Positions 1-64,000 of a stretch of DNA of 64,000 bases are shown in pieces. The notes below the pieces were generated by a model, which was given only the letters and a program-made list of their open reading frames with translations, was not told the origin of the DNA and did not search any database. The stretch is from Cloacibacillus sp. An23 (lineage in GTDB: Bacteria > Synergistota > Synergistia > Synergistales > Synergistaceae): the NCBI RefSeq assembly GCF_002159945.1, contig NZ_NFJQ01000005.1, positions 62,001-126,000 of the forward strand, given 5' to 3'. Position 1 is the first letter of the stretch. Each line of letters begins with the position of its first letter. Made by a program: the position numbers and the translations under genes.

Positions 1-2
1 CC

Positions 3-314
3 TCGATGCTCCAGATGCCGAACATCGTGCGCCATCCTATGATATGGATACCGCCTACTCTCGCGAGCTTCATCCTCGGCCCTATATCGACAGTCGTCTT
101 CGGTATGACGAACGTGCCCTCCGGCGCCGGCATGGGGACGAGCGGCCTCGTAGGACAATTCGGCGCGATAGAGGCGATGGGAAGCTCGCCAGCCGTGCTG
201 ACGCAGATAGCGCTGATGCACTTCATCCTGCCCGCCGTCCTCACTCTCGCGATAGCCGAGGCAATGCGGAGGATGAATCTCATAAAGCCCGGCGAGATGA
301 AGCTCGACTTATAA
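3..314 (+). CDS. PTS sugar transporter subunit IIC, C-terminal part (gene cut by window start)
   Basis: The reading frame is open from the window edge and ends in a TAA stop, giving 103 residues of a hydrophobic permease. The glycine-rich stretch after NIVRHPMIWIPP, with the MTNVPSGAGMGTSGLVGQFG region, is typical of the PTS_EIIC_2 family of membrane IIC subunits that transport and help phosphorylate a sugar. The substrate cannot be named. The rest of the gene lies outside the window. The next gene starts 46 bp downstream and has its own strong Shine-Dalgarno sequence. Confidence 0.75.
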   Translation, partial: SMLQMPNIVRHPMIWIPPTLASFILGPISTVVFGMTNVPSGAGMGTSGLVGQFGAIEAMGSSPAVLTQIALMHFILPAVLTLAIAEAMRRMNLIKPGEMKLDL

Positions 315-360
315 TCTGTTATCATATACGCATAATAATTCCGTTTGGGAGGTATCCGTG

Positions 361-882
361 ATGAAAGTAAAACTGTTTGCCGGAGCCGCGCTCTGCCTCG
401 CGCTGATTATGGGGGCCGGCGCATGCGCGCCGCTGTGCGCAGAGGAGATAAGCCGCGAGCACGCGCTAGAGACGGCGCTCAAAAACGCGGACGTGCCGCG
501 TAAGGACGCCTACAACGTGAAGATCGAACGCGACGAGGAAAAAGGCATCGCCGTCTACAAAATCGAATTCGAGACGCGCTACGGCGACTACGGCTTCGAG
601 GTCGCGCGCGAGAGCGGGCGCATAATCGGAGCGGACTACGAGGTGGACGAGAAGTGGCTCCATGCGCTCGGAGGCAGCCCAGTCAGCATCGACGAAGCGA
701 AGCGCATCGTCCAGAAAAAAGTCTCCGGCTCCCGCTTCAAGGACATCCGTATGCGCCGCGAGGGCGGCGGACACGAAGCGCGCTACGAAGGCGAGCTCTT
801 CCACGAAGGCATAAAATACGAATTCGAGATAGACCCGAAGACGGGCCGCATATTCGACTGGAACGCCGATCTGCGCGGCTGA
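361..882 (+). CDS. Exported PepSY-domain protein
   Basis: This 173-residue protein has a basic start, a hydrophobic core (LFAGAALCLALIMGAGA) and a probable cleavage site near ACAPLCAEE, so it should be exported. Two PepSY-like repeats follow: an ALETAL motif with a YKIEF strand and GRIIGADYEVD, then SIDEAKRIVQKK with YEFEIDPKTGRIFDW. PepSY proteins are usually small extracytoplasmic modules thought to modulate proteases or sensors. ATG at 361 is preferred over the adjacent GTG at 358 because GGGAGGT (347-353) is better spaced from it. It stands alone and is followed by a terminator. Its partner is unknown. Confidence 0.75.
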   Translation: MKVKLFAGAALCLALIMGAGACAPLCAEEISREHALETALKNADVPRKDAYNVKIERDEEKGIAVYKIEFETRYGDYGFEVARESGRIIGADYEVDEKWLHALGGSPVSIDEAKRIVQKKVSGSRFKDIRMRREGGGHEARYEGELFHEGIKYEFEIDPKTGRIFDWNADLRG

Positions 883-975
883 CGCTGACGGCGGCGCGCC
901 GTTTTCCCGCCGCTTCGCCTGGCGTAAAGGCTGCGAAAGCTTCGCGCGCGCAGCAGGAAAATAACCGCGTTTTGA

Positions 976-1025
976 GAAACGGCCGCGGCGCTTCGGCTGT
1001 CGCGGCCGTTTCCTCATTTTTCCCC
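976..1025 (+). terminator. Intrinsic terminator after the PepSY gene
   Basis: A 14-bp GC-rich stem (976-989 with 999-1012, one G-U pair) around a GCTTCGGCT loop is followed by CTCATTTTT. It lies about 95 bp downstream of the PepSY stop codon. The rest of the 400-bp gap (883-1280) holds only this terminator and the promoter and leader of the next operon. Confidence 0.7.
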
Positions 1026-1156
1026 GGCTGCGTCCATGCCGCTGCGCGATCGCGCGCCGCCATGCGATACTTTTCTTTTCGCCTTGTCCGGCAATTGCCG
1101 CCGCGGCACGCCGCCATCCTGTTTTATTGTCCTTCCGTTAAATTTTATCGAAAAAA

Positions 1157-1185
1157 TTGACAAACGAATTGGATTGATGTAAAGT
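1157..1185 (+). promoter_or_regulatory. Promoter of the glutamate synthase operon
   Basis: TTGACA at 1157-1162 is a perfect -35 box. It is followed by a 17-bp spacer and TAAAGT at 1180-1185 (4 of 6 matches to the -10 consensus). Transcription would start near 1192, leaving a leader of about 90 nt before the first gene at 1281. Confidence 0.65.
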
Positions 1186-1205
1186 AAAAAGACACATTAC
1201 GGTAC

Positions 1206-1256
1206 GGACAAAGACGTCCACGAAAACTGTCAACGCAGTTTTCGTGGACTTTTTTT
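1206..1256 (+). promoter_or_regulatory. Leader attenuator of the glt operon: hexaloop hairpin overlapping an intrinsic terminator
   Basis: A perfect 14-bp stem (1216-1229 with 1236-1249, loop TCAACG) is followed by T7. It forms an intrinsic terminator inside the leader, upstream of the first gene. A smaller hairpin, GGAC (1206-1209), loop AAAGAC, GTCC (1216-1219), uses the first bases of the terminator arm, so the two folds exclude each other. Its six-base loop has A at position 1 and G at position 4, as in known ANTAR targets. The operon ends with an ANTAR gene. Only one such hairpin is seen, whereas classical targets have two, so ANTAR control is inference. Confidence 0.6.
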
Positions 1257-1280
1257 GTCCCGGCAGGGGGGAAGGCATTT

Positions 1281-2393
1281 ATGAAAGAGAACGACGCGGG
1301 CTTTCAGCGCGAGGGCGCTTTCAGAAATCTTTCGGGGTGCGCCGTGAGCGCGATCATCGACCGGAGCGGGGGAACGGTGAACGGAGGCGACATCATACGC
1401 TCCATCGCCGTGATGCGCGACAGGAGCAACGGACTCGGCGGCGGATTCGCGGGGTACGGGATATACCCGCAGTACAAGGATCTTTACGCTTTTCACGTCT
1501 TTTACGACGACGCGCGCGCCAAGAGCGAATGCGAGAGCTATCTCGACGAATACTTCGACGTGGTGAACCTTTCGAAAATTCCGATACGCAGGATTCCGCA
1601 GATCCACGACGTGCCGATGATATGGCGCTACTTCCTGCGCCCGCTGAAGACGCGGCTCGAGGAATTCATGGTGAGCGATGACGACTACACATGCCGCCGC
1701 GTCATCAGCATAAACACGAAAATAGAGGGCGCTTACGTTTTTTCTTCCGGCAAGAATATGGGCATTTTCAAGGGCGTCGGATATCCCGAGGACATCGGCG
1801 AGTTCTACCGCCTCGAAGAATACGAAGGCTACTGCTGGACCGCGCACGGGCGCTATCCAACCAACACGCCCGGCTGGTGGGGCGGCGCGCACCCGTTCGG
1901 CCTGCTCGGCTATTCCGTCGTCCACAACGGAGAGATAAGCTCGTACGACACGAACCGCCGCTTCATAGAAATGTTCGGCTACCGCTGCAATCTTCAGACT
2001 GACACGGAAGTGATAACCTACATCATAGATTACCTCTGCCGCAGGCAGGGGCTCACGCTCGAAGAAATGTCGTCGGTCATCGCGGCCCTCTTCTGGAGCA
2101 CGATAGAGCGCATGGAGCCTGACGAAGCCAAACTGCATTCATACCTCCGCAACCTTTATTCCGATTTGCTGATAACAGGGCCGTTCTCGATAATCGTCGG
2201 CTTCGAGGGCGGGCTGCTCGCGCTGAACGACCGGCTGAAGCTCAGGTCTTTGGTGACTGCGCGGAGAGGAAGCCGCGTCTACATCGCGAGCGAAGAGGCC
2301 GCGATCCGCGCGGTCGAGCCCTACGCAGCCGAAGTGTACGCGCCGAAAGGCGGAGAACCTTTTATCGTGACGCTCGAAGGAGGCGCGGAATGA
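1281..2393 (+). CDS. Glutamate synthase, glutaminase (class II glutamine amidotransferase) subunit
   Basis: This 370-residue protein matches the N-terminal amidotransferase domain of GltB as a free-standing subunit, as in the split archaeal-type glutamate synthase. It should hydrolyse glutamine and pass ammonia to the FMN subunit. The likely nucleophile is Cys20 in SGCAVSAI, which is not at the extreme N-terminus. Later motifs include RYPTNTPGWWGGAHPFG and VVHNGEI. The purine-rich AGGGGGGAAGG just upstream supports the ATG at 1281. It overlaps the next gene by 4 bp (ATGA), so translation is probably coupled. It is the first gene of a five-gene operon. Confidence 0.85.
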   Translation: MKENDAGFQREGAFRNLSGCAVSAIIDRSGGTVNGGDIIRSIAVMRDRSNGLGGGFAGYGIYPQYKDLYAFHVFYDDARAKSECESYLDEYFDVVNLSKIPIRRIPQIHDVPMIWRYFLRPLKTRLEEFMVSDDDYTCRRVISINTKIEGAYVFSSGKNMGIFKGVGYPEDIGEFYRLEEYEGYCWTAHGRYPTNTPGWWGGAHPFGLLGYSVVHNGEISSYDTNRRFIEMFGYRCNLQTDTEVITYIIDYLCRRQGLTLEEMSSVIAALFWSTIERMEPDEAKLHSYLRNLYSDLLITGPFSIIVGFEGGLLALNDRLKLRSLVTARRGSRVYIASEEAAIRAVEPYAAEVYAPKGGEPFIVTLEGGAE

Positions 2394-3901
2394 TGAACGC
2401 TCTCGATTTCATTTATCCCGAATACGAAGTCGTGCGCGACGCGGCGAAGTGCGTTTCGTGCCGCGTATGCGAGCGCGAGTGCGCAAACGGCGCGACGGTC
2501 TTCGACGCGAAGTCCGGCCTGCTGCTGACAGACGACTCGAAATGCGTGAACTGCCAGCGCTGCGTCGCGATGTGCCCCGTCATGGCGATTAAGGTCATAA
2601 AGTCCGGCAACGGCTTCCGCGCCAACGGCAACTGGAGCCGTTCAACTATATGCGAGGTCTACCGCCAGGCGTCTACGGGCGGCGTGCTGCTTTCGTCGAT
2701 GGGCAATCCGCACAAGTACCCGGTCTACTGGGACAGGATTCTCATCAATGCCTCACAGGTTACGAATCCGCCGATCGACCCGCTGCGCGAGCCGATGGAG
2801 ACGCGCGTATTCCTCGGCGGCAGAGGCTCCGGCGTGGAGCGCGACAAAAACGGAAGGCTGAAATGCAGCCTTCCGCCTCATTTGGATTTATCCATACCGA
2901 TGCTCTTCTCCGCCATGAGTTACTGGTCGATTTCGTACAACGCCCACGAAGCGCTCGCGGGAGCCGCGGAGGAGCTCGGAACGTTCTACAACACGGGCGA
3001 AGGCGGGCTTCACGAAAATTTCTACCGCTACGGAAAGAACACCATCGTACAGGTGGCCTCGGGACGTTTCGGCGTACACGGCGAATATCTGAACGCGGGA
3101 GCCGCCATAGAGATAAAAATGGGGCAGGGTGCGAAGCCAGGCATCGGCGGGCATCTGCCCGGAAGCAAGATGGCCGGCGACATCGCGCGGACGAGGATGG
3201 TGCCCGAGGGAAGCAGCGCTATCTCCCCCGCGCCGCATCACGACATATATTCGATAGAGGATCTGCGCCAGCTCGTCTATTCGCTGAAAGAAGCGACGGG
3301 CTACAAAAAGCCTGTAATCATCAAGGTCGCCGCCGTCCACAACATAGCCGCCATCGCGAGCGGCATCGCGCGGACTGGCGCGGACGTGATAGCGATCGAC
3401 GGCTTCCGCGGCGGCACCGGCGCCGCGCCTACGCGCATACGCGACAACGCCGGCATCCCCATAGAGCTCGCGCTCGCGGCGGTGGACGGCCAGCTGCGCC
3501 GCGAAGGCATACGCGGCAACATATCGATCATCGCAGGCGGCTCGATACGCTCGAGCGCGGACGTGATAAAGGCCATCGCCCTCGGCGCGGACGCCGTTTA
3601 TGTGGCGACCGCCGCCATGCTTGCATTGGGCTGCCATTTATGCCGCAGCTGCCAGCTCGGACTGTGCAGCTGGGGCATAGCGACCCAGCGGCCGGACCTC
3701 GTGAAGCGCCTTTCGGCCGAAGAAGGCCGCCGCAGGCTCGTCAACCTGTTCTCCGCGTGGAACCGCGAGATAAAGGAAATGATGGGGGCGATGGGCATAA
3801 ATTCAATCGAAGCTCTGCGCGGAAACCGCCTGATGCTGCGCGGCGTCGGGATGAGTTCCAAAGAACTCGAAATTCTCGGAATAAGGCACGCAGGGGAATA
3901 G
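2390..3901 (+). CDS. Glutamate synthase, FMN-binding synthase subunit with N-terminal ferredoxin domain
   Basis: This 503-residue protein begins with two 4Fe-4S motifs (KCVSCRVCERECANG near residue 21 and KCVNCQRCVAMCP near 52). The glutamate synthase central barrel follows (PPHHDIYSIEDLRQLVY, KVAAVHNIAA, DGFRGGTGAAPT, GGSIRSSADVIKA). Near residue 405, GCHLCRSCQLGLC is the cysteine cluster expected for the family's 3Fe-4S site, followed by WGIATQRPDLV. It should make glutamate from 2-oxoglutarate and channelled ammonia. The usual NADPH-oxidising small subunit is not in the window, so the fused ferredoxin domain may take electrons from another donor. Confidence 0.88.
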   Translation: MMNALDFIYPEYEVVRDAAKCVSCRVCERECANGATVFDAKSGLLLTDDSKCVNCQRCVAMCPVMAIKVIKSGNGFRANGNWSRSTICEVYRQASTGGVLLSSMGNPHKYPVYWDRILINASQVTNPPIDPLREPMETRVFLGGRGSGVERDKNGRLKCSLPPHLDLSIPMLFSAMSYWSISYNAHEALAGAAEELGTFYNTGEGGLHENFYRYGKNTIVQVASGRFGVHGEYLNAGAAIEIKMGQGAKPGIGGHLPGSKMAGDIARTRMVPEGSSAISPAPHHDIYSIEDLRQLVYSLKEATGYKKPVIIKVAAVHNIAAIASGIARTGADVIAIDGFRGGTGAAPTRIRDNAGIPIELALAAVDGQLRREGIRGNISIIAGGSIRSSADVIKAIALGADAVYVATAAMLALGCHLCRSCQLGLCSWGIATQRPDLVKRLSAEEGRRRLVNLFSAWNREIKEMMGAMGINSIEALRGNRLMLRGVGMSSKELEILGIRHAGE

Positions 3902-3913
3902 AGGAGGGAAAAC

Positions 3914-4648
3914 ATGAAGAGGACCACGATAGACGCAGCGGGGCTCGGTTTCGCCGAGCTCAACGAAAAAATCCGCAGCTGCGGCGCGAAGCATATCCTT
4001 GTGAAAAACTGCCTCGGACAGCGCTACATCGCCGACGCCGCGAGCGACGTAGACATATTCATCGAAGGCGTGCCCGGCAACGCGCTGGGAGCCTATCTCG
4101 AAGGCGGACGCGTGGAGGTCGCCGGAGACGCGCAGGAAGCCGTGGGCGACACGATGAACGGCGGCGAAATAATAATTCACGGAAGCTGCGGCGACGGCGC
4201 GGGATACGCGATGCGCGGCGGACGGATCATGGTGCGCGGCGACATCGGCTACCGCGCCGGCATCCACATGAAAGAATACGGCGGACAGACGCCGGTGATG
4301 ATAGTCGGAGGCTCTGCGGGGAGTTTTCTCGGCGAATACCAGGCCGGCGGCATGATAATAGTCCTCGGGCTCGACCGTCTCGACGGCCTGCCGCCGGTGC
4401 ACAATTTCTGCGCTGCCGGCATGTACGGAGGAAGAATATTCCTGCGCACGGAGAAACTTCCTGAGCGGCTTCCGCACGGGGTGAACGCCGGGTGGGCCGG
4501 AGACGAGGACATGCGCGACCTGGGCCGCCAGACGGCGGATTTCTGCCGCTGTTTTTCGCTGGCGTTCGATGAGGTGATGAACGGACGCTTCGCCGTGCTC
4601 AAGCCCGCCGGGAACAACCCGTATGAAAAGCTCTACGTGAACAACTGA
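3914..4648 (+). CDS. Glutamate synthase, GXGXG-domain subunit
   Basis: This 244-residue protein is a right-handed beta-helix of the GXGXG family, normally the C-terminal domain of GltB and here a separate subunit. Repeats with Gly-rich turns are visible (GDTMNGGEIIIHGSCGDGAG, MRGGRIMVRGDIGYRAG, GEYQAGGMIIVLG). The domain is structural and supports the ammonia tunnel and subunit packing. GAGGGAAAAC precedes the ATG. It lies 12 bp after the FMN subunit and completes the three-part archaeal-type enzyme. The following reading frame is a broken glutamine synthetase. Confidence 0.85.
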   Translation: MKRTTIDAAGLGFAELNEKIRSCGAKHILVKNCLGQRYIADAASDVDIFIEGVPGNALGAYLEGGRVEVAGDAQEAVGDTMNGGEIIIHGSCGDGAGYAMRGGRIMVRGDIGYRAGIHMKEYGGQTPVMIVGGSAGSFLGEYQAGGMIIVLGLDRLDGLPPVHNFCAAGMYGGRIFLRTEKLPERLPHGVNAGWAGDEDMRDLGRQTADFCRCFSLAFDEVMNGRFAVLKPAGNNPYEKLYVNN

Positions 4649-4655
4649 CGCGCGC

Positions 4656-5366
4656 GGCGCGCTCCAAAGCGCGGACAATCTGGCGTTCTTCAAAACCGTC
4701 GTGCGCACGATCGCCTCGCGCGACTGGCTTTTCGCGTCTTTCATGCCGAAGCCGCTGTATGGAGAAAGCGGGAACGGCCTTCACTTCGATATATCTGTCT
4801 TCAAAAACGGCGCGGATAAAGCGCTTTTCATGGGGCCTGAGATCGAAGGGGCCATATCAGGGATAATGAGCCATATCGAAGAAATGACGCTGTTTTTCAA
4901 CACTACGACGAACTCTTACCACCGGCTCGGCTCTTTCGCCGCGCCTCGATTCGTAAGCTGGGGCGGCGGCAACAACAGGTCGCAGCTCCTTCTCGCCAAA
5001 CGCGCGAGGGACGGCTCGGCGCGGCTTCTGCTGCGCTCGCCAGACCCGCTGTGCAGCCCGTACTTCGCCTACGCCCTGCTTATCGAGGCGGCGATGGAGG
5101 GTATCTTGTCGAAGAGCCGTCCCGAAGCCCCGTCCGATTTCGACATCTCGCGGGCTCCCGCGGAGCTTCTCAGCCGGTACAGGCGGCTGCCGGAAAGCCT
5201 CGGCGACGCCGTAGAGGCGGCGCGGAACAGCGCTTTTCTGAGAAGCCGCATTCCGCAGGCCGTAATAGACAAAATGCTGGAGTGCAAGTCCGCCGAATGG
5301 GAAGCGTATCTGCGCGCGGAGGACCGCGCTCAGTTCGAAATGTCCTCTTATTTCGAGGCTTTGTAG
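4656..5366 (+). pseudogene. Glutamine synthetase remnant (C-terminal half only)
   Basis: The frame reads as the C-terminal half of a type I glutamine synthetase: ADNLAFFK, FMPKPLYGESGNGLH, NTTTNSYHRLG, NNRSQ and RSPDPLCSPYFAYALLIEAA. The N-terminal beta-grasp and first half of the active site are missing. Homology starts within about 10 codons of the upstream stop, where there is no Shine-Dalgarno sequence; the first possible start is GTG 4701. Active-site positions are altered: the usual E-x-R-x-PD reads L-x-R-x-PD, and the second His of the GSGMHxH motif reads Asp (HFD). This looks like a deletion remnant. A truncated, catalytically dead protein that is still made cannot be excluded, since the frame has no stop. 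Confidence 0.7.
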
Positions 5367-5386
5367 TAAAGGAAAGACGAAGTCTG

Positions 5387-5980
5387 ATGGGAAACGGCTT
5401 TCTGATAGTCTCGGCATCGCGAGGCAACATCAGGGCGCTCCGCTCGATCGCCTCCGCGGCGGGCGGAGCTGCGGAAGCCCTCTCCGGCGCGCAGGCCCGC
5501 CGCCTGCTTGCCGAACGCGAGTTCACGGACGTCGTTATAGACACTCCGCTCCCAGACGAACCCGGAGCCGAACTCGCGCTCTATGCCGAGCGGCGGTGCA
5601 GCGGAGGCGTGATCATCTTCGCAAAGCGCGAGATTGCATACGAGCTTGAAAAAGCCGCCGCGGCGCGCGGCGTCATCGTCGTCCCGAAGCCCGTGGACAG
5701 AGACGCGCTCCGCGTGTCGCTGCGCGCGCTCGAAATCATGCGCGGCAAGCTCGCGTTGGCCGAGGAAGAGAACCGCCGCCTGCGCGAGCGGCTTGAGAAC
5801 GAAAGAATCGTCTGCCGCGCGAAATGTTTCCTGATCCGGCGCTTCGGGTTCGACGAGTCGGAAGCCCACAGGTACATCGAAAAAACGGCCATGGACAGCC
5901 GCTGCTCAAGACGCGAGATAGCCGAGGACATAGTCGCGCGGCTGGGAGGCGCGGAAGCGGCGGGCGGCGGAGAACGCTAA
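5387..5980 (+). CDS. ANTAR-domain response regulator (NasT/AmiR-like antiterminator)
   Basis: This 197-residue protein has a receiver-like N-terminal domain (FLIVSASRGNIRAL, then VVIDTPLPDEPGAELAL, then VVPKPVDRDAL). A short coiled coil follows (EIMRGKLALAEEENRRLRER). The C-terminal ANTAR three-helix domain runs over residues 140-190 (KCFLIRRFGFDESEAHRYIE, then REIAEDIV). ANTAR domains bind paired RNA hairpins and prevent termination. Similar proteins sit beside glutamine synthetase or glutamate synthase genes in clostridia and control nitrogen genes. Here it ends the glt operon, whose leader carries a terminator. AAAGGAAAG precedes the ATG. Phosphorylation dependence is unclear. Confidence 0.85.
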   Translation: MGNGFLIVSASRGNIRALRSIASAAGGAAEALSGAQARRLLAEREFTDVVIDTPLPDEPGAELALYAERRCSGGVIIFAKREIAYELEKAAAARGVIVVPKPVDRDALRVSLRALEIMRGKLALAEEENRRLRERLENERIVCRAKCFLIRRFGFDESEAHRYIEKTAMDSRCSRREIAEDIVARLGGAEAAGGGER

Positions 5981-5994
5981 CCCCATGCGGCATT

Positions 5995-7371
5995 CTACCT
6001 CGGCGTTTTCCACCTGCCGCTTTTCAGGAACCACAGGCTTATCATTATCGTCAGCGCGGATGCGAGCGGCGCTGCGAAGCCCACGGTGAAAAGGCTGGCT
6101 CCGGCCATGCCGCTCAGTATCCACGTCGCCGGCACGCGCACCGCGAAAGCCGAGAAAATGTTGTTCGCCATCGTGAAAGTCGTGTGTCCGCAGCCGTTGA
6201 AGAAGCCGTTCATGCAGAAGACGAAGCAGACGAGTATGCAGTCGATGCTGAACGACCGCAGATAAAGCGCCGTCGCGTCGATGAGCTCGCGGTCGGGCGT
6301 GAATATGCGAATGACTATCTCGGGGAAGAAGAACAGCATCGCGAAGGTCGCGACGCCGAAGGCGAGCGAAATCGAAAGCCCGGACAACATCGTCGAGCGC
6401 GCGCGATGCGGCTTGCCCGCGCCGATATTCTGCGCGACCATCGCGGAAATGGCCGCGGCGAAAGAGTTCGGCGGCAGCATCGTAAATCCGTTGAGCTTGC
6501 CCGTGATGCCTATCGCCGCCGCAGCCGCTACGCCGCCCATCTTGCTCACCGTCGCGAGAATGAAGATGAACGAAATGCCCGTCAGCGAAAACTGCACCGC
6601 CATCGGCAGCCCGATGCGCAGAAGCTGAGCGAGCTTCTCGCGCTTTATCCTCATGCTCGCGAGTTTGAAGTCGAAATGATAATCGGCGCGGCGCGCGTAG
6701 ACAACCGCGAGATAGGCGGAAAATCCCTGCGAAAAAACGGTCGCTATAGCCGCGCCCTCAGCGCCCATATCGAAAATGCCGACGAGCGCGAGGTCGCCCA
6801 CGATATTCAGCACGCATGCGACCGCTACGAACATCAGCGGCGAGACGGAGTCCCCGAAGCCGCGGAAGACGGCGGCGAGCGCGTTGTAGGCGAACATCGT
6901 CGCCAGCCCTGCTACGTTGATGAATACATAGCCGCGCGTCGGCGCGAAGGACTCGGGCGGCGTGCCGAGCAGCCGCACTATCGGGTCGATGAAGAGCAGC
7001 AGCCCAGCCGTTATGACGACGCTTAAGAATGCGAACAGAGTCAGCATAGTGCCTATCGTGTCCTTTATCTCCTCCAAGCGCCCGGCGCCGAAGTAACGGC
7101 CTATCATTATCGTACCGCCTATCGAAAGGCCTATGACGATGCTGTTTATCATAAAGATGAACTGGCTGCCGATGGAGACGGCCGAAAGGCCCGCCGCGTC
7201 CGTGAACTGGCCGACGATTATCATATCCGCCGCGCCGTAAAGCGCCTGAAGCAGATTCGCCGCCATGTAGGGAATCGCGAAGCGCGTCAGCAGCAGCGGG
7301 ATGCTGCCCTCCGTCAGCGACTGCGCGCCGGTCGAGAATATGCCCGAGAAAAATTTCTTGAAGTCTTTCAT
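5995..7371 (-). CDS. MATE family efflux transporter
   Basis: This 458-residue protein has about 12 membrane segments and MATE features: EGSIPLLLTRFAIPYMAANLL at the start, and AMVAQNIGAGKPHRA near the middle. It should export cationic drugs or metabolites in exchange for Na+ or H+. ATG at 7371 starts one base after the stop of the upstream MATE gene, so the two are co-transcribed. No strong Shine-Dalgarno sequence is seen, which fits translational coupling. An upstream TTG (7389) would add six residues and is less likely. The two products might form a heterodimer-like pair, but MATE proteins normally act alone. Confidence 0.85.
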   Translation of the reverse strand: MKDFKKFFSGIFSTGAQSLTEGSIPLLLTRFAIPYMAANLLQALYGAADMIIVGQFTDAAGLSAVSIGSQFIFMINSIVIGLSIGGTIMIGRYFGAGRLEEIKDTIGTMLTLFAFLSVVITAGLLLFIDPIVRLLGTPPESFAPTRGYVFINVAGLATMFAYNALAAVFRGFGDSVSPLMFVAVACVLNIVGDLALVGIFDMGAEGAAIATVFSQGFSAYLAVVYARRADYHFDFKLASMRIKREKLAQLLRIGLPMAVQFSLTGISFIFILATVSKMGGVAAAAAIGITGKLNGFTMLPPNSFAAAISAMVAQNIGAGKPHRARSTMLSGLSISLAFGVATFAMLFFFPEIVIRIFTPDRELIDATALYLRSFSIDCILVCFVFCMNGFFNGCGHTTFTMANNIFSAFAVRVPATWILSGMAGASLFTVGFAAPLASALTIMISLWFLKSGRWKTPR

Positions 7372-7372
7372 T

Positions 7373-8770
7373 TTACTGCGTCTGCACAAACCTTTCTTGA
7401 TCCTTCAGCCTGCGAAGGAAGTAATAGAGGAACGGCAGGCTCGTCAGGAAGCTGAAAATATCCGAGACCGCCTGCGTGATTTCCACGCCCGTCATGCCGA
7501 AGAGTCGCGGAAGGACGATTATCAGCGGAAGGAAATAAATTCCCTGCCTCGTGCATGCGAGGAACGTCGCGCGCCACGCTAAGCCAGAAGCCTGGTGCAT
7601 CATATTCGTACCGACGAACAGCGGCTGAAGCAGAAGAGCCGCGCACTGGAAGCGCATCGCGCGCGTGCCTATGGCTATGACCTCAGCGTCGTCCGCGCGG
7701 AAAAGCGCGATAATCTCCGGCGCCAATATCCAGCCGGCGAGCGTCAGCGCCGTCATCATAACCATCCCCGTCTTGACCGTGAACCAGAAAGCCTCGCGCA
7801 CGCGCGCGTAATGCCGCGAACCGTAGTTGAATCCGACGACCGGCGTGAAACCCTGCCCGAGCCCTATCATCACTGAAAGGATAAAAAGGAATATCCTGCC
7901 GACTATCGACATCGCCGCGACAGCCGCGTCGCCGTAAGCGCCCGCGCTCGCGTTGAGCGCTGCCGTCGAGATGCTAGCGAGCCCCTGCCGTGAAAGCGAC
8001 GGGCAGCCGAGGCGCACTATCTCGAAATACGTCGAGGCGCGCCGCGAAAGATTGCGCACGCTTATCGCCGCCATGCTCTTTTTTCGCAGGAAGAACGAAA
8101 GCAGGATAGAGAAGCTCACGCACTGGCTCAGCAGCGTGGCCGCCGCCGCGCCCGAAATGCCGAGGCCGAAGGTGAAAATGAAGATCGGGTCGAGAACGAT
8201 ATTCAGCAGCCCGCCGGTGACGAGGCCGCACATCGCAAAGGCGGAATGCCCCTCCGCGCGCAGGATGTTGTTCATCACGAAAGCGCAGCACATGACCGGC
8301 GCTCCGAGCAGAATCCACCGGGCGTAGGCGCGCGCGTATGGAAGTATCGTCGGCGTAGAGCCGAGCAGGCGCATCAGCGGATCGATAAAAATCAGCCCGA
8401 AGACGCATATGCACGTCCCGAGCGTCAGAGCGCTGAAAAAAGAACACGAAGCATAGACGCTCGCCGACTGTGCGTCGCCCGAGCCCAGCCTGCGCGAGAT
8501 CACGCTGCCAGCGCCCATGCCGAGCGTGAAGCCCGTCGCCTGGAAAATAGCCATCAGACAGAAGACGATGCCGACCGCGCCGCTCGCGCTCGTCCCGAGC
8601 TGCGAGACGAAATAGGTGTCGGCGGTGTTATAAAGCGCGCTCGTCAGCATACTCAGGATAGTCGGCACGGCGAGGGAAATTATAAGCGGCCCGATAGGCG
8701 CTTCGGTCATCCTCCTGCGCTGTTCGTCGCGGCTCTGCGACGCCGCTGCGAATATATTGAAACGGCCCAT
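7373..8770 (-). CDS. MATE family efflux transporter
   Basis: This 465-residue membrane protein shows MATE hallmarks: MTEAPIGPLIISLAVPTILSM, ALYNTADTYFVSQLG, VISRRLGSGDAQSA and GFTPVVGFNYGSR. ATG at 8770 is preferred because GGGGTGG lies four bases upstream; the ATG at 8818 has no ribosome-binding site and adds an Arg-rich leader not typical of the family. It is the first gene of a two-gene MATE operon. Substrate specificity cannot be read from the sequence. Confidence 0.85.
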   Translation of the reverse strand: MGRFNIFAAASQSRDEQRRRMTEAPIGPLIISLAVPTILSMLTSALYNTADTYFVSQLGTSASGAVGIVFCLMAIFQATGFTLGMGAGSVISRRLGSGDAQSASVYASCSFFSALTLGTCICVFGLIFIDPLMRLLGSTPTILPYARAYARWILLGAPVMCCAFVMNNILRAEGHSAFAMCGLVTGGLLNIVLDPIFIFTFGLGISGAAAATLLSQCVSFSILLSFFLRKKSMAAISVRNLSRRASTYFEIVRLGCPSLSRQGLASISTAALNASAGAYGDAAVAAMSIVGRIFLFILSVMIGLGQGFTPVVGFNYGSRHYARVREAFWFTVKTGMVMMTALTLAGWILAPEIIALFRADDAEVIAIGTRAMRFQCAALLLQPLFVGTNMMHQASGLAWRATFLACTRQGIYFLPLIIVLPRLFGMTGVEITQAVSDIFSFLTSLPFLYYFLRRLKDQERFVQTQ

Positions 8771-8891
8771 CCGACCACCCCGCGGGCGCGCGGAGACTCG
8801 TCCGCGCTCAAAGTTCATCTTTATAAAATACCACTAAATCCGGCCTTTCTCAATAATCGCACGCGCCAGCCGCGCATGGACGAAAAGGCGC

Positions 8892-8923
8892 AAAAAATCC
8901 GCCGCGCCGAAAAACGCGGCGGA
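8892..8923 (-). terminator. Terminator of the focA-like gene
   Basis: Read on the minus strand, TCCGCCGCG pairs with CGCGGCGGA (8915-8923 with 8898-8906, 9 bp) and is followed by six T residues (8892-8897). It lies about 40 bp past the stop codon of the FocA/NirC gene. Confidence 0.75.
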
Positions 8924-8964
8924 AAACGGAAAATCTTGAAAGAAACGTTAAAAATACGCGGGGC

Positions 8965-9753
8965 TCAGCTCTTCACGAGCTCCCTCCTGAAAACGGCGAA
9001 ATAGCAAAGCGCAACGAAAACGACGCCGCCCGCGGCATTGCCCGCCGTGACGAAGAAAATATTCTTAAAAAACGCCGCGGCCGTCAGCGCAGGCTCCGTA
9101 CCGCCGTTCAGCATGAGTCCGAGCGGGATGAAGAACATATTCGCGACGCAGTGCTCGAAGCCGAGCGCGACGAAAGCCGAGATAGGCAGCAGCGCCGAGG
9201 CGAGCTTGCCGGTAGTATCCTGCGCGCCGAACGAGATCCACACCGCGAGGCAGACGAACCAGTTGCAGAGCACGCCGCGCACGAGCATCTCCTTCACGGG
9301 CAGCGAGACCTTCGCCGCCGCGAGCGCGACGGCGTTCGCCTGACAGAGCGGCGAAAGGACGCCGCTCGCGTAAATCATCGAAGCGAAGAACGCCGCGCCC
9401 GCGAAATTGGCGCAATAGACGACGCAGAGATTGCGCATCATCGAAGAAAATGAGAATTTCCCCGAAAGCAGCCCTATGGGCATGAGGCAGTTGCCTGTGA
9501 AAAGCTCCGCTCCCGCGGTAAGCACGAGAAAAAGGCCGAGCGTAAAAACCAATCCGCCGATCAGCTTTGAAATTCCGACGCCCGCGGCCTGAACCGCGTC
9601 CTGCGTGACGACCAGCATAAAAGAGCCGCCCATCCCGATATAAGCCCCGGCCAGAAGCCCCATAAGCGCCATCGGCAAAAAAGGCAGCCTGCTCTTGACG
9701 ATCCCCGCCTCGAGCACGGCCCGAGAAATCTCCGCCGGCGTCCTGATTCCCAT
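8965..9753 (-). CDS. Formate/nitrite transporter family protein (FocA/NirC-like)
   Basis: This 262-residue protein has six predicted membrane helices and the FNT pattern: AGAYIGMGGSFMLVV, LVLTAGAELFTGNCLM, NFAGA, GVLCNWFVCLAVW, FEHCVANMFFIPLG and GNAAGGVVFVALCY. FNT channels pass formate, nitrite or related monovalent anions. In a fermenter with formate-tetrahydrofolate ligase (26.8 kb), formate is a plausible substrate, but this is inference. AGGAG precedes ATG 9753 at good spacing. It is monocistronic, with terminators on both sides. Confidence 0.85.
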   Translation of the reverse strand: MGIRTPAEISRAVLEAGIVKSRLPFLPMALMGLLAGAYIGMGGSFMLVVTQDAVQAAGVGISKLIGGLVFTLGLFLVLTAGAELFTGNCLMPIGLLSGKFSFSSMMRNLCVVYCANFAGAAFFASMIYASGVLSPLCQANAVALAAAKVSLPVKEMLVRGVLCNWFVCLAVWISFGAQDTTGKLASALLPISAFVALGFEHCVANMFFIPLGLMLNGGTEPALTAAAFFKNIFFVTAGNAAGGVVFVALCYFAVFRRELVKS

Positions 9754-9812
9754 AAAAATTCTCCTCTCAGGTTTTTGCAGGCTATTATAACCGACCGCCG
9801 TCAAAAATGCGT

Positions 9813-9853
9813 AAAAAAGCCCCGCCGTCCGGCGCGTGGCGGAGGCGGGGCTT
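9813..9853 (-). terminator. Terminator of the TRAP operon
   Basis: A 10-bp stem AAGCCCCGCC/GGCGGGGCTT (9844-9853 with 9817-9826) on the minus strand is followed by a T-run. It closes the six-gene operon that starts with larA at 15785. Confidence 0.75.
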
Positions 9854-9872
9854 AAATCCGTGCGTTTGAACG

Positions 9873-11153
9873 CTATCTGATGATATTCAAAAGCCCGAGC
9901 GAGAACACCGGGAAATAGGTAAAAAGCATAAGGCACAGCACCATCGCGATGAACGAAGGAAGAATAGACTTCGATATGCTTTCTATGCTCTCTCCCGAAA
10001 TCGCCGAGGCGACGAAAAGGTTTATGCCGTACGGCGGCGAGATGAAGCCGCAGGCGAGGTTGACCGTGATTATCAGCCCGAAGTGTATCGGGTCGATGCC
10101 AATCGTCTTGACGACGGGCAGAAGTATCGGCGTAAGGATTATGACGGCGGCTATGTTGTCCACGAAGCATCCGATGATGAGCAGGAATATGTTTATTATC
10201 AGAAGCAGAACTACCGGGTTGTGCGCGAAGCCCGTCAGCCATTCCGCCACATGCACCGGTATCTGAGCCATCGCGAGATAGCTCGCGAAAGCCATCGAAA
10301 GCCCTATCATAAATTCCGTCGCTCCGTTGATGAGCCCGGTCGTGCGCAGGCAGTCGTAGATACCGTGCCAGTCGAGCTCCTTGTAGACGAATTTGCCTAT
10401 TATCACGGAATACACGACCGCGACGACCGCGGCCTCCGTCGGCGTGAATATTCCTCCGTAGATGCCTCCGAGGATTATGACGGGAACCAGCAGAGCCCAA
10501 AACGCGTCCTTGAAGGCCTTCCAGACTGTCGAGAATTTCGGACGCTCGGAGACACTGACGTAATGGCGCTTCTTCGCCGTGAGATAGCAGACCACCATCA
10601 GCGCCACGCCTATGATGAGCCCGGGGACGATGCCCGCTATGAACATGTCTCCTATCGAGCACTGGGCGACGACGCAGTAAATGACGAACGGTATAGAGGG
10701 CGGGATGATGACGCCTATCGTGCCCGCCGCGGCGGTGATAGCGGCCGCGAAGCCCGCGTCATATTTGCGCTCCTTCATCGACGGTATCATAAACGAGCCT
10801 ATGGCGGAAACCGTCGCAGGGCCGGAGCCGGAGATCGCCGCGAAGAACATGCAGGCGAGCACCGTTACCATCGCGAGCCCTCCCGTAATGAATCCGACGA
10901 GAGCTTCAGCCAGATTGACGAGCCTGCGCGATATGCCGCCTCCGCACATAAGCGCGCCCGCGAGAATAAAGAACGGGATTGCGAGCAGCGGGAACGAGTC
11001 GAGCCCCGTCACGGATTTCTGCGCGAGCATAAGCAGCGGAATATCGGAGGTGAAATACATCGCAAGCGCGGTTGAAAGCCCGAGTGTGATGCCGATAGGA
11101 ATACTGAGCGCGATGGTGATTATAAGTATTGAGAAGAGGATTATGGCTTCCAT
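9873..11153 (-). CDS. dctM: TRAP transporter large permease (DctM)
   Basis: This 426-residue, very hydrophobic protein with about 12 helices is the DctM subunit of a tripartite periplasmic carboxylate transporter. Typical stretches are IPIGITLGLSTALAM, LLAIPFFILAGALM, AISGSGPATVSAIGS and CGFISPPYGINLFVAS. It moves the substrate delivered by DctP using the Na+ gradient. Its start directly abuts the dctQ stop. It is the last gene of the larA-acnX-dctPQM operon, so the substrate is probably a hydroxy or amino acid degraded by those enzymes. Confidence 0.92.
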   Translation of the reverse strand: MEAIILFSILIITIALSIPIGITLGLSTALAMYFTSDIPLLMLAQKSVTGLDSFPLLAIPFFILAGALMCGGGISRRLVNLAEALVGFITGGLAMVTVLACMFFAAISGSGPATVSAIGSFMIPSMKERKYDAGFAAAITAAAGTIGVIIPPSIPFVIYCVVAQCSIGDMFIAGIVPGLIIGVALMVVCYLTAKKRHYVSVSERPKFSTVWKAFKDAFWALLVPVIILGGIYGGIFTPTEAAVVAVVYSVIIGKFVYKELDWHGIYDCLRTTGLINGATEFMIGLSMAFASYLAMAQIPVHVAEWLTGFAHNPVVLLLIINIFLLIIGCFVDNIAAVIILTPILLPVVKTIGIDPIHFGLIITVNLACGFISPPYGINLFVASAISGESIESISKSILPSFIAMVLCLMLFTYFPVFSLGLLNIIR

Positions 11154-11666
11154 TTATATCATCTCCTCCAGTTCTTTCTCTTTTCTTTCCGTGCCGACCG
11201 GTTCCCCCTTGTGTATCTTATACATTTCAATGACGAGGCGTATACACATAAGCCCGCATCCGACCGGTACGGAAGCGTACGGCAGCGTCATGGGTATGTC
11301 CATTGCGGCGGAAGTCTGCCCTGTATCGTATAGGAAAAGTACAAGCTCCGTGCCGAGCCACGTAAGCGCGAAGCTGAAAGCGAACCATACTATCAGTACG
11401 AAGTATTCAAACTGCCTGCGCGCCGTGCCCTTTATGAGATCCGCAAACATCTCGACGCGGAAATGGCTGCGTTCCTTCACGGCGTAGCTGGCGCCTATCC
11501 ATGAAAGCCAAAGGAATATAAAGCGCGCCATCTCCTCGCTCCAAGAGAGCGAGTTTGAGAAAATATAGCGCATGACGACCTGTACGAATACGAGTACCGT
11601 CATGATTGCCATCGTCCAGACGCAGAAATATTCTTCAAAGTTATCCAAGAATTTTTTTATGGTCAT
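11154..11666 (-). CDS. dctQ: TRAP transporter small permease (DctQ)
   Basis: This 170-residue protein has four membrane helices. It carries the DctQ motif SNSLSWSEEMARFIFLWLSW followed by GASYAVKERSHFRVEMF. DctQ forms the membrane complex with DctM. The start is preceded by GGAGG. A 10-bp stem-loop separates it from dctP, and it directly abuts dctM. The C-terminal tail is charged and cytoplasmic. Confidence 0.92.
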   Translation of the reverse strand: MTIKKFLDNFEEYFCVWTMAIMTVLVFVQVVMRYIFSNSLSWSEEMARFIFLWLSWIGASYAVKERSHFRVEMFADLIKGTARRQFEYFVLIVWFAFSFALTWLGTELVLFLYDTGQTSAAMDIPMTLPYASVPVGCGLMCIRLVIEMYKIHKGEPVGTERKEKELEEMI

Positions 11667-11690
11667 CGTTTGCCGCCTCCTGCCTGGAAT

Positions 11691-11717
11691 GAGGCGCGCC
11701 GGGAAAGGGCGCGCCTC
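11691..11717 (-). promoter_or_regulatory. Intercistronic stem-loop between dctP and dctQ
   Basis: A perfect 10-bp stem (11691-11700 with 11708-11717) with a seven-base loop and no T-run lies between the binding-protein gene and the permease genes. Such hairpins often protect the upstream message and allow more binding protein than permease; that role is inference. Confidence 0.55.
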
Positions 11718-11735
11718 CGCATTTCAAAAGCTGTG

Positions 11736-12719
11736 TTACTTCTGGACCTTCCTGGCTATGTCCATAATTTCTTTGCCAAGCTCGCCTTCGAACTGCGCGT
11801 AGACAGGCTTCGTCTTTTCCACAAACGGCTGCTTCTGTTCGGCGGTCAGCTCGTTGGCGGTAAGTCCGCCCTTGATGACCTTGGCCTTGAAGTTGGCCTC
11901 TTCCTGCTTCATCGCGGCGCGCTGGGTGGCTATGGCCTTGTGGGCTTCGTCGACGACTAGAGCGCGGAGATCTTCGGGAAGCTTCTCCATGAACTTCTTA
12001 TTTGCGATGAGTATTTCGTATGAGAAAACGTGGCCTGTTTCGGAAACGTATTTCTGGACTTCGTAGAACTTTCCGTCGTCTATCATAGCGTACGGGTTCT
12101 CTTCAGCGTCGACCGTCCCCTGCTGAAGCGCGGTGTAAAGCTCGCCCCAGCTCATCGGCGTCGGGTTGGCTCCAAGCTCCTTGAAGAAAGCGAGGTGCAT
12201 CGGGTTTTCCATCGTGCGTATTTTCAGGCCGCTGAGGTCCTCCGGCTTCGTGATCGGGCGCTTGCTGTTCGTCACGTGGCGGAATCCGTTCTCAAGATAC
12301 CCAAGCACATAGAATCCCTTCTTCGCGAGGTACTCGTCCAGCTTCTGTCCAAGCTCTCCGTCAACTGCCTCGAAGGCCGCTTCTCTCGTCGTGAAGAGGT
12401 AGGGCAGGTCGAGGACCTGTATTCTCTTATCGAAGCCGGCAAGGGCGGAAGTCGACGGTATAGCCATCTGAATGGTGCCCATCTGTACGCCTTCGCAGAG
12501 CTCGCGGTCTCCGCCGAGCTGCGCGTTTGGATAGAGTTCTACCTTTATTTTTCCGTCGGAGCCTTTAGCTACATTATCGGCGAAGGTCTTCATCGCCTGC
12601 ATCGTAGGATGAGAGTCGGAGCCTATATAGCCCAGCTTGATGGTGTATTCCGCGCCGGCGGCGAACGCCGTCCCCGTCATGAACGCCATAAAAACAAACG
12701 CTGCAAGAATCTTTTTCAT
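11736..12719 (-). CDS. dctP: TRAP transporter substrate-binding protein (DctP)
   Basis: This 327-residue protein has a clear signal peptide (MKKILAAFVFMAFMTGTAFA). The DctP fold follows, with YPNAQLGGDRELCEGVQMG, KIRTMENPMHLAFFKELGA and TPMSWGELYTALQQGTVDAEE. The Arg of KIRTMENP is expected to grip the substrate carboxylate, so the ligand is an organic acid. GGAGG precedes the ATG. It follows the aconitase X small subunit by 72 bp in the same operon. The ligand is unknown; a hydroxyproline-like or hydroxy-dicarboxylic acid would suit the enzymes. Confidence 0.9.
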   Translation of the reverse strand: MKKILAAFVFMAFMTGTAFAAGAEYTIKLGYIGSDSHPTMQAMKTFADNVAKGSDGKIKVELYPNAQLGGDRELCEGVQMGTIQMAIPSTSALAGFDKRIQVLDLPYLFTTREAAFEAVDGELGQKLDEYLAKKGFYVLGYLENGFRHVTNSKRPITKPEDLSGLKIRTMENPMHLAFFKELGANPTPMSWGELYTALQQGTVDAEENPYAMIDDGKFYEVQKYVSETGHVFSYEILIANKKFMEKLPEDLRALVVDEAHKAIATQRAAMKQEEANFKAKVIKGGLTANELTAEQKQPFVEKTKPVYAQFEGELGKEIMDIARKVQK

Positions 12720-12791
12720 CTGTGTCCGTTCCTCCTTGTTCTTTCCGGTAATAAGTTTTTTGCGACGCTGCGATAAAAAATATTGAAGCCG

Positions 12792-13223
12792 TTAGTCTTT
12801 CTTTCCCCCCTTCCACACGCGGATTTCTTCGTTGTCGGCGTCGACCTCGACGTAGTCCCCGTCTTCAATTATCTCAAACGGATCCTCGCCCGGCATGTCT
12901 ACCATCGTCGAGCCGACGACGACGGCCGATGAAACGATGACCGGTTCAACATCTTTGACTATGATCGCCGACGGCAGGTTGTGCTTGACCCAGAGCTGGT
13001 AGAAGCCGTCGACCTGGACGACGGAGCTGCCCTTGCCGGATTTCACTACCAGCACCTTGCCGGCTATGCTTTTGCCCTGTATCGCGTGGTTTCTTTCAAT
13101 CACCGTGCCGGTCGCCGGGTCGGTAAGGTAAAAGCACATGGCGTCTTTCGACACTACCGCTTCTCCCGCTCCTTTGCCTCTGACTATCGAACGGCATTTG
13201 TAGGTTTTCATGTTGTTGTCCAT
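12792..13223 (-). CDS. Aconitase X small subunit (swivel domain, DUF126)
   Basis: This 143-residue protein is the swivelling beta-domain that pairs with the aconitase X catalytic subunit. Motifs include RSIVRGKGAGEAVVS, GKVLVVKSGKGSSV, AIIVKDVEPVIVSSAVV and EDGDYVEVDADN. The conserved Ser in the GKGSS region is expected at the active site. In characterised bacterial members the complex dehydrates cis-3-hydroxy-L-proline; archaeal ones dehydrate mevalonate 5-phosphate. GGGAGG supports ATG 13223, two bases after the large-subunit stop. The substrate here is unproven. Confidence 0.85.
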   Translation of the reverse strand: MDNNMKTYKCRSIVRGKGAGEAVVSKDAMCFYLTDPATGTVIERNHAIQGKSIAGKVLVVKSGKGSSVVQVDGFYQLWVKHNLPSAIIVKDVEPVIVSSAVVVGSTMVDMPGEDPFEIIEDGDYVEVDADNEEIRVWKGGKKD

Positions 13224-13225
13224 AA

Positions 13226-14443
13226 TTAGTCGAGCCTCCCTTTGATAGCCGCTTCTACGCATTCCGACAGCCGGCGGATTGCAAAGGGCTGTCCGCGGCG
13301 CTCTCTGTAGTACGCGCATTTCGGCGAGTCGGTCACTCCGAGCGCGCCCTCGAACGATTTCCAGCACGGTTCGTCTATGCAGGTGTCGCCAACCATGCGG
13401 ACTCCTATGAGCTCAAGGCGCTGGCGCAGATGCGACTTCTCGGCGAGCTCCACGGCGTCGGGCGCGGCGAGTATCCAGAACGCGGTATCGTACGATACGT
13501 GCCGCCCGGCAAAGAGACGCTCGACCTCGAGAAGCTGGTTGTAAGTGTAATGCGGGCAGCCCAGCATGACGAGGTTGATTTTGCCGGTCGCGGGCGTGAG
13601 CATGTCCTCTTCGGCTTTGAGTTCCTTGTTGGTGATGACGTATTCTGATTCAGGTACTTTTTTGCCTCCGAAGGCGGCCTCAAGCGTCGGCGCTTCCGGC
13701 GTCACGCCTACCATGTGGTACATGGCGACGGAGCCGCTCGTCGCGGCTTCGGCTCCGAAGTAGAGGAAGTCTTCCTGCCCCGGTTTCGGCTGGTTTCTGA
13801 AGCGGAGGACCGGGTTGCGCGAGCCCGCTATTCTGCCGACGCAGTGGCCGAGCATCCCCCAGTCGTAGCAGTCCCTGAGGTCGGCGTCCACGTCGATAAG
13901 GAAGTCTCCCCTGCGGTTTTCTTCAAGGTGCAGGCCGTAATAGGGCGTTTTGCCGATGACTGCCGCGGCGAGCGCGCTTACCGACGATTCACGGTTGGAG
14001 CGGGCTCCTATCGCGGAGTTGACGTACGGGGTCGCGCTTGATTCAGAGAAGGCGACGTGCTCTTTGAAGAACGGCACGTTCGAGCAAAGCCCGGGGGCGC
14101 AGTGATATGTGAGCTTGGCTCCTATCCTGCGGTAGGCGTCGCCGGTGCGCTCCGCGAGCTCGAGCTCTTCTCTCGTCACGTCGAAATATTTCGTGAGGTA
14201 CTCCGTGTCCCAGTACGGGTTTGTTGTCGGAGGTACGACGCATTTCGCGCCGCCGTCGACAAGCAGTTCGCACCAGTACGTGTCGCCTTCCTGGCCGCTG
14301 AGCGCCACGTGGGCGCGCTTGATCGGGATGAGCTTCTCGGCGTTGAAGGTCAGCCCCAACGCGTAGAGCAGCTCCATCGCCTTCTGTCGTCCGGTCCCTT
14401 CGGCTCCGTCTAGGATCCGTTTCTCTTCGTCTGTCAAATACAT
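13226..14443 (-). CDS. Aconitase X catalytic (large) subunit
   Basis: This 405-residue protein belongs to the aconitase X family (DUF521). It starts LTDEEKRILDGAEG and has cysteines expected for an iron-sulfur cluster or metal site (HCAPGLCSNVPFFKEH, MLGCPHYT, DTCIDEPCW). It should catalyse a dehydration of a hydroxy-acid such as cis-3-hydroxyproline together with the small subunit. It lies 43 bp after the LarA-like gene, in one operon. Confidence in the family is high and in the substrate low. Confidence 0.87.
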   Translation of the reverse strand: MYLTDEEKRILDGAEGTGRQKAMELLYALGLTFNAEKLIPIKRAHVALSGQEGDTYWCELLVDGGAKCVVPPTTNPYWDTEYLTKYFDVTREELELAERTGDAYRRIGAKLTYHCAPGLCSNVPFFKEHVAFSESSATPYVNSAIGARSNRESSVSALAAAVIGKTPYYGLHLEENRRGDFLIDVDADLRDCYDWGMLGHCVGRIAGSRNPVLRFRNQPKPGQEDFLYFGAEAATSGSVAMYHMVGVTPEAPTLEAAFGGKKVPESEYVITNKELKAEEDMLTPATGKINLVMLGCPHYTYNQLLEVERLFAGRHVSYDTAFWILAAPDAVELAEKSHLRQRLELIGVRMVGDTCIDEPCWKSFEGALGVTDSPKCAYYRERRGQPFAIRRLSECVEAAIKGRLD

Positions 14444-14486
14444 CTCTTTACCGCCTTCCTCTGCGTTTTTATTTAATACTTTGAGC

Positions 14487-15785
14487 CTATCTTGTGCATC
14501 CCGTTTTCAGTATGGGAAGAGAAATTCCGCCCTGCGGCAGAATGCCCACTGACGCGCCGGGCTTCGCCGCGAGCTCGGCGTCGAGCGCCTCCTGTACGCC
14601 GCCGGCCGGTATGTATCCTATGGCGCGAATTTCTTCGTCGGAGAGCCCGTCGCTGACCATATAAACCTTGGCCTTGTTCAGCGTCCTCCGGCTGCCTAAG
14701 GCGACCACCGCCGATATGACGTCCGTGTCCATATCATACGGGGATGATTCTTTTATCGCTTTGACCACGTCTTCCATCGGAGAAGCAAGCCAGTGCGCGT
14801 AAAGCGGATGATTATGGACCATGCCCTCCGGGCACGGGGCGGCCAGGATTATCGCGCCGCCGTGCTTCACCGCAAAATACGCCGAGGTCAGCCCCTTTAT
14901 ACCCTGCCAGTAGTCGATGTCGGCAGGAGACGAGCTGACTACTACTATGTCCGCGAGCTCGTCCATTTCCACGCTGAATGATCTTCTCGCAAGCTCAACG
15001 CCGGCGCGGTGTGCTTTGAGATAATCGCCGCAGAATACCCCTGCGACTTCGCCCTTGTAGTTCTTCACTACGTTTATGATGAATGCTAGATTAGCCGCTT
15101 TCCCCACTGCGTCTATCCCGGCGCGGCACGGATTGCCGTCCGCCATTCCAAGCGGTATGTCGGGGCAGAACCCTGCGGCGCGGTGCGTCGCCTGTGTCGT
15201 TACAAAGTCGCATATCCCGGGCTGCACGATCTTCGCCCCGCCCGAAAAGCCTGCGTCGCTGTGCGGGACGATGTTGCCTATCCCGACAAGCAGGTCAGCC
15301 TCGAGCGCGAGCTTGTTTATGTGAACGGGCAGCTTATAGCCCTCGACGTCTATTTCCCCCATGTCCTTTATTAGGCTTGAGTCGGTCGCGTCGTGCTGTA
15401 CTATTTTGAAGCGGCGAACGATTTCGTCCCCGAGCTTTGCGCGTATTTCGCCGTCCGTCATCAGACGGTGCGTGCCCGGGGCCGTAAGGAAGCTTATAGC
15501 TTCGTCGCCGATGCCGGCGTTGTTGAGATATTCGATGATTATTGGCAGGAGTATGTCGAGCGGAGTTTCCCGCGTATTGTCTTCGACCAGGAAAATTATT
15601 TTTTTCTTTCCCTTAGCCATCGCCGCCAGCGGCTCCGTACCGATCGGGGCGTCAAGCGCCTTAAAAAGCTCCGCCTTTATGTCGCGCACGGCGGGAAGAT
15701 TCGTCATTTCTCCAGTAAAGAGCACTCTTGCTTCGCGTGTGTCAAATTCGAGCGATCGCTTCCCGTAAGGTATGCCGTATATCAA
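14487..15785 (-). CDS. LarA-family nickel-pincer racemase/epimerase (DUF2088)
   Basis: This 432-residue protein resembles lactate racemase LarA. APGTHRLMTDGE carries the catalytic His, IGNIVPHSDAGFSGGAKIVQPG has the Lys that binds the nickel-pincer nucleotide, and QATHRAAG has a further His. LarA relatives racemise or epimerise 2-hydroxy acids and need LarB, LarC and LarE, none of which is in the window. The start is TTG 15785, eight bases after GGGAGG; no ATG fits. As first gene of the operon it may set the stereochemistry of the acid dehydrated by aconitase X. The real substrate is unknown. Confidence 0.8.
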   Translation of the reverse strand: MIYGIPYGKRSLEFDTREARVLFTGEMTNLPAVRDIKAELFKALDAPIGTEPLAAMAKGKKKIIFLVEDNTRETPLDILLPIIIEYLNNAGIGDEAISFLTAPGTHRLMTDGEIRAKLGDEIVRRFKIVQHDATDSSLIKDMGEIDVEGYKLPVHINKLALEADLLVGIGNIVPHSDAGFSGGAKIVQPGICDFVTTQATHRAAGFCPDIPLGMADGNPCRAGIDAVGKAANLAFIINVVKNYKGEVAGVFCGDYLKAHRAGVELARRSFSVEMDELADIVVVSSSPADIDYWQGIKGLTSAYFAVKHGGAIILAAPCPEGMVHNHPLYAHWLASPMEDVVKAIKESSPYDMDTDVISAVVALGSRRTLNKAKVYMVSDGLSDEEIRAIGYIPAGGVQEALDAELAAKPGASVGILPQGGISLPILKTGCTR

Positions 15786-15823
15786 CTGATATGCCTCCCG
15801 TCGTTAGGCAGAAGTGCTTTTAT

Positions 15824-15834
15824 TTCGTATACAA
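15824..15834. promoter_or_regulatory. GTATAC operator, larA side
   Basis: TTCGTATACAA contains the GTATAC core (15827-15832) also found in the perfect palindrome at 16002-16017. It lies about 40 bp upstream of the larA start, where a repressor would block transcription. Binding by the neighbouring GntR protein is inference. Confidence 0.5.
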
Positions 15835-16001
15835 CTCACTTCATGCTAACATGATAAATTTTCTGCTCTACTGCACGCTGAACAAATATTCCAGATGAAG
15901 AAATCATATCACTATGTCCGCTTTTGTCAATATTTGTGCCGTCCGACCCCATGCCGGCCGTAATTTGGAATATGGCGGATAACGGCCGGTTTCTTCTATT
16001 T

Positions 16002-16017
16002 TTTTTGTATACAAAAA
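16002..16017. promoter_or_regulatory. GTATAC palindromic operator, gntR side
   Basis: A 16-bp perfect palindrome, T5-GTATAC-A5, sits directly upstream of the gntR -35 box. GntR/FadR-type regulators bind short palindromes of this kind. The second copy of the core on the larA side suggests coordinated control of both divergent units. Confidence 0.6.
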
Positions 16018-16021
16018 GGCT

Positions 16022-16049
16022 TTGAGAAATATACGAGATGGTGTAGAAT
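16022..16049 (+). promoter_or_regulatory. Promoter of the gntR-aminotransferase unit
   Basis: TTGAGA (16022-16027), a 16-bp spacer and TAGAAT (16044-16049) form a reasonable sigma-70 promoter, 45 bp before the GTG start of gntR. The operator palindrome ends five bases upstream of the -35 box. Confidence 0.5.
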
Positions 16050-16094
16050 GAGCGGTAGTCTTTCCAGATAGAGCTAAGAAAGGGGCTTTTCGGC

Positions 16095-16781
16095 GTGACC
16101 GCCAGAAGTACAGAAACTACAAGTTGGATAAAGGCGTATGACTGGATGAAGGAAGGGATAGAGTCATGCCGCCTGAAAATGGGCGAACAGCTTCCGGAGA
16201 TGTATCTCGTCAAGGAAATCGGCGTCAGCCGCACGCCGATACGAGAGGCTATGAGGGTGCTGGAACAGGAGGGCTACATAAAGATAATCTCCAACAAGGG
16301 AGCCTTCGTCTCTGAAATCTCAGTCAACGATATAAAAGAAATATATGAGATAAGGAAGCTCCTGGAGCCGTTCGCCGCGCTTTCCGCGGCGAACGGGATA
16401 CCGGAAGGCGACATCGTGGCGATGGAGCGTGAATGGAAAGCTCTCGACCGGATATTTCGCAAAAAAGGAGAGGTTGACGTCGCCAGATTGGCGTCGTTTG
16501 ACTTGAAGCTACATCTCGCGATCGCGAACAGCGCGTCGAACAAGCGAATCGGAGCCATCATATCCTCGTACCACGTCCAGATAAAGCGATTTCAGCGCCT
16601 TTCCGTCCAGTCGCTCGACGACACGCAGAATTCCATAGACCAGCATCTTCGTATTATAGAGTGTCTGAAAAGGCGGAACCCGGAGGAGCTTCGCCGCTGC
16701 CTCTATGAGCATATCGTCAACAGCGAAAGCTATATAATGAAGGACTACTTTCTGAAAACGCCCGCCGATGACGCCTCATAG
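16095..16781 (+). CDS. GntR-family transcriptional regulator (FadR/FCD subfamily)
   Basis: This 228-residue protein has an N-terminal winged helix (residues 15-75; GEQLPEMYLVKEIGVSRTPI, REAMRVLEQEGYI). A helical FCD effector domain follows, with DLKLHLAIANSASNKRI and a late HLRIIECLKRRNPEE plus LYEHI, carrying the Asp/His residues of a metal- and carboxylate-binding pocket. It probably represses the divergent larA-acnX-TRAP operon until an organic acid is present. The GTG start follows AAGAAAGGGG. It is co-oriented with an aminotransferase gene 80 bp downstream. Confidence 0.88.
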   Translation: MTARSTETTSWIKAYDWMKEGIESCRLKMGEQLPEMYLVKEIGVSRTPIREAMRVLEQEGYIKIISNKGAFVSEISVNDIKEIYEIRKLLEPFAALSAANGIPEGDIVAMEREWKALDRIFRKKGEVDVARLASFDLKLHLAIANSASNKRIGAIISSYHVQIKRFQRLSVQSLDDTQNSIDQHLRIIECLKRRNPEELRRCLYEHIVNSESYIMKDYFLKTPADDAS

Positions 16782-16861
16782 CGTTTTCGTCGCCGGCGCT
16801 GTCATAAACTGCGGGTTTGTAATAATATTGTGCTTGTAAATTTTTTGCGGGAGGCATAAGG

Positions 16862-18046
16862 ATGGCAACGAAGGTAACATTTCCGAACAGCCGTATGGCT
16901 TCGATAAAGATGGCGGGAGGCATCCGCGAGATACTGGCGCGCGCGGATGAGATGGAGCGCGAGGGGCGCAGCGTCGTTCATATGGAGATCGGGCGGCCCG
17001 ACTTCGACTCGCCGGAGTGCGCGAAGGAGGCTGCTATCGCCGCCATACGCGCGGGCAACGTGCATTACACAGACATGGCCGGGGCTTACGACCTGCGCTG
17101 CGCCGTGGCTGAGAAGTACCGCCGCGACAACGGCATGGACGTGGACGCCGACAGGAACGTCGTCATAACGAACGGCGCCATGGAGGCTCTCACCGCCACG
17201 TTCCTGACTCTGCTCGAGCCCGGCGACGAGGTCATAGTCCCGGCGCCGTATTTCTCGGCCTACGCAGATGAGCTTGCCATTTCAAGCGCAGTGCTCGTGC
17301 CCGTCGCGACGAGGATGGAGGACGGATTCAAGCTCCACGTCGAGGATTTGAAAAAAGCCCGCACGCCGAAGACGAAGGCGCTGCTTCTCAACTCTCCGAA
17401 CAACCCGAGCGGCGCGGTGCTGACGCGCGAAAATCTCGAGGAGATAGCGGCTTTCGCGATAGAGAACGACATATGGGTGATATCTGACGAGTGCTACGAG
17501 AAGTTCCTCTACGACGGTGAGCATGTGAGCATCGCGAGCCTGCCCGGCATGGCGGAACGCACGGTGACTGTCTCCGCCGCCTCCAAGACGTGGTCGATGA
17601 CCGGCTGGCGCATCGGCTGGGTCGTGGCGCCTGAGGCGATGCGCCCTTACGTCAACAAGTGCCACCAGAATCTCACGACCTGCGCCAACTCGTTCGCGCA
17701 GGCGGGCGTCGTTGAGGCGTTCGCGAACGCCGGCCCCGACGTCGAGGCGATGGTGAAGGAGTACCGCCGCCGCCGCGACATGGTCGTCTCGTGGCTCAAC
17801 AAAATCGAAGGCTTCGAAGCCATAACGCCGGCCGGAGCGTTCTACGCATTCCCGCGCATTTCGTCGCTCGGCATGGACGGCTTCAAGTTCTGCTCGTGGC
17901 TGCTCGAGGAAGCCGGGGTTTCGACTGTTCCCGGCGAAGTATTCGGAATGCCCGGACACATCAGGCTCGCCTACTGCCGCGAGTACGATTACATCGAAGA
18001 CGGCCTCAAGCGTATAAAGGCCGCCGTCGAGGGTCTGCGCGGGTAG
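16862..18046 (+). CDS. Class I/II pyridoxal-phosphate aminotransferase
   Basis: This 394-residue protein is an aspartate-aminotransferase-fold enzyme. Visible are VHMEIGRPDFDSPE, the NSPNNPSGAVL motif, SDECYEKFLYDG (cofactor Asp and Tyr) and the Schiff-base lysine in SAASKTWSMTGWRIGW. The C-terminal carboxylate-binding Arg is in HIRLAYC. GGGAGG precedes the ATG. Adjacent to gntR and the larA-acnX operon, it may transaminate an amino acid or keto acid of that pathway; general housekeeping use is equally possible. The length is normal for the family. Confidence 0.88.
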   Translation: MATKVTFPNSRMASIKMAGGIREILARADEMEREGRSVVHMEIGRPDFDSPECAKEAAIAAIRAGNVHYTDMAGAYDLRCAVAEKYRRDNGMDVDADRNVVITNGAMEALTATFLTLLEPGDEVIVPAPYFSAYADELAISSAVLVPVATRMEDGFKLHVEDLKKARTPKTKALLLNSPNNPSGAVLTRENLEEIAAFAIENDIWVISDECYEKFLYDGEHVSIASLPGMAERTVTVSAASKTWSMTGWRIGWVVAPEAMRPYVNKCHQNLTTCANSFAQAGVVEAFANAGPDVEAMVKEYRRRRDMVVSWLNKIEGFEAITPAGAFYAFPRISSLGMDGFKFCSWLLEEAGVSTVPGEVFGMPGHIRLAYCREYDYIEDGLKRIKAAVEGLRG

Positions 18047-18081
18047 CCCGCTGGCGCGGCGCAAAAAATCGTGGAATTTAC

Positions 18082-18109
18082 GAGGCGGGCTTCGGCCCGT
18101 CTCTTTTTT
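18082..18109 (+). terminator. Terminator after the aminotransferase gene
   Basis: A 9-bp stem with TTCG tetraloop (18082-18090 with 18095-18103, one G-U pair) is followed by six T residues. Confidence 0.8.
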
Positions 18110-18640
18110 ACAGCTTCGCGGCGGCGGCGCGCATCGCGTCCTCGGGCGCAGGCGCGCAGCCAGTTATGTTCAAAAGAGAAAAAGTCTGCCCGGCTGCCGC
18201 GCGCTCCGTCTGAGCAGCGCCGTCCAGGCGTTTGCGGCGGGGGCCGCGGTTTCCAGCTTACGGCGAAAGCGCAAGGCGAATCACCTGATTCCGCGCCGCG
18301 TCGTGCGTTCTTGCCGCAACGCTGCGTTTCACGGTAAAGACGCGCTGCGGCCATGGCGAGGCGGAGGAATGCCGGAAAGCCGCCACATCCGGTGAAGCTC
18401 CGCGCGCGGTCCGCCGGCCGTTTTTTGTGGAATTTCTCCGCGTATGAGACATTCCGCAGACGCTCCGCGCCACCGCTTTGTTTTTTGCCGCGTTTTGTCC
18501 ATGCGCGCCGCCGCGCGGTACGTTACGCGGCTTCTCCTAAAGTCCGCCGCCGGTTTCCGCGTTTTGCGCGGCCGTTACGCGCGGCGGGAGCTTCGCGCGT
18601 TTTCGCCGCGCGGCTTGAATCCTTGGAATTTTCCGGCTTT
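18110..18640. other. GC-rich intergenic stretch without recognisable gene
   Basis: About 530 bp between the aminotransferase terminator and the promoter of the next MATE gene. Open frames here give Arg-rich, low-complexity translations with no ribosome-binding site or family resemblance, so no gene is called. No tRNA, CRISPR or mobile-element signature was seen. Confidence 0.6.
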
Positions 18641-18651
18641 GTTAAAAAACT

Positions 18652-18680
18652 GTTACATTATGTGGAGTCCGTGATAAAAT
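18652..18680 (+). promoter_or_regulatory. Probable promoter of the third MATE gene
   Basis: GTTACA (18652-18657), a 17-bp spacer and TAAAAT (18675-18680) lie about 50 bp upstream of the chosen start. Confidence 0.4.
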
Positions 18681-18730
18681 GAGGAGAAGACGCCGCGCGC
18701 GTGCGGCGTGTATATTATTTAAAGGCGGGT

Positions 18731-20191
18731 ATGAAAATTATGCACGTTTTTAGGATCAGGACGATACACACGCACAGCGCGAACAATAAAAAATTTAAGA
18801 TAAACATGTGCAGCGGGCCGATTTTGCCGAAGATGCTGCTCTTCGCGGTGCCGCTGATGTTTTCGAGCATTCTTCAGCTTCTTTTCAACGCGGCGGACAT
18901 CATCGTCGTCGGGCGCTACGCGGGGGACAATTCGCTCGCGGCGGTCGGCTCGAACACGGCGCTCATAGGTCTGCTGACGAACCTGTTCATAGGCGTCTCG
19001 ATAGGGACGAACGTCCTCGCCGCGCGCTATTACGGCGCGAAGGACGAGAAGTCGCTTTCGGAGACCGTCCACACATCGATGTTCCTCGCTGTCGTCAGCG
19101 GCATCTTCCTGACTCTCGTAGGCGTCGTCTTCGCGCGCAAAATTCTGATAATAATGCAGACGCCGCAGGAGGTCCTCGGCCTCGCGACGCTTTACCTCGT
19201 CATATATTTCTTCGGAATGACGCCGACTATGATTTATAACTTCGGCAGCGCGGTGCTCCGCGCCGTCGGGGACACTCGCCGCCCGCTCTTTTACCTCGCG
19301 GTCGCCGGGCTTATCAACGTCGTGCTGAACCTCTTCTTCGTCATCAACCTTCATCTCGACGTCGCCGGCGTCGCGATAGCGACGGTCATATCGCAGACTG
19401 TCTCGGCGGCCCTCGTCGTGCGTTGCCTCATGCGCGAGAGCGGCGGCATACGTTTCGTACTTTCGGAAACGCGCGTCCACACGGACAAGCTCGTGAAGAT
19501 ACTACAGATAGGCGTTCCTGCCGGGATACAGGGCGTGCTCTTCTCGTTGTCGAACGTCGTAATACAGTCGTCGATAAACACCTTCGGCGCGACGGTGATG
19601 GCGGGCAACTCGGCTGCGCAGAACGTCGAGCAGTTCGTCTATTTCGCGATGAACTCCTTCTACCAGGCGATAATATCGTTCACGAGCCAGAACATGGGCG
19701 TCGGCAACGTGAAGCGCGTGCGCCGCATACTTAAGACCGGGCTCGCGTGCAGCACGGCCGTCGGCATCGTTCTCGGAATGCTCTGCGTCGTCTTCGGACA
19801 CAGCCTGCTGCGCATCTACTCGCCGAGCGAGGCCGTCATTTCGGCCGGCATCTCGCGCTTTCACATCGTCGCGGCTACGTACTTCCTCTGCGGCCTGATG
19901 GACGGCATGGTCGGCGCGCTGCGCGGCCTCGGCTATTCGCTGATGCCTACCGTCGTGACGCTGCTCGGAGCATGCGGCCTGAGGCTCGTATGGATTTTCC
20001 TGCTGTTCCAGATCCCGTCGTTCCACACAGTTACGGTCGTATATCTCTCCTACCCCGTCTCGTGGATAGTCACCTTCGGCGCGCACGTGCTCGGCTTCAG
20101 ATGGGCTATGGGCAAGGCCGAACGCGAAGCCGCCGCGAAGGCGGCCGCCGCGGTGAAGGCCGCTCCGGCTCCGGCGGAAGCGAAGGCGTAA
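18731..20191 (+). CDS. MATE family efflux transporter
   Basis: This 486-residue membrane protein has the MATE layout of 12 helices: GPILPKMLLFAVPLMFSSIL, NAADIIVVGRYAGDNSLAAVG, NVLAARYYGAKD and SFTSQNMGVGNVKRVRR. It ends in a low-complexity Ala/Lys tail (AAKAAAAVKAAPAPAEAKA). ATG 18731 follows AGGCGGG at short spacing; GTG 18701 and ATG 18806 are alternatives, the last giving the usual family N-terminus. It belongs to a different MATE subgroup from the tandem pair at 6-8.8 kb. Substrate unknown. Confidence 0.82.
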   Translation: MKIMHVFRIRTIHTHSANNKKFKINMCSGPILPKMLLFAVPLMFSSILQLLFNAADIIVVGRYAGDNSLAAVGSNTALIGLLTNLFIGVSIGTNVLAARYYGAKDEKSLSETVHTSMFLAVVSGIFLTLVGVVFARKILIIMQTPQEVLGLATLYLVIYFFGMTPTMIYNFGSAVLRAVGDTRRPLFYLAVAGLINVVLNLFFVINLHLDVAGVAIATVISQTVSAALVVRCLMRESGGIRFVLSETRVHTDKLVKILQIGVPAGIQGVLFSLSNVVIQSSINTFGATVMAGNSAAQNVEQFVYFAMNSFYQAIISFTSQNMGVGNVKRVRRILKTGLACSTAVGIVLGMLCVVFGHSLLRIYSPSEAVISAGISRFHIVAATYFLCGLMDGMVGALRGLGYSLMPTVVTLLGACGLRLVWIFLLFQIPSFHTVTVVYLSYPVSWIVTFGAHVLGFRWAMGKAEREAAAKAAAAVKAAPAPAEAKA

Positions 20192-20241
20192 GTCTCGATT
20201 GCAAATATAGCGATAAAACTTTAGAAGAAAAACGGCTTTCA

Positions 20242-20336
20242 CGTCATGCCGCGCCCGACGTGGCATCAGGCGGATCGTGTCAGCCGGGGCATCGCGCATT
20301 TGAAGACGCTGTATTCCGCGTCAAGCGAGGAATGAC
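20242..20336. repeat. Dispersed imperfect inverted-repeat element, copy 1
   Basis: The stretch opens with CGTCATGCC and closes with GGAATGACG. It contains CCGCGCCCGACGTGGCAT and a TTTGAAGACGCT unit. Closely related pieces occur at 53331-53500. It fits a family of short mobile or REP-like repeats in intergenic DNA. Confidence 0.55.
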
Positions 20337-20376
20337 GATTAGAGCCGCTCTTTTCCTTAAACGGCTGAAAGAGCAT

Positions 20377-20430
20377 AAAACGGCGGAGCGCCTAGGCCCC
20401 CTTCAGGCCCTTCGCGCTCCGCCGTTTTTT
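20377..20430. terminator. Bidirectional terminator between convergent genes
   Basis: A 15-bp stem (20377-20391 with 20414-20428) is flanked by A- and T-runs. It can terminate both the MATE gene (+) and the flavodoxin-like gene (-). Confidence 0.75.
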
Positions 20431-20461
20431 ATTTTCTCCGCCGCTTCCGCGAGGCGGAGCG

Positions 20462-21082
20462 TCATATAAAGTTCGTTCTTATGCGCTCCTCGTATACGGG
20501 GCGCGGAACGCCCTTTTCTTTTCCGGCTTCCATGTTCTTGAGCAGCCACGCCATGTTCTGGCCGAGAACGCGCATCGTCTGGAGCCCTTCGCCGTCGCGC
20601 TTGACGTCCTCGGGCGTGAAGCCGTGGACCTGGTTCCAGTACTCCGAACCGACGATGTGCATATTGCAGATGGAAAAATATTTGTTGAGCCTGTCGAAGG
20701 CCGCGCTCGCGCCGCCGCGGCGGCAGGACACGACGGCGGCACCGAGTTTGCCCGCCATCCTCGGCTCGCTGCAGAAGAACAGGCGGTCGAGGAAAGCACA
20801 GAGCGTGCCGTTGGGCCCCGCGTAGTAGACCGGCGAGCCGACGACTATCGCGTCGTATTCGTCGAGCTTTTCCAGCACGTCGTTCACCCTGTCGTTCAGC
20901 GCGCAGCGTCCCGTGGTCACGCACTGGAAGCAGGCTATGCAGCCCGGCACCGGCTTTTTGCCGATCTGCAGCAGTTCGTGCTCAACGCCTTCTTTCGCGA
21001 GAGCGCCGGCAACTTCCATAAGCGCCGTGTATGTGCAGCCGTGTTCGTTCGGGCTGCCGTTTATCATAAGAACCTTGCTCAT
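20462..21082 (-). CDS. Flavodoxin-like NAD(P)H-dependent FMN oxidoreductase
   Basis: This 206-residue protein has the flavodoxin fold of the iron-sulfur flavoprotein/NADPH-dependent FMN reductase group. VLMINGSPNEHGCTYTAL binds the FMN phosphate, CIACFQCVTTGRCALND is a cysteine-rich segment, and GSPVYYAGPNGTLCAFLDR is the second flavin loop. The cysteines may hold a cluster, or may be structural. It probably shuttles electrons in the cytoplasm. It starts 25 bp after the flavin reductase gene, so the two may work as a pair. Confidence 0.8.
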   Translation of the reverse strand: MSKVLMINGSPNEHGCTYTALMEVAGALAKEGVEHELLQIGKKPVPGCIACFQCVTTGRCALNDRVNDVLEKLDEYDAIVVGSPVYYAGPNGTLCAFLDRLFFCSEPRMAGKLGAAVVSCRRGGASAAFDRLNKYFSICNMHIVGSEYWNQVHGFTPEDVKRDGEGLQTMRVLGQNMAWLLKNMEAGKEKGVPRPVYEERIRTNFI

Positions 21083-21107
21083 AACGTATTCCTTTCCCGT
21101 ATGTCTC

Positions 21108-21605
21108 TTACTTCGCCGTCCGTATCTGCGAATATCCGTTCCAGGCGAAGAGGGCTTCTCTCGTCGGGTCGCCGAGCGCTTCGTCCACGGTGCAGATGTA
21201 GAGGTAATGGTCGCCCGTCTCGACGTATTCCTTGAGCGTGCAGACTATCGCGACGCGGGTCAGAGCGGGGATTTTTATGTCCGTTCCATCTACGGACGCA
21301 AGCTCGACGCCGAATTTTCCGGCTTTGTCGGTGTCGCGTCCCGTCGTGCTTCCGCATCCGGCGACGGCCTCCTCGAGACCCTCGGCGGGCATCGCGAGGA
21401 CTGCTTTGCGCGTTTCGCGCACTCTCTCGCCCGTGTATGAGGTCTTCGCCATCGCGAAGGCAATCATGTCTGGGTTGAACGAGAGGTACGTCCACCACGA
21501 TACGGAGGCGAGGTTCGCCGTTCCGTCGGGCTTCGTCGTGCAGACGAGCGTCAGCGGGTTCGGCGAGGTCAGGCGCGAGGCCACCGGCAGAGTGATCTTC
21601 TTCAT
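21108..21605 (-). CDS. Flavin reductase family protein (FMN-binding split barrel)
   Basis: This 165-residue protein matches the flavin reductase-like split barrel: SPNPLTLVCTTKPDGTANLA, VSWWTYLSFNPDMIAFAM and SYTGERVRETRKAVLAMP. These enzymes bind FMN and reduce it with NAD(P)H, or act as small FMN electron carriers. It is the first of two flavoprotein genes, with a flavodoxin-like partner downstream. AGGAGACTGAACG precedes the ATG. The physiological acceptor is unknown. Confidence 0.82.
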   Translation of the reverse strand: MKKITLPVASRLTSPNPLTLVCTTKPDGTANLASVSWWTYLSFNPDMIAFAMAKTSYTGERVRETRKAVLAMPAEGLEEAVAGCGSTTGRDTDKAGKFGVELASVDGTDIKIPALTRVAIVCTLKEYVETGDHYLYICTVDEALGDPTREALFAWNGYSQIRTAK

Positions 21606-21684
21606 CGTTCAGTCTCCTTTCGATACGGCGAGGCCGGCCCCTCGCGGCCCGGCTTCCTCGCCTTGCTCATATTTGATTTTAAAG

Positions 21685-22059
21685 TTAAAGCTCGCAGTAT
21701 ATTTTCGCCACTATCTTCCACTCGCCGTCGATCTTCATCAACTCGTGGTAGTCTGCGAAATCTTTGCCGTGCCAGTTCTTTATGATGACGCGGCCCACTG
21801 CGATGTCTCCCGCGATGTCGAGCACGTCGATGTGCGTCTCGCAGCCCTCCGCGGCTCCGACTTCATCGTAGAGGTCGTAGAGCGCGCCTATCGGGCCGAG
21901 CACATATTCGCCGTGTCCGGCGTGACAGCCGTTCATAACGGCCTTTTCGTGGAAGGCTTTCTTCACAGCCGGAACGTTCGCGGCCGCGCCCTCTTTGCAG
22001 TATATTTCGAGGACGGCTTTCACCGCCTCGTAGTCCGACGGTTCAGCGCAGCGCGCCAT
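21685..22059 (-). CDS. NTF2-like (SnoaL/lumazine-binding type) small protein
   Basis: This 124-residue protein looks like an NTF2-like cone fold: an amphipathic first helix (DYEAVKAVLEIYCKEGAAAN), then FHEKAVMNGCHAG, and C-terminal beta strands (AVGRVIIKNWHG, HELMKIDGEWKIVAKIY). The closing GEWKIVAKIY strand is typical of the putative lumazine-binding subgroup. No catalytic set can be assigned. ATG 22059 lies eight bases after the stop of a paralogous gene, so the pair is translated together. Confidence 0.6.
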   Translation of the reverse strand: MARCAEPSDYEAVKAVLEIYCKEGAAANVPAVKKAFHEKAVMNGCHAGHGEYVLGPIGALYDLYDEVGAAEGCETHIDVLDIAGDIAVGRVIIKNWHGKDFADYHELMKIDGEWKIVAKIYCEL

Positions 22060-22067
22060 AGCCGCCG

Positions 22068-22451
22068 TTACTTCTTTATCGTGTCGGAGTTCTGGTTGTA
22101 GGCCTTCGCGACGCACTTCCACTCGCCGTTCATCTTGAGGAGGAGAAGCACGTCGGTGAAGTCGATCCTGTTGCCCCAGCCCTGCTCGAGCACGCGCACG
22201 ACCGCGAGCGTCTCTTCGACGAGCAGCACGTCTACGCGCGCCTTGAAGTTGTCGCCGCCCGGCACCGTGTCTACATTGTGATAAAACTGCTGTATCGAGC
22301 CGTGCTCGAGGTTGCCGTCGAGATAGCCGAAAAGCACCGCTTCGTCGATGAACAGCTCTTTCGCATATTTGCTGTTGCCCTCGGCGACGCTCTTGACGAA
22401 CTTCATCGCCGCTTCCTGTACCGCTTCGTATTCCTTGATGTCCGCCCTCAT
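22068..22451 (-). CDS. NTF2-like (SnoaL/lumazine-binding type) small protein
   Basis: This 127-residue protein is a paralogue of the next gene: EYEAVQEAAMKFVKSVAEGN, FIDEAVLFGYLDG, AVVRVLEQGWGN and LLLLKMNGEWKCVAKAYNQ. The shared NGEWKxVAK ending supports the NTF2-like fold. ATG 22451 follows GGAGG; the in-frame ATG at 22466 overlaps that site and is less likely. It is the first gene of a two-gene unit with an unusual palindrome upstream. The pair could form a heterodimer; the function is unknown. Confidence 0.6.
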   Translation of the reverse strand: MRADIKEYEAVQEAAMKFVKSVAEGNSKYAKELFIDEAVLFGYLDGNLEHGSIQQFYHNVDTVPGGDNFKARVDVLLVEETLAVVRVLEQGWGNRIDFTDVLLLLKMNGEWKCVAKAYNQNSDTIKK

Positions 22452-22507
22452 TTGAAAGTCCTCCATGTTTTCGTAAATCTCTGCGCGTTTCGTTTTTTCA
22501 CCCGCGC

Positions 22508-22583
22508 GCTATCTTTTGTGTCAACGCTATAAAGATAGCAAGAATAAAAATGAAAACAAGTACGCACAATTTTGTGTGGTACT
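22508..22583. promoter_or_regulatory. Control region of the NTF2-like pair with two inverted repeats
   Basis: GCTATCTTT (22508-22516) and AAAGATAGC (22531-22539) form a 9-bp inverted repeat. AGTAC-CACAA/TTGTG-GTACT (22559-22583) forms a second, nested one. On the minus strand a weak promoter (TTGTTT, 16-bp spacer, TATCTT) overlaps the first repeat. The palindromes look like operators. Confidence 0.45.
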
Positions 22584-22686
22584 AGCTTTAATGTTTAATA
22601 CTTACTTAAAGGTAATGGGGTTTGCGTCGATTGGAGGCGCGGGAAAAAATGCGCGCCCTTCGCGCACATTTGACGCGCGCGGCGAT

Positions 22687-22721
22687 AAAAAAGCGGCGCG
22701 GTGGATATTCCGCCGCGCCGC
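22687..22721 (-). terminator. Terminator of the Fe3+-type ABC operon
   Basis: On the minus strand a GCGGCGCGG/CCGCGCCGC stem (22713-22721 with 22693-22701) is followed by a six-T run, 25 bp past the ATPase stop codon. Confidence 0.75.
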
Positions 22722-22746
22722 CGCGTGTTTCAGGGATTTTCCGCCG

Positions 22747-23832
22747 TTAGTCGGGAAGCGCTATCGTGAGCGCGGAGTTGAAGCGGAGGCCCGTCTTCTC
22801 TCCGGCCTCGCGGCGCGCCGCGCCCGGGAAGTAATTCTCCATGACGGAGATTTTTTCGCCGCTGTCGAGCGCGACGACGTATTCCATGCGGTCGCCGCTG
22901 AACACGGCGCTCTCTATGGTGCCGCGCAGCACGCCCTCCTCGGGGCTCGCGAGCGTCACGGCCTCGGGGCGCAGGATGAGGTGTATCTTCCCGCCCGTTT
23001 TGTAGCCGCCGTCGGCGAAGAGCTTGACGGGGAACTTCGCGCCGCCCGCCGCCATCACGCCGCGCTCCGGCGACTCGACGGCCTCGAGGACGCCGGGCAG
23101 CTCGTTCGCCTGCCCGATGAAGTCCGCGACGAAGAGCGTGCGCGGGTGCGTGTAGATGTCGAAGGGCGTGCCTATCTGCTCGACGCGCCCGCGGTTCATC
23201 ACCATGATGCGGTCGGCCATCGTCAGAGCCTCCTTCTGGTCGTGCGTGACGTAGAGGCATGTGATGTCGAGCTGCTTCTGTATGCGCCGAATCTCCGTGC
23301 GCATGTGCAAACGCAGCTTCGCGTCAAGGTTCGACAAAGGCTCGTCCATCAGCAGCACCTTCGGCCGCATTACGAGGACGCGCGCGAGCGCGACGCGCTG
23401 CTGCTCGCCGCCCGAGAGCTGGTTCGGGTAGCGCTTCTCAGCGCCCTTCAGCCCGACCATATCGAGAGCCTCGGCGACTTTGCGCGTCACGTCGGGGCCG
23501 CTCTCCGAGCGCATCTTCAGGCCGTACGCGACGTTGTCCCCAATGGTCATGTGCGGGAAAAGCGCGTAGTTCTGGAAGACGAAGCCTATCTCGCGCTTAT
23601 TCACCATGACGTTCGTAACGTCACGACCGTCTATCAAAATGCTGCCCGACGTCGGAGTCTCGAAGCCGGCCACCATGCGCAGCGTCGTCGTCTTGCCGCA
23701 GCCGGAGGGCCCGAGGAACGTTACTAGCTCGCCGCCCTTCACATCAAGCTCGACGCGCTCGACCGCGTTGAAGCTCACGCCGTCCTTTACGAATGTTTTC
23801 CTTATATCGTGAAGATGAAGTTCCACAGCCAT
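22747..23832 (-). CDS. ABC transporter ATP-binding protein (Fe3+/polyamine type)
   Basis: This 361-residue ATPase has Walker [10 protein letters not shown] (near residue 39), the signature [15 protein letters not shown], Walker [14 protein letters not shown] and the H-loop in [14 protein letters not shown]-terminal TOBE domain (after residue 240) is typical of the FbpC/PotA group. It powers import through the fused permease encoded just upstream. GGGAGG precedes the ATG. It is the last gene of a three-gene operon (binding protein, permease, ATPase). Confidence 0.92.
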
Positions 23833-23834
23833 TG

Positions 23835-25502
23835 TCAGTTACCTCCCTGCCCTCTGTAGCCGAAGCCCGCGGCCCGCACGAGGAGCGTCAGCAGTCCGTT
23901 GAATATGAACACCAGAATGATCAGCACGACGGAGAAGGCGCAGGCGTTGCCGAACTGCAGCTCCGTCATACATTCGAGTATACGCGCCGTAAGCAGCGAC
24001 CAGCTCACGGAGACTAGGAAAATCGTCGCGCTGATAGCCGTCATCGAGTGGATGAAAAGATATTTCATGCCCGCGAGCAGCGCGGGGACGACGAGCGGCA
24101 GAGTGACGTTGCGGAAGGTCGCGGCGGACGAAGCGCCGAGGCTCAGCGACGCCTCTTCAAGCGACGTGTCTATCTGCTGCAGCGAGGCTATGACCGAGCG
24201 TATCCCCGCCGAGTCGTAGCGGAAGACGTAGGCCGCGACGAGTATCGACATCGTGCCCGTGAGAATAAGCGGGCTCGTGTTGAATGCTATGACATAGGCG
24301 ATGCCGACGACCGTGCCGGGCAGCGCGAAGTTGAGCAGCGAGACTATTTCCATAAGCGCGTTGCACGGGAAGGACTTGCGCTGCGTGATGTAGGCGACGA
24401 GCACGGCGATAAGCCCGCCGATAGGGGTAGAAACGCAGGCGATTATCAGCGTATCGACGATGGCCTTGCGCCCGTGGTTGAAGACGTATGCGAAGCTGTC
24501 CAGCGTGAAGCTGTTGTCGAGTCCCCACGTCTTGGTGAAAGCGCCTATAGTGATGAGCGCGTAGAGGAAGACTATGAAGGCTATCACGACGGCGCAGACG
24601 CCGAGGATAACCGTTTCCGCCGCGGCTCCTATGCCCTTCGGCTTGGTCTGCGCGCCGGACTTGCCGCTCACCGTGACGTAGCTCTTGCGCCCGACCCACC
24701 AGCGCTGCACGAAGAATACGAAAAGCGCCGGCACGAGCAGGGCGAAGGAGAGAGCCGCGCCGCCGCGCAGGTCGTAAAGCCCTGTTATCTGGAGATACGC
24801 CTGCGTCGGAAGCACCGGGAACTGATGTCCCGCGAGCACCAGAGGCGTGGCGAAGTCCGCGAGCGAGCATGCGAAGAGCAGAAGTATCGAGTTAGCGACG
24901 GCAGGCATGGTAAGAGGCAGAGTCACGGTGCGGAATACGCGGAACGGAGAGCCGCCGAGCGAGAGCCCGGCGTCCTCAAAATTCGGGTCGATGCAGGCGA
25001 GCACCGACGATATCGTGAGGAACGCGACGGGGAAGTAAGTCAGCGACTCGGACATCCACGTCCCCCAGAAGCCGTATATGTTGAAATCTGGAATGCCTAG
25101 CAGATTGAGCAATATGCCGTTCGGCCCGAGCGAAAGAGTCAGCGCGATGCTGCTCGTGAAGGGCGGAGAGATGAGCGGCAGCACGGTCACGGCGGAGATG
25201 AACCAGCGCAGAGGCGCCGGCATCTTTATGCGCACCACCGCGAAGGCGAAGCAGAATCCGAGCGCCGTGCCCATGACGGCGACAGCTATCGCGAGCCAGA
25301 TGCTGTTCACTAAAGCGAGGCGGTCGTATGAATTGGAGAAAACCACAGCCAGGTTCTCGAAAGAAAAACCGCCATCCTCCGAGCTGAAGGTCACGGCGAG
25401 CAGCCTGACGAAAGGATAGATTATAAAGACGCCGAGCGCGAGCCACAGCGCGGCGACCACCGGCACGAGCGCAGGGTCGCGCTTCATCGACGAAGAAGCC
25501 AT
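23835..25502 (-). CDS. ABC transporter permease, two permease domains fused (FbpB type)
   Basis: This 555-residue protein contains two copies of the binding-protein-dependent permease domain, each with about six helices. The EAA-like loops are DAGLSLGGSPFRVFRTVTLP in the first half and EASLSLGASSAATFRNVTLP in the second. Such fused permeases serve iron(III), thiamine or 2-aminoethylphosphonate importers. ATG 25502 follows GAGGAGG; ATG 25529 would run into the upstream hairpin. It lies between the binding protein and ATPase genes. Confidence 0.9.
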   Translation of the reverse strand: MASSSMKRDPALVPVVAALWLALGVFIIYPFVRLLAVTFSSEDGGFSFENLAVVFSNSYDRLALVNSIWLAIAVAVMGTALGFCFAFAVVRIKMPAPLRWFISAVTVLPLISPPFTSSIALTLSLGPNGILLNLLGIPDFNIYGFWGTWMSESLTYFPVAFLTISSVLACIDPNFEDAGLSLGGSPFRVFRTVTLPLTMPAVANSILLLFACSLADFATPLVLAGHQFPVLPTQAYLQITGLYDLRGGAALSFALLVPALFVFFVQRWWVGRKSYVTVSGKSGAQTKPKGIGAAAETVILGVCAVVIAFIVFLYALITIGAFTKTWGLDNSFTLDSFAYVFNHGRKAIVDTLIIACVSTPIGGLIAVLVAYITQRKSFPCNALMEIVSLLNFALPGTVVGIAYVIAFNTSPLILTGTMSILVAAYVFRYDSAGIRSVIASLQQIDTSLEEASLSLGASSAATFRNVTLPLVVPALLAGMKYLFIHSMTAISATIFLVSVSWSLLTARILECMTELQFGNACAFSVVLIILVFIFNGLLTLLVRAAGFGYRGQGGN

Positions 25503-25529
25503 AAATTCGGGAACCTCCTCTGAAGACAT

Positions 25530-25552
25530 GCCGGCTCCGAAAAGGAGCCGGC
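25530..25552 (-). promoter_or_regulatory. Intercistronic stem-loop between binding-protein and permease genes
   Basis: GCCGGCTCC pairs with GGAGCCGGC (9 bp, five-base loop) without a T-run. Placed just after the binding-protein gene, it probably stabilises that part of the message or reduces read-through into the permease gene. Confidence 0.55.
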
Positions 25553-25572
25553 GCCGTAAAGAGCTTATGAAA

Positions 25573-26571
25573 CTAGCGGATGACTTCGTTGACCCAGCGG
25601 TCCACGTATTCCTTGCGTTTGTCGCCCTTGTGCTCCGCTCCGACCGTCAGCAGCTTCACGTGAGACATGTCGAGCGCGGGGTTGTCGATGACGAGCCCCT
25701 TGACGACGGGGATGTAGTTGATCTTCTTGGCGAGGAAGAGTTCGCCGAGCTTTTTGCTCGTCGCCCAGTCGACGAAAGCCTTCGCCTCGTCCATGTTCTT
25801 CGCGCCGTTGATGATGCCGGTCGCCTCGATGCCGAAAGTTACGCCTTCTTTCGGATACGTTATGACGACCGGGTAGCCCTGCTGCTGAATGTCGAGCGCG
25901 TCCACAAGATAGAAGACGCCGCTCGCCGCCTGTCCCTGCGCTATCGGCAGAGCGCCGCCCGCGCCGCTCTTCGTGTAGAGCTGTATGTTCTGGTGCAGCT
26001 TCTTCTGATAGTCGAACGCGCCGTCCACTCCGTAAATGGCGATGAGCGTGTAGATGCGCTCCGTAGCCGTGCCGGAAGTGCGCGCGTCGGCCATCTGCAG
26101 GCCGTTCTTATAAGCCGGGTCTAGCAGGTCCTGCCACGACTCAGGGGCCTTCATGCCGTTCTTCTTCAGGAAATCCGTGTTGGTGAGAAAACAGAGCGGG
26201 ATAAGCCCGATGCCGGTCCAGCGGTTGCCAGGGTCCCTGTACTCCGCGGGCGTCAGCTCCTGCTCCTTCGGAGCGTATTCGGCGAATACGCCCGCGTCGC
26301 AGCCCGCCGTGTAAACGTCGGCGGGGCCGCCGAGCAGGATGTCCACCTGCGGGTTTTTCTTCTCAGCGTTGAGACGCGCGAGCGCCTCGCCCGACGAGAA
26401 GCGTATGAAGTTGACCTTGATGCCTGTGTCCTTCGTGAACTGCTCGAAAACCTGCGTCGCGTACTTCTCAGGCATGACCGTATAGGCGTTGAGCGTCGCG
26501 GCATGCGCCGCCGCGCCGACAGCCGAAGCGATTAGCAGCGACAAAACGACTGCGAAAACCTTCCTGCGCAT
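25573..26571 (-). CDS. ABC transporter substrate-binding protein (Fe3+-type, FbpA-like)
   Basis: This 332-residue protein has a signal peptide (MRRKVFAVVLSLLIASAVGA, cleavage near AHAA). The class II periplasmic binding fold follows: LNAYTVMPEKYATQVFEQF, FSSGEALARLNAEKKNPQVD, ILLGGPADVY. The paired Tyr residues expected in a true ferric-binding protein cannot be confidently identified, so iron, 2-aminoethylphosphonate or another ligand remain possible. GGGAG supports ATG 26571 over GTG 26580. It is the first gene of the operon. Confidence 0.85.
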   Translation of the reverse strand: MRRKVFAVVLSLLIASAVGAAAHAATLNAYTVMPEKYATQVFEQFTKDTGIKVNFIRFSSGEALARLNAEKKNPQVDILLGGPADVYTAGCDAGVFAEYAPKEQELTPAEYRDPGNRWTGIGLIPLCFLTNTDFLKKNGMKAPESWQDLLDPAYKNGLQMADARTSGTATERIYTLIAIYGVDGAFDYQKKLHQNIQLYTKSGAGGALPIAQGQAASGVFYLVDALDIQQQGYPVVITYPKEGVTFGIEATGIINGAKNMDEAKAFVDWATSKKLGELFLAKKINYIPVVKGLVIDNPALDMSHVKLLTVGAEHKGDKRKEYVDRWVNEVIR

Positions 26572-26630
26572 AAAAACCACTCCCGTAAAAAATTTCCCGC
26601 CGCGCGAAGCGGCGCGCGCAAAAGCGCGAT

Positions 26631-26646
26631 GTTACTGTAACGTTAC
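26631..26646. promoter_or_regulatory. Palindromic operator-like site upstream of the Fe3+-type ABC operon
   Basis: GTTACTGTAACGTTAC contains overlapping GTTAC/GTAAC inverted repeats 60 bp upstream of the binding-protein start. It lies just downstream of a possible minus-strand promoter (TTGTAA then TAAGTA). It may be a repressor site; it does not match the classic Fur box. Confidence 0.4.
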
Positions 26647-26755
26647 TTAAATGATAACATTATTTTACAAAAATAAAAATCGACTGAGCCGCCGCTAAAA
26701 ACAAAACGGACGCTGCGAAATTTATTGCCGTTCTCATACAGCAAACAAATTATAA

Positions 26756-26795
26756 TAAAACGGCGCGCGCCGGTGTTCCGTGCGCGCGCCGCGAT
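26756..26795. terminator. Terminator after fhs
   Basis: CGGCGCGCG (26761-26769) pairs with CGCGCGCCG (26783-26791). A T-rich tail follows on the minus strand, and a T-rich stretch also lies on the plus side. It ends the fhs transcript. Confidence 0.65.
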
Positions 26796-26815
26796 TTTCT
26801 TTTATTTCCTTGAGG

Positions 26816-28489
26816 CTAGAACAGACCGGATACTTTTCCGTTCGCGTCTACGTCGATGTTGCAGGCTGCGGGGCGCTTCGGGAGGCCCGGCATCGTCATT
26901 ACCGAGCCGGTGAGCGGGATTATAAAGCCCGCGCCGGCGGAGAGGCGTACTTCGCGCACGGTGAGGGTGAAGCCGGTCGGGCGGCCTTTTTTCGCCGGGT
27001 CGTCGGAGATCGACGACTGGGTCTTCGCCATGCAGATGAGCAGATCGTCTTTGCCTAGGTCGTGTATCTTCTTGAGGTCTTTTTCGGCTTTGTCGGTGTA
27101 GACTACTCCGTCGGCTCCGTATATCTTTGTCGCTATGGTCTCTATTTTCTCTTTCGGCGTGAGTTTCTCGTCGTAGAGGTAGTGGAAGGTGTTCGGCTTC
27201 TCGCAGGCCTTTATCACTTCTTCGGCCATCGCTATGCCGCCTTCGCCGCCTTTGGCCCAGATGTCGGATTCGACGACGGGTACGCCGAGTTTCGCGCACT
27301 TTTCCTGTATGAACTTAAGTTCTTCTTCGGTGTCTGTCGGGAAGGCGTTGAGCGCTACGACGACGGGGAGGCCGAAGGAGAGCATGTTCTCGACGTGTTT
27401 CTCAAGGTTCGGGATGCCCGCTTCGAGCGCCGCCATGTTTACTTTGCCGAGGTCCTCCTTGGCGACTCCGCCGTGCATCTTGAGCGCGCGTATCGTGGCG
27501 ACGATTACTACGGCGTTGGGCTTGAGGCCGGCGAGGCGGCATTTGATGTCGAAGAATTTCTCGGCTCCGAGGTCGGCGGCGAAGCCGGCTTCGGTTACGA
27601 AGTAGTCGGCGAGTTTAAGGCCGTATTTTGTCGCCATTACGCTGTTGCAGCCGTGGGCTATGTTGGCGAAGGGGCCGCCGTGGATGAAGGCCGGGACGTG
27701 CTCGAGCGTCTGAACCATGTTTGGCTTTATGGCGTCCTTGAGGAGCATCGCCATCGCGCCCTGCGCTTCGAGGTCGCGCGCGGTGACGGGCTTGTCTTCG
27801 TAGGTGTAGGCCACGATGATGTTCGCAAGGCGCTCCTTGAGGTCTTCTATGTTTTTGGAGAGGCAGAGTATCGCCATGACTTCGGAGGCGACTGTGATGT
27901 CGAATCCGTCCTGGCGCGGAACGCCGTCGACTTTGCCGCCGAGGCCTATAACTATGTTGCGGAGCGCGCGGTCGTTCATGTCGAGGACGCGCTTGAAGAC
28001 TATCCTGCGCGGGTCTATGTTGAGCGGGTTGCCCTGCTGGATGGAGTTGTCGAGCATCGCGGCGAGGAGGTTGTGCGCCGAGGTGATGGCGTGGAAGTCT
28101 CCAGTAAAGTGTATGTTTATGTCTTCCATCGGGACGACCTGGCTGTATCCGCCGCCGGCGGCTCCGCCTTTGACTCCGAATACGGGGCCGAGCGATGGCT
28201 CGCGCAGCGCAAGGGTGACTTTTTTGCCGAGCTTGGCGAGGGCTTGAGCGAGGCCGACCGAGGTGGTCGTCTTGCCTTCGCCCGCGGGTGTCGGCGTTAT
28301 CGCGGTGACGAGGATGAGCTTGCCGTCTTCGTCGTCTTTTACCTTGTCCCAGAGACCGAAGGATACCTTCGCCTTGTATTTCCCGTAGAGCTCAAGGTCG
28401 TCTTCGCTTATGTCCAGGCGTTTGGCCACCTCGGTTATCGGTTCCATCTTCGCCTGCTGCGCTATTTCGATGTCGCTCAGAAAAGCCAT
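26816..28489 (-). CDS. fhs: Formate-tetrahydrofolate ligase
   Basis: This 557-residue protein is a full-length Fhs (10-formyl-tetrahydrofolate synthetase). It carries the P-loop [52 protein letters not shown] and [11 protein letters not shown]. It joins formate to tetrahydrofolate with ATP, or runs in reverse to make ATP in purine and amino-acid fermenters. AGGAGTG precedes ATG 28489; the upstream ATG at 28498 is not used. It is monocistronic with a strong terminator. Its presence fits glycine/one-carbon metabolism elsewhere in the window. Confidence 0.95.
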
Positions 28490-28580
28490 GCGTATCACTC
28501 CTGATGATTTTTTTATATTAAAAGCGAATCGTGTAAAAAATTTATAAAATATCGAGCGCGCGTCTTTTCACGTGCCGCGT

Positions 28581-28976
28581 TCAGCGCGCCGCGCCGTCTA
28601 TAGCCTCGTTCGAAAGTTCGTCGGCGCGTTTGTTCTGCGCGCGCGGCACCCATTCATAGGTGACTTCCATGCCTTCGGCGACGCTCCACGCCTCGCGCGC
28701 GAGCTCGCGCAGATGGGGCAGGTTTATCTTCCACTGTTTCGAGAGCTGGCTCACGACGAGCTTGCTGTCGCCGCGCACAAGGAGCTTCGTCACGCCGCGT
28801 TCGCGCGCTGCTTTGAGCAGAAGTATCGCGGCGTTGTACTCGGCTTCGTTGTTCGTTTTTTTGCCGAGATAGGCCGCCGTCTCCCATACGACGCCGCCGT
28901 CCTCGCCGGCGAGCCACGCTCCCGCGCCCGCCTCGCCTGGATTGCCGCGCGAGGCCCCGTCAAAGTATCCCGTCAT
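28581..28976 (-). CDS. Ribonuclease HI family protein
   Basis: This 131-residue protein has the RNase H fold with the four acidic catalytic residues: Asp6 in YFDGASRGNPG, Glu in NNEAEYNAAI, Asp in LVRGDSKLVVSQL and Asp in NKRADELSNEAID. It should cleave the RNA strand of RNA-DNA hybrids, or act as a short RnhA-like nuclease. GGGGGGAG precedes the ATG. It is divergent from ybaK. The protein lacks the basic handle region of E. coli RnhA, so it belongs to the short bacterial/archaeal type. Confidence 0.87.
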   Translation of the reverse strand: MTGYFDGASRGNPGEAGAGAWLAGEDGGVVWETAAYLGKKTNNEAEYNAAILLLKAARERGVTKLLVRGDSKLVVSQLSKQWKINLPHLRELAREAWSVAEGMEVTYEWVPRAQNKRADELSNEAIDGAAR

Positions 28977-29050
28977 TTCATTACTCCCCCCGCCGCAGTT
29001 TTTGCGTTATACTTTCCTATTATATGCGACTGAGATTCGGAGGTAAACAG

Positions 29051-29530
29051 ATGGCCGCTGTAAAAAAGACAAACGCAGTGCGGCAGCTCGAGAGCAAAAA
29101 AATCCCGTTCGAGCTGCTTGAGTACGATATAGACGAAGAGCTGCTCTCCGCCGAGGACGCCGCGGCGAAGACCGGCATAGCCGAGGAGCGCACCTTCAAG
29201 ACGCTCTGCTGCCGCGGAGACAAAACGGGCGTTATGATGGTCTGCGTCCCCGCCGGGCGCGAGCTTGACTTCAAAGCGCTCGCCGCGGCCAGCGGCAACA
29301 AGAGCGCGGAGCTCGTGCATCTCAAAGAAGTGCAGGGGCTGACCGGCTACGTGCGCGGAGGCTGTTCGCCGCTCGGCACAAAGAAAAAATATCCGGTCGT
29401 CATAGACGACTCGGCGATGAAGTTCGACTTCATCACGGTCAACGCGGGGCACCGCGGCCTGCTCTTCAAGCTCGCGCCCGCCGACCTCGTGAAGGCGACC
29501 GAAGCGAAGCTCGCGCCGATAATGAGATGA
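29051..29530 (+). CDS. ybaK: Cys-tRNA(Pro)/aminoacyl-tRNA deacylase (YbaK/EbsC family)
   Basis: This 159-residue protein belongs to the YbaK editing-domain family: KKTNAVRQLESKKIPFELLEY, AAKTGIAEERTFKTL, VPAGRELDFKALAAASGNKSAEL and GYVRGGCSPLGTKKKYPVVID. It removes wrongly charged Cys from tRNA(Pro) in trans. ATG 29051 lies seven bases after GGAGGT; the upstream start at 29024 is rejected. Its last four bases overlap the next gene (ATGA), so an EamA transporter is translated with it. Confidence 0.9.
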   Translation: MAAVKKTNAVRQLESKKIPFELLEYDIDEELLSAEDAAAKTGIAEERTFKTLCCRGDKTGVMMVCVPAGRELDFKALAAASGNKSAELVHLKEVQGLTGYVRGGCSPLGTKKKYPVVIDDSAMKFDFITVNAGHRGLLFKLAPADLVKATEAKLAPIMR

Positions 29531-30447
29531 CGCTGGAAGCGGGCGGCGCGGCCCCGAAGAGATGGCAGCTCCTGCTCGCGTACTTTCTCATGTACGTCGT
29601 GTGGGGCTCTTCGTATCTCGCGATACGGTATTCCGTCGAGACTATTCCGCCGCTCCTTTCCGGCGGCATAAGGTTCATGACGGCGGGACTCGTGCTTCTG
29701 CCGCTGCGCCTCGCCCGCACGCGCGACTTTCCGACCGCGAGGGGCTGGCGGCTCGCCTTCCTCACCTCGCTGCTGCCCTTCTCCGTCACCTATGGGCTAA
29801 TCACGACCGCCGAGACGGTCATACCGTCGTCGATAGCGGCGCTGCTGCTCGCTATTGAGCCGCTGTGGTTCTGTCTGCTCGGCTGGCTGTTCTTCAACGG
29901 CAGAAGGCCGGCCGCGCGCCACTGCATAGGCATAGCGGCGGGCTTCGCCGGCGTGTGCATTCTTATAGCGGGAGACCCGAACGCGGACCTGTCGCTGCGC
30001 ACCGGCTATACCTTCTGGATGCTGCTCGTCGTCGCGGCGAGCGTGACGTGGGTGCTCGGCGCTTTCTTTTCTAAAAATCCCGGAATCCACGGAGACCCGC
30101 TCACCGTATCCGGAATGCAGATGATCTGCGGCGGCGCGCAGATGTTCGCGCTTCAGCTCGCGCTTGCGGCCTGCACCGGCGAGTTCCCGGACGCCGGCGG
30201 ATTTTCGCTGCGCTCCGGCGTCGCGCTCTGCTACCTGATATTTTTCGGTTCGCTGGCCGGCTACACATCGTTCGTCTGGCTCATGCGCTGCCAGCCGGCG
30301 AACCGCGTCGCCACGCACGCCTTCGTCAATCCCGTCATCGCCGTGATAATGGGCGGCCTCGCCGGCGGCGAACCGATACACGCGAACGTGATCGCAGCCG
30401 CGGCGCTCGTGGTCTTCTCCGTAATCGTAATGATATGGGAAAAATAA
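29527..30447 (+). CDS. EamA/DMT superfamily permease
   Basis: This 306-residue protein has ten predicted helices in two EamA repeats (residues 15-145 and 160-300). It carries VVWGSSYLAIRYSVETIPP, FAGVCILIAGDP and LMRCQPANRVATHAFVNPVI. EamA transporters export amino acids, amines or other metabolites. It overlaps ybaK by 4 bp and is in the same transcript. The substrate is unknown. Confidence 0.87.
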   Translation: MTLEAGGAAPKRWQLLLAYFLMYVVWGSSYLAIRYSVETIPPLLSGGIRFMTAGLVLLPLRLARTRDFPTARGWRLAFLTSLLPFSVTYGLITTAETVIPSSIAALLLAIEPLWFCLLGWLFFNGRRPAARHCIGIAAGFAGVCILIAGDPNADLSLRTGYTFWMLLVVAASVTWVLGAFFSKNPGIHGDPLTVSGMQMICGGAQMFALQLALAACTGEFPDAGGFSLRSGVALCYLIFFGSLAGYTSFVWLMRCQPANRVATHAFVNPVIAVIMGGLAGGEPIHANVIAAAALVVFSVIVMIWEK

Positions 30448-30545
30448 AAATAATCCTCTCTCCGCCGGAGTGATAAATGCTGTAAAATAGTGATGGAACG
30501 CTGTAAGTTTTCAGACTTCAATACCCATTGAAAGGAGACATTTCA

Positions 30546-30929
30546 ATGTCAAGAGAAGTAATAAGCACGACGAACGCACCGGCGGCGATAGGCCCCTATT
30601 CACAGGCGATCAAGGCCGGCGGATTCCTTTTCATTTCGGGGCAGATCCCGCTCGATCCCGCGACCGGCGCCGTGGTGCCGGGATGCGTAGGCTGCCAGGC
30701 CGAGCAGTCGCTCAAGAACCTCTCCGCGATACTCGCGAGCCAGGGGCTCACGACCGCCGACGTAGTCAAGACGACGGTCTTCATCAAGGATATGAACGAC
30801 TTCGCGACGGTCAACGAGGTCTACGCGAAATACTTCGCCGAGAACGCCCCCGCGCGCTCCTGCGTCGAGGTTGGCCGTCTTCCGAAGGACGTGCTCGTGG
30901 AGGTCGAGGCCATAGCGGTCTGCAAGTAA
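30546..30929 (+). CDS. ridA: RidA family enamine/imine deaminase
   Basis: This 127-residue protein is a canonical Rid[55 protein letters not shown] and the catalytic Arg in [20 protein letters not shown]. RidA hydrolyses reactive 2-aminoacrylate and similar enamines to keto acids. AAAGGAG precedes ATG 30546. The iron-sulfur serine dehydratase genes, whose reaction yields aminoacrylate, lie 0.4 kb downstream in opposite orientation, suggesting a shared metabolic job. A hairpin plus T-run follows (30946-30977). Confidence 0.93.
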
Positions 30930-30945
30930 GAGATTATAAAACAAA

Positions 30946-30977
30946 AGAGCGGGCGCTTTCGCGGCGTCCGCTTTTTG
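30946..30977 (+). terminator. Terminator after ridA
   Basis: GAGCGGGCGC ... GCGTCCGCTTTTT forms a GC-rich hairpin with one internal mismatch or wobble, followed by five T residues, about 20 bp past the ridA stop. Confidence 0.6.
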
Positions 30978-31011
30978 CTGTTTTATAGTGACTTAACTTT
31001 TACATAACAAC

Positions 31012-31174
31012 ACCGTCGTTCCGCAAATGTATAGTGCGGAACCTCCGTCCTAAACACCGGGGCTGAACAACGCGATGTAGCTGCAAAAGCTGCCGCGTGA
31101 TATAGGACGGAGGCCCCGCAGAGCCTGCCCCGTTTCATCGGGCACAGGAGATTTGCGGGGCGACATGATTTTTT
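31012..31174 (+). ncRNA. Structured RNA candidate, 6S-like rod with pseudoknot potential
   Basis: No gene is visible here, but the sequence folds well. 31015-31028 pairs with 31151-31164 (14 bp, two G-U) as a closing stem. An internal 11-bp perfect helix joins 31042-31052 to 31103-31113. A 13-nt unpaired segment lies on the 5' side, and a 3' segment of about 37 nt holds a hairpin (CCTG-CCC with GGG-CA-CAGG). ATGATTTTTT follows the closing stem like a terminator. A TACATA box at 31001 may be its -10. Closing stem, bubble and terminal stem resemble 6S RNA; identity is not proven. Confidence 0.5.
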
Positions 31175-31309
31175 GATGAAAAGTTAATCAACTATGAGAG
31201 AGGCGCGCCGCCGCGAAGCATGGAACCACCGGCGTCCTGGCGCGGCGGGGGCGCTCTTTTGATTTTTTATGGACTCCGGAAACGAGCCTGGCGGCCGGCG
31301 TACTTCAGC
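31175..31309. other. Intergenic region with imperfect GC-rich inverted repeat
   Basis: Between the structured RNA and the sdaAA stop lie GCCGCCGCG (31207-31215) and CGCGGCGGG (31240-31248), an imperfect inverted repeat followed on the plus strand by T-rich sequence. It may end the RNA or serve the convergent sdaAA transcript. No gene is seen. Confidence 0.35.
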
Positions 31310-32191
31310 CTATCCGCCGAGTTTGCCCGTTTCGCCTATTCTTTTGACTATCTCCGCCGCGGCCTGCGTCACGGCCAGGCCGCCCTGCGAGGTCTCGCGC
31401 AGCGCCGGGGCCATCATGCGGCCTATCTGCCCCATCGAGTCTATCACTTCGTCGAGCGGTATCGCGGACTCTATGCCGGCGAGCGCCATATCCGCGCAGA
31501 GCACGCCGTTCGCGACGAGTATGCCGTTGCGCTTTATGCACGGGCACTCTACGAGGCCGCCGACCGGGTCGCATACGAGGCCGAGGACGGACTTGAAGGT
31601 CATTGCCGCCGCGTGCGCGCAGGCCGGCGGAGAGCCGCCTTCGAGATAGACGAGCGCAGCCGAGCCCATGGCCGCCGCCGCGCCGCACTCGGCCTGGCAG
31701 CCGCCGTCGGCTCCAGCGAGCGTCGCGCGGAATGCGGTCACCTCGCCTACGGCGCCGGCAGTTATCAGCGCGCCGGTCAGCAGCTCGTCCGTATCCTTGC
31801 CGCCGCCGCGGAAAAATTCCCACGCGAATATCATGCCCGGTATTATGCCGCAGCTTCCGGCGGTCGGGGCGGCGACTATGCGGCCCATGACGGCGTTGTA
31901 CGAGGCTACCTCCATCGCCGTCGCCGAGGCCGCCGCTATGAACTCGCCCGCCATGCCGCCGCCGCGCGCGCGCAGCTTCGCCCCCATCGGGGCTTCTATG
32001 CGGCATGGTATCTCGTTCGCGCAGGCTTCCTTCACGCTGCGGCGCATGTCCGCGAGACGCTCAGCCATGCGCGCGCGAATCTCCTTCGCCTCTATGCCGC
32101 TATCCTTCGAGTCGAGGATTATCACGGCCTCGGGAAACGATATTTTCTTCTCCTCTGCGAGCGCGACTATCTTTTCGACGGCCTTGAGCAT
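31310..32191 (-). CDS. sdaAA: L-serine dehydratase, iron-sulfur type, alpha subunit
   Basis: This 293-residue protein is the catalytic subunit of the oxygen-sensitive 4Fe-4S serine dehydratase. The cluster cysteines are in APTAGSCGIIPGM, GGCQAECGAAAAMGSAALVY and CDPVGGLVECPCIKRN. It deaminates L-serine to pyruvate and ammonia. It overlaps the beta subunit gene by one base (TGATG), so the two are coupled. The enzyme type fits anaerobic amino-acid fermentation and removal of aminoacrylate by the nearby RidA. Confidence 0.93.
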   Translation of the reverse strand: MLKAVEKIVALAEEKKISFPEAVIILDSKDSGIEAKEIRARMAERLADMRRSVKEACANEIPCRIEAPMGAKLRARGGGMAGEFIAAASATAMEVASYNAVMGRIVAAPTAGSCGIIPGMIFAWEFFRGGGKDTDELLTGALITAGAVGEVTAFRATLAGADGGCQAECGAAAAMGSAALVYLEGGSPPACAHAAAMTFKSVLGLVCDPVGGLVECPCIKRNGILVANGVLCADMALAGIESAIPLDEVIDSMGQIGRMMAPALRETSQGGLAVTQAAAEIVKRIGETGKLGG

Positions 32192-32853
32192 CAGTCTTCA
32201 CCCTCTATCTTTATCACGCGGACGATGCCCGGGTGCATGTTTTTCATGACCTCGGCGTCTACGTCGGCCCCCGCGGGGTCGAGTTCTATCACCATCGTCG
32301 CGAGGCCGCCGCGCGAGTCGCGGTGCAGCTTCATCGTCGCGATGTTGACGCCGTGCGCCGAAAGATACGACGTGACGGCGCTGACGACGCCCTGCACGTC
32401 CCTGTTCATTATTATCACGGCCGGCAGCGCGCACGAGATGTCCACCTGAAAGCCGTCGAGCTTGTGGAGCATCACCGCGCCGCCGCCTATCGAGTAGCCG
32501 ACCGCCTCCATCGCGCGCCCTTCGCCCGTTACGACGACGCGCACGGAATTCGGATGCGCGCCGGCGACCTCCTCAGTGTGGAACTCGAACTCGAGCCCGG
32601 CCTCGCGCGCGAGCCCGAAGGCGCGCCTTATGCCAGGGTCGTCCGGCCTCATGCCCATGAGCCCGGCGACGAGCGCCTTGTCCGTGCCGTGGCCCGCGCC
32701 CGTGCTCGCGAAGCTGCCGCGCATGTAGAGCGCGGCCTTTTTTATCTCACCGCCCCAGCACATGCGGACGATGCGCCCGATGTGCGCGGCTCCCGCCGTG
32801 TGGCTCGACGACGGCCCGACCATGACGGGCCCGATGATTTCCCAAACAGGCAT
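32191..32853 (-). CDS. sdaAB: L-serine dehydratase, iron-sulfur type, beta subunit
   Basis: This 220-residue protein starts PVWEIIGPVMVGPSSSHTAG, the typical serine-binding loop of the beta domain. It ends with an ACT domain (DISCALPAVIIMNRDVQGVV, VNIATMKLHRDSRGGLATMV) expected to sense serine. It pairs with the alpha subunit. ATG 32853 follows GGGGTGAT; the frame is open further upstream but without similarity. It is the first gene of the operon. Confidence 0.93.
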   Translation of the reverse strand: MPVWEIIGPVMVGPSSSHTAGAAHIGRIVRMCWGGEIKKAALYMRGSFASTGAGHGTDKALVAGLMGMRPDDPGIRRAFGLAREAGLEFEFHTEEVAGAHPNSVRVVVTGEGRAMEAVGYSIGGGAVMLHKLDGFQVDISCALPAVIIMNRDVQGVVSAVTSYLSAHGVNIATMKLHRDSRGGLATMVIELDPAGADVDAEVMKNMHPGIVRVIKIEGED

Positions 32854-33143
32854 ACGATCACCCCGATTGTCAGTGATTGTGCGATACGAGGCTATCTTAT
32901 ATGAAGCGGAGCGAAAAGACAAACGCGCGCGCAAGGCGCACGGATTTCCCGTAATTCACGCGGAGTACATGCGCGCCGTCCGGCGCCCGGACGCGCGGGG
33001 CGCGCGTATGTACGCGCAAAACTCCCGTGCGCGGCTGAAAAAGAGCGCTAAAGCGCGCGGCCTTCCAGAGATGAGGCAGCGACTCATAAATTCCGAAAAA
33101 GTCCGCAGCGCGGAGACGTGCGAAAAAATTTCAGTTTCCGCCC

Positions 33144-33171
33144 TTGACAAATAAAATCTTCGGTGTATCAT
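33144..33171 (+). promoter_or_regulatory. Strong promoter of the lysW operon
   Basis: TTGACA (33144-33149), a 16-bp spacer and TATCAT (33166-33171) form a near-consensus sigma-70 promoter. Transcription should start near 33178, giving a leader of about 185 nt. The preceding part of the gap (32854-33140) holds no recognisable gene. Confidence 0.75.
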
Positions 33172-33177
33172 ACCTCA

Positions 33178-33362
33178 GCAGGATAAATGAACTTTTTGTT
33201 ATTTTATCCAATCTAAATAGTTAAATCTACAGCATTTTATAAACCTCCGTAAGAAATTCAGCGGAACATGAGGCTGTAAGAGACAAATTATTAGATAAAT
33301 GGAGAACAAAAAGTTCAGCTAGATTTAATAAAAAATAAAATTTTTAACGGAGGTATTTTTTT
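33178..33362 (+). promoter_or_regulatory. AT-rich structured leader of lysW with anti-Shine-Dalgarno sequence
   Basis: The leader is far richer in A+T than its surroundings and has four complementary pairs. GGATAAA/TTTATCC (33181-33187 with 33203-33209) encloses a loop whose 13 bases (33188-33200) are perfectly complementary to 33305-33317. TTAAATCTA (33222-33230) matches TAGATTTAA (33320-33328). ACCTCCGT (33243-33250) is complementary to the ribosome-binding region ACGGAGGT (33347-33354). The long-range pairs cross each other, so they imply pseudoknots or alternative folds that expose or hide the lysW start. It does not resemble the lysine riboswitch or a T-box. Confidence 0.6.
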
Positions 33363-33530
33363 ATGAAAGCTGTATGCTGTGTCTGCGAGGCCGACGTCAC
33401 CGTACCGGAGGATTGCTGCGAAGGCGAGCTCGTCATCTGCCCCGACTGCGGGACCGAGCTCGAGGTCGTTTCGCTCGAACCGCTCACGCTCGAGGAAGCG
33501 CCGCAGGTTCAGGAAGACTGGGGAGAATAA
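33363..33530 (+). CDS. lysW: Amino-group carrier protein LysW
   Basis: This 55-residue acidic protein has a zinc-binding arrangement of cysteine pairs (CCVCEADV, and CPDCGTELEVV). It ends in the signature EDWGE, whose terminal Glu is attached to alpha-aminoadipate (lysine route) or glutamate (ornithine route). The intermediates then travel on this carrier through LysX, Y, Z, J and K. GGAGGT precedes the ATG. The stop overlaps the lysX start (TAATG). Because of its small size it is easily missed by gene callers. Confidence 0.95.
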   Translation: MKAVCCVCEADVTVPEDCCEGELVICPDCGTELEVVSLEPLTLEEAPQVQEDWGE

Positions 33531-34366
33531 TGGCGACGCTGCGCATTCTCTTCACGCGGCTGCGCACCGAAGAGAAGCTGCTTAAAGAGGCGGCGGAGCG
33601 CCTCGGCATCCCGTGCGAGCTTCAGCTCGTCTCCGACACCGTCTTCGGCGGAGAGCCGTTCTGTTCGCAGGAGGACGTGGTGCTCGCGAGGTGCGTCTCG
33701 CACAACCAGAACGAGGCCGTCGCGCAGATGCTCGAGACGCAGGGAATCCGCGTCGTCAACTCTTCGCGCGTCATGGGTATATGCGGCAACAAGCTGACGA
33801 CTTCGTGCGTGCTGGAGCAGGCCGGAGTGCCGCAGCCGAAGTTCCTCGTCGCCTTCACGCAGGAGGGCGCGCTCGACGCGGTGGAGCGTCTCGGCTATCC
33901 CGCAGTCTGCAAGCCGGTCTCCGGGAGCTGGGGACGGCTGCTCGCGAAGCTCAACGACAGAGAGAGCGCCGAGGCGATATTCGAGCATAAGTCTATGCTC
34001 GGAGCCATTCACAACACATTCTACATTCAGGAATACGTCGATAAGGGAAGCTTCGACGTGCGCGCCTTCGTCGTGGACGGAGAGCCGCTCTGCGCGATAG
34101 CCCGCACGAGCGAGCACTGGATTACCAACACGGCGCGCGGAGGCTCGGCCTCTAATATGCCGCTCGACGACGAGGTGTCGGCGATTCTGCGCTCGGTACA
34201 CGCGGCGATAGGCGGCGAGTTCCTCGCGATAGACCTCTTCAAGAGAGACGGCCAGTGGCTCGTCAACGAGGTCAACGACGGCGGCGAGTTCCGCAACTCG
34301 ATAGCCCCGACCGGGAAGGACATCCCCGGCGCGGTCGTCGAGGCGGCGTGGAACAAGAGAAGATAA
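33530..34366 (+). CDS. lysX: LysW-amino acid ligase (LysX/ArgX, ATP-grasp)
   Basis: This 278-residue ATP-grasp enzyme (RimK/LysX type) shows LRILFTRLRTEEKLLKEAA, GNKLTTSCVLEQAGVPQPK, YPAVCKPVSGSWGRLLAK, IQEYVDKGSFDVRAFVV, LAIDLFKRDGQWLVNEVND and NSIAPTGKDIPGAVVEAA. It attaches the alpha-amino group of aminoadipate or glutamate to the C-terminal Glu of LysW. Which amino acid is used cannot be decided here. The start overlaps lysW by one base and uses the purine-rich sequence inside its end. Confidence 0.9.
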   Translation: MATLRILFTRLRTEEKLLKEAAERLGIPCELQLVSDTVFGGEPFCSQEDVVLARCVSHNQNEAVAQMLETQGIRVVNSSRVMGICGNKLTTSCVLEQAGVPQPKFLVAFTQEGALDAVERLGYPAVCKPVSGSWGRLLAKLNDRESAEAIFEHKSMLGAIHNTFYIQEYVDKGSFDVRAFVVDGEPLCAIARTSEHWITNTARGGSASNMPLDDEVSAILRSVHAAIGGEFLAIDLFKRDGQWLVNEVNDGGEFRNSIAPTGKDIPGAVVEAAWNKRR

Positions 34367-34382
34367 ATTATGAATACTTATG

Positions 34383-34443
34383 CGGCCCGCACCCTCATAA
34401 AGCGCGGAAAGTGCAAGCGCATAAAGCGCTCGCGCAGCGGGCC
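34383..34443 (+). other. Long hairpin in the lysX-lysY gap
   Basis: CGGCCCGC (34383-34390) can pair with GCGGGCCG (34436-34443) around an internal segment containing AAGCGC repeats. It has no T-run. Together with the terminator that follows, it makes the 198-bp lysX-lysY gap structured rather than a simple spacer. Confidence 0.45.
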
Positions 34444-34494
34444 GTGTATGTTTGCCGGAAGATTTTAGCGCTCTGGCGCGAACGGCGGATTCAC

Positions 34495-34524
34495 GGCTCG
34501 CTTCACGGGAAGCGGGCCTTTTTT
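34495..34524 (+). terminator. Intrinsic terminator or attenuator between lysX and lysY
   Basis: GGCTCGCTTC (34495-34504) pairs with GAAGCGGGCC (34509-34518, one G-U) around a four-base loop and is followed by six T residues. It sits only 40 bp before lysY, so it would reduce or regulate expression of the downstream lys genes relative to lysWX. Confidence 0.7.
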
Positions 34525-34564
34525 ATGGATTTTTTAAAAGTTTTCGACAAGGGGAGAAGTTTGC

Positions 34565-35614
34565 ATGACAGAAAGAATTCCGGTAACTATATGGGGCGCC
34601 ACGGGCTTCGCGGGGGCGGAGCTGCTCCGCATTTTCGCGCGCCATCCGCATTTTGAGGTGATAGGCGCGGTCTCGCGCTCGAAGGCCGGCACGTCGGTCG
34701 GCGCGGCGCATCCGCACCTGCGCCACGTCTACAACGAAATGACCTTCATTTCGCCGGAGGAGGCTGCGGCTCTGTCGCCGGCCGTCGCGTTCCTCGCTCT
34801 GCCGCACCGCGCTTCGGCGCAGGAGGCGGTACGCAGGCTCGAAGCCGGAGAGCGCGTCGTGGATCTGTCGGCTGACTTCCGCCTGCGCAGCGCGGAGGAA
34901 TATAAAAACTGGTACGGCGTGGACCATCCCGCGCCGGAGCTTCTCTCGGAGGCCGTCTACGGACTGCCGGAGCTGCACCGCTCGGAGATGGCCGGCGCGC
35001 GCCTCATCTCGGGCGTCGGATGCAACGCGACTTCGGTCATCACTGCGCTCTATCCGCTTGCGAAGGCCGGGCTTATAGAAGAAGCGCGCGTCGAGTGCCG
35101 CGTCGGCTCGTCCGAGGCCGGGGCGAACGCCGACGAAGGCTCGGCGCACGCGATGCGCAGCCGCGCGATGCGCGTCGTCAGCCCCTTCGTACACCGCCAC
35201 ATGGCCGAGGTAGTGCAGGAGCTTTCGCTGCCTATGAGCTCGTTCACGATGGGAGTGACGACGGCTGAGATGGTGCGCGGCATCCAGTGCCTGGCCCACG
35301 TCAGGCTGAACCGCCAGGTGCGCGAGGCGGAGATTTGGAAGCTCTACCGCGGCGCGTGGAACGGCGAGCCGTTCGTCTCCTTCACTCCCGCGAAGCCCGC
35401 GCACTTCCGCATTCCCGACCCGCGCTTCGTGCTCGGCAGCAACCGCGTGCTGACCGGCTTCATGCTCGCGGAGGACGGGCGGCGCATGATAGCGGCATCG
35501 GCTATAGACAACCTGATGAAGGGCGCGGCGGGCTCCGCGGTGCAGTGCGCGAACCTCATGTTCGGCCTCGCCGAGACCGAGGGGCTCGACATGATGCCCG
35601 TCTACCCCGCGTAG
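34565..35614 (+). CDS. lysY: [LysW]-aminoadipate/glutamate phosphate reductase (ArgC-like, LysY)
   Basis: This 349-residue protein is ArgC-like: GATGFAGAELLRIFARHP for NADPH, LALPHRASAQEAV, VVDLSADFRLR, the catalytic Cys in SGVGCNATSVI and AHAMRSRAMRVVSPFVHRH. It reduces the LysW-bound acyl phosphate to the semialdehyde. The ATG follows GGGGAGAAG. It begins 40 bp after an intrinsic terminator, suggesting regulated read-through or a separate promoter. Linkage to lysW makes LysY more likely than free ArgC. Confidence 0.9.
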   Translation: MTERIPVTIWGATGFAGAELLRIFARHPHFEVIGAVSRSKAGTSVGAAHPHLRHVYNEMTFISPEEAAALSPAVAFLALPHRASAQEAVRRLEAGERVVDLSADFRLRSAEEYKNWYGVDHPAPELLSEAVYGLPELHRSEMAGARLISGVGCNATSVITALYPLAKAGLIEEARVECRVGSSEAGANADEGSAHAMRSRAMRVVSPFVHRHMAEVVQELSLPMSSFTMGVTTAEMVRGIQCLAHVRLNRQVREAEIWKLYRGAWNGEPFVSFTPAKPAHFRIPDPRFVLGSNRVLTGFMLAEDGRRMIAASAIDNLMKGAAGSAVQCANLMFGLAETEGLDMMPVYPA

Positions 35615-35627
35615 GAGGTATATAAAG

Positions 35628-36437
35628 ATGATAGGAGTTGTAAAAATCGGCGGCGCTTCGGGCAACGCGCTCGAGCCGCTCGTTGACGAAATAGCGAAAA
35701 GGACCGCCGCGGGCGAACGCTGGATAGTTGTTCACGGCGCGAGCGGCGTCATGAACGACCTCTGCGCCGAGCGCGGCGTGGCGATACGCATGGTGACAAG
35801 CCCGAGCGGCTACAGGAGCCGCTTCGTAGGCGAAAAGGAGCGCGGGCTTTTCCGCGAGGCGGCGCTTTCCTACGGCGCGCGCATAAAGGCTCTCCTCGAA
35901 GAGCGCGGCGTGAAGGCCGAGCAGGCCGACCCGGAGCGCGCGGCCTATGCGGTCGCGAAGCGCAAGGACTTCCTGCGCGAGAGCGTAAACGGGCGCATCA
36001 GGATACTGCGCGGCAACTACAGCGGAACTGTGACGAAAATCGACGCCGCCCCGCTGACGGCCATGCTCGACGCGGGAATCGTCCCCGTCGTGCCGCCGCT
36101 CGCGCTCGACGGCGAGCTTTCTATCTCGCTCAACATCGACGGCGACCGCCTCGCGGCGCAGATAGCGGGCGCGGTGCGCGCCGAGGCTATGATAATACTC
36201 TCGAACGTCCCGGGCCTCATGAAGGACGTGAACGACCCCGGCTCGCTCATCACGTCGGGCCGCCTCGCACAGTGGGACATAATCGAACACTACGCCGAGG
36301 GCAACATGAAAAGGAAGCTCGTCGCCTGCAAAGAGGCGCTCGAGCTCTCCGTCCCGAAGGTGTATCTCGCAGACGGGCGCGTCGAGTCGCCCATAGCCAA
36401 CGCGATAGGAGGCAACGCGACATGTCTGGTTCGCTGA
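35628..36437 (+). CDS. lysZ: [LysW]-aminoadipate/glutamate kinase (ArgB-like, LysZ)
   Basis: This 269-residue amino-acid kinase has VVKIGGASGNALEPLV, WIVVHGASGVMND, LNIDGDRLAAQIAGAV, ILSNVPGLMKDVND and GNMKRKLVACKEAL. It phosphorylates the side-chain carboxylate of the LysW-carried substrate. GTAGGAGG precedes the ATG, 13 bp after lysY. Its end overlaps the lysJ start by 16 bp, so the two genes are tightly coupled. Confidence 0.9.
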   Translation: MIGVVKIGGASGNALEPLVDEIAKRTAAGERWIVVHGASGVMNDLCAERGVAIRMVTSPSGYRSRFVGEKERGLFREAALSYGARIKALLEERGVKAEQADPERAAYAVAKRKDFLRESVNGRIRILRGNYSGTVTKIDAAPLTAMLDAGIVPVVPPLALDGELSISLNIDGDRLAAQIAGAVRAEAMIILSNVPGLMKDVNDPGSLITSGRLAQWDIIEHYAEGNMKRKLVACKEALELSVPKVYLADGRVESPIANAIGGNATCLVR

Positions 36438-37579
36438 GCAAGCTTTTCGGAGGCCGCGGCCTGGTGCTGACGCACGGCGACGGCCCGTACGTCTGGGACG
36501 CGCAGGGACGCTGCTACGTCGACTTCTTCAACGGCCACGGCGCGGCGCTCTTCGGCCACGCCAACCCCGCGCTCATGGAGGCCGTGAAAGAGGCCGCCGC
36601 CGGGGTATGGAGCTGCGGCGCGGGCTACGAATCCCCCGTGCGCGAGGAAGTGGCGGATCTTCTCACCGAGGGCATGGGGCGCGACGCGACCGTATTCCTC
36701 TGCAACAGCGGCACGGAGGCCATCGAGGGCGCGCTCAAGCTCGCCGCCGCGGCCGGCGTCAAGGGGCGCGGCGAAATAATAGCGGCGCGGCGCGGGTTCC
36801 ACGGACGCACCTGCGGCGCGCTCGGCCTCACATTCAACCCGAAATACCGCGCGCCCTTCGCCTCGTTCATACACGCGGCGAAGCACTACGCGCCGGAGGA
36901 CATTCCAGAAAAAATCACTGACGAGACGCTCGCCGTGTTCATCGAGCCCGTTCAGGGCGAAGGCGGCGTCTACCCCATCCCCGAAGAGGTCGGGCGCGCG
37001 ATAACGGAAAGCTGCCGCGCGCACGGGACTTTGCTCGTCGCCGACGAAGTGCAGACCGGCCTCGGACGCTGCGGAAGCTTCTTCGCATCGTACCGCCACG
37101 GCCTCGACCCGGACATAATCTGCGTCGCGAAGGGGCTCGCGGGCGGCCTTCCGGCCGGCGCGGTCGTCTGGCGCAGCGAGCTCGGCGACTTCCCGCCGCA
37201 CACGCACGGCTCGACCTACGGCGGCAACGAGTTCGTTGCTCGCGTCTCGGCGGCGGCGCTGAAGCTCATCAAGAGCGAAAATCTCTGCGCCCACGCAGAA
37301 GAGCTCGGCGCGCACATACGCGCGGAGCTTGGAAAGAGAGACATACCGCTCGTCGGCGCGGTGCGCGGCGACGGGCTGCTGATAGGCGTCGAGAGCGGCG
37401 TGCCCTCACAGGAGATAGTCAGGGAGCTGCAGAACGACAGGCTGCTCTCGCTTCCCGCCGGGCCGCGCGTCGTGCGCTTCCTGCCGTCATTCGCCGTGAC
37501 GCGCGAGGCCGCGGAGGAGGCCGTCGAGATATTCGACAAGACGATGCGCCGCATCGCCGCGCGCGGAGGAAAGGCCTGA
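36422..37579 (+). CDS. lysJ: [LysW]-aminoadipate/glutamate semialdehyde transaminase (ArgD-like, LysJ)
   Basis: This 385-residue class III aminotransferase has YVDFFNGHGAALFGHANPAL, CNSGTEAIEGALKLAAA, IEPVQGEGGVYP, LLVADEVQTGLGRCGSFFA and the Schiff-base Lys in VAKGLAGGLPAGAVV. It forms the LysW-carried lysine or ornithine using glutamate. ATG 36422 follows AGGAGG inside the end of lysZ; upstream in-frame starts are out of register with the family. It overlaps lysK (TGATG). Confidence 0.92.
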   Translation: MSGSLSKLFGGRGLVLTHGDGPYVWDAQGRCYVDFFNGHGAALFGHANPALMEAVKEAAAGVWSCGAGYESPVREEVADLLTEGMGRDATVFLCNSGTEAIEGALKLAAAAGVKGRGEIIAARRGFHGRTCGALGLTFNPKYRAPFASFIHAAKHYAPEDIPEKITDETLAVFIEPVQGEGGVYPIPEEVGRAITESCRAHGTLLVADEVQTGLGRCGSFFASYRHGLDPDIICVAKGLAGGLPAGAVVWRSELGDFPPHTHGSTYGGNEFVARVSAAALKLIKSENLCAHAEELGAHIRAELGKRDIPLVGAVRGDGLLIGVESGVPSQEIVRELQNDRLLSLPAGPRVVRFLPSFAVTREAAEEAVEIFDKTMRRIAARGGKA

Positions 37580-38613
37580 TGCGCTTTCCCGAATCCGTCG
37601 GCCTCCTCATCGACATAGTAGCCGTGCCGAGCCCGACGCGCCACGAGGAAAACGCGGCGCGGATGCTATGCGACCGCCTGCCCCGCTTCGGATGGGAGAC
37701 GGCGCACATAGACGGCGCGGGCTCCGTAATAGCGACGCGCGGCAACGGCGACAAGGAGCTCGTGCTGCTGAGCCACATAGACACCGTCCCCGGCGGCCCG
37801 GAGTTCGCAGTCACAGAAGACCGCATAATAGGGCGCGGCTCAGTGGACGCAAAAAGCCCATGCTGCGCGCTCGCGGTCGGCGGCGGAGCCGTCGAAGTGC
37901 CCGAAGACTGGCGCGTCACATTCGTCGCGGCGGTCGGCGAAGAGATAGACTCGCGCGGCGCGCGCTTCCGTATGCCGCTGCACGAGCCCGCGGCGCTCGT
38001 AATAGGCGAGCCGACCGGAAGCCAGGGGGTGGCGCTTTCCTACCGCGGACGCATACTCTTCTCGCTCGTCGCGGAAGACAGCGGCGCGCACCGCTCCGGC
38101 AGCCCCGGCCCTATGACCGCGACAGTCAACGCCGCCGCCTCGCTCGTCCAGATAACCGAGAACATGGGCAAGGGCTACAACATCGCCGTAATGGAGATGG
38201 AAGGCCACGAGGCCGGCAAACGCTCCGCCTCGATAACGATGGACCTGCGCACGCCGATAGGCGCGGACAAAGAAGAGCTCGAGCTCATGCTGAAGGAGAC
38301 CGCCGCGGCCTTCGACGTCGGCCTCAAGGTCATAGAGTACGTCCCGCCGCACGAGGTGCACAAGTCCGACCCGGTCGTGCGAGCATTCCGCACCGCGATA
38401 CGCGACGTGACCGGCGAACCGCCGCGCGTCCTCGCAAAGCAGGGCACCTGCGACTTCAACGTGCTCTCGCCGTGGGGCTGCCCGATGGGGGCCTACGGCC
38501 CGGGCGACTCCCGCTACGACCACAGCTCCGACGAGCAGATAGAAATAAAAGAGTTTCTGCGCGGAATCGACGTCATAAAGGCCGCCCTGCCGAAAATAAT
38601 GGCGGCGATATAG
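37579..38613 (+). CDS. lysK: [LysW]-lysine/ornithine hydrolase (M20 family, LysK)
   Basis: This 344-residue M20 metallopeptidase has LLSHIDTVPGG and GRGSVDAKSPCCAL (metal His and Asp), VGEEIDSRGARF (catalytic Glu), VIGEPTGSQGVALSYRGR and GPGDSRYDHSSDEQIEIKEF. It releases lysine or ornithine from LysW, regenerating the carrier. Its start overlaps the lysJ stop. It is the last gene of the lysW-lysX-lysY-lysZ-lysJ-lysK cluster, which is complete. Confidence 0.92.
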   Translation: MRFPESVGLLIDIVAVPSPTRHEENAARMLCDRLPRFGWETAHIDGAGSVIATRGNGDKELVLLSHIDTVPGGPEFAVTEDRIIGRGSVDAKSPCCALAVGGGAVEVPEDWRVTFVAAVGEEIDSRGARFRMPLHEPAALVIGEPTGSQGVALSYRGRILFSLVAEDSGAHRSGSPGPMTATVNAAASLVQITENMGKGYNIAVMEMEGHEAGKRSASITMDLRTPIGADKEELELMLKETAAAFDVGLKVIEYVPPHEVHKSDPVVRAFRTAIRDVTGEPPRVLAKQGTCDFNVLSPWGCPMGAYGPGDSRYDHSSDEQIEIKEFLRGIDVIKAALPKIMAAI

Positions 38614-38656
38614 CGTTCCGCCGCGGCTCCTTTTCGCGCGGCCGCCACGAAAAAAT

Positions 38657-38698
38657 CACATTTTTAATGTATAATAGCTATTATCAAATAAAAATGTG
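38657..38698. promoter_or_regulatory. Nested dyad at the promoter of the desulfoferrodoxin-like gene
   Basis: A perfect palindrome ATAATAGCTATTAT (38671-38684) sits inside a second inverted repeat, CACATTTTT/AAAAATGTG (38657-38665 with 38690-38698). TATAAT (38670-38675) within it is a consensus -10 box. The layout suggests an operator over the promoter of the gene at 38718. Confidence 0.5.
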
Positions 38699-38717
38699 AG
38701 CAAAGGGGGCCTCAGCG

Positions 38718-39068
38718 GTGACAATCAAAAAATTGGCGGCACTGGCGTTTATAATGACCGCGGTAGTTGCCGGACAGGCCGCCGCCCATCCTCCGACGAA
38801 CATACGTCTCGGCTGGGACGGCGCGCACGGCACGCTCTCCGTGAAAGCGGATCACCGCGTAAACGACAAAACCAAGCACTATATAATGAGCATGGCGGTC
38901 TCAGGCCCGTCGGGGCAGCTCGTTTCCGAGAGATACGAGTCGCAGCAGTCCAACGAAGGCTTCTCCGAGACCGTGAAGCTGGACGGCGTAAAACCCGGGG
39001 ACAAGATATCCGTCGAGCTCGTATGCAACATCATGGGCTCCGCCGTGCAGGAGATAACGATAAACTGA
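38718..39068 (+). CDS. Secreted desulfoferrodoxin/superoxide reductase-like domain protein
   Basis: This 116-residue protein has a signal peptide (KKLAALAFIMTAVVAGQAAA). A domain follows that resembles the C-terminal part of desulfoferrodoxin: HPPTNIRLGWDG, VKADHRVNDKTKHYIMSMAV, then GDKISVELVCNIMG. His residues and one Cys lie at roughly the positions of the superoxide reductase iron site, but the match is partial. It may bind iron outside the cytoplasm. The start is GTG after AAAGGGGG. A terminator-like hairpin follows. Function is not established. Confidence 0.55.
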   Translation: MTIKKLAALAFIMTAVVAGQAAAHPPTNIRLGWDGAHGTLSVKADHRVNDKTKHYIMSMAVSGPSGQLVSERYESQQSNEGFSETVKLDGVKPGDKISVELVCNIMGSAVQEITIN

Positions 39069-39087
39069 ACACGCGGACACAGCACGA

Positions 39088-39123
39088 AGGACAGGAAAGG
39101 CTCCGCCCTTCCTGTCTTTTTGT
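39088..39123 (+). terminator. Terminator after the desulfoferrodoxin-like gene
   Basis: GGACAGGAAAGG ... CCTTCCTGTCTTTTTG can form a hairpin followed by a T-run, about 25 bp downstream of the stop codon. Confidence 0.6.
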
Positions 39124-39185
39124 ATGCGCGCGAAAAACGCGGCGCATATGCGAAATAAAAAATCAAAGGCCGGAGATGTTTGCGG

Positions 39186-40094
39186 ATGAACACAGCTTTT
39201 GAAGAGATAGTAAGCGCGGAGCACATAGGCTCGGACTCCAACCCCTTCGGGCTCGGAGCGCTGATAGAAAAGGCCTGCCGCGAGGGGCTGCCCGAAGCTC
39301 GGCGCGACGGGACGAAGACGTGCCTCCTCTGCGTGGACATGCAGCGCGACTTCATGGAGGGCGGGCCGCTCGGAGTCGCCGGGTCGCTTGGAGACGCCGG
39401 ACGGCTGGCCCGCTTCATCTATGACAACATGACGAAGATAACCGAAATAGCCGCCTCGCTGGACACGCACTCGCCGCGGCAGATATTCCACCCATGCTGG
39501 TGGCGCGGAGCGGACGGCGAAACGCCCGCGCCGTTCACAGTGATAACGGCGGAGGACGTGAAAAACGGACTCTGGCGTCCGCTCTACGAAAAGGAGAAAA
39601 GCGAGGAATACCTCGAACACCTAGAGGCCGGCGGACAAAAGAAGCTCGTGATATGGCCCTACCACTGCATAGCCGGCACGGCTGGCTTCGCGCTGGAAAA
39701 CCAGCTCTCGAACATGATGCACTTCTTCTCCGCCGCGCGGAGCTCCGACATAAAGAAAATATTCAAGGGCACGCTTCCCGCGACGGAGTTCTACGGCATA
39801 ATCGCACCCGAATACGACCCGGGGGGCAACTACGCGAACCGCGAACTGCTCGACGAGCTACGGCGCTGCGACAGGCTGGTCGTCGCCGGCGAGGCGCGCG
39901 ACTACTGCGTGGCGCAGAGCGTCCTCCAGATATGCGAGGCGATGGAAAAGGAGAAGAAACGCCCCGAAATATTCATCCTCGAGGACTGCATGAGCTGCGT
40001 AGGCGGCGGCACGGAGTCCGTCTCCGCGGCCTACGCCGGCTGGGCCGCAAGGTTCGGCCTGCACATCGTCAAAAGCTGCGAGGATTTCCTGTAA
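39186..40094 (+). CDS. Isochorismatase/nicotinamidase-like cysteine hydrolase
   Basis: This 302-residue protein is a cysteine hydrolase with the Asp in CLLCVDMQRDFMEGGPLGV, ASLDTHSPRQIFHP (metal/His region), IWPYHCIAGTAGFA and the nucleophile in EARDYCVAQSVLQ. Family members hydrolyse nicotinamide or isochorismate. It is longer than typical nicotinamidase (about 200 residues), with extra N-terminal and central segments, so a different amide or ester substrate is possible. ATG 39186 has GGAG upstream. It is monocistronic, followed by a terminator. Confidence 0.78.
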   Translation: MNTAFEEIVSAEHIGSDSNPFGLGALIEKACREGLPEARRDGTKTCLLCVDMQRDFMEGGPLGVAGSLGDAGRLARFIYDNMTKITEIAASLDTHSPRQIFHPCWWRGADGETPAPFTVITAEDVKNGLWRPLYEKEKSEEYLEHLEAGGQKKLVIWPYHCIAGTAGFALENQLSNMMHFFSAARSSDIKKIFKGTLPATEFYGIIAPEYDPGGNYANRELLDELRRCDRLVVAGEARDYCVAQSVLQICEAMEKEKKRPEIFILEDCMSCVGGGTESVSAAYAGWAARFGLHIVKSCEDFL

Positions 40095-40124
40095 CGACGG
40101 CAGAGTACAGGCGGGAGCAAAAAG

Positions 40125-40162
40125 AAGACGGCTTCGGCATACGCACGAAGCCGTCTTTCTTT
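40125..40162. terminator. Terminator between convergent genes
   Basis: AAGACGGCTTCG (40125-40136) pairs perfectly with CGAAGCCGTCTT (40146-40157) and is followed by a T-rich tail. It can also serve the convergent queC transcript. Confidence 0.8.
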
Positions 40163-40228
40163 TTGCGGCCGGCCGACTTTGGAAAACAGACGCCGCGCTG
40201 ACGATGCCTGCCCGGCGCGGCGCGTACG

Positions 40229-40939
40229 CTATTTATCAGCGCCGGGACGATCAAGCTTCAGCGCCGGGTCTTCGACGCCGTTGGCCTCGAAGGCGCGGCG
40301 GCGGTCGATACAGGTGCCGCAGACGCCGCACGGCTTTTCCCCGCCCTGATAGCAGCTCCACGTAAGTTCGTAGGGGACGCCGAGGCGCAGTCCCTCGGCT
40401 ACGACCTGCGCCTTGTTTTTGTCGATGAACGGCGCTTCAAGCCGCAGGGCTTTGCCGCTGCCTTCATAGACCGCGCTGTTCATGCTTCTGAAGAACTCCT
40501 CGCCGCAGTCCGGATAGGCCGCGCCAGCCGCGTCGTCGCGGTGCGCGCCGTACCAGACGCTGCGGCAGCCGAGCGAGAGCGCGACGCTCGCCGCGCAGGA
40601 GAGAAACAGTCCGTTGCGGAAAGGGACGTAGGTCGAGACCGGCGCGCCGCCCGAAGCCGCGATCTGCTCGGCGTACGGCGCTTCCGGCACTGCGGCCTCA
40701 GAGCGCGCGAGCAGAGAGCATCCGCTGTAGGCGAAGACGGCGGAGAGGTCCAGCTCTATTCCCTTCACGCCGTAACGCGCGAGTATGCGCTCCGCGGCCC
40801 GTATCTCTTTTTCGTGTTTCTGCCCGTAGCGTATCGAGAGCGGTATCACGTTTTCCTTCCCGTATTTTTCAACAGCGAGCGCCAGACATGTCGCGCTGTC
40901 CACGCCGCCGCTGAACAGCACCATCGCTTTGCAGGCCAT
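40229..40939 (-). CDS. queC: 7-cyano-7-deazaguanine synthase QueC
   Basis: This 236-residue PP-loop ATPase has VLFSGGVDSATCLALA, PLSIRYGQKHEKEI, VPFRNGLFLSCAAS and four zinc cysteines in WSCYQGGEKPCGVCGTCIDR. It makes preQ0 from carboxy-deazaguanine and ammonia. ATG 40939 has GAGG upstream; a longer form from 40963 would overlap queF and is unlikely. It is the last gene of queT-queF-queC under a preQ1 riboswitch. QueD and QueE are not in the window. Confidence 0.94.
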   Translation of the reverse strand: MACKAMVLFSGGVDSATCLALAVEKYGKENVIPLSIRYGQKHEKEIRAAERILARYGVKGIELDLSAVFAYSGCSLLARSEAAVPEAPYAEQIAASGGAPVSTYVPFRNGLFLSCAASVALSLGCRSVWYGAHRDDAAGAAYPDCGEEFFRSMNSAVYEGSGKALRLEAPFIDKNKAQVVAEGLRLGVPYELTWSCYQGGEKPCGVCGTCIDRRRAFEANGVEDPALKLDRPGADK

Positions 40940-40949
40940 CGATGCAACC

Positions 40950-41447
40950 TCAGCGGTTGTCAACTTTCTCTGGATACATGTCGTGGCGCGCCAGCCGCTC
41001 GAAGGCGACCTGCTCCCAGCGCGTGCCCTTCCTGCCGTAATTGCAGTACGGGTCTATGGAGATGCCGCCGCGCGGAGTGAATTTGCCCCAGACCTCGATG
41101 TACTTAGGGTCCATCAGGCGAATCAGATCCTTCATTATTATGTTGACGCAGTCCTCGTGGAAATCGCCGTGATTGCGGAAGCTGAACAGGTACAGCTTGA
41201 GCGACTTGCTCTCCACCATGCGCTCGCCGGGAACGTAGGATATGTATATCGTCGCGAAGTCCGGCTGCCCCGTCATAGGGCAGAGGCTCGTGAACTCGGG
41301 GCAGTTGAATTTCACGAAATAATCGTTATCCGTGTGCTTGTTCGGGAATGTCTCAAGCAGCCCGGGCGCGTAATCGTCGGGGTATGAGACGCGCTTGCCG
41401 CCGAGCAGCGAAACGCCGCTCAACTCTTCTTTCGTACGTCCGTTCAT
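40950..41447 (-). CDS. queF: NADPH-dependent preQ0 reductase QueF
   Basis: This 165-residue protein is the short (unimodular) QueF. It has [21 protein letters not shown] with the nucleophilic Cys, [20 protein letters not shown] (QueF motif) and [10 protein letters not shown]. It reduces preQ0 to preQ1, the base inserted into tRNA for queuosine. The gene lies 28 bp after queT and 10 bp before the queC start. AAGGAG lies upstream of the ATG. Confidence 0.94.
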
Positions 41448-41475
41448 ATCGTTCGCTCCTTATTATGATTTGGTT

Positions 41476-41994
41476 TTATATGCCGTTCCTGCCCTGCTCC
41501 GCAGCGGCGCGCGTGCGGCGCGCGTTTTCAAGCAGCTTCACGAGCCCGACTCCGGCGAAGGACGGTACGAGCTGGCCTACGCAAAGGTTGAGCGCCATCA
41601 GCGGATAGGGAATCCCGAGAATATAGGACAGATAGATGGAGACGCCGAGCCCGGGCACAAGCACGATAGGCACGGCTATCAGCATACGGTTCCAGTTTTT
41701 GCGCCGTATCAGGACGATGCACGCCGCAGCCGTCATGCCGACGACGCAGCCGCCGAGCATGTCCACGACGCCGAAGCCTCCGAAGAGCATGTTCGAGATG
41801 AAATTGGCGAGGCCGAGCGGCACGACGAGAAACGGGAAAAGATAGGCGAGCGCGTAAAGGCAGGTCGCGATGCGTATCTGGTACGCGCCGAATGAGAAGC
41901 TCGAGGTGAGGCTTAGCACTACGACATAGAGCGCCATCACCATGGCCGAAAATGTCAGTTTTTGCAGGCGGGTCATGTTGTCCGCGTTTTCCAT
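41476..41994 (-). CDS. queT: QueT-family queuosine-precursor transporter (ECF substrate-binding component)
   Basis: This 172-residue protein has five or six membrane helices and the QueT pattern: LTFSAMVMALYVVVLSLTS, FGAYQIRIATCLYALAYLFP and GLANFISNMLFGGFGVVDML. It is an ECF-type S component expected to import preQ1 or a related base. GGGAGG precedes ATG 41994. It is the first gene after a terminator and preQ1-I riboswitch, matching a role in precursor uptake. The ECF energy-coupling genes lie elsewhere. Confidence 0.88.
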   Translation of the reverse strand: MENADNMTRLQKLTFSAMVMALYVVVLSLTSSFSFGAYQIRIATCLYALAYLFPFLVVPLGLANFISNMLFGGFGVVDMLGGCVVGMTAAACIVLIRRKNWNRMLIAVPIVLVPGLGVSIYLSYILGIPYPLMALNLCVGQLVPSFAGVGLVKLLENARRTRAAAEQGRNGI

Positions 41995-42012
41995 ATCCGT
42001 TTACCTCCCAAA

Positions 42013-42048
42013 TAAAAAATCCCCGGCCTTCATCGGAAAACCGGGGAT
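42013..42048 (-). terminator. Riboswitch-controlled terminator upstream of queT
   Basis: On the minus strand ATCCCCGG (42041-42048) pairs with CCGGGGAT (42019-42026) and is followed by six T residues, directly before the queT ribosome-binding site. This is the expected OFF structure of a transcriptional preQ1 switch. Confidence 0.75.
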
Positions 42049-42133
42049 CGTCTGCAACGGTCGCTGCGCCGGCGCGCGTCCGTCCGCATAATCGCGTCCG
42101 AAGCGCGGCCTCTCGTCTATAGGCTGTTTTCGT

Positions 42134-42173
42134 CCCTAGTTTTGTTTTACGACAGGATGGTTTCGAACTGTCG
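42134..42173 (-). promoter_or_regulatory. preQ1-I riboswitch aptamer
   Basis: The minus-strand RNA shows a six-bp stem CGACAG/CTGTCG (42168-42173 with 42150-42155) around the loop TTCGAAACCATC. An A-rich tail follows, TAAAACAAAACTAGGG. This matches the preQ1-I H-type pseudoknot, in which loop CC pairs with tail GG; the tail is nearly that of the Thermoanaerobacter aptamer. It lies upstream of queT, queF and queC, all preQ1-related. A terminator follows 85 nt downstream. Confidence 0.8.
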
Positions 42174-42216
42174 GCCAGAGTAGGGGGACGCCGCCCCCTA
42201 TTTCAGACGGTTGTCC

Positions 42217-42245
42217 ATGATAAACGATTTCCGTCCATTTTGCAA
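42217..42245 (-). promoter_or_regulatory. Promoter of the queTFC operon
   Basis: On the minus strand TTGCAA (42240-42245), a 17-bp spacer and TATCAT (42217-42222) form a good promoter. The transcript would start near 42210 and contain a GC hairpin (42181-42200) and then the riboswitch. Confidence 0.6.
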
Positions 42246-42353
42246 CGGCGGACGCGCGCGCTAATCGCCCGCCGCCGGCGCGGGCTGCGTTTTTTGCGGG
42301 ATTGCGCGCGCCGGCAAACGAGGGGACTTCGCGGCGCGCGGCGGGCCGGTTTA

Positions 42354-42362
42354 TGTTATACT
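42354..42362 (+). promoter_or_regulatory. Extended -10 promoter of the three-gene AAA operon
   Basis: TG-T-TATACT is an extended -10 element 50 bp upstream of the first gene. No clear -35 box is present, as is common for extended -10 promoters. Confidence 0.45.
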
Positions 42363-42411
42363 GAGAGTTGTTTTTATTTTTCGCGGCGGCAGCCGCAGGC
42401 GGGGAATTATT

Positions 42412-43851
42412 ATGATAGATATCACAGATTTCAGCCCGGAGACGGTGCGCGGCGGAAGCGCTCTGATGCTCGGGGGCAACGACAGGAAGGCCGCGAGCTT
42501 CCGCGCTCTCGTGGAGGCGTGGCCGCGCGCCTTCCCGGAGGACGCGCTTATCGTACTGGATCATTCCGGGCGGCTTTACGAGAGCTTTGAGGGTGATGCG
42601 GCTCTGGCGGACTTGTCGAGCGCCGGCTCCGTCGTCCCGGACCTTATCGAGCCGTTCGCGCTGAACGAGACTGCCGGAGAGTCGAGCGCGAATATCGCGA
42701 ACGCGGTGCGTCAGGCGGCGTATCAGGAGATACGCTCGCGCGACGCGAACGACAAGTTTTTCGACGACCTCGGCAAGCTCGTCACCGACCGCATGATAGT
42801 CTATATGCTCGAGACGGAGCGGAACGTGCTGCTCAATATCGCCGGCGGCGAGGTGGAGGGCGTGCTTCCAAGGCTGAACCTTTTCACTATTTTCTGCCGT
42901 CAGCACAGGTATGTGGAGTCGCTGATGACGAAAGCCGTCAGCGGCGAAAAGGACGCGCTGCCGGACAAGCGCGCGATCATGGGCGCGGAGTTCCGGCGCG
43001 GCGCGCGCACGAGGGAGTACGCGCTCGCCGAGTATATTCTCGATAAGGAGCTGCGTTTCCAGAAAAACGGCGGCCGCGAGGCCCCGGTGCCATTCGCCGA
43101 CCTGCTTTTCACCACCTCCGAGACCTCGAACACGCAGCGCTGCATCAAGATGCAGGCGGACGCGAGCACGGCCGATTTCCGCGCTCTGCTCTCCCTCGTA
43201 ACGGAAAAGGCGGCTCTGCTGAACGGGCTGCCGACGCTGAAGCTCGGAAAATTTTTCGATTCGCCGGACGGAGTGCCGCTCTTCGTCTGCTCGTGCGGGA
43301 ACGCCGCGGCGGACAGGGGCTTCGCGGCGCTGCTGACGGCGGCGGCCGGCGCGGCGGCGCAGAACGCGGGCAAACGCGCCGTGGTGTTCGTGCCGGAGCT
43401 CGACCGCTGGGGGCTCGTCAATCTGCTCGACAAGCTGCGGCAGAACTGGGACGGACTGAATTTCGTCTTCGGATACGAGAATTTTTCGCGCCTGTCGCTC
43501 GAAAGCCGCTCCGAGGAGGCGCAGCTCATCGAGACGCTTTATTCGCTGAGCGACCGCCGCGTCTGGCACGCGACGAAGGAGGAGCGGCTCAACAAAGCCT
43601 TCGCCTCCTACGTATCGGACGCCGACGTCATCTACAGGCCGGACGACCTAGACGAAGAGCTGCGAGCCGTCGAGGAGGACGGGCGCGTGCGCTACACGGC
43701 GCTCGAGGAGAGGCCGGCGGAACGCGTCCGCGAACGAATAAAGCTGCGTGCGCGGCGCGGCGCGGAAGCGAAGCTCTGGATAACGGGCGGCGCGGCAAAG
43801 AGGGAGCCGCTGACGCTCGAATCGCTGCTCGAGGAGGGGGAATCGCTGTGA
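42412..43851 (+). CDS. VirD4/TraG-like protein with degenerate Walker A, function unknown
   Basis: This 479-residue soluble protein is not assigned to a known family with certainty. Its start (SALMLGGNDRKAASF, then DALIVLDHSGRLYESF) follows the VirD4/TraG pattern of P-loop and DPKGELYE. The P-loop Gly and Ser/Thr are lost, so it probably cannot bind ATP normally. The C-terminal part (RAVVFVPELDRWGLVNLLDK, then NFVFGYENFSRL, then VWHAT) resembles the TraG/TraD C-terminal ATPase segment. No membrane helices are seen. It overlaps the AAA+ gene by 4 bp (GTGA), so the products likely act together. Confidence 0.5.
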   Translation: MIDITDFSPETVRGGSALMLGGNDRKAASFRALVEAWPRAFPEDALIVLDHSGRLYESFEGDAALADLSSAGSVVPDLIEPFALNETAGESSANIANAVRQAAYQEIRSRDANDKFFDDLGKLVTDRMIVYMLETERNVLLNIAGGEVEGVLPRLNLFTIFCRQHRYVESLMTKAVSGEKDALPDKRAIMGAEFRRGARTREYALAEYILDKELRFQKNGGREAPVPFADLLFTTSETSNTQRCIKMQADASTADFRALLSLVTEKAALLNGLPTLKLGKFFDSPDGVPLFVCSCGNAAADRGFAALLTAAAGAAAQNAGKRAVVFVPELDRWGLVNLLDKLRQNWDGLNFVFGYENFSRLSLESRSEEAQLIETLYSLSDRRVWHATKEERLNKAFASYVSDADVIYRPDDLDEELRAVEEDGRVRYTALEERPAERVRERIKLRARRGAEAKLWITGGAAKREPLTLESLLEEGESL

Positions 43852-44669
43852 GGAACGCACGGGAAAAGCTGCCGCCGCTCTGCGCAAAGTACGGACATCA
43901 GCTCGGGCGCGGAACGCGCGGCGTGGAGCAGATACTTGAGGATTTCGGCGCGCTCGACAGGATAGCGGTCGCGCTCGCCTCCGAGGAGCAGAACAATGTC
44001 GCGCTGACCGGCCCCGCCGGATGCGGCAAAACCTCCACTGTACACAAGCTCGCGGAGCTTATCGACGAGGGGCGCTACGCGCGGCTCGCGGGACGGCGCG
44101 TCGTCGTGCTCAACATCGACCTTATAAATCAGGAGAAGGAGAAGCGCGACCTGCGCTTCAAGCACATTCTCGACGAGGCTGAATATTACGGGATAATCAT
44201 CTACGTGGACGAGGCGCACAGGCTGAGCGAGAATCTCGGCCCGTCGAACCTGCTCAACACCTTGAAGCCGTACATCACGAGCGGCGGGATAAGCATGCTC
44301 ATTTCGACAACCTCCGAAGAATACAGGCAGTACATAGCGCGCGACAGGGCGATGGAGCGGCGCTTCCAGTCCATAGAGCTGAAGGAGCCGGACCACGAGA
44401 GGCTCGTCCGCATAATAGAGCGCGTCGCGCGCGTGCGCTATCCGAACACCGAGATAACGCCCGAGGCGATAGAGGAGACGACGAGGCTCGCCGCGCTCTG
44501 CTCGCCCGAACGCTGCGAGCCCGCGCGCTCGCTCGAACTGCTCCACTACGAGATTTCGGCGGCGCGCATAAGTCTGCCGCCGGACATCGACGTCGGGGCG
44601 ATCACGGCCGCGGACGTGCGCCGCGCCGCCGCGCTGAAGACCGGCGGAAATATTGTCGGGGAGATGTAA
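43848..44669 (+). CDS. Single-domain AAA+ ATPase related to ClpB/ClpA nucleotide-binding domain 1
   Basis: This 273-residue protein is one AAA+ module. Walker A is TGPAGCGKTSTVHKLAELI (near residue 47), Walker B IIIYVDEAHRLSE, sensor 1 MLISTTSEEYRQYIARD and the arginine finger region MERRFQSIEL, all close to ClpA/B NBD1. It lacks the Clp N-domain, coiled-coil middle domain and second ATPase domain. GTG 43848 follows GGAGGGGG. With an upstream VirD4-like pseudo-ATPase and a downstream helical protein it forms an operon of unknown function; remodelling of a partner complex is plausible. Confidence 0.75.
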   Translation: MRNAREKLPPLCAKYGHQLGRGTRGVEQILEDFGALDRIAVALASEEQNNVALTGPAGCGKTSTVHKLAELIDEGRYARLAGRRVVVLNIDLINQEKEKRDLRFKHILDEAEYYGIIIYVDEAHRLSENLGPSNLLNTLKPYITSGGISMLISTTSEEYRQYIARDRAMERRFQSIELKEPDHERLVRIIERVARVRYPNTEITPEAIEETTRLAALCSPERCEPARSLELLHYEISAARISLPPDIDVGAITAADVRRAAALKTGGNIVGEM

Positions 44670-44671
44670 GC

Positions 44672-45244
44672 ATGCTCAAAGCCACATTGGAACTTTGCTC
44701 CGAATACGATCTCGAGGCGCGCTCGCGCAGCGCCTCTCTCGCAAAAAAAACGCTCGAGCAGATACACCGGGAGTATCTCGAAGCGCTCTTTACGGCGGCG
44801 CGCCGCCACAGGCTCGATATATGGGACTTCGCGCAGAAGTTCATGGACTCGCCCGTGTCGCTGCGCCTGGACAGGCCGGAGACTCTGCTGACCACGGAGT
44901 CGGAGTTGCTGTTCCGCGACTTTTCGATATACTGCGTGCAGAACCATATCGAGCTCGCGACAGCGCCTGACGCGAACGCCGGGATGAACGCCTTCCGCAC
45001 CATCTCGCCGGAGGCGAAGTGGCTCGCCGCGATATATTCCGCGTGGCACGCCAAGACGGGCGAGGCGGGCCGCGAGATAGTCGAGCGCGCGCCGTCTTCG
45101 CTGCTGCGCAAGATACACAAAAAGGCCATGAAGCATCCGACGGAGGACGTGCTCGAGCTGCTGCTCGACTATTCCGCCGAGGCCGCCGAAATCTCGCCTG
45201 CCGACTGCGCGCTGCTCGAAAAGGCGCGCGCCGCCTCGGAGTAG
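44672..45244 (+). CDS. Small helical protein of the AAA operon, unknown function
   Basis: This 190-residue protein has no recognised domain. It appears mostly alpha-helical (LELCSEYDLEARSRSASLAK, KKTLEQIHREYLEALFTAAR, KKAMKHPTEDVLELLLDYSA) and has no signal peptide or membrane segment. It starts two bases after the AAA+ stop codon and ends before a strong terminator, so it is the third member of the operon. An adaptor or substrate of the ATPase is a reasonable guess only. Confidence 0.6.
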   Translation: MLKATLELCSEYDLEARSRSASLAKKTLEQIHREYLEALFTAARRHRLDIWDFAQKFMDSPVSLRLDRPETLLTTESELLFRDFSIYCVQNHIELATAPDANAGMNAFRTISPEAKWLAAIYSAWHAKTGEAGREIVERAPSSLLRKIHKKAMKHPTEDVLELLLDYSAEAAEISPADCALLEKARAASE

Positions 45245-45370
45245 GCGGCTTTACCGAGCAACGACCTCGCCGACCCACGGCGAATCTTCCGCGCGCGACG
45301 AAGCGTGCGGATGACGCGGGGCTTCCGTCAGTAATCTCGCCAAAACGGCGTAAATTTTTATAGCTCAGGC

Positions 45371-45400
45371 AAAGGCCGCCGTTCCTCCGGCGGCCTTTTT
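45371..45400 (+). terminator. Terminator of the AAA operon
   Basis: AAGGCCGCC (45372-45380) pairs with GGCGGCCTT (45390-45398) around a short loop and is followed by TTTTT. It lies only 45 bp before the GTG of the next gene. Confidence 0.8.
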
Positions 45401-45444
45401 CACGCTCCGCGAAAGAGACGGGGGCGTCGCGCGGCGTCGGCATC

Positions 45445-46716
45445 GTGCTGGTCGGCGAGTTCATGGGATGGAACTTCACCGGCGCGCTGATGGCGATATG
45501 GGCCATGTCGGTCATGTACATCGGCGTCGCTATGATGACGACGGAGATGGCCTCGATTATAGAGGAGCCGGGCGGTCAGTACGCGATGGCGAAATCAATA
45601 CTCGGCCCGCTCGCCGCGTTCAACGTCTGGCTGATAAGCGTCTTCGAATACACGATGCTCGAAGCGGCGGACGCCGTCGTCGGCGGCGACATAGTGAGCT
45701 CGCCGAACCCGGAACTCTCCCCTATGCCCTTTATCATACTCACGCTGCTCCTGCTGACGCTGATAAACTACAGGGGGATTTACGGCACGCTGACGCTGAA
45801 CTTCTTCATCACCGCCGCGGCCTTCGCGAGCGTGATGTTCCTGCTCGGCTCGACGGATTTCTTCGACCCATCGCGCTCGCTGATAAAACTCGGCGAGCTG
45901 ACCGACGGCCTGCCCTACGGGCTGCTCGGCGTATTCGCCGCGATGCAGTTCGGGATATGGTTCTTCCTCGGAATCGAGGGGACGGCTATGGCCTCGTCGG
46001 AATGCCGTAAAGTCGAGCGCGCGCTGCCTGTCGGGACGATGATAGGGCTTCTGACTCTGCTCTTCGGCGCGATGGCGACGTGGTTCGTCTGCTCCGGACT
46101 GGTCGAGGCGCATAAGCTCGGCGGCTCCGTCTACCCGCTCTACGACGCCGCCGTAGCCACGGGCAAGCCGCTCGTGATAGCCGTGCTTTTCGCCGGGACG
46201 GTGCTCGCCTGCCTCGCGAGCGCGAACGGCTGTATCAGCGACGCGAGCCACGCCTGGAGCGCGCTTGCCAAAGACACGATAATGCCTGCGTACTTCGCTG
46301 CGGAGCACCCGCGCTTCGGCTCGTACTACCGCTCGATAGTGTTCCTGCTGCCGATATCGCTGATGTTCGCCTTCACGGGGATGCTCGACCAGATAATCAC
46401 ATTCTCGATATTCTCCGCGCTGCTCGTCTACATCATAACAGCCGTTATGATGATACGATTCCGCAAAATGTACCCGCTCGGGACGATAAAGCGCGCCTAT
46501 ATATCGCCGCTGCACCCCGTTCCCGCGCTGGTCACGATAGCGCTGGCCAGCTGCGCGCTCTTCGGCATGTTCCTGACCTACGGCGTGAACATGCTCTCCG
46601 GCACGCTCTTCTACGCGCTGGCCTCGCTGTGGTTCATAAAACGCCGCCGCAGCCGCCTGGACCCCGGAATATTCGTCACGCCTTCGCTGAAAAAATGGGG
46701 GAAGCCTAGAGCGTAG
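45445..46716 (+). CDS. APC-superfamily amino-acid/amine permease with shortened N-terminus
   Basis: This 423-residue protein has about 11 to 12 helices and resembles ethanolamine/amino-acid permeases: GEFMGWNFTGALMAIWAM, TEMASIIEEPGGQYAMA, FLGIEGTAMASSECRKVERA and SANGCISDASHAWSALAKD. In relatives, GVGxVISGEYFGWNxG is preceded by 15-25 residues. Here a terminator ends at 45400 and no Shine-Dalgarno sequence precedes GTG 45445, so the N-terminus and promoter seem lost. It could be a recently damaged gene; otherwise the frame is intact. Confidence 0.65.
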   Translation: MLVGEFMGWNFTGALMAIWAMSVMYIGVAMMTTEMASIIEEPGGQYAMAKSILGPLAAFNVWLISVFEYTMLEAADAVVGGDIVSSPNPELSPMPFIILTLLLLTLINYRGIYGTLTLNFFITAAAFASVMFLLGSTDFFDPSRSLIKLGELTDGLPYGLLGVFAAMQFGIWFFLGIEGTAMASSECRKVERALPVGTMIGLLTLLFGAMATWFVCSGLVEAHKLGGSVYPLYDAAVATGKPLVIAVLFAGTVLACLASANGCISDASHAWSALAKDTIMPAYFAAEHPRFGSYYRSIVFLLPISLMFAFTGMLDQIITFSIFSALLVYIITAVMMIRFRKMYPLGTIKRAYISPLHPVPALVTIALASCALFGMFLTYGVNMLSGTLFYALASLWFIKRRRSRLDPGIFVTPSLKKWGKPRA

Positions 46717-46757
46717 CGTTCAACGCCGTATGGGACGGTCATAGAAACGTGATTACG

Positions 46758-46800
46758 AAAACCGCCCGCGTCTGAAAATCAGGAAGCTGGCGGTTTTATT
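46758..46800 (+). terminator. Terminator after the APC permease gene
   Basis: AAAACCGCC (46758-46766) pairs with GGCGGTTTT (46789-46797), followed by ATT. The region 46800-47089 after it holds no recognisable gene. Confidence 0.65.
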
Positions 46801-47089
46801 GTATGGGAAAGAGATAAGCGGTTATTTTTCGCTCGCGCGGCGCTGTGTAAAACGCGCCGCGCCGAACCGCCGGAGGTTCCATAGCCACGGCCCGGACAAA
46901 TTCCGCGCGCGACAGCTTCTCATACAACGGGCCGTCGTATTCCAATACGGCGACGCCGTGTGGCGTCTTCAACGTCGAGCAAGCGGCGCGCCGCGGAAAG
47001 GCTCAAAATAAGGTGCAGAACGCTATGGCGTATGTTCAAGAGCGGCGAGAAGAAATAGCGGTGCGGAAAGTCCCCGCATCCCGTCGTCA

Positions 47090-48055
47090 CTATTCGCTTC
47101 GCGCGAGGCGTTCCATGCGCATCTGTCCGAGGTTTTCAAAGTAGTCAAGCGTCGTGTCAAGGAAGAATTTCGCGAAGCGCGATATGTAGCGGTCTTTCCT
47201 TCTTATTATTGAAAGACGCTGCGTGATAGGCTTTGACTCGTTGTGCAGAGGGAAGACGTTTATATCAGGCTCGAGGTTGTTGTTGCTGTCCGCCAGATTC
47301 ATCCTCGTGGCGAAACAGGCCGCCTTGCGCCTGCGGCAGAGCGAAAGCCCTATCTGCGTGTTCGGGCTCGTGAGCAGGCGGCGCGGCGTCACGCCAGCGC
47401 CGTCGAAGCACTCTTTTATCCGCGTCCCCATCCTGTTGGAGAGCATACAGAACGGCAGTTCGGCGAAGTCGCCAAGCTCCGCGCCGGAGAGCGACCGCCT
47501 TTTCAGCGCGTCCGCGCCGTCGCCGTAATATTCCGCCAGCAGAGAGTCCGCGACGCAGAGATATACCTGGTCCTCCATCAGATGCCATTCGTTCAGCGCC
47601 GGATTGCGCTCCTGCGAGAGCACGACCCCGTAGTCAAGCGCACCGCTCTCGACAAGCGGTTCAAGCACCGAGGACGTGGCGCTCGTCAGCCGTATGTCCA
47701 CCTTTGGATACTTAGAGCCGAATATGCACAACACCTCCGGCAGAAAAGCGTTCAGCCGCATCTCGCTGCCGCCTATCCGCAGAGTGCCGCGCTCCTGCCG
47801 CCCCGCGTCCGAAAGCATATCTTTCAGGTTCCTCTCGTCGCGCCCCAGCTTTTCTGCAAAGCTCAGGACGTACTCGCCCGCGCTGGTCAGCCTCGTTGGC
47901 TGCGAACGCTCCACGAGCCTCGCGCCGAAATACTTCTCAAGCCTCAGCAGGTGGTTGCTCAGCGTCTGCTGCGATATGTGCAGCCGCTCCGCCGTCCTCG
48001 TTATATGGAGGTCCTTTGAAAGCTCCGCGAAATAATATAGGCTCTGAATATCCAT
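47090..48055 (-). CDS. LysR-family transcriptional regulator
   Basis: This 321-residue protein has the LysR winged helix at the N-terminus (LYYFAELSKDLHITRTAERL, HISQQTLSNHLLRLEKYFG, ARLVERSQPTRLTSAGEYVL). A two-lobed effector domain follows (GTLRIGGSEMRLNAFLPEVL, LTSATSSVLEPLVESGALDY). It is divergent from the dehydrogenase-rraA-SLC13-amidohydrolase operon, which it probably activates in response to an organic acid. No strong ribosome-binding site is seen before ATG 48055. Confidence 0.9.
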   Translation of the reverse strand: MDIQSLYYFAELSKDLHITRTAERLHISQQTLSNHLLRLEKYFGARLVERSQPTRLTSAGEYVLSFAEKLGRDERNLKDMLSDAGRQERGTLRIGGSEMRLNAFLPEVLCIFGSKYPKVDIRLTSATSSVLEPLVESGALDYGVVLSQERNPALNEWHLMEDQVYLCVADSLLAEYYGDGADALKRRSLSGAELGDFAELPFCMLSNRMGTRIKECFDGAGVTPRRLLTSPNTQIGLSLCRRRKAACFATRMNLADSNNNLEPDINVFPLHNESKPITQRLSIIRRKDRYISRFAKFFLDTTLDYFENLGQMRMERLARSE

Positions 48056-48106
48056 GAACGCTCTCTCTCACAAAAAAATTTTGTAAAAAACTCAAATTTA
48101 TACTGT

Positions 48107-48135
48107 TTGATTAAATATTATGTATATATTACTAT
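48107..48135 (+). promoter_or_regulatory. Promoter of the carboxylate-catabolism operon
   Basis: TTGATT (48107-48112), a 17-bp spacer and TACTAT (48130-48135) lie in the AT-rich gap between the LysR gene and the operon. The leader to the first gene is about 120 nt. A LysR-type binding motif (T-N11-A) could not be pinned down. Confidence 0.45.
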
Positions 48136-48261
48136 CATAGCGTTCATAAAACAAGCCGAGAGTAACAGGTTACGGAGGCCGGCCTTCCGCTCGCAGGAGC
48201 GCGGCGAGCCGCCGGCTGTACGCGGCTGCGCGCCGGACACGGCGCGGCGGGAGGAATAGAT

Positions 48262-49137
48262 ATGAAAATAGGATTTATAGGATTCGGGGAGGCCGCTTAC
48301 AACATAGCCCTCGGCCTCGCCGGAGAAGGAGTGAGCGGTATACGCGCCTTCGACTCGATGGCCGGGGACGCCGTAATGGGAAAGCTCGTCCACGCGCGCG
48401 CGGAAGAGGCGAAGGTCGAGCTGTGCGGCTCCGCCAAAGACGTGGCCGAGTGGGCCGACGTGCTTTTCGCCGCGGTTCCATCGTCATTCACGATGGACGT
48501 CTGCCGCGGGGTAAAGGGCAGCCTGCGCGCCGGGCAGATATACGCCGACGTGAGCGCTTCGACGCCGGCCATGAAGGAAGCGATATGGAACGAAATCAGC
48601 GCGACGGGCGTGCTTTTCGCCGACGCAGCGATGCTCGGCTCCCTGCCCAAGGACAAGCACCGCGTTCCCATAACGGCGAGCGGAAACGGCGCGGCTAAGT
48701 TCAAGGAGACGATGGAGCCCTACGGCATGAAAATAATGCTCGCGGGCGAACGTCCCGGCGCGGCCTCGGCGATAAAGCTCGTGCGCAGCATATTCATGAA
48801 GGGCATTGCGGCGCTGATGATAGAGATGCTGCAGGCCGCTGACGCCTACGGCGTCTCGGACGAGGTCGTCGCCTCCGTCGCGAAATCCATGGACGGCACG
48901 CCCTTCACGAGCCACCTCGACCGCCTCGTGACCGGTTCAGCACTCCACTGCGTGCGCCGCGCGGCGGAACTCAAAGGCTCGATTGCGATGCTCGAAGAGG
49001 CCGGGCTCACCTCGGAGATGAGCGCGGCGACGAAGCAGAAGCTCGAGGAACTTATACCATACGAGTTCGCCAAGCATTACGTAGAGGCCAAGCCAGCGGG
49101 CTGGCCCGAAATAATAGAAAAACTCCGCAAAAACTAA
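48262..49137 (+). CDS. NAD(P)-dependent oxidoreductase, 3-hydroxyisobutyrate dehydrogenase-like with DUF1932-type C-terminus
   Basis: This 291-residue protein starts with a Rossmann motif (GFIGFGEAAYNIALGLAGEG). It has ADVSASTPAMKEAI and the catalytic Lys in ASAIKLVRSIFMKGIAAL. The C-terminal helical part resembles the phosphogluconate dehydrogenase-like DUF1932 domain. It should oxidise a beta-hydroxy acid or reduce the corresponding keto acid. GGGAGGAATAG precedes the ATG. It is the first of four genes with RraA, a carboxylate transporter and an amidohydrolase. Confidence 0.82.
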   Translation: MKIGFIGFGEAAYNIALGLAGEGVSGIRAFDSMAGDAVMGKLVHARAEEAKVELCGSAKDVAEWADVLFAAVPSSFTMDVCRGVKGSLRAGQIYADVSASTPAMKEAIWNEISATGVLFADAAMLGSLPKDKHRVPITASGNGAAKFKETMEPYGMKIMLAGERPGAASAIKLVRSIFMKGIAALMIEMLQAADAYGVSDEVVASVAKSMDGTPFTSHLDRLVTGSALHCVRRAAELKGSIAMLEEAGLTSEMSAATKQKLEELIPYEFAKHYVEAKPAGWPEIIEKLRKN

Positions 49138-49159
49138 AATATAATTGGAGGAAAACACA

Positions 49160-49861
49160 ATGCCAGTCGGAAAGAGAATATATCTGCGCCGCGAAATGCC
49201 GGATCCCGAGATAATGAACCAGTTCAAGACGATACCGGCCTCGAACACCGCCGACGTGATGGAGAGAAACTGCGCCATGAACCCGCGCATCAGGCTCGTC
49301 AGCAGCCCGAAGGCTCAGATGATGGCCGGCCCGGCCTTCACAGTCAAAGGACGCGCGGGGGACAACCTTCTGCTCCACGCGGCGCTCAACTTCTGCAGCG
49401 AAGGCGACGTGATAGTGGTCTCCAACGAAGAGGACGACACGCGCTCGCTCATGGGCGAGATAATGATGGCGTACCTGAAATACACGAAAAAGATTGCGGG
49501 CATAGTCCTCGACGGACCGATACGCGACATCGACGAAATAGGCAAATGGGACTTCCCCGTCTACTGCACCGGCACGACCCCGGGCGGCCCGTACAAAGAA
49601 GGGCCGGGAGAGATAAACGTCCCAATCTCATGCGGCGGCGTAAGCGTAAACCCGGGCGATATAATCCTAGCCGACCCCGACGGCGTGATAGTCATCCCGC
49701 GCCGCGACGCCGCGCAGGTGCTTGAAGACGCGAAGAAATTTCAGGCCGCCGACGAAAAGAAACTCGCCGCCGCCAAAGACGGCACCGCGAACCGCGCCTG
49801 GGTCGAAAAGAGCCTCGAGGAAAAAGGATTCGAGATAATCGACGACGTGTATAGGCCGTAG
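49160..49861 (+). CDS. RraA-family aldolase/decarboxylase-like protein
   Basis: This 233-residue protein belongs to the RraA/HMG aldolase family: SNTADVMERNCAMNPRIRLV, GPAFTVKGRAGDNLLLHAAL, GIVLDGPIRDIDEI and GDIILADPDGVIVIP. DGPIRD carries the Arg and Asp that bind substrate and metal. Enzymes of this group split 4-hydroxy-4-methyl-2-oxoglutarate or decarboxylate oxaloacetate. TTGGAGG supports ATG 49160 over TTG 49145. It lies 22 bp after the dehydrogenase gene, so it likely works on the same pathway. Confidence 0.87.
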   Translation: MPVGKRIYLRREMPDPEIMNQFKTIPASNTADVMERNCAMNPRIRLVSSPKAQMMAGPAFTVKGRAGDNLLLHAALNFCSEGDVIVVSNEEDDTRSLMGEIMMAYLKYTKKIAGIVLDGPIRDIDEIGKWDFPVYCTGTTPGGPYKEGPGEINVPISCGGVSVNPGDIILADPDGVIVIPRRDAAQVLEDAKKFQAADEKKLAAAKDGTANRAWVEKSLEEKGFEIIDDVYRP

Positions 49862-49960
49862 GCTGAGAAGCCCGAGCCGCCGCGTTCATTTCAGACGGCG
49901 CGGGCACGAGGCGAAACGAACTTTTTCAACAGAACTGGGCGATAAATGGAGGGCACAAAT

Positions 49961-51232
49961 ATGACGCCTGCAACATTGACAATTATAATTCTGATTTTAG
50001 CCGTTATTTCCTTCCTGATGGAAAAAATACCGGTCAACATGACGATAATGCTGACAATGAGCGTTTTAGTCCTGACCGGGCTCGTCACGCCGAAAGAGGC
50101 GGTCAGCGGATTCGCAAGCACAACCATACTGATGCTTATAGGCGTCATGATAGTCGGAAGCGCGCTGTTTGAAACCGGGGTCTGCGACAAAGTCGCCGCA
50201 GTCGTGCGAAGATACGCAAAGACCGAGCGACAGATGATTTTGGCGATACTGGTCCTTTCGAGCATAATGTCAGCCGGGCTCAGCAATTCAGGCACTGTCG
50301 CGGTATTCATACCAATCATATTAGGCATCTGCGCTTCGAGCGACTTCAGCCGTTCGAAGCTGCTCATGTGCGCCTTCCTCGGTTCGATGGCCGGAGGCCG
50401 TCTGACGCTCGTCGGCGACGCGGCCATCAACGTGCTTGTCGGCGACCAGATAAAGGCGCTCGGCTATCCGTTCGGTTTCTTTGAAATCACAAAAATCGGG
50501 CTTCCGCTTACGATAGTAATGATTATCTACATTTACTTCATCGGTTATAAATTTCTGCCCGATATTAAAGCCGTCGACGATATCGACCTCGGCATATTCG
50601 AGACCAAGCCCAGGAACGCGCCTTTATGGAAACAGGCGCTTTCCGTGCTTATACTGCTCGTCGTCTTCGTCGCGATGATATTTGAAAACAAAACTGGAAT
50701 CCCATCTTATATGGTGGCCATCATAGGAGCGGTTGCGGTCGGCCTTTGCGGTATCTTTACGGAAAAACAGACATATCAGCTCGTCAGCATCAAGACGGTG
50801 ATACTTCTCGGCGGAATGACGCCGCTGTCGATAGCGCTGAGCAAGACCGGCGCGGCCCAGATAATAGCGGATTCGCTCATTATGATAATAGGCGGTTCGA
50901 CGAACGTCTATTTCATAACCGTCGTGATTTTCGCGCTCACTTGCGTCATGACGCAGTTCATGTCAAACGTCGTCACCGTTACGCTCCTCATGCCGATAGT
51001 GATAGCCATAGCCAACACCATCGGCGTCATACCTTCCGCGCTGCTGATGGTCATGTGCGTAGCCTCGACGGTATCCATACTGACGCCGATAGCGTGTCCG
51101 CCCGCGAACCTCATCTACTCCTACGGAGGGTACAAATTCAACGACTACTTCAAGAGCAACATCGGACTCGCGATAATATTCCTCATAGTATGCGTCGTGC
51201 TGATACCGATGCTGTGGCCTCTCTACGCGTAA
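49961..51232 (+). CDS. SLC13/CitM-type carboxylate transporter
   Basis: This 423-residue protein has 10 to 12 helices. The first repeat holds SAGLSNSGTVAVFIPIILGI, and the second holds MTQFMSNVVTVTLLMPIVIA. These paired SNT-like motifs bind Na+ and a di- or tricarboxylate. GGAGGG supports ATG 49961 over ATG 49946. It should import the acid metabolised by the flanking dehydrogenase, RraA and amidohydrolase. The exact substrate is unknown. Confidence 0.87.
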   Translation: MTPATLTIIILILAVISFLMEKIPVNMTIMLTMSVLVLTGLVTPKEAVSGFASTTILMLIGVMIVGSALFETGVCDKVAAVVRRYAKTERQMILAILVLSSIMSAGLSNSGTVAVFIPIILGICASSDFSRSKLLMCAFLGSMAGGRLTLVGDAAINVLVGDQIKALGYPFGFFEITKIGLPLTIVMIIYIYFIGYKFLPDIKAVDDIDLGIFETKPRNAPLWKQALSVLILLVVFVAMIFENKTGIPSYMVAIIGAVAVGLCGIFTEKQTYQLVSIKTVILLGGMTPLSIALSKTGAAQIIADSLIMIIGGSTNVYFITVVIFALTCVMTQFMSNVVTVTLLMPIVIAIANTIGVIPSALLMVMCVASTVSILTPIACPPANLIYSYGGYKFNDYFKSNIGLAIIFLIVCVVLIPMLWPLYA

Positions 51233-51246
51233 CGCCGGTGACGCCT

Positions 51247-52398
51247 ATGCTTGACGTAATTTTTGAAAACTGCGTGTACTCCGCCTCTGGTACGGGCGCA
51301 GACTCAAGAATCGACATCGGAATAATGGACGGTAAAATCGCGTTCGCCGCGCCGCACGGCAAACGCTCCGAAGAAGCCGTACAAACAGTACGGTGCGAAG
51401 GTCTTCATGCCTTCCCCGGCTTCATAGACTTCCACACTCACCTTTTCGCGCACGGAAGCACGTTCGGCATGGAGGCCGACGACCTGCTTACGGCCGGAGT
51501 AACGCGCGCCGTGGACATGGGAACGTCAGGCTGGGTAAACTATCCCGCTTTCCGCAAATGTGACATCGAAGGGCGCAGGATACGCATAAAAAGCTTCCTT
51601 AACGTTTCGCCGGTCGGACAGCCCGGAAAAGGAATTTCAGAGCCTCTGGAAGACGGCGTAATCTCCATATCCGACATGGCGAATGTGATAGAAAGATATC
51701 CGGGCAAGATAATAGGTCTAAAGGTCCGCATAAGCAGAAACATTGTCCGCGGCCTCGGGCTCGAACCGCTGAAAAAGGCGGTCGAAGCGGGCGAGGCCCT
51801 CGGACTCCCAGTATGCGTCCACACGACGGACCCGCCGGCCCCGACGAAAGAGATATTGAAAATACTGCGGCGCGGCGACATTTACAGCCACATGTATCAC
51901 GGAGAGGGCGAGACGATTTTAAGCGCCGGCGGCAGGCTGGAGCCGGAGGCGTTTCGCGCTCGCGAACGCGGCGTACTCTTCGAAGTGGGAAACGGAAGAA
52001 AGAATTTTGATTTCAGGGTCGCAGAGCAGGCTGCGAAAGAGGGCTTCTTCCCGGATTTGATTACGAGCGACTCGACGCGCGCAACGTTCCATAAAGATGA
52101 AAGCATGTGGGACCTTACGTTTGTGATGTCGAAGTTCTTAGATTTAGGGATGAAGGCGGCGGAAGTGACGCGCAGCGTTACCGAGACTCCGGCGCGGCTG
52201 TTCGGCTTGAACGCACGGGAATACAGGTTAAAAGAAGGCTGCGGCGCTGACCTTACATTTTGCCGCATAAGCGAAACATCAACGCGCCAATACGATTCGT
52301 ACGGCAATGAACGCACAGGAAAATGGCTTATCGAGCCTGTGATGACGGTACTGGGCGGAGACATCGTATATGACGTGACAAAAAATATTCAAGAGTAA
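51247..52398 (+). CDS. Amidohydrolase/deacetylase-family metallohydrolase
   Basis: This 383-residue enzyme has the amidohydrolase metal site: FPGFIDFHTHLFAHG (HxH), a possible carbamylated Lys in IIGLKVRISRN, VCVHTTDP and YSHMYHGEGE (His ligands) and DLITSDSTRATF (catalytic Asp). It resembles the EF_0837/dihydroorotase-like group that cleaves cyclic or acyl amides. The start is ATG 51247 or GTG 51238; neither has a strong ribosome-binding site, suggesting coupling to the transporter gene 14 bp upstream. It is the last gene of the operon. Confidence 0.85.
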   Translation: MLDVIFENCVYSASGTGADSRIDIGIMDGKIAFAAPHGKRSEEAVQTVRCEGLHAFPGFIDFHTHLFAHGSTFGMEADDLLTAGVTRAVDMGTSGWVNYPAFRKCDIEGRRIRIKSFLNVSPVGQPGKGISEPLEDGVISISDMANVIERYPGKIIGLKVRISRNIVRGLGLEPLKKAVEAGEALGLPVCVHTTDPPAPTKEILKILRRGDIYSHMYHGEGETILSAGGRLEPEAFRARERGVLFEVGNGRKNFDFRVAEQAAKEGFFPDLITSDSTRATFHKDESMWDLTFVMSKFLDLGMKAAEVTRSVTETPARLFGLNAREYRLKEGCGADLTFCRISETSTRQYDSYGNERTGKWLIEPVMTVLGGDIVYDVTKNIQE

Positions 52399-52413
52399 GA
52401 CATTCGGTAAAAT

Positions 52414-52445
52414 AAAGGCGGCTCATCCGAGCCGCCTTTTGATTT
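52414..52445. terminator. Terminator between convergent genes
   Basis: AAAGGCGGCTC (52414-52424) pairs perfectly with GAGCCGCCTTT (52429-52439) and is followed by T-rich sequence. It ends the amidohydrolase operon and may also serve the convergent ferredoxin gene. Confidence 0.85.
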
Positions 52446-52471
52446 TTGCCGGGCACGAAAGCGAGTCCATT

Positions 52472-53149
52472 TCACGCCAGCTCCAGATACCGCCGCGTGT
52501 ACGGGCAGACTGCGAAGCATTTGCCGCAGAGGTCTATGTCTATGCCGGTGCGGGCTTTCATCAGCTCGCGCTGTTTGTCGAAGCATTTTTGGGGATTTAC
52601 TATCGCGTCGCGCGGCGTTCCGGGGCTCCATAATTTTCCGCTGAGAGCATGGGCTGGGCAGGCGTCCACGCACGAGGTGCAGAGGCCGCAGCGCGGCGAT
52701 AGCGGCGCGGCGCAGTCGAGCGGCGCGTCTGTGAGCAGCGTGGACAGGCGCACGGCGGAGCCGTATTCCGGCGTGACGAGCAGGCAGCTTTTGCCTATCC
52801 AGCCGAGGCCGGCGCGCGCAGCCGCCGTTTTGTGCGGCAGCTCAGTCTCGAATTCGTTTTTCTTTTTCACGGCGTCGGTCGTTACTGGCTCGGCGGCGTA
52901 GCCGCGCGCGCGGAGATATTCCGCGGCTGAGGTTATTATCCTGTTTAGGCCGTTGTTGAGCTCCGCATACATGTAATAGTAGCTTTTTGTCGGGCCGTCC
53001 GCTATTTCGCGCAGTATGTGGCGCGGCACGGCGAGCGCGACGGAGGCCGCGCGCGGGTACGAACAACCCGGTACGCCGCTCATGTCCGCGAATCCCGCGA
53101 GCTTCGCGCCTATTTCGTATAGGAAATTTCTAAATCCGTCGGAAAGCAT
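52472..53149 (-). CDS. Short QueG-like protein with two 4Fe-4S clusters
   Basis: This 225-residue protein ends with two 4Fe-4S motifs (RCGLCTSCVDACPAHAL and CGKCFAVCPYTRRYL) and has HKTAAARAGLGWIGKSCLLV, as in epoxyqueuosine reductase QueG. It is much shorter than QueG (about 350 residues), lacking the C-terminal HEAT-like part. It may be a distinct cobamide-type or ferredoxin-like reductase. No B12 motif can be assigned with confidence. It stands alone; the region upstream is repeat-rich. Confidence 0.72.
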   Translation of the reverse strand: MLSDGFRNFLYEIGAKLAGFADMSGVPGCSYPRAASVALAVPRHILREIADGPTKSYYYMYAELNNGLNRIITSAAEYLRARGYAAEPVTTDAVKKKNEFETELPHKTAAARAGLGWIGKSCLLVTPEYGSAVRLSTLLTDAPLDCAAPLSPRCGLCTSCVDACPAHALSGKLWSPGTPRDAIVNPQKCFDKQRELMKARTGIDIDLCGKCFAVCPYTRRYLELA

Positions 53150-53330
53150 TTTTCGTCCACCCCCCCGCTTGTGCGCAGTGTTTTCAGTTTCGCCGCGTCC
53201 GCCTACATTCTACCGCGCCGGGGCCGTGGTTTCAATTTCACGTTCGCCCGGCGCTGAGGCTTAAAATGTGGAGCCGCGCGCAAGGGGCGGGTATAATAAT
53301 TATTCAGTTTTCGGCAGAGAAGGCCGCTTT

Positions 53331-53500
53331 CGTCATGCCGAGCCTGACATGGAATCGAATGCCGTTGTAGCTGCTTAATCAATAAAGAGATACAGCAGGC
53401 TTCACCGTCATTCCGCGCTTGACGCGGAACACAGCGTCCATAAATCCACATACATTAGGGTATTTGAAGACGCTAGATGCCGCGTCGGAGCGCGGCATAA
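53331..53500. repeat. Dispersed imperfect inverted-repeat elements, copies 2-4
   Basis: Three related units occur: CGTCATGCCGAGCCTGACATGG (53331), CGTCATTCCGCGCTTGACGCGG (53406) and TTTGAAGACGCTAGATGCCGCG (53463). They share sequence with the element at 20242-20336, including the TTTGAAGACGCT box. The surrounding gap (53150-53757) has no gene. Confidence 0.55.
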
Positions 53501-53757
53501 CTAGATGTGATGCGTTTCGTTTATATAGTTGACCGATGATAAATATCGCAGCGTATCGGAGTTGAAAGCCGCGGGATTCCGCGTCCGCCCAAAAAACGCG
53601 CCCGGTAGAGCCCGCCCCGTCTCATCGGGCGTCAGCAAAGCGCTTGCGTCAAAGCGTGGAATGGCAATAAAGACAGCCATTTGTCGGTTGAATATACGCT
53701 CCACCGTTATTCATAGCTCTGACGCCGTGCGCCGCCGGCGTGAACAGAGGCGCGCTT

Positions 53758-53790
53758 ACAAAAAGGCCCGCGCTTTGCGCGCGGGCCTGT
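53758..53790 (-). terminator. Terminator of the grd operon
   Basis: On the minus strand AGGCCCGCGC/GCGCGGGCCT (53779-53788 with 53764-53773) is followed by five T residues, 20 bp past the grdD stop. Confidence 0.8.
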
Positions 53791-53810
53791 CGTCGGTTTC
53801 GATTGTCTGT

Positions 53811-54974
53811 TTAGAGATAGTTCGCGGCTTTGAGGACTTCTTTGACTTTTTCCTCGTTGTGCTTTGCGAACTTGATGACAGGGCCGGTGCAGCCCATCGA
53901 GGATTCGGCGTAGATGCCGGCTTTCCAGAGGGCTTTGACGGCGTTCTCTATTTCGAGGACGTCTACGCCGTGGATCTCTTCGTCGGTCGGCTCCGCCGCC
54001 GGGGCTTTGACGTCTTCTTCGGCCGCCGCCTGTTTCGGCTGCATGGACTCGATGAGTTCGTCAAGGCCGGCCGCCTTCGCCGCGGCGAGTTCCTTCGCGA
54101 CTATCGCGGGCAGCCCGTTCTTCGCAGCGGCCGCGTTGAGCGACAGAGCGGAGGCGATGACGGGAGCGCCGGAGGCGCGGGAGATGATGGAGATGACTTT
54201 GTCCCAGCCTTCGCCGGCGGAGGGGCCGTATCCCCATCCCATCGCTTCGTAGTTGCCGCCGGTCGTCCAGGCTCCGAAGAGCTTCATCAGGACGTTGCCG
54301 GTGAGCGTGTCGGTGACGCAGACGTCGGAGGCTCCGGCGAGAAGGTCGTTGCCGCGGAATATCGCGCCGCCGTCTTTTCTGATGCTGTCGGCGAAGGTGA
54401 TGTCGTATCCGTTCTCCTGGAGCTTCTGGAGCGCGCGGAGGACCGTCTGGGCTCCGTCGAGGTTGAGTATGCCGACGGTGGGCTTAGCCACTCCGGCGGA
54501 CTTGGCGACCGCGATGCCGTAGATGGCGTTGCGGAGCATGGCCTCGGTGCGGACGGGCGACGCCGTGCCGGTTGAGGAAGCTATGAAGCAGGGCTTGCCT
54601 TTGCCGGGGGTGAATACCTTTCCTATCGTCGTGACGCCGACGGGGAAGGGATAGTGGAGCGCGACCGCTCCGGCTATCACGCCGTCGTTGAGGGCTTTTT
54701 CCATAGCGTGCGCGATTTCATGCTCGTCGGCCGCAGTCTCGATCCAGTTGAGATCCTCGTAGCCTTCGAGTTTCGGGCCGATGCAGTAGACTTTCACCGA
54801 CGGGTCGTTCTGCTGCGCGAGGCGCGCGCCTTTGCAGAGCTCTTCCTGTCCGAGTTCGCTGCCGTAGGCCATGAGGCCGACGCTGGTTTTCTTGCCGCCG
54901 CCGTCCCTGGCCTCCTCTATTATTTCATTCAGTATGTCGCCTATTAAGGCTTTTACCGCTGCTTTGTCTGCCAT
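53811..54974 (-). CDS. grdD: Glycine/sarcosine/betaine reductase complex component C, alpha subunit
   Basis: This 387-residue protein matches GrdD: GSELGQEELCKGARLAQQND, IAGAVALHYPFPVGVTTIG, VGILNLDGAQTVLRALQKL and ESSMGCTGPVIKFA. Cys362 in GCTGP is near the position of the active thiol reported for GrdD of Eubacterium acidaminophilum (Cys359). Component C turns the carboxymethyl-selenoether into acetyl phosphate. ATG 54974 follows AGGTG. It starts 9 bp after grdC and is the last gene of the operon. Confidence 0.93.
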   Translation of the reverse strand: MADKAAVKALIGDILNEIIEEARDGGGKKTSVGLMAYGSELGQEELCKGARLAQQNDPSVKVYCIGPKLEGYEDLNWIETAADEHEIAHAMEKALNDGVIAGAVALHYPFPVGVTTIGKVFTPGKGKPCFIASSTGTASPVRTEAMLRNAIYGIAVAKSAGVAKPTVGILNLDGAQTVLRALQKLQENGYDITFADSIRKDGGAIFRGNDLLAGASDVCVTDTLTGNVLMKLFGAWTTGGNYEAMGWGYGPSAGEGWDKVISIISRASGAPVIASALSLNAAAAKNGLPAIVAKELAAAKAAGLDELIESMQPKQAAAEEDVKAPAAEPTDEEIHGVDVLEIENAVKALWKAGIYAESSMGCTGPVIKFAKHNEEKVKEVLKAANYL

Positions 54975-54983
54975 CGCCAGCAC

Positions 54984-56516
54984 CTACTTCTTGAGGGTAG
55001 CCGCAAGTTCTCCGAGGCTTTCGAGGATCAGTTCGCGGATTTCTTCTTTGCTTACCGCGGCTTCCTCTTTCTTGGGCTGCGGCTTCTCGATGAGGAAGGA
55101 AGCGCCGTCCGCCAGGTTCGTGAGGCGTCCGAGGAAGAGGCTTCCCTTGCCTATGATCATGGCGCGGGTCATCTTGCCGGCGTTGATTGCGTCGATGGCG
55201 TGTCCGATGAACGGAACGCCCGAGGGAATGTGTCCCTGGGTGTGGACGAAGCCGGTCATGCCGTGCTCTTTCGTGAACTTGACCATGTCGGCCTTCTCTA
55301 TGGCTTTCTTCATGACTGCGAGGGCCGCGATCATCTTGAAGTTGGCTTCGGGGACGTTTCCGGCTCCGGCGGGGAGCGTTATCTCCGGGTTGTGGAGTTC
55401 GGGCGAGAACTTGTCCACGTCAGCGAAGGTGAGGCCGACCTTCTGAAGCGGCTCGTAGGTAAGGACGGAGGTGACGGCCTGCGGCGAAGCGCCGGCGCCG
55501 ACGGTGTGCTTTCCTACCGCGTCGAGGCGGATGACAGGGTGCTGTCCGTCGTCGGGAACGACGAGGGCCGCGAAGGAGCCGATGCAGTTCTCAAGGGCGG
55601 GGAGTTCTTTTTTGACGTGGTCGCGCGCGTTCATGTAGAGTTTCGGGATAGCTCCGCCGGCGACTACGGCTACGTTCTTGCGGGTGCCCGCGGCTACCAT
55701 CGAGGCGGCGGCGAGGGTCGCGTTGACTGGGCCGGCGCAGAATCCGCGCACGTCGCAGCCGGAGGCGTTCATGCAGCCGGCGATTTCAGCGATGGCTTTC
55801 GCGAAGTTGCCGCCGCCGCGCTGGTTCATGTCGCCCGCGGCCTCCTCGGAGCACTCGACTACGAAGTCGATGTCGTTCGGGGTGAGTCCCGCGTTCTTGA
55901 TGAGGTGGAGCAGCGAGAGGACGGCGCTGGCCTTGTTGCAGATGTTGACCATGAGCTCGTAGGCGGTGAGGTTCGGGTCTACCTCGTGTCCGCGGCGGGC
56001 GCAGCCGACGACCTTGCCTTCAAAGTAGAGCGGGAGCGCGCCTTCGTTGGCGGTCTCGTGCTCTATCTCGGACATCTCGTGTCCGGCCTCGAGGCGTGCT
56101 AGTATGTCGTCGCGCATGAGCGGGTGCTTGGCGACCTTTTCCTTGACGGCGGCGGCGAAGCCCTTCTCAAGCCAGATGAGGTCGAAGACGTCGCACATAT
56201 CCATGAAGGCGAGGGTCTCGTCTTCCGGCATGATTTCGCCGTACTTGCCGTAGCGGATCGATTCGGGCTCGAGGTTCTTGTACCAGGGCTGCTGGCGCTT
56301 CTCGAAGTCCTCTATCTCCATCGCGCCGATGTAGGTGAGGTTCGGGGCGTAGCGCGTGGCTTCGTCATAATTCTGTTCAAACTTGGGAAGTTCTTTGAGG
56401 AATTCCGAATCAGGATGGGTCTCTCTCTCCACGAAAGGAGTGTTGCCGTACCAGAGGGCGAGCTCCGGCGTGTGGTTGAGTGAATAGGCTGCCGCTTTGA
56501 ACGCTGCGTTTGGCAT
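54984..56516 (-). CDS. grdC: Glycine/sarcosine/betaine reductase complex component C, beta subunit
   Basis: This 510-residue protein matches GrdC, a thiolase/KAS III-like subunit: VECSEEAAGDMNQRGGGNFA, MNASGCDVRGFCAGPVNATL and THPDSEFLKELPKFEQN. With GrdD it forms protein C, which yields acetyl phosphate for ATP synthesis. AGGAGG precedes the ATG. A terminator and a separate promoter lie in the 229-bp gap upstream, so grdCD may be expressed partly on their own. Confidence 0.94.
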   Translation of the reverse strand: MPNAAFKAAAYSLNHTPELALWYGNTPFVERETHPDSEFLKELPKFEQNYDEATRYAPNLTYIGAMEIEDFEKRQQPWYKNLEPESIRYGKYGEIMPEDETLAFMDMCDVFDLIWLEKGFAAAVKEKVAKHPLMRDDILARLEAGHEMSEIEHETANEGALPLYFEGKVVGCARRGHEVDPNLTAYELMVNICNKASAVLSLLHLIKNAGLTPNDIDFVVECSEEAAGDMNQRGGGNFAKAIAEIAGCMNASGCDVRGFCAGPVNATLAAASMVAAGTRKNVAVVAGGAIPKLYMNARDHVKKELPALENCIGSFAALVVPDDGQHPVIRLDAVGKHTVGAGASPQAVTSVLTYEPLQKVGLTFADVDKFSPELHNPEITLPAGAGNVPEANFKMIAALAVMKKAIEKADMVKFTKEHGMTGFVHTQGHIPSGVPFIGHAIDAINAGKMTRAMIIGKGSLFLGRLTNLADGASFLIEKPQPKKEEAAVSKEEIRELILESLGELAATLKK

Positions 56517-56602
56517 TTTGTTGTATTCCTCCTGTTTTTGTTTTCACAAGCTGTATTGAAATAAGCCCGCAGGCTGTATTCTCACAATCCCATACATAAG
56601 TA

Positions 56603-56631
56603 ATTATAAATTTCACTAGCTATTTGGTCAT
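56603..56631 (-). promoter_or_regulatory. Internal promoter for grdCD
   Basis: On the minus strand ATGACC (56626-56631), a 17-bp spacer and a perfect TATAAT (56603-56608) lie about 90 bp upstream of grdC. Confidence 0.55.
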
Positions 56632-56695
56632 TGTGCAATCGAATAATAAATGTAGCCCGCCGCACTCGCGGAGCGTGTCAAAAGGACGCTGCGCG

Positions 56696-56733
56696 GCTTA
56701 TAAAAAACGCGGGGCGGCATACGCCGTCCCGCG
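56696..56733 (-). terminator. Terminator after grdB
   Basis: On the minus strand CGCGGGACGGC can pair with GCCGCCCCGCG (one mismatch), followed by TTTTTTAT. It lies shortly after the grdB stop codon and separates grdXEB from grdCD. Confidence 0.65.
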
Positions 56734-56745
56734 CAGTTTGCTGCT

Positions 56746-58056
56746 TTAGAATACAGTCTGCTCCGTGACCGGGGTTTCGAGGGCCTTGATGGCCTTGTCG
56801 AGTATCGCGCGGCGGATGTGGAGCTCTTCCTCGTGGCTCTTCGTAGGATCTCCGAGCGGATGGGGAATGGCTACGGCCGGGACTATGCGGTTCGCGCCGA
56901 CCGTCTGGGAAATTGGGACTATCGTGCAGACGTGCACGACAGGGATGCCGTAGGATTCGATCGCTTTTACCATCGTTGCACCGCAACGAGTGCAGGTTCC
57001 TCAAGTGGAGGTGAGGATCACGGCGTCAACTCCATCTTTCTTAAGCTGCTCGCCTATCGCAAGTCCGAATTTCTTCGCGTTCGCCGTGGAGGTTCCGTTT
57101 CCGACGGTCGTAAAGAAGTATCTGTAAAGCTTCTTGAATACGCCTTCCTTCTCCATCTCGCGGAGCACGTCGACGGGGAGGACGCGGTTCGGGTCGTTGT
57201 TCGCGTAGGACGGGTCGTATCCGCCGTGGGCCGTCGCGTAGTGCTCGGCGTCGACGGACTGTACGCCTTCGATGTCGTAGGTGCCGAATCTCGTCGCGCT
57301 GGAAGCCTCGATGTGGTCGGGGTTGCCCTTCGGGACGATACCGCCGGAGGTGACGAGCGCGATGGTCGCGTTCTTCATATCGGTGATAGCCGCCGCGGGT
57401 TCGACGCGGTCGAAGCTCGGCATCGGGTATTCGGTCTCGAAGGCCTCGCCCTTGAGCTTCTTGACGAGCATGTCTACGGCGCGCTTGGCCCCGATCTCTT
57501 CCATGAAGTAGTTCACGCGGACGCCGCGCTGGATGTAGCCGGCCTCTTCGGGCGAGCCGGGCTGTCCGTTGGTCTCGATGACCTTAAGGACGAGCTTCGC
57601 CATAGCGGGGATGGCTTTGCCCATGCCGCGCGCGCTGTCTGCGGTCGGTACGATGAATACCGACTTCTTGTACATGTCGACGCCCGGGTTCTCGGTGTAC
57701 ATTCCGGAGACTGCGGGGATCCCGAGCTGCTTCTGCACGGCTTCCGCGACGCCGCCGGCGGCCGTTCCGTAGCGTCCCGCGTTGAAGGCCGGGCCGGTGA
57801 CTACCGCGTCGGGCTTGAATTCGGCGATGAGCTTGACTATCTCTTCGGTCGCGGATTCCATGTGCTCGGCATAGTAGCCGTCGCCGCAGATTACGGTCCC
57901 GACGACTTCGCCGGCGTCGCCGAGGGCGTTGTTGAGCGCCATGCCGGGGCCGACTACTCCCTGACGCGATTCCGGCTTGACCTCGCCCGCCATTTCCTCT
58001 CCGCCGATTCCGGCGTAGAACTGGTTGATATAGTGTACTATTCTTTTCTTCGTCAT
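56746..58056 (-). CDS. grdB: Glycine reductase component B, selenoprotein subunit, with in-frame UGA (Sec)
   Basis: The frame from ATG 58056 reaches TGA at 57001-57003 after 351 residues and continues in frame to TAA at 56746, giving 436 residues. The sequence around the TGA reads VILTST-U-GTCTRCGATMVK, matching the UxxCxxC motif of GrdB, so codon 352 should be selenocysteine. The N-terminus (MTKKRIVHYINQFYAGIGGE) is typical. Protein B forms a Schiff base with glycine through GrdE and passes the carboxymethyl group to the selenium of GrdA. AGGAGG precedes the start. GrdA and the sel genes are elsewhere. Confidence 0.95.
56966..57003 (-). promoter_or_regulatory. Sec codon and putative SECIS hairpin in grdB
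   Basis: Downstream of the UGA (57001-57003) the message can form CGTTGC-GGT-GCAACG, a hairpin starting about 12 nt after the stop, as bacterial SECIS elements do. Its exact extent is uncertain. Confidence 0.65.
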
Positions 58057-58069
58057 TGTCTTAGTCCTC

Positions 58070-59365
58070 CTACCAGGTCTTGGCGCTGATCGGGTTGAAT
58101 CCGAGTTCGCAGGTAGCGCCCGTGATAGCCTGAAGTTCGACCTCTATCGAGCCGTCGGGACGGAGCGATCCGTCGAATCCGCCGGCGATGATGTTGACAT
58201 AGTCGCTGAATCCGATGAGCTTCTCCATCGGCGGCAGCACGATGATCATGTTCGCGTTGCCCGCCGTTACGACCGCGGTGGCCTCGGGGGCTGCGTCGGC
58301 GAGGGACTGGCTGGCTCCGTCGCGTCCGGCGTATTCGTCGGTAACGAGGACGGTCTTGATGCCGGCCTTCTCGGCCTTGGTGCAGTTCATGATGAGGTCG
58401 GCGTCCGGATTGCCGAAGCCTTCTTCGCTGACTATGACGCCGTCGACGCCGAGCATCGCGGCGAGCTTCACGGCGTAGGACGAGCTGCGCTTCTTATCGG
58501 CGAGGGTGACGTTCTCGTTCGTGATGATGACGCCGACGAAGTTGATGTCCTTGCCGTGGCGGTCATAGAGGTTGCGGATGACGGGGTTGTTGAGGTGGAC
58601 GTAGGTGCTGTTCTTATCGCATGCGGAAACGCAGTTCCCGGATACGATGGCTCCGTCCATCGTCTCGTTCGGGTGGATAAGCGAGGGAAGTATCTTCTTC
58701 GCGTCCACGCCGTAGACGTAGGTGTCGTGGAGCAGTCCCTGGGTCTGGAGCATGTAGATGTAGGCGACCTTCGGGAGCTCGGGATAGGCCTTCATAGCCT
58801 CTGCGAAGCAGGGCAGCTCGTAGGTCTCGGTCGTATCGACGTGCGCACCGGCCTTCCAGACGGCCTCGGCGACGTAGAACGCGGCGCGGAAGCCGGCCAT
58901 GCGGCAGGCCTTCTCGTAGTCGTGGGCTTCAAGTCCCTCGACGGGTTCGATGACGAGGACGGCGTTCATCGTCTTGGAGAACGGCGTGTAGTCCGCGCCG
59001 GGGCCCTGCATGTCGATGATGCCCTCCTGGAAGCCGACGATGCGTCCGCAGGTGAGTACCGCGGCGCCTTCGAGGACGAAAGTCTTTCCGCTTCCGACGG
59101 TCTCGACGTCGCTGAGCATTCCGGGGAATATCTGTCCCGGGCCTTCCGTCTTGTAACGCGGTTCGATTACGTCCTTCACCGGGCAGATGCGGACGGATTC
59201 GCCGGGACGGGCGAGATCCGCGTCCAGCGTCTTGAAGTGTTCGCTGTCGGCTGCGGCGGCGATGAACTCTTCTTTGTTGATCTGAAGAGTCCCGTCTGCA
59301 AGGAGCGCCGTTTTGTCGCCCCATGCTATGTTCTTCACTTTTGCCTTCTGCAGTTCGAGTTTCAT
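58070..59365 (-). CDS. grdE: Glycine reductase component B, pyruvoyl-forming subunit precursor
   Basis: This 431-residue protein is GrdE, the proprotein cleaved at an internal Cys to create a pyruvoyl group. The expected site is SGNCVSACDKNSTYVHLNNP. Other motifs are LTCGRIVGFQEGIIDMQGPG and LVTDEYAGRDGASQSLADAA. The pyruvoyl group binds glycine. AGGAGG supports ATG 59365. It lies 46 bp after grdX and 13 bp before grdB. A glycine-specific role fits the riboswitch upstream. Confidence 0.94.
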   Translation of the reverse strand: MKLELQKAKVKNIAWGDKTALLADGTLQINKEEFIAAAADSEHFKTLDADLARPGESVRICPVKDVIEPRYKTEGPGQIFPGMLSDVETVGSGKTFVLEGAAVLTCGRIVGFQEGIIDMQGPGADYTPFSKTMNAVLVIEPVEGLEAHDYEKACRMAGFRAAFYVAEAVWKAGAHVDTTETYELPCFAEAMKAYPELPKVAYIYMLQTQGLLHDTYVYGVDAKKILPSLIHPNETMDGAIVSGNCVSACDKNSTYVHLNNPVIRNLYDRHGKDINFVGVIITNENVTLADKKRSSSYAVKLAAMLGVDGVIVSEEGFGNPDADLIMNCTKAEKAGIKTVLVTDEYAGRDGASQSLADAAPEATAVVTAGNANMIIVLPPMEKLIGFSDYVNIIAGGFDGSLRPDGSIEVELQAITGATCELGFNPISAKTW

Positions 59366-59411
59366 GGTGATCCTCCTTGTGTTGTTATTGATGGGAAGCA
59401 GCGCGCGCAGT

Positions 59412-59852
59412 TTATCTGTCAACCACCTCCGAGTAGCTTTTGACCGGAGATGTCAACAATCCGTACTGACGAAAAGTCTCTTCCAACAACACGACGTCCA
59501 TGTATCGGAAATCCTTTTCTATGTTATCGGCGAGGCCGCCGGGAGGCATTATGTGGTGCGAATTTTCGTAGAAGCGCACCGCATCCTCAATCAGGGACAG
59601 CGATTGAATGTCCGGCAGGCCGGTCGGGCCGTTGTTTTTTCTGAGTATCAGAGTGCGGTATGGCTGCTGGTTCGGCTTGAAATTCCCGTAAAGAGGGCTC
59701 GCGAGAAGCTCCCATCCCTCCTGGACGAGAGCGCGTCCGCGTTTCAGCACGTCGACGGACGCAGCGGCGCCCATATATTCGAGCGGCGCAACCATACCCT
59801 CAAGCGCGGGATTATTCGTTAAACAGATATAAGAAAACGAGGACAAGCCCAT
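59412..59852 (-). CDS. grdX: GrdX accessory protein of the glycine reductase operon
   Basis: This 146-residue protein starts GLSSFSYICLTNNPAL and has SVDVLKRGRALVQEGWELLA with PLYGNFKPNQQPYRTLIL, the GrdX pattern. Its molecular role is unknown; it always accompanies grd genes. ATG 59852 is preferred because the open frame continues upstream into riboswitch sequence that must be untranslated. A GGCGGTG element lies just upstream and inside a possible hairpin. It is the first gene of grdXEB. Confidence 0.85.
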   Translation of the reverse strand: MGLSSFSYICLTNNPALEGMVAPLEYMGAAASVDVLKRGRALVQEGWELLASPLYGNFKPNQQPYRTLILRKNNGPTGLPDIQSLSLIEDAVRFYENSHHIMPPGGLADNIEKDFRYMDVVLLEETFRQYGLLTSPVKSYSEVVDR

Positions 59853-59908
59853 AGGAACACCGCCATCCGCTGATATTCCCCTGTTTTCGTCCTCGTTGAA
59901 GCCAACGA
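59836..59908 (-). promoter_or_regulatory. Expression platform of the grd glycine riboswitch
   Basis: In the message, TCGTTG-GCTT-CAACGA (59908 to 59893) can form a short hairpin. The overlapping AACGAGGAC (59897-59889) can instead pair with GTCCTCGTT (59844-59836), enclosing the grdX ribosome-binding site and start codon. The two folds exclude each other and suggest translational control. Confidence 0.55.
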
Positions 59909-60025
59909 TTCCAGAGTGCCGTCCAACGGTAATCCTTGTGCCTGAGAGTTTCAGCCTGTCCGGCCTTGCCCCTTCGGCGCCCGTAGTGGAGAGTGGGACT
60001 CTCTTACCGCCTTCATCCAGCTTGT
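59909..60025 (-). promoter_or_regulatory. Glycine riboswitch, single aptamer
   Basis: The minus-strand RNA carries the glycine aptamer core: GAGAGTCCCACTCTCC, then GGGCGCCGAAGGGGCAAGG, then GCTGAAACTCTCAGGC. Closing helix CGGTAA/TTACCG joins 60004-60009 to 59927-59932. The linker GGCACTCTGGAA matches the sequence that follows the first aptamer in tandem switches, but the second aptamer is replaced by a short hairpin. Position upstream of grdX links glycine sensing to glycine reduction. Confidence 0.9.
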
Positions 60026-60029
60026 TAAT

Positions 60030-60059
60030 AGTATAACTATTTCGATCTTTCGTTGTCAA
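60030..60059 (-). promoter_or_regulatory. Promoter of the grd operon
   Basis: On the minus strand TTGACA (60054-60059), an 18-bp spacer and TATACT (60030-60035) form a strong promoter just upstream of the glycine riboswitch. Confidence 0.75.
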
Positions 60060-60124
60060 CGCCGGCGCGGACGTGAAAAAAACGCAAAATACCGAAAACG
60101 GCGCTTATTTTATATCAGCGCATA

Positions 60125-60163
60125 AAAAACGGCGGAGTTCCATTCGCCCACCGCCGTTTTTTT
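60125..60163. terminator. Bidirectional terminator after the NSS transporter gene
   Basis: AAAACGGCGG (60126-60135) pairs with CCGCCGTTTT (60151-60160), with A- and T-runs on both sides. It ends the NSS transporter transcript on the minus strand before the grd promoter. Confidence 0.8.
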
Positions 60164-60186
60164 GTTCATATGGTGATTTATCCGTT

Positions 60187-61530
60187 CTACCACTTCAGCC
60201 CGGTGATGAACACCGCAGTGATGCAGACCGGCGCGACGAGGCGGCATACCCAGAGCCACGCGCGGTAAAGCTTGAACTTGAACTCTCCGCGGTTCGTCAC
60301 CTCGTCGAGCGCGTCCTTCGTCCATATCCATCCGACGAATATCGAGGTGAATATGCCGCCTATCGGCATAATGGCGTTGTTCGTGATGAAGTCCACTGCG
60401 TCGAGGAAGCCCTTGCCGCATATCTCAGGGATATGCCCGCCGCCGGACAGCGCCGAGGGCACTCCGAGCAGCGTTATCGCAAGCCCCATGACTATCGCGG
60501 ACTTGGCGCGCGTCCAGCGGAGCTCGTCTACCGCGTAGGTCACGGAGACCTCGAAGAGCGCTATCGCCGATGTGAAGGCGGCGATGAAGAGCAGCGCGAA
60601 GAAGGCGAACGAGAAGAAAGCGCCCATCGGCATCTGCGCGAAGACCGCCGGCAGAGTAACGAAGGTGAGCCCCGGACCTGAGCCCGCGTCTATGCCGAAG
60701 GCGAAGACCGCCGGGAATATGACCAGCCCCGCCATGAAGGCCGCCATCGTGTCAAGAAGCACTATCGTGCGCGTCATCGTGGGCATATATTCCTTGCTGC
60801 TGAGATAGCTGCCGTAGGTGACGGTGATGCCCATTCCGAGCGAGAGCGAGTAGAAGCCCTGACCGAAAGCGGCGAGCACGCCCTCGGCTGAGAGCTTAGA
60901 AAGGTCGGGCATCAGGTAGAAGCGCAGCCCGGCCGACGCGCCCGGCAGAGTCAGCGAACGCACGATTAGCAGCAGCAGTATTATGAAAAGCATCGGCATC
61001 AGGACTTTGCAGCTCTTTTCGATGCCGCCGCTGATACCGCGGTAGACGACGAGGACGACGCCTGCCATTACGGCGCAGAGGCAGATCACCGTAAGATAAG
61101 GGTTGGCGATGAAAGTCGAGAATGATTCCGCCGCGCGCCCCGCCGCGGCCTCTTCCATTAGGCCGCCGAAGGATTTGAACATATAGGCGAGAGTCCAGCC
61201 GGTTATGACGGCGTAGTAGGAAAGTATGACGGAGCCGCAGAATATCCCGAGATAGCCTACGAGCGGCCACGCGCCGCCGCCGAGCTTCCTGTACGCGCCG
61301 GCCGCGTCAAGCTTCGCGCGCCGCCCTATGGCGAGCTCGGCAAGCAGCACGGACGCGCCTATGACGAGTACGAACGCGAGATAGACGAGGACGAACGCGC
61401 CGCCGCCGTACTTACCGGTGATATAGGGGAAGCGCCAGATGTTTCCGAGCCCTATTGCGGAGCCCGCCGCCGCCATTATGAAGCCGAAGCGGCTCCCCCA
61501 CTGATCCCTTTTCCCAGAATTGGCCTCCAA
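60187..61530 (-). CDS. NSS-family (LeuT-like) sodium-dependent amino-acid transporter
   Basis: This 447-residue protein has 11 to 12 helices and NSS features: WGSRFGFIMAAAGSAIGLGN, IWRFPYITGKYGGGAFVLVY and FYSLSLGMGITVTYGSYL. It imports an amino acid with Na+. The start is probably TTG 61530, eight bases after AAAGGAG; that ribosome-binding site lies inside the frame if ATG 61548 were used. It lies next to the glycine reductase operon, so glycine is a possible cargo, but tyrosine, tryptophan or alanine transporters look similar. Confidence 0.88.
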   Translation of the reverse strand: MEANSGKRDQWGSRFGFIMAAAGSAIGLGNIWRFPYITGKYGGGAFVLVYLAFVLVIGASVLLAELAIGRRAKLDAAGAYRKLGGGAWPLVGYLGIFCGSVILSYYAVITGWTLAYMFKSFGGLMEEAAAGRAAESFSTFIANPYLTVICLCAVMAGVVLVVYRGISGGIEKSCKVLMPMLFIILLLLIVRSLTLPGASAGLRFYLMPDLSKLSAEGVLAAFGQGFYSLSLGMGITVTYGSYLSSKEYMPTMTRTIVLLDTMAAFMAGLVIFPAVFAFGIDAGSGPGLTFVTLPAVFAQMPMGAFFSFAFFALLFIAAFTSAIALFEVSVTYAVDELRWTRAKSAIVMGLAITLLGVPSALSGGGHIPEICGKGFLDAVDFITNNAIMPIGGIFTSIFVGWIWTKDALDEVTNRGEFKFKLYRAWLWVCRLVAPVCITAVFITGLKW

Positions 61531-61762
61531 AAGACCCACTCCTTTCATATTTTGCGGAACGCCGGAAAATAAAACACAAAAAGACACTTCGAGCATCTTT
61601 AACAACGTCCGCGAGCTTTTAAGTATATAACACAGAAACGACTCAAAAACAAATGTCAGATAAGTTAATTTTATATTCCACCTTGTTTTATATTCCTTTT
61701 TTAACGATGCGTTTTAAATTTTCAACGCGGCGTTTTACCTGTGCGCAGAGGCTCCGCTATAA

Positions 61763-61807
61763 AAAAATAAACCGCGCGGACCGTCGAGGTCTGCGCGGTT
61801 TATTTTT
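61763..61807. terminator. Terminator after ymdB
   Basis: A perfect 15-bp inverted repeat (61763-61777 with 61793-61807), AT-rich outside and GC-rich inside, lies directly after the ymdB stop. It can act in either direction. The rest of the gap 61550-61760 is AT-rich and shows no gene. Confidence 0.75.
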
Positions 61808-61818
61808 CTTGTAATCAA

Positions 61819-62598
61819 TCAGTCTTCGGCCGGCACGTTGACCCTTACTATGTCAAGCGCCCGTCCTGTTTCTCCGTCTATTTCGATCACGACGCCCTGG
61901 AAGCGCACGCGCTCCTCGCACACGGCGAAGCGGCTCGGCGTCCCCATGAGGAACTTAGGCATCACCGATTCCGCGGACATTCCGATTATTCCCCCATGCC
62001 CGCCGGTCATGCCGGCGTCGCAGAGAAAAGCCGTGCCTCCCGGCAGTATCTCCTCGTCTGCGGTCTGCACGTGGGTGTGCGTCCCGACGACGGCCGAGAC
62101 GCGCCCGTCGAGATAGACTGCGAGCGCCCTCTTTTCGGAAGTCGCCTCGGCGTGTATGTCTACGAATATTGACGAAACCCCGCACTCGGCGAGCGCCGCG
62201 TCCGCGGTCTGAAAAGGACAGTCGAGCGGCGGCATGAAGGTGCGCCCCTGAAGGCAGAGGACGGCGAGCTTTTCGCCGTTCTTCTCGTAGACCGCGAAGC
62301 CGCGTCCCGGCGTCCCTTTCGGATGGTTCGCGGGGCGCAGGACGTTCGGCTCGGAGTCCAGCATCGGGACGAAGTCTTTTTTATCCCATACGTGGTTGCC
62401 GTTCGTCAGGACGTCTATGCCGCATGCGAAGAGCTCTTTCATCACCTTTTCGGTGAGGCCGAAGCCGGCGGCGCTGTTTTCGCCGTTCGCTATCACGAAG
62501 TCGAAGCCGCCGAACTCGGAGCGCAGGCGCGGTATCATCCGCGCCGCGGCCTCGCGCCCGGGGCGGCCCATTATATCGCCTATGAAAAGCACGCGCAT
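61819..62598 (-). CDS. ymdB: YmdB-family metallophosphoesterase (TIGR00282)
   Basis: This 259-residue protein has the metal site of the family: VLFIGDIMGRPGREAA, NGENSAAGFGLTEKVMKELF, NGNHVWDKKDF, VDIHAEATSEKRA and VGTHTHVQTADEEILPGGTA. YmdB acts as a phosphodiesterase on cyclic nucleotides and as a regulator in Bacillus. It follows the RNase Y gene by seven bases, a gene order conserved in many bacteria. The start ATG 62598 is close to the rny stop, with coupling likely. Confidence 0.92.
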   Translation of the reverse strand: MRVLFIGDIMGRPGREAAARMIPRLRSEFGGFDFVIANGENSAAGFGLTEKVMKELFACGIDVLTNGNHVWDKKDFVPMLDSEPNVLRPANHPKGTPGRGFAVYEKNGEKLAVLCLQGRTFMPPLDCPFQTADAALAECGVSSIFVDIHAEATSEKRALAVYLDGRVSAVVGTHTHVQTADEEILPGGTAFLCDAGMTGGHGGIIGMSAESVMPKFLMGTPSRFAVCEERVRFQGVVIEIDGETGRALDIVRVNVPAED

Positions 62599-62605
62599 GG
62601 ACGGC

Positions 62606-64000
62606 CTATTTCGCGTACTCGACGGCGCGCGTCTCCCGTATCAGCGTAACCTTTATCTGTCCGGGATAACGAAGTTCTTCCTCTATCTTGCGGGCGATGT
62701 CGTAGGCGAGTTTCTGCATCTCGCCGTCGTCGGTGACGGTCGGCGCGACCGTCACGCGCACCTCTCGTCCGGCCTGGATCGCGAAGGCTTTGCTGACGCC
62801 AGGGAACGCCTTGGCGACCTCTTCGAGCTTCTCGAGGCGCTTCACGTATGCGTCGAGGCTCTCGCGGCGCGCTCCGGGGCGCGACGCGCTGACGGCGTCG
62901 GCGGCGGCTACGAGCACCGCGTAGATCGTCTGAGGCTCCTCGTCCTCGTGGTGCGAGGCTATAGCGTTCACGATGTCCGGGCTTTCGCCGTAGCGCTTGG
63001 CGAGATCGGCGCCGATCTTGGCGTGCGGCCCCTCGACCTGGTGGTCGACGGCTTTGCCTATATCGTGCAGAAGGCCGGCCCTGCGCGCCTTCTGCTCGTC
63101 CAGCCCGAGCTCCGCCGCCATGACGCCCGCGAGATGCGCGACCTCAAGGCTGTGGGCGAGGGCGTTCTGTCCGTAGCTGGTGCGGTAGCGGAGCTGCCCG
63201 ATTATCTTGGCCAGCTCGCTGTGCATATTCTTTATCCCCGTTTCGAGAAGCGCCTCCTCGGCGGTCTCGAGTATCTGCGCCTGGACGTCCTTTTCCGCGC
63301 GCTCGATTATTTCCTCTATGCGCGCCGGATGGATTCTCCCGTCTACGACGAGACGTTCGAGCGACAGACGCGCGACCTCGCGCCTCACGGGGTCGAAGCT
63401 GCTTAGAGTCACGGCTTCTGGAGTATCATCAACGATAAGGTCGACTCCGGTAAGAGTTTCAAAGGTTCTTATATTGCGCCCCTCGCGCCCGATTATGCGC
63501 CCCTTCATCTCGTCGGATGGAAGGTTTACGACGCTTACGACGACGTCCGAGGTGAACTCGACGCTGCAGCGCTGTATCGCCGTCGCTACGATCTCCTGCG
63601 CCCTGCGGTCGGCGTCGCGCTTGGCCCGCTCCTCAAGCTCCTTCAGGCGGAGGCCGATGTAGTGGTTCGCGTCTGCCTCGACTTCTGCGAGAAGCTGCTC
63701 GCGAGCCTCCTCCTGCGTGAGCCTCGCTATCTGTTCGAGCTTGGCGATAAGCTCCTGCTCCTGGTCGGAGAGCCTGTTCAGCTTCGACTGGACCTGCTCG
63801 TTCTTGCCTTTCAGCTCTTCTTCCTTGCGGCTGATGTTCTCAAGCTTTTTATCAAGGTTTTCCTCTTTCTGCTCGAGCCTGCGCTCCGCGCGCTGCAGTT
63901 CGCCGCGTCTTTCCTTCGTGTCGCGGTCGAGCTCCTGACGCAGCCTGTGTATCTCCTCTTTGCCCTCGGCTACGATGTCGCGCTTCGCAGTCTCGGCCTT
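62606..64000 (-). CDS. rny: Ribonuclease Y (start lies beyond the window end)
   Basis: The frame is open to the end of the window: 464 residues are visible. A long charged coiled coil (residues about 1-130 of the visible part, with Arg/Glu/Lys/Gln heptads) is followed by a KH domain ([20 protein letters not shown]) and an HD domain ([20 protein letters not shown], then [15 protein letters not shown], then IASHHEDE). RNase Y starts mRNA decay by internal cleavage. The membrane anchor is missing only because the gene is cut. The usual partner ymdB follows. Confidence 0.95.

Follow-up and report, generated by a model that had tools for sequence, protein, structure and literature searches.

Type IV coupling proteins act as motors by which DNA or protein is drawn into type IV secretion systems, and like HerA they are DNA motors. 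HerA itself serves as the scaffold of two-gene machines in the defence pairs HerA-Sir2 and HerA-DUF4297, and a further group of importance here is formed by the Hsp100/Clp ATPases ClpA, ClpB, ClpC and ClpV. VirD4 homologues recruit their substrates through the all-alpha domain; in Cag-beta of H. pylori, this domain is bound by CagZ, a small helical protein, which prevents the ring from assembling (PMC9886983). In the window, the whole analysed stretch of 64,000 nucleotides from Cloacibacillus sp. An23, an operon was found that encodes a protein with a predicted VirD4 fold, an ATPase of the ClpB type and a helical protein (Table 1). The operon is common to six genera of gut bacteria and looks like an undescribed molecular machine. 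Both folds are known, but the open-access papers searched contained no description of a VirD4-like protein paired with ClpB, of the inactive gene 1 or of an NBD1 that stands alone.

Table 1. Positions of the operon, its genes and its flanking signals in the window.
Feature	Position	Strand	Description
Three-gene operon	42412..45244	+	479, 273 and 190 codons
Gene 1	42412..43851	+	ATG start, 479 aa; predicted cytosolic VirD4/TrwB-fold pseudo-ATPase
Gene 2	43848..44669	+	GTG start, 273 aa; single ClpA/B-type NBD1 AAA+ ATPase
Gene 3	44672..45244	+	ATG start, 190 aa; all-helical, no known family
Helical insert of gene 1 (approximately residues 92-283)	42685..43260	+	from the secondary-structure order of the AF2 model; local confidence low in places
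Extended -10 promoter element TGTTATACT	42354..42362	+	sequence reading
Terminator-like stem-loop with T tail	45378..45402	+	6 pairs scored; not above shuffled expectation

A sequence-only reading of this DNA had described three tightly coupled genes between an extended -10 promoter and a strong terminator. The coupling is borne out by the coordinates, with an overlap of four bases (GTGA) between gene 1 and gene 2 and a gap of two bases between gene 2 and gene 3. The promoter element was likewise found, and TGNTATNCT recurs in relatives: six genomes from four genera, that of the window among them, carry it 58-63 bases ahead of gene 1, and two further genomes at -90/-95, which gives an extended -10 in eight of the ten operon copies. 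Upstream of gene 1 in the other two copies it is missing, and one of these is located directly after pepF. A generic sigma-70 scan did not list the element at 42354-42362, because it is not accompanied by a -35 element. With regard to the terminator, the hairpin and its T tail exist; however, its strength is only plausible, since six pairs are formed and the number of terminator-like sites in the region (five observed, shuffle mean 3.2) does not exceed the shuffled expectation. An Rfam search of the stretch revealed no family. Directly upstream of the operon, on the opposite strand (40229-41994), a queuosine-like gene set (QueC-, QueF- and QueT-like) is located.

The gene 1 product showed no match to the models of Pfam, NCBIfam, PHROG or PADLOC. 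An AF2 model was built from 11 homologues (mean pLDDT 59, highest in the core strands) and compared to the PDB using Foldseek. The first 32 matches were all chains of type IV coupling proteins such as TrwB and Cag-beta (E 2e-6 to 2e-4, probability 1.00; TrwB E 2e-6), followed by HerA, a Legionella coupling complex and VirB4. The VirD4/TraG outline claimed earlier for this protein is thus supported by the predicted fold, though this rests on a model of moderate confidence. According to the model, gene 1 shares with the coupling proteins the order of the elements and a helical insert in the nucleotide-binding domain, which occupies the place of the all-alpha domain. Landmark residues are D50-G53 (DHSG), N113-D114-F116 (NDKFF) and P328-E329 at the Walker B position. 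By eye and in a joint alignment, the DxxG after the second strand and the NDxF at the start of the insert resemble DPKGE and QDPFW of the CD1115 proteins, and the stretch that aligned best with CD1115 is the diagnostic one (DHSGRLYE/DPKGEILR, EPF/NPF, NDKFFDDLGK/QDPFWDTSAS).

Proof of descent from VirD4 was not obtained from the sequence, as the hhalign scores of gene 1 against VirD4 (19-27, without significance) were inside the shuffled range (maximum 25). Neither PF02534 nor the NCBIfam VirD4 models gave a family match for any gene 1 member. The sole plasmid and phage matches of a distant cousin of gene 1 (E 0.6 and 0.4) were both CD1115 VirD4 proteins, which is suggestive of kinship but not significant.

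In contrast to the type IV coupling proteins (VirD4/TrwB/TraG, PF02534; CD1115; Cag-beta), gene 1 carries no ATPase motifs. Walker A (GxxxxGK[ST]) is absent from all 11 homologues, in agreement with the destroyed Walker A that had been noticed in the window, and Walker B is lost too, with PE instead of DE at its position in the ten close homologues. Furthermore, gene 1 starts approximately 15 residues ahead of the first core strand, where CD1115 proteins carry approximately 130 residues, and in this comparison the N-terminal membrane helices are absent. It also differs from the coupling proteins in having neither secretion or mobilisation genes at its side nor a significant sequence match. HerA, a more distant neighbour in fold, retains its ATPase motifs and is not combined with a Clp module in the HerA-based pairs; gene 1 fits the coupling proteins better.

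The gene 2 product matched the NCBIfam models of ClpV, ClpA and ClpB (4e-26 to 3e-20; TIGR03345 4e-26) and, among the structures, ClpC (6e-22), with other ClpC and ClpB entries being weaker. The best and full-length matches are those to the NBD1 of Clp/Hsp100 proteins, beside a weak similarity to clamp-loader and TniB proteins. That gene 2 encodes a single ClpA/B NBD1 domain with intact motifs, as had been proposed, was confirmed: Walker A (GPAGCGKT, 55-62), Walker B (YVDE, to 122), sensor 1 (TT) and the arginine fingers (ERRF) are present and shared with the Hsp100/Clp ATPases, to which gene 2 aligns along NBD1. Unlike these, it ends after this one NBD and is paired with a predicted VirD4-fold protein; the N-domain, the M-domain and NBD2 with the ClpP loop are all absent. 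When the motifs were compared with those of the three full-length Clp proteins of the same genome, the pore-loop-1 region was found to be shortened by three residues and to contain the charged KEKRD (loop KEKRDLR, basic) where KYRG stands in Clp. The pore-loop-1 aromatic residue is missing in gene 2, whereas two of the three full-length proteins possess KYRG or KFRG. Because this pore loop has no threading aromatic residue, an ordinary ClpB action of gene 2 is doubtful.

Those phage matches of gene 2 that were inspected turned out to be ordinary Clp reading frames, and a phage origin was rejected. A link to type VI secretion was considered because ClpV is the best model for gene 2, and was rejected, too: among the 53 genomes of the family, VipB occurs in only the two genomes of the genus of the window and in none of the other five operon genera. 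The type VI secretion cluster of the window's genome is located outside the window, approximately 110 kb from the operon (L143, G000:C5:206000-221835), and comprises reading frames for TssB, TssC, Hcp-like, ClpV, TssF-like and VgrG-like proteins.

For the gene 3 product, an all-helical AF2 model with a mean pLDDT of 80 was obtained. No significant match was found in the PDB, BFVD (viral predictions), Pfam or NCBIfam, and no toxic domain was recognisable. Gene 3 occurs in exactly the ten operon genomes and in no other of 188 genomes (E < 0.001); the frame of one weaker match (G124, E 0.009) resembles an unrelated helicase-locus protein and was taken as chance. A kinship with the helical partner of DUF3990 genes was also considered; examples were found, but it was rejected, as comparing the profiles lent it no support (P 0.06 and 0.46). 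In these examples (L060 1106-2417 and L061 1142-2456), the DUF3990 genes overlap a gene whose helical product carries an HTH at its C-terminus; they are located on plasmid- and phage-labelled contigs of gut Firmicutes and have the look of toxin-antitoxin pairs. With regard to the combination with gene 1, Cag-beta and CagZ likewise present a VirD4-fold protein beside a small all-helical partner (PMC9886983). However, Cag-beta is an active secretion-system ATPase and is not accompanied by a ClpB-like gene, and in fold gene 3 matches none of the PDB entries.

The distribution was surveyed in 188 genomes of Synergistota, 53 of which belong to the Synergistaceae. Gene 1 was detected in 11 of them: ten carry the full operon, and the eleventh carries a distant cousin. 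The ten operon genomes are all Synergistaceae and represent every sampled member of six genera, and the operon is absent from the remaining 43 genomes of the family (sixteen other genera). Named genome-contig matches were also exclusively Synergistaceae, including Candidatus Caccocola and Synergistes. A recurring three-gene order had been proposed as the mark of a real system, and both this order and the four-base overlap of genes 1 and 2 are kept in all ten genomes. In an RpoB tree, several deep forks of which were unresolved, the operon genomes cluster (2 changes in comparison to 8.4 with shuffled labels). The trees of gene 1 and gene 2 recover identical well-supported pairs and are broadly congruent with the species tree. 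Furthermore, dN/dS values of 0.15, 0.08 and 0.14 for genes 1, 2 and 3, calculated from the two genomes of the window's genus, show purifying selection. The presence as part of the clade core, the congruence of the trees and the low dN/dS values fit a long vertical inheritance with retained function. A phage or plasmid origin of the operon was considered and rejected, as gene 1 had no match in plasmids, phages or viral contigs.

The flanks of the operon vary. Glycine-reductase-like genes (assigned by eye) were found in some genera, and an M3 oligopeptidase together with a gene of metallo-beta-lactamase fold in others. In three genera the oligopeptidase gene closely precedes the operon, and gene 1 of G004 follows directly on it; it is mostly accompanied by the metallo-beta-lactamase-fold gene (L027 4839-6674; L021-L023, L025 and L026). 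Neither relaxase, VirB4 or other type IV secretion genes nor linked DNA-processing genes are among the operon neighbours in the ten genomes, which agrees with the earlier remark that conjugation, relaxase and secretion genes are missing nearby. In addition, no PF02534 coupling protein is encoded in the genome of the window, so that a conjugation context is not given.

Two distant cousins of the operon were identified. First, a second locus of G020 (L028, G020:C4:24000-43000, positions 5059-9651) contains a gene 1 with 24% identity and a gene 2 of 571 aa, in which NBD1 is followed by an apparent degenerate NBD2 (by reading); genes for an HTH protein and an ImmA/IrrE peptidase come next. Second, in G141 (L029, G141:C1:1496000-1514000, positions 6875-9837) gene 1, a gene 2 with a single NBD1 and a clpP gene (PF00574, 4e-77) are located on one strand with tight spacing, and the other full-length ClpP of this genome is encoded elsewhere. 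A dedicated ClpP is thus found in the G141 cousin only and not in the operon of the window. Since gene 1 of G141 is frameshifted in the assembly, the cousin may be decayed or misassembled; this arrangement was found in one genome only. The C-terminal tail of its gene 2 ends in a VGF tripeptide reminiscent of the ClpP-docking loop, and a large protein without Pfam match follows. In both cousins, the pore-loop region of gene 2 has retained a tyrosine, which is missing in the main family. The cousins are only approximately 24-34% identical to the main family and still keep genes 1 and 2 together while the third part is swapped, which points to gene 1 and gene 2 as the core and to a third part that changes.

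The reading that we favour, tentatively and with a little less than even confidence, is that of an inherited, cytosolic AAA+ machine for protein handling, in which gene 2 would be the motor, gene 1 the scaffold or the receptor for substrates, and gene 3 a partner. A ring of the ClpA/B-type NBD1 of gene 2 would supply ATP hydrolysis. Gene 1, no longer able to bind ATP and devoid of a membrane anchor, would retain the substrate-recruiting helical insert and could form a complex with gene 2, acting as its receptor or scaffold. Gene 3 might dock on gene 1 or regulate it, analogous to CagZ on the all-alpha domain of Cag-beta. The substrates would be proteins, since the cousin with ClpP points to protein handling, and in the G141 lineage the machine would be joined to a dedicated protease. 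In the lineage of the window, remodelling or switching is likelier than threading or degradation, given the missing pore-loop aromatic residue and the absence of an attached protease. More tentatively, the operon might represent a class of its own, in which a stand-alone motor, the ClpB-type NBD1, has a pseudo-ATPase of VirD4 fold as its receptor or scaffold and the third part, ClpP or a helical protein, is exchangeable.

The sequence-only reading had suggested a role in defence, DNA handling or protein delivery. These roles remain unsupported, as the operon is clade-core and without matches in mobile elements, and the ClpP cousin points to protein handling. An anti-phage or immune system, with gene 1 as sensor, gene 2 as ATPase switch and gene 3 as effector, is unlikely. 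The third component is indeed swapped between the cousins (ClpP, ImmA/IrrE, helical protein) as effectors would be, the second copy in G020 adjoins HTH and ImmA/IrrE genes, which is a common mobile-element setting, and gene 1 has a structural neighbour, HerA, with a defence role. However, neither gene 1 nor gene 3 matched a PADLOC family, gene 2 showed nothing but a weak generic ATPase similarity, and gene 3 is without a recognisable toxic domain. Phage defence is the less likely role because the operon is fixed in six genera, where it broadly tracks the RpoB tree, and absent from plasmids, phages and viral contigs. Conjugation is less likely, too.

It is quite unlikely that the operon was domesticated from a conjugative or secretion system and handles DNA, with the dead coupling protein as the DNA-binding part and the NBD1 as a regulator of the clamp-loader or TniB type that acts on a DNA partner. 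The predicted kinship of gene 1 to DNA motors, the weak clamp-loader and TniB similarity of gene 2 and its basic, non-aromatic pore loop would fit such a function; the full-length Clp/Hsp100 matches of gene 2, the lack of linked DNA-processing genes in ten genomes and the protein work indicated by the ClpP cousin argue against it.

Quite improbable, too, is that the three genes are an unrelated, co-transcribed trio whose products do not act together, the VirD4 likeness of gene 1 being an artefact of a model with low confidence. The pLDDT of 59 and the sequence scores inside the shuffled range are consistent with this explanation, but overlap and order are kept in all ten copies across six genera despite changing flanks, and genes 1 and 2 stay paired even in the cousins. 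A device for protein secretion or delivery, in which gene 1 acts as VirD4 does in a type IV coupling complex, is very unlikely: its predicted fold and the type VI cluster in the same genome are in favour, whereas gene 1 has neither an N-terminal membrane region nor ATPase motifs, PF02534 is missing in the genome and type IV genes near the operon, and the type VI cluster is confined to two genomes of one genus while the operon occurs in six genera.

If the operon indeed encodes a protein-handling machine with gene 1 as receptor or scaffold, a dead coupling-protein fold would be tied to a ClpB-type ATPase across genera, and this fold would be reusable purely as a receptor. It would furthermore mean that an Hsp100 NBD1 can work without its second ring. 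The operon and its cousins, in which NBD2 is degenerate or absent and ClpP is attached or not, would then form a natural series for probing the role of each Clp ring.
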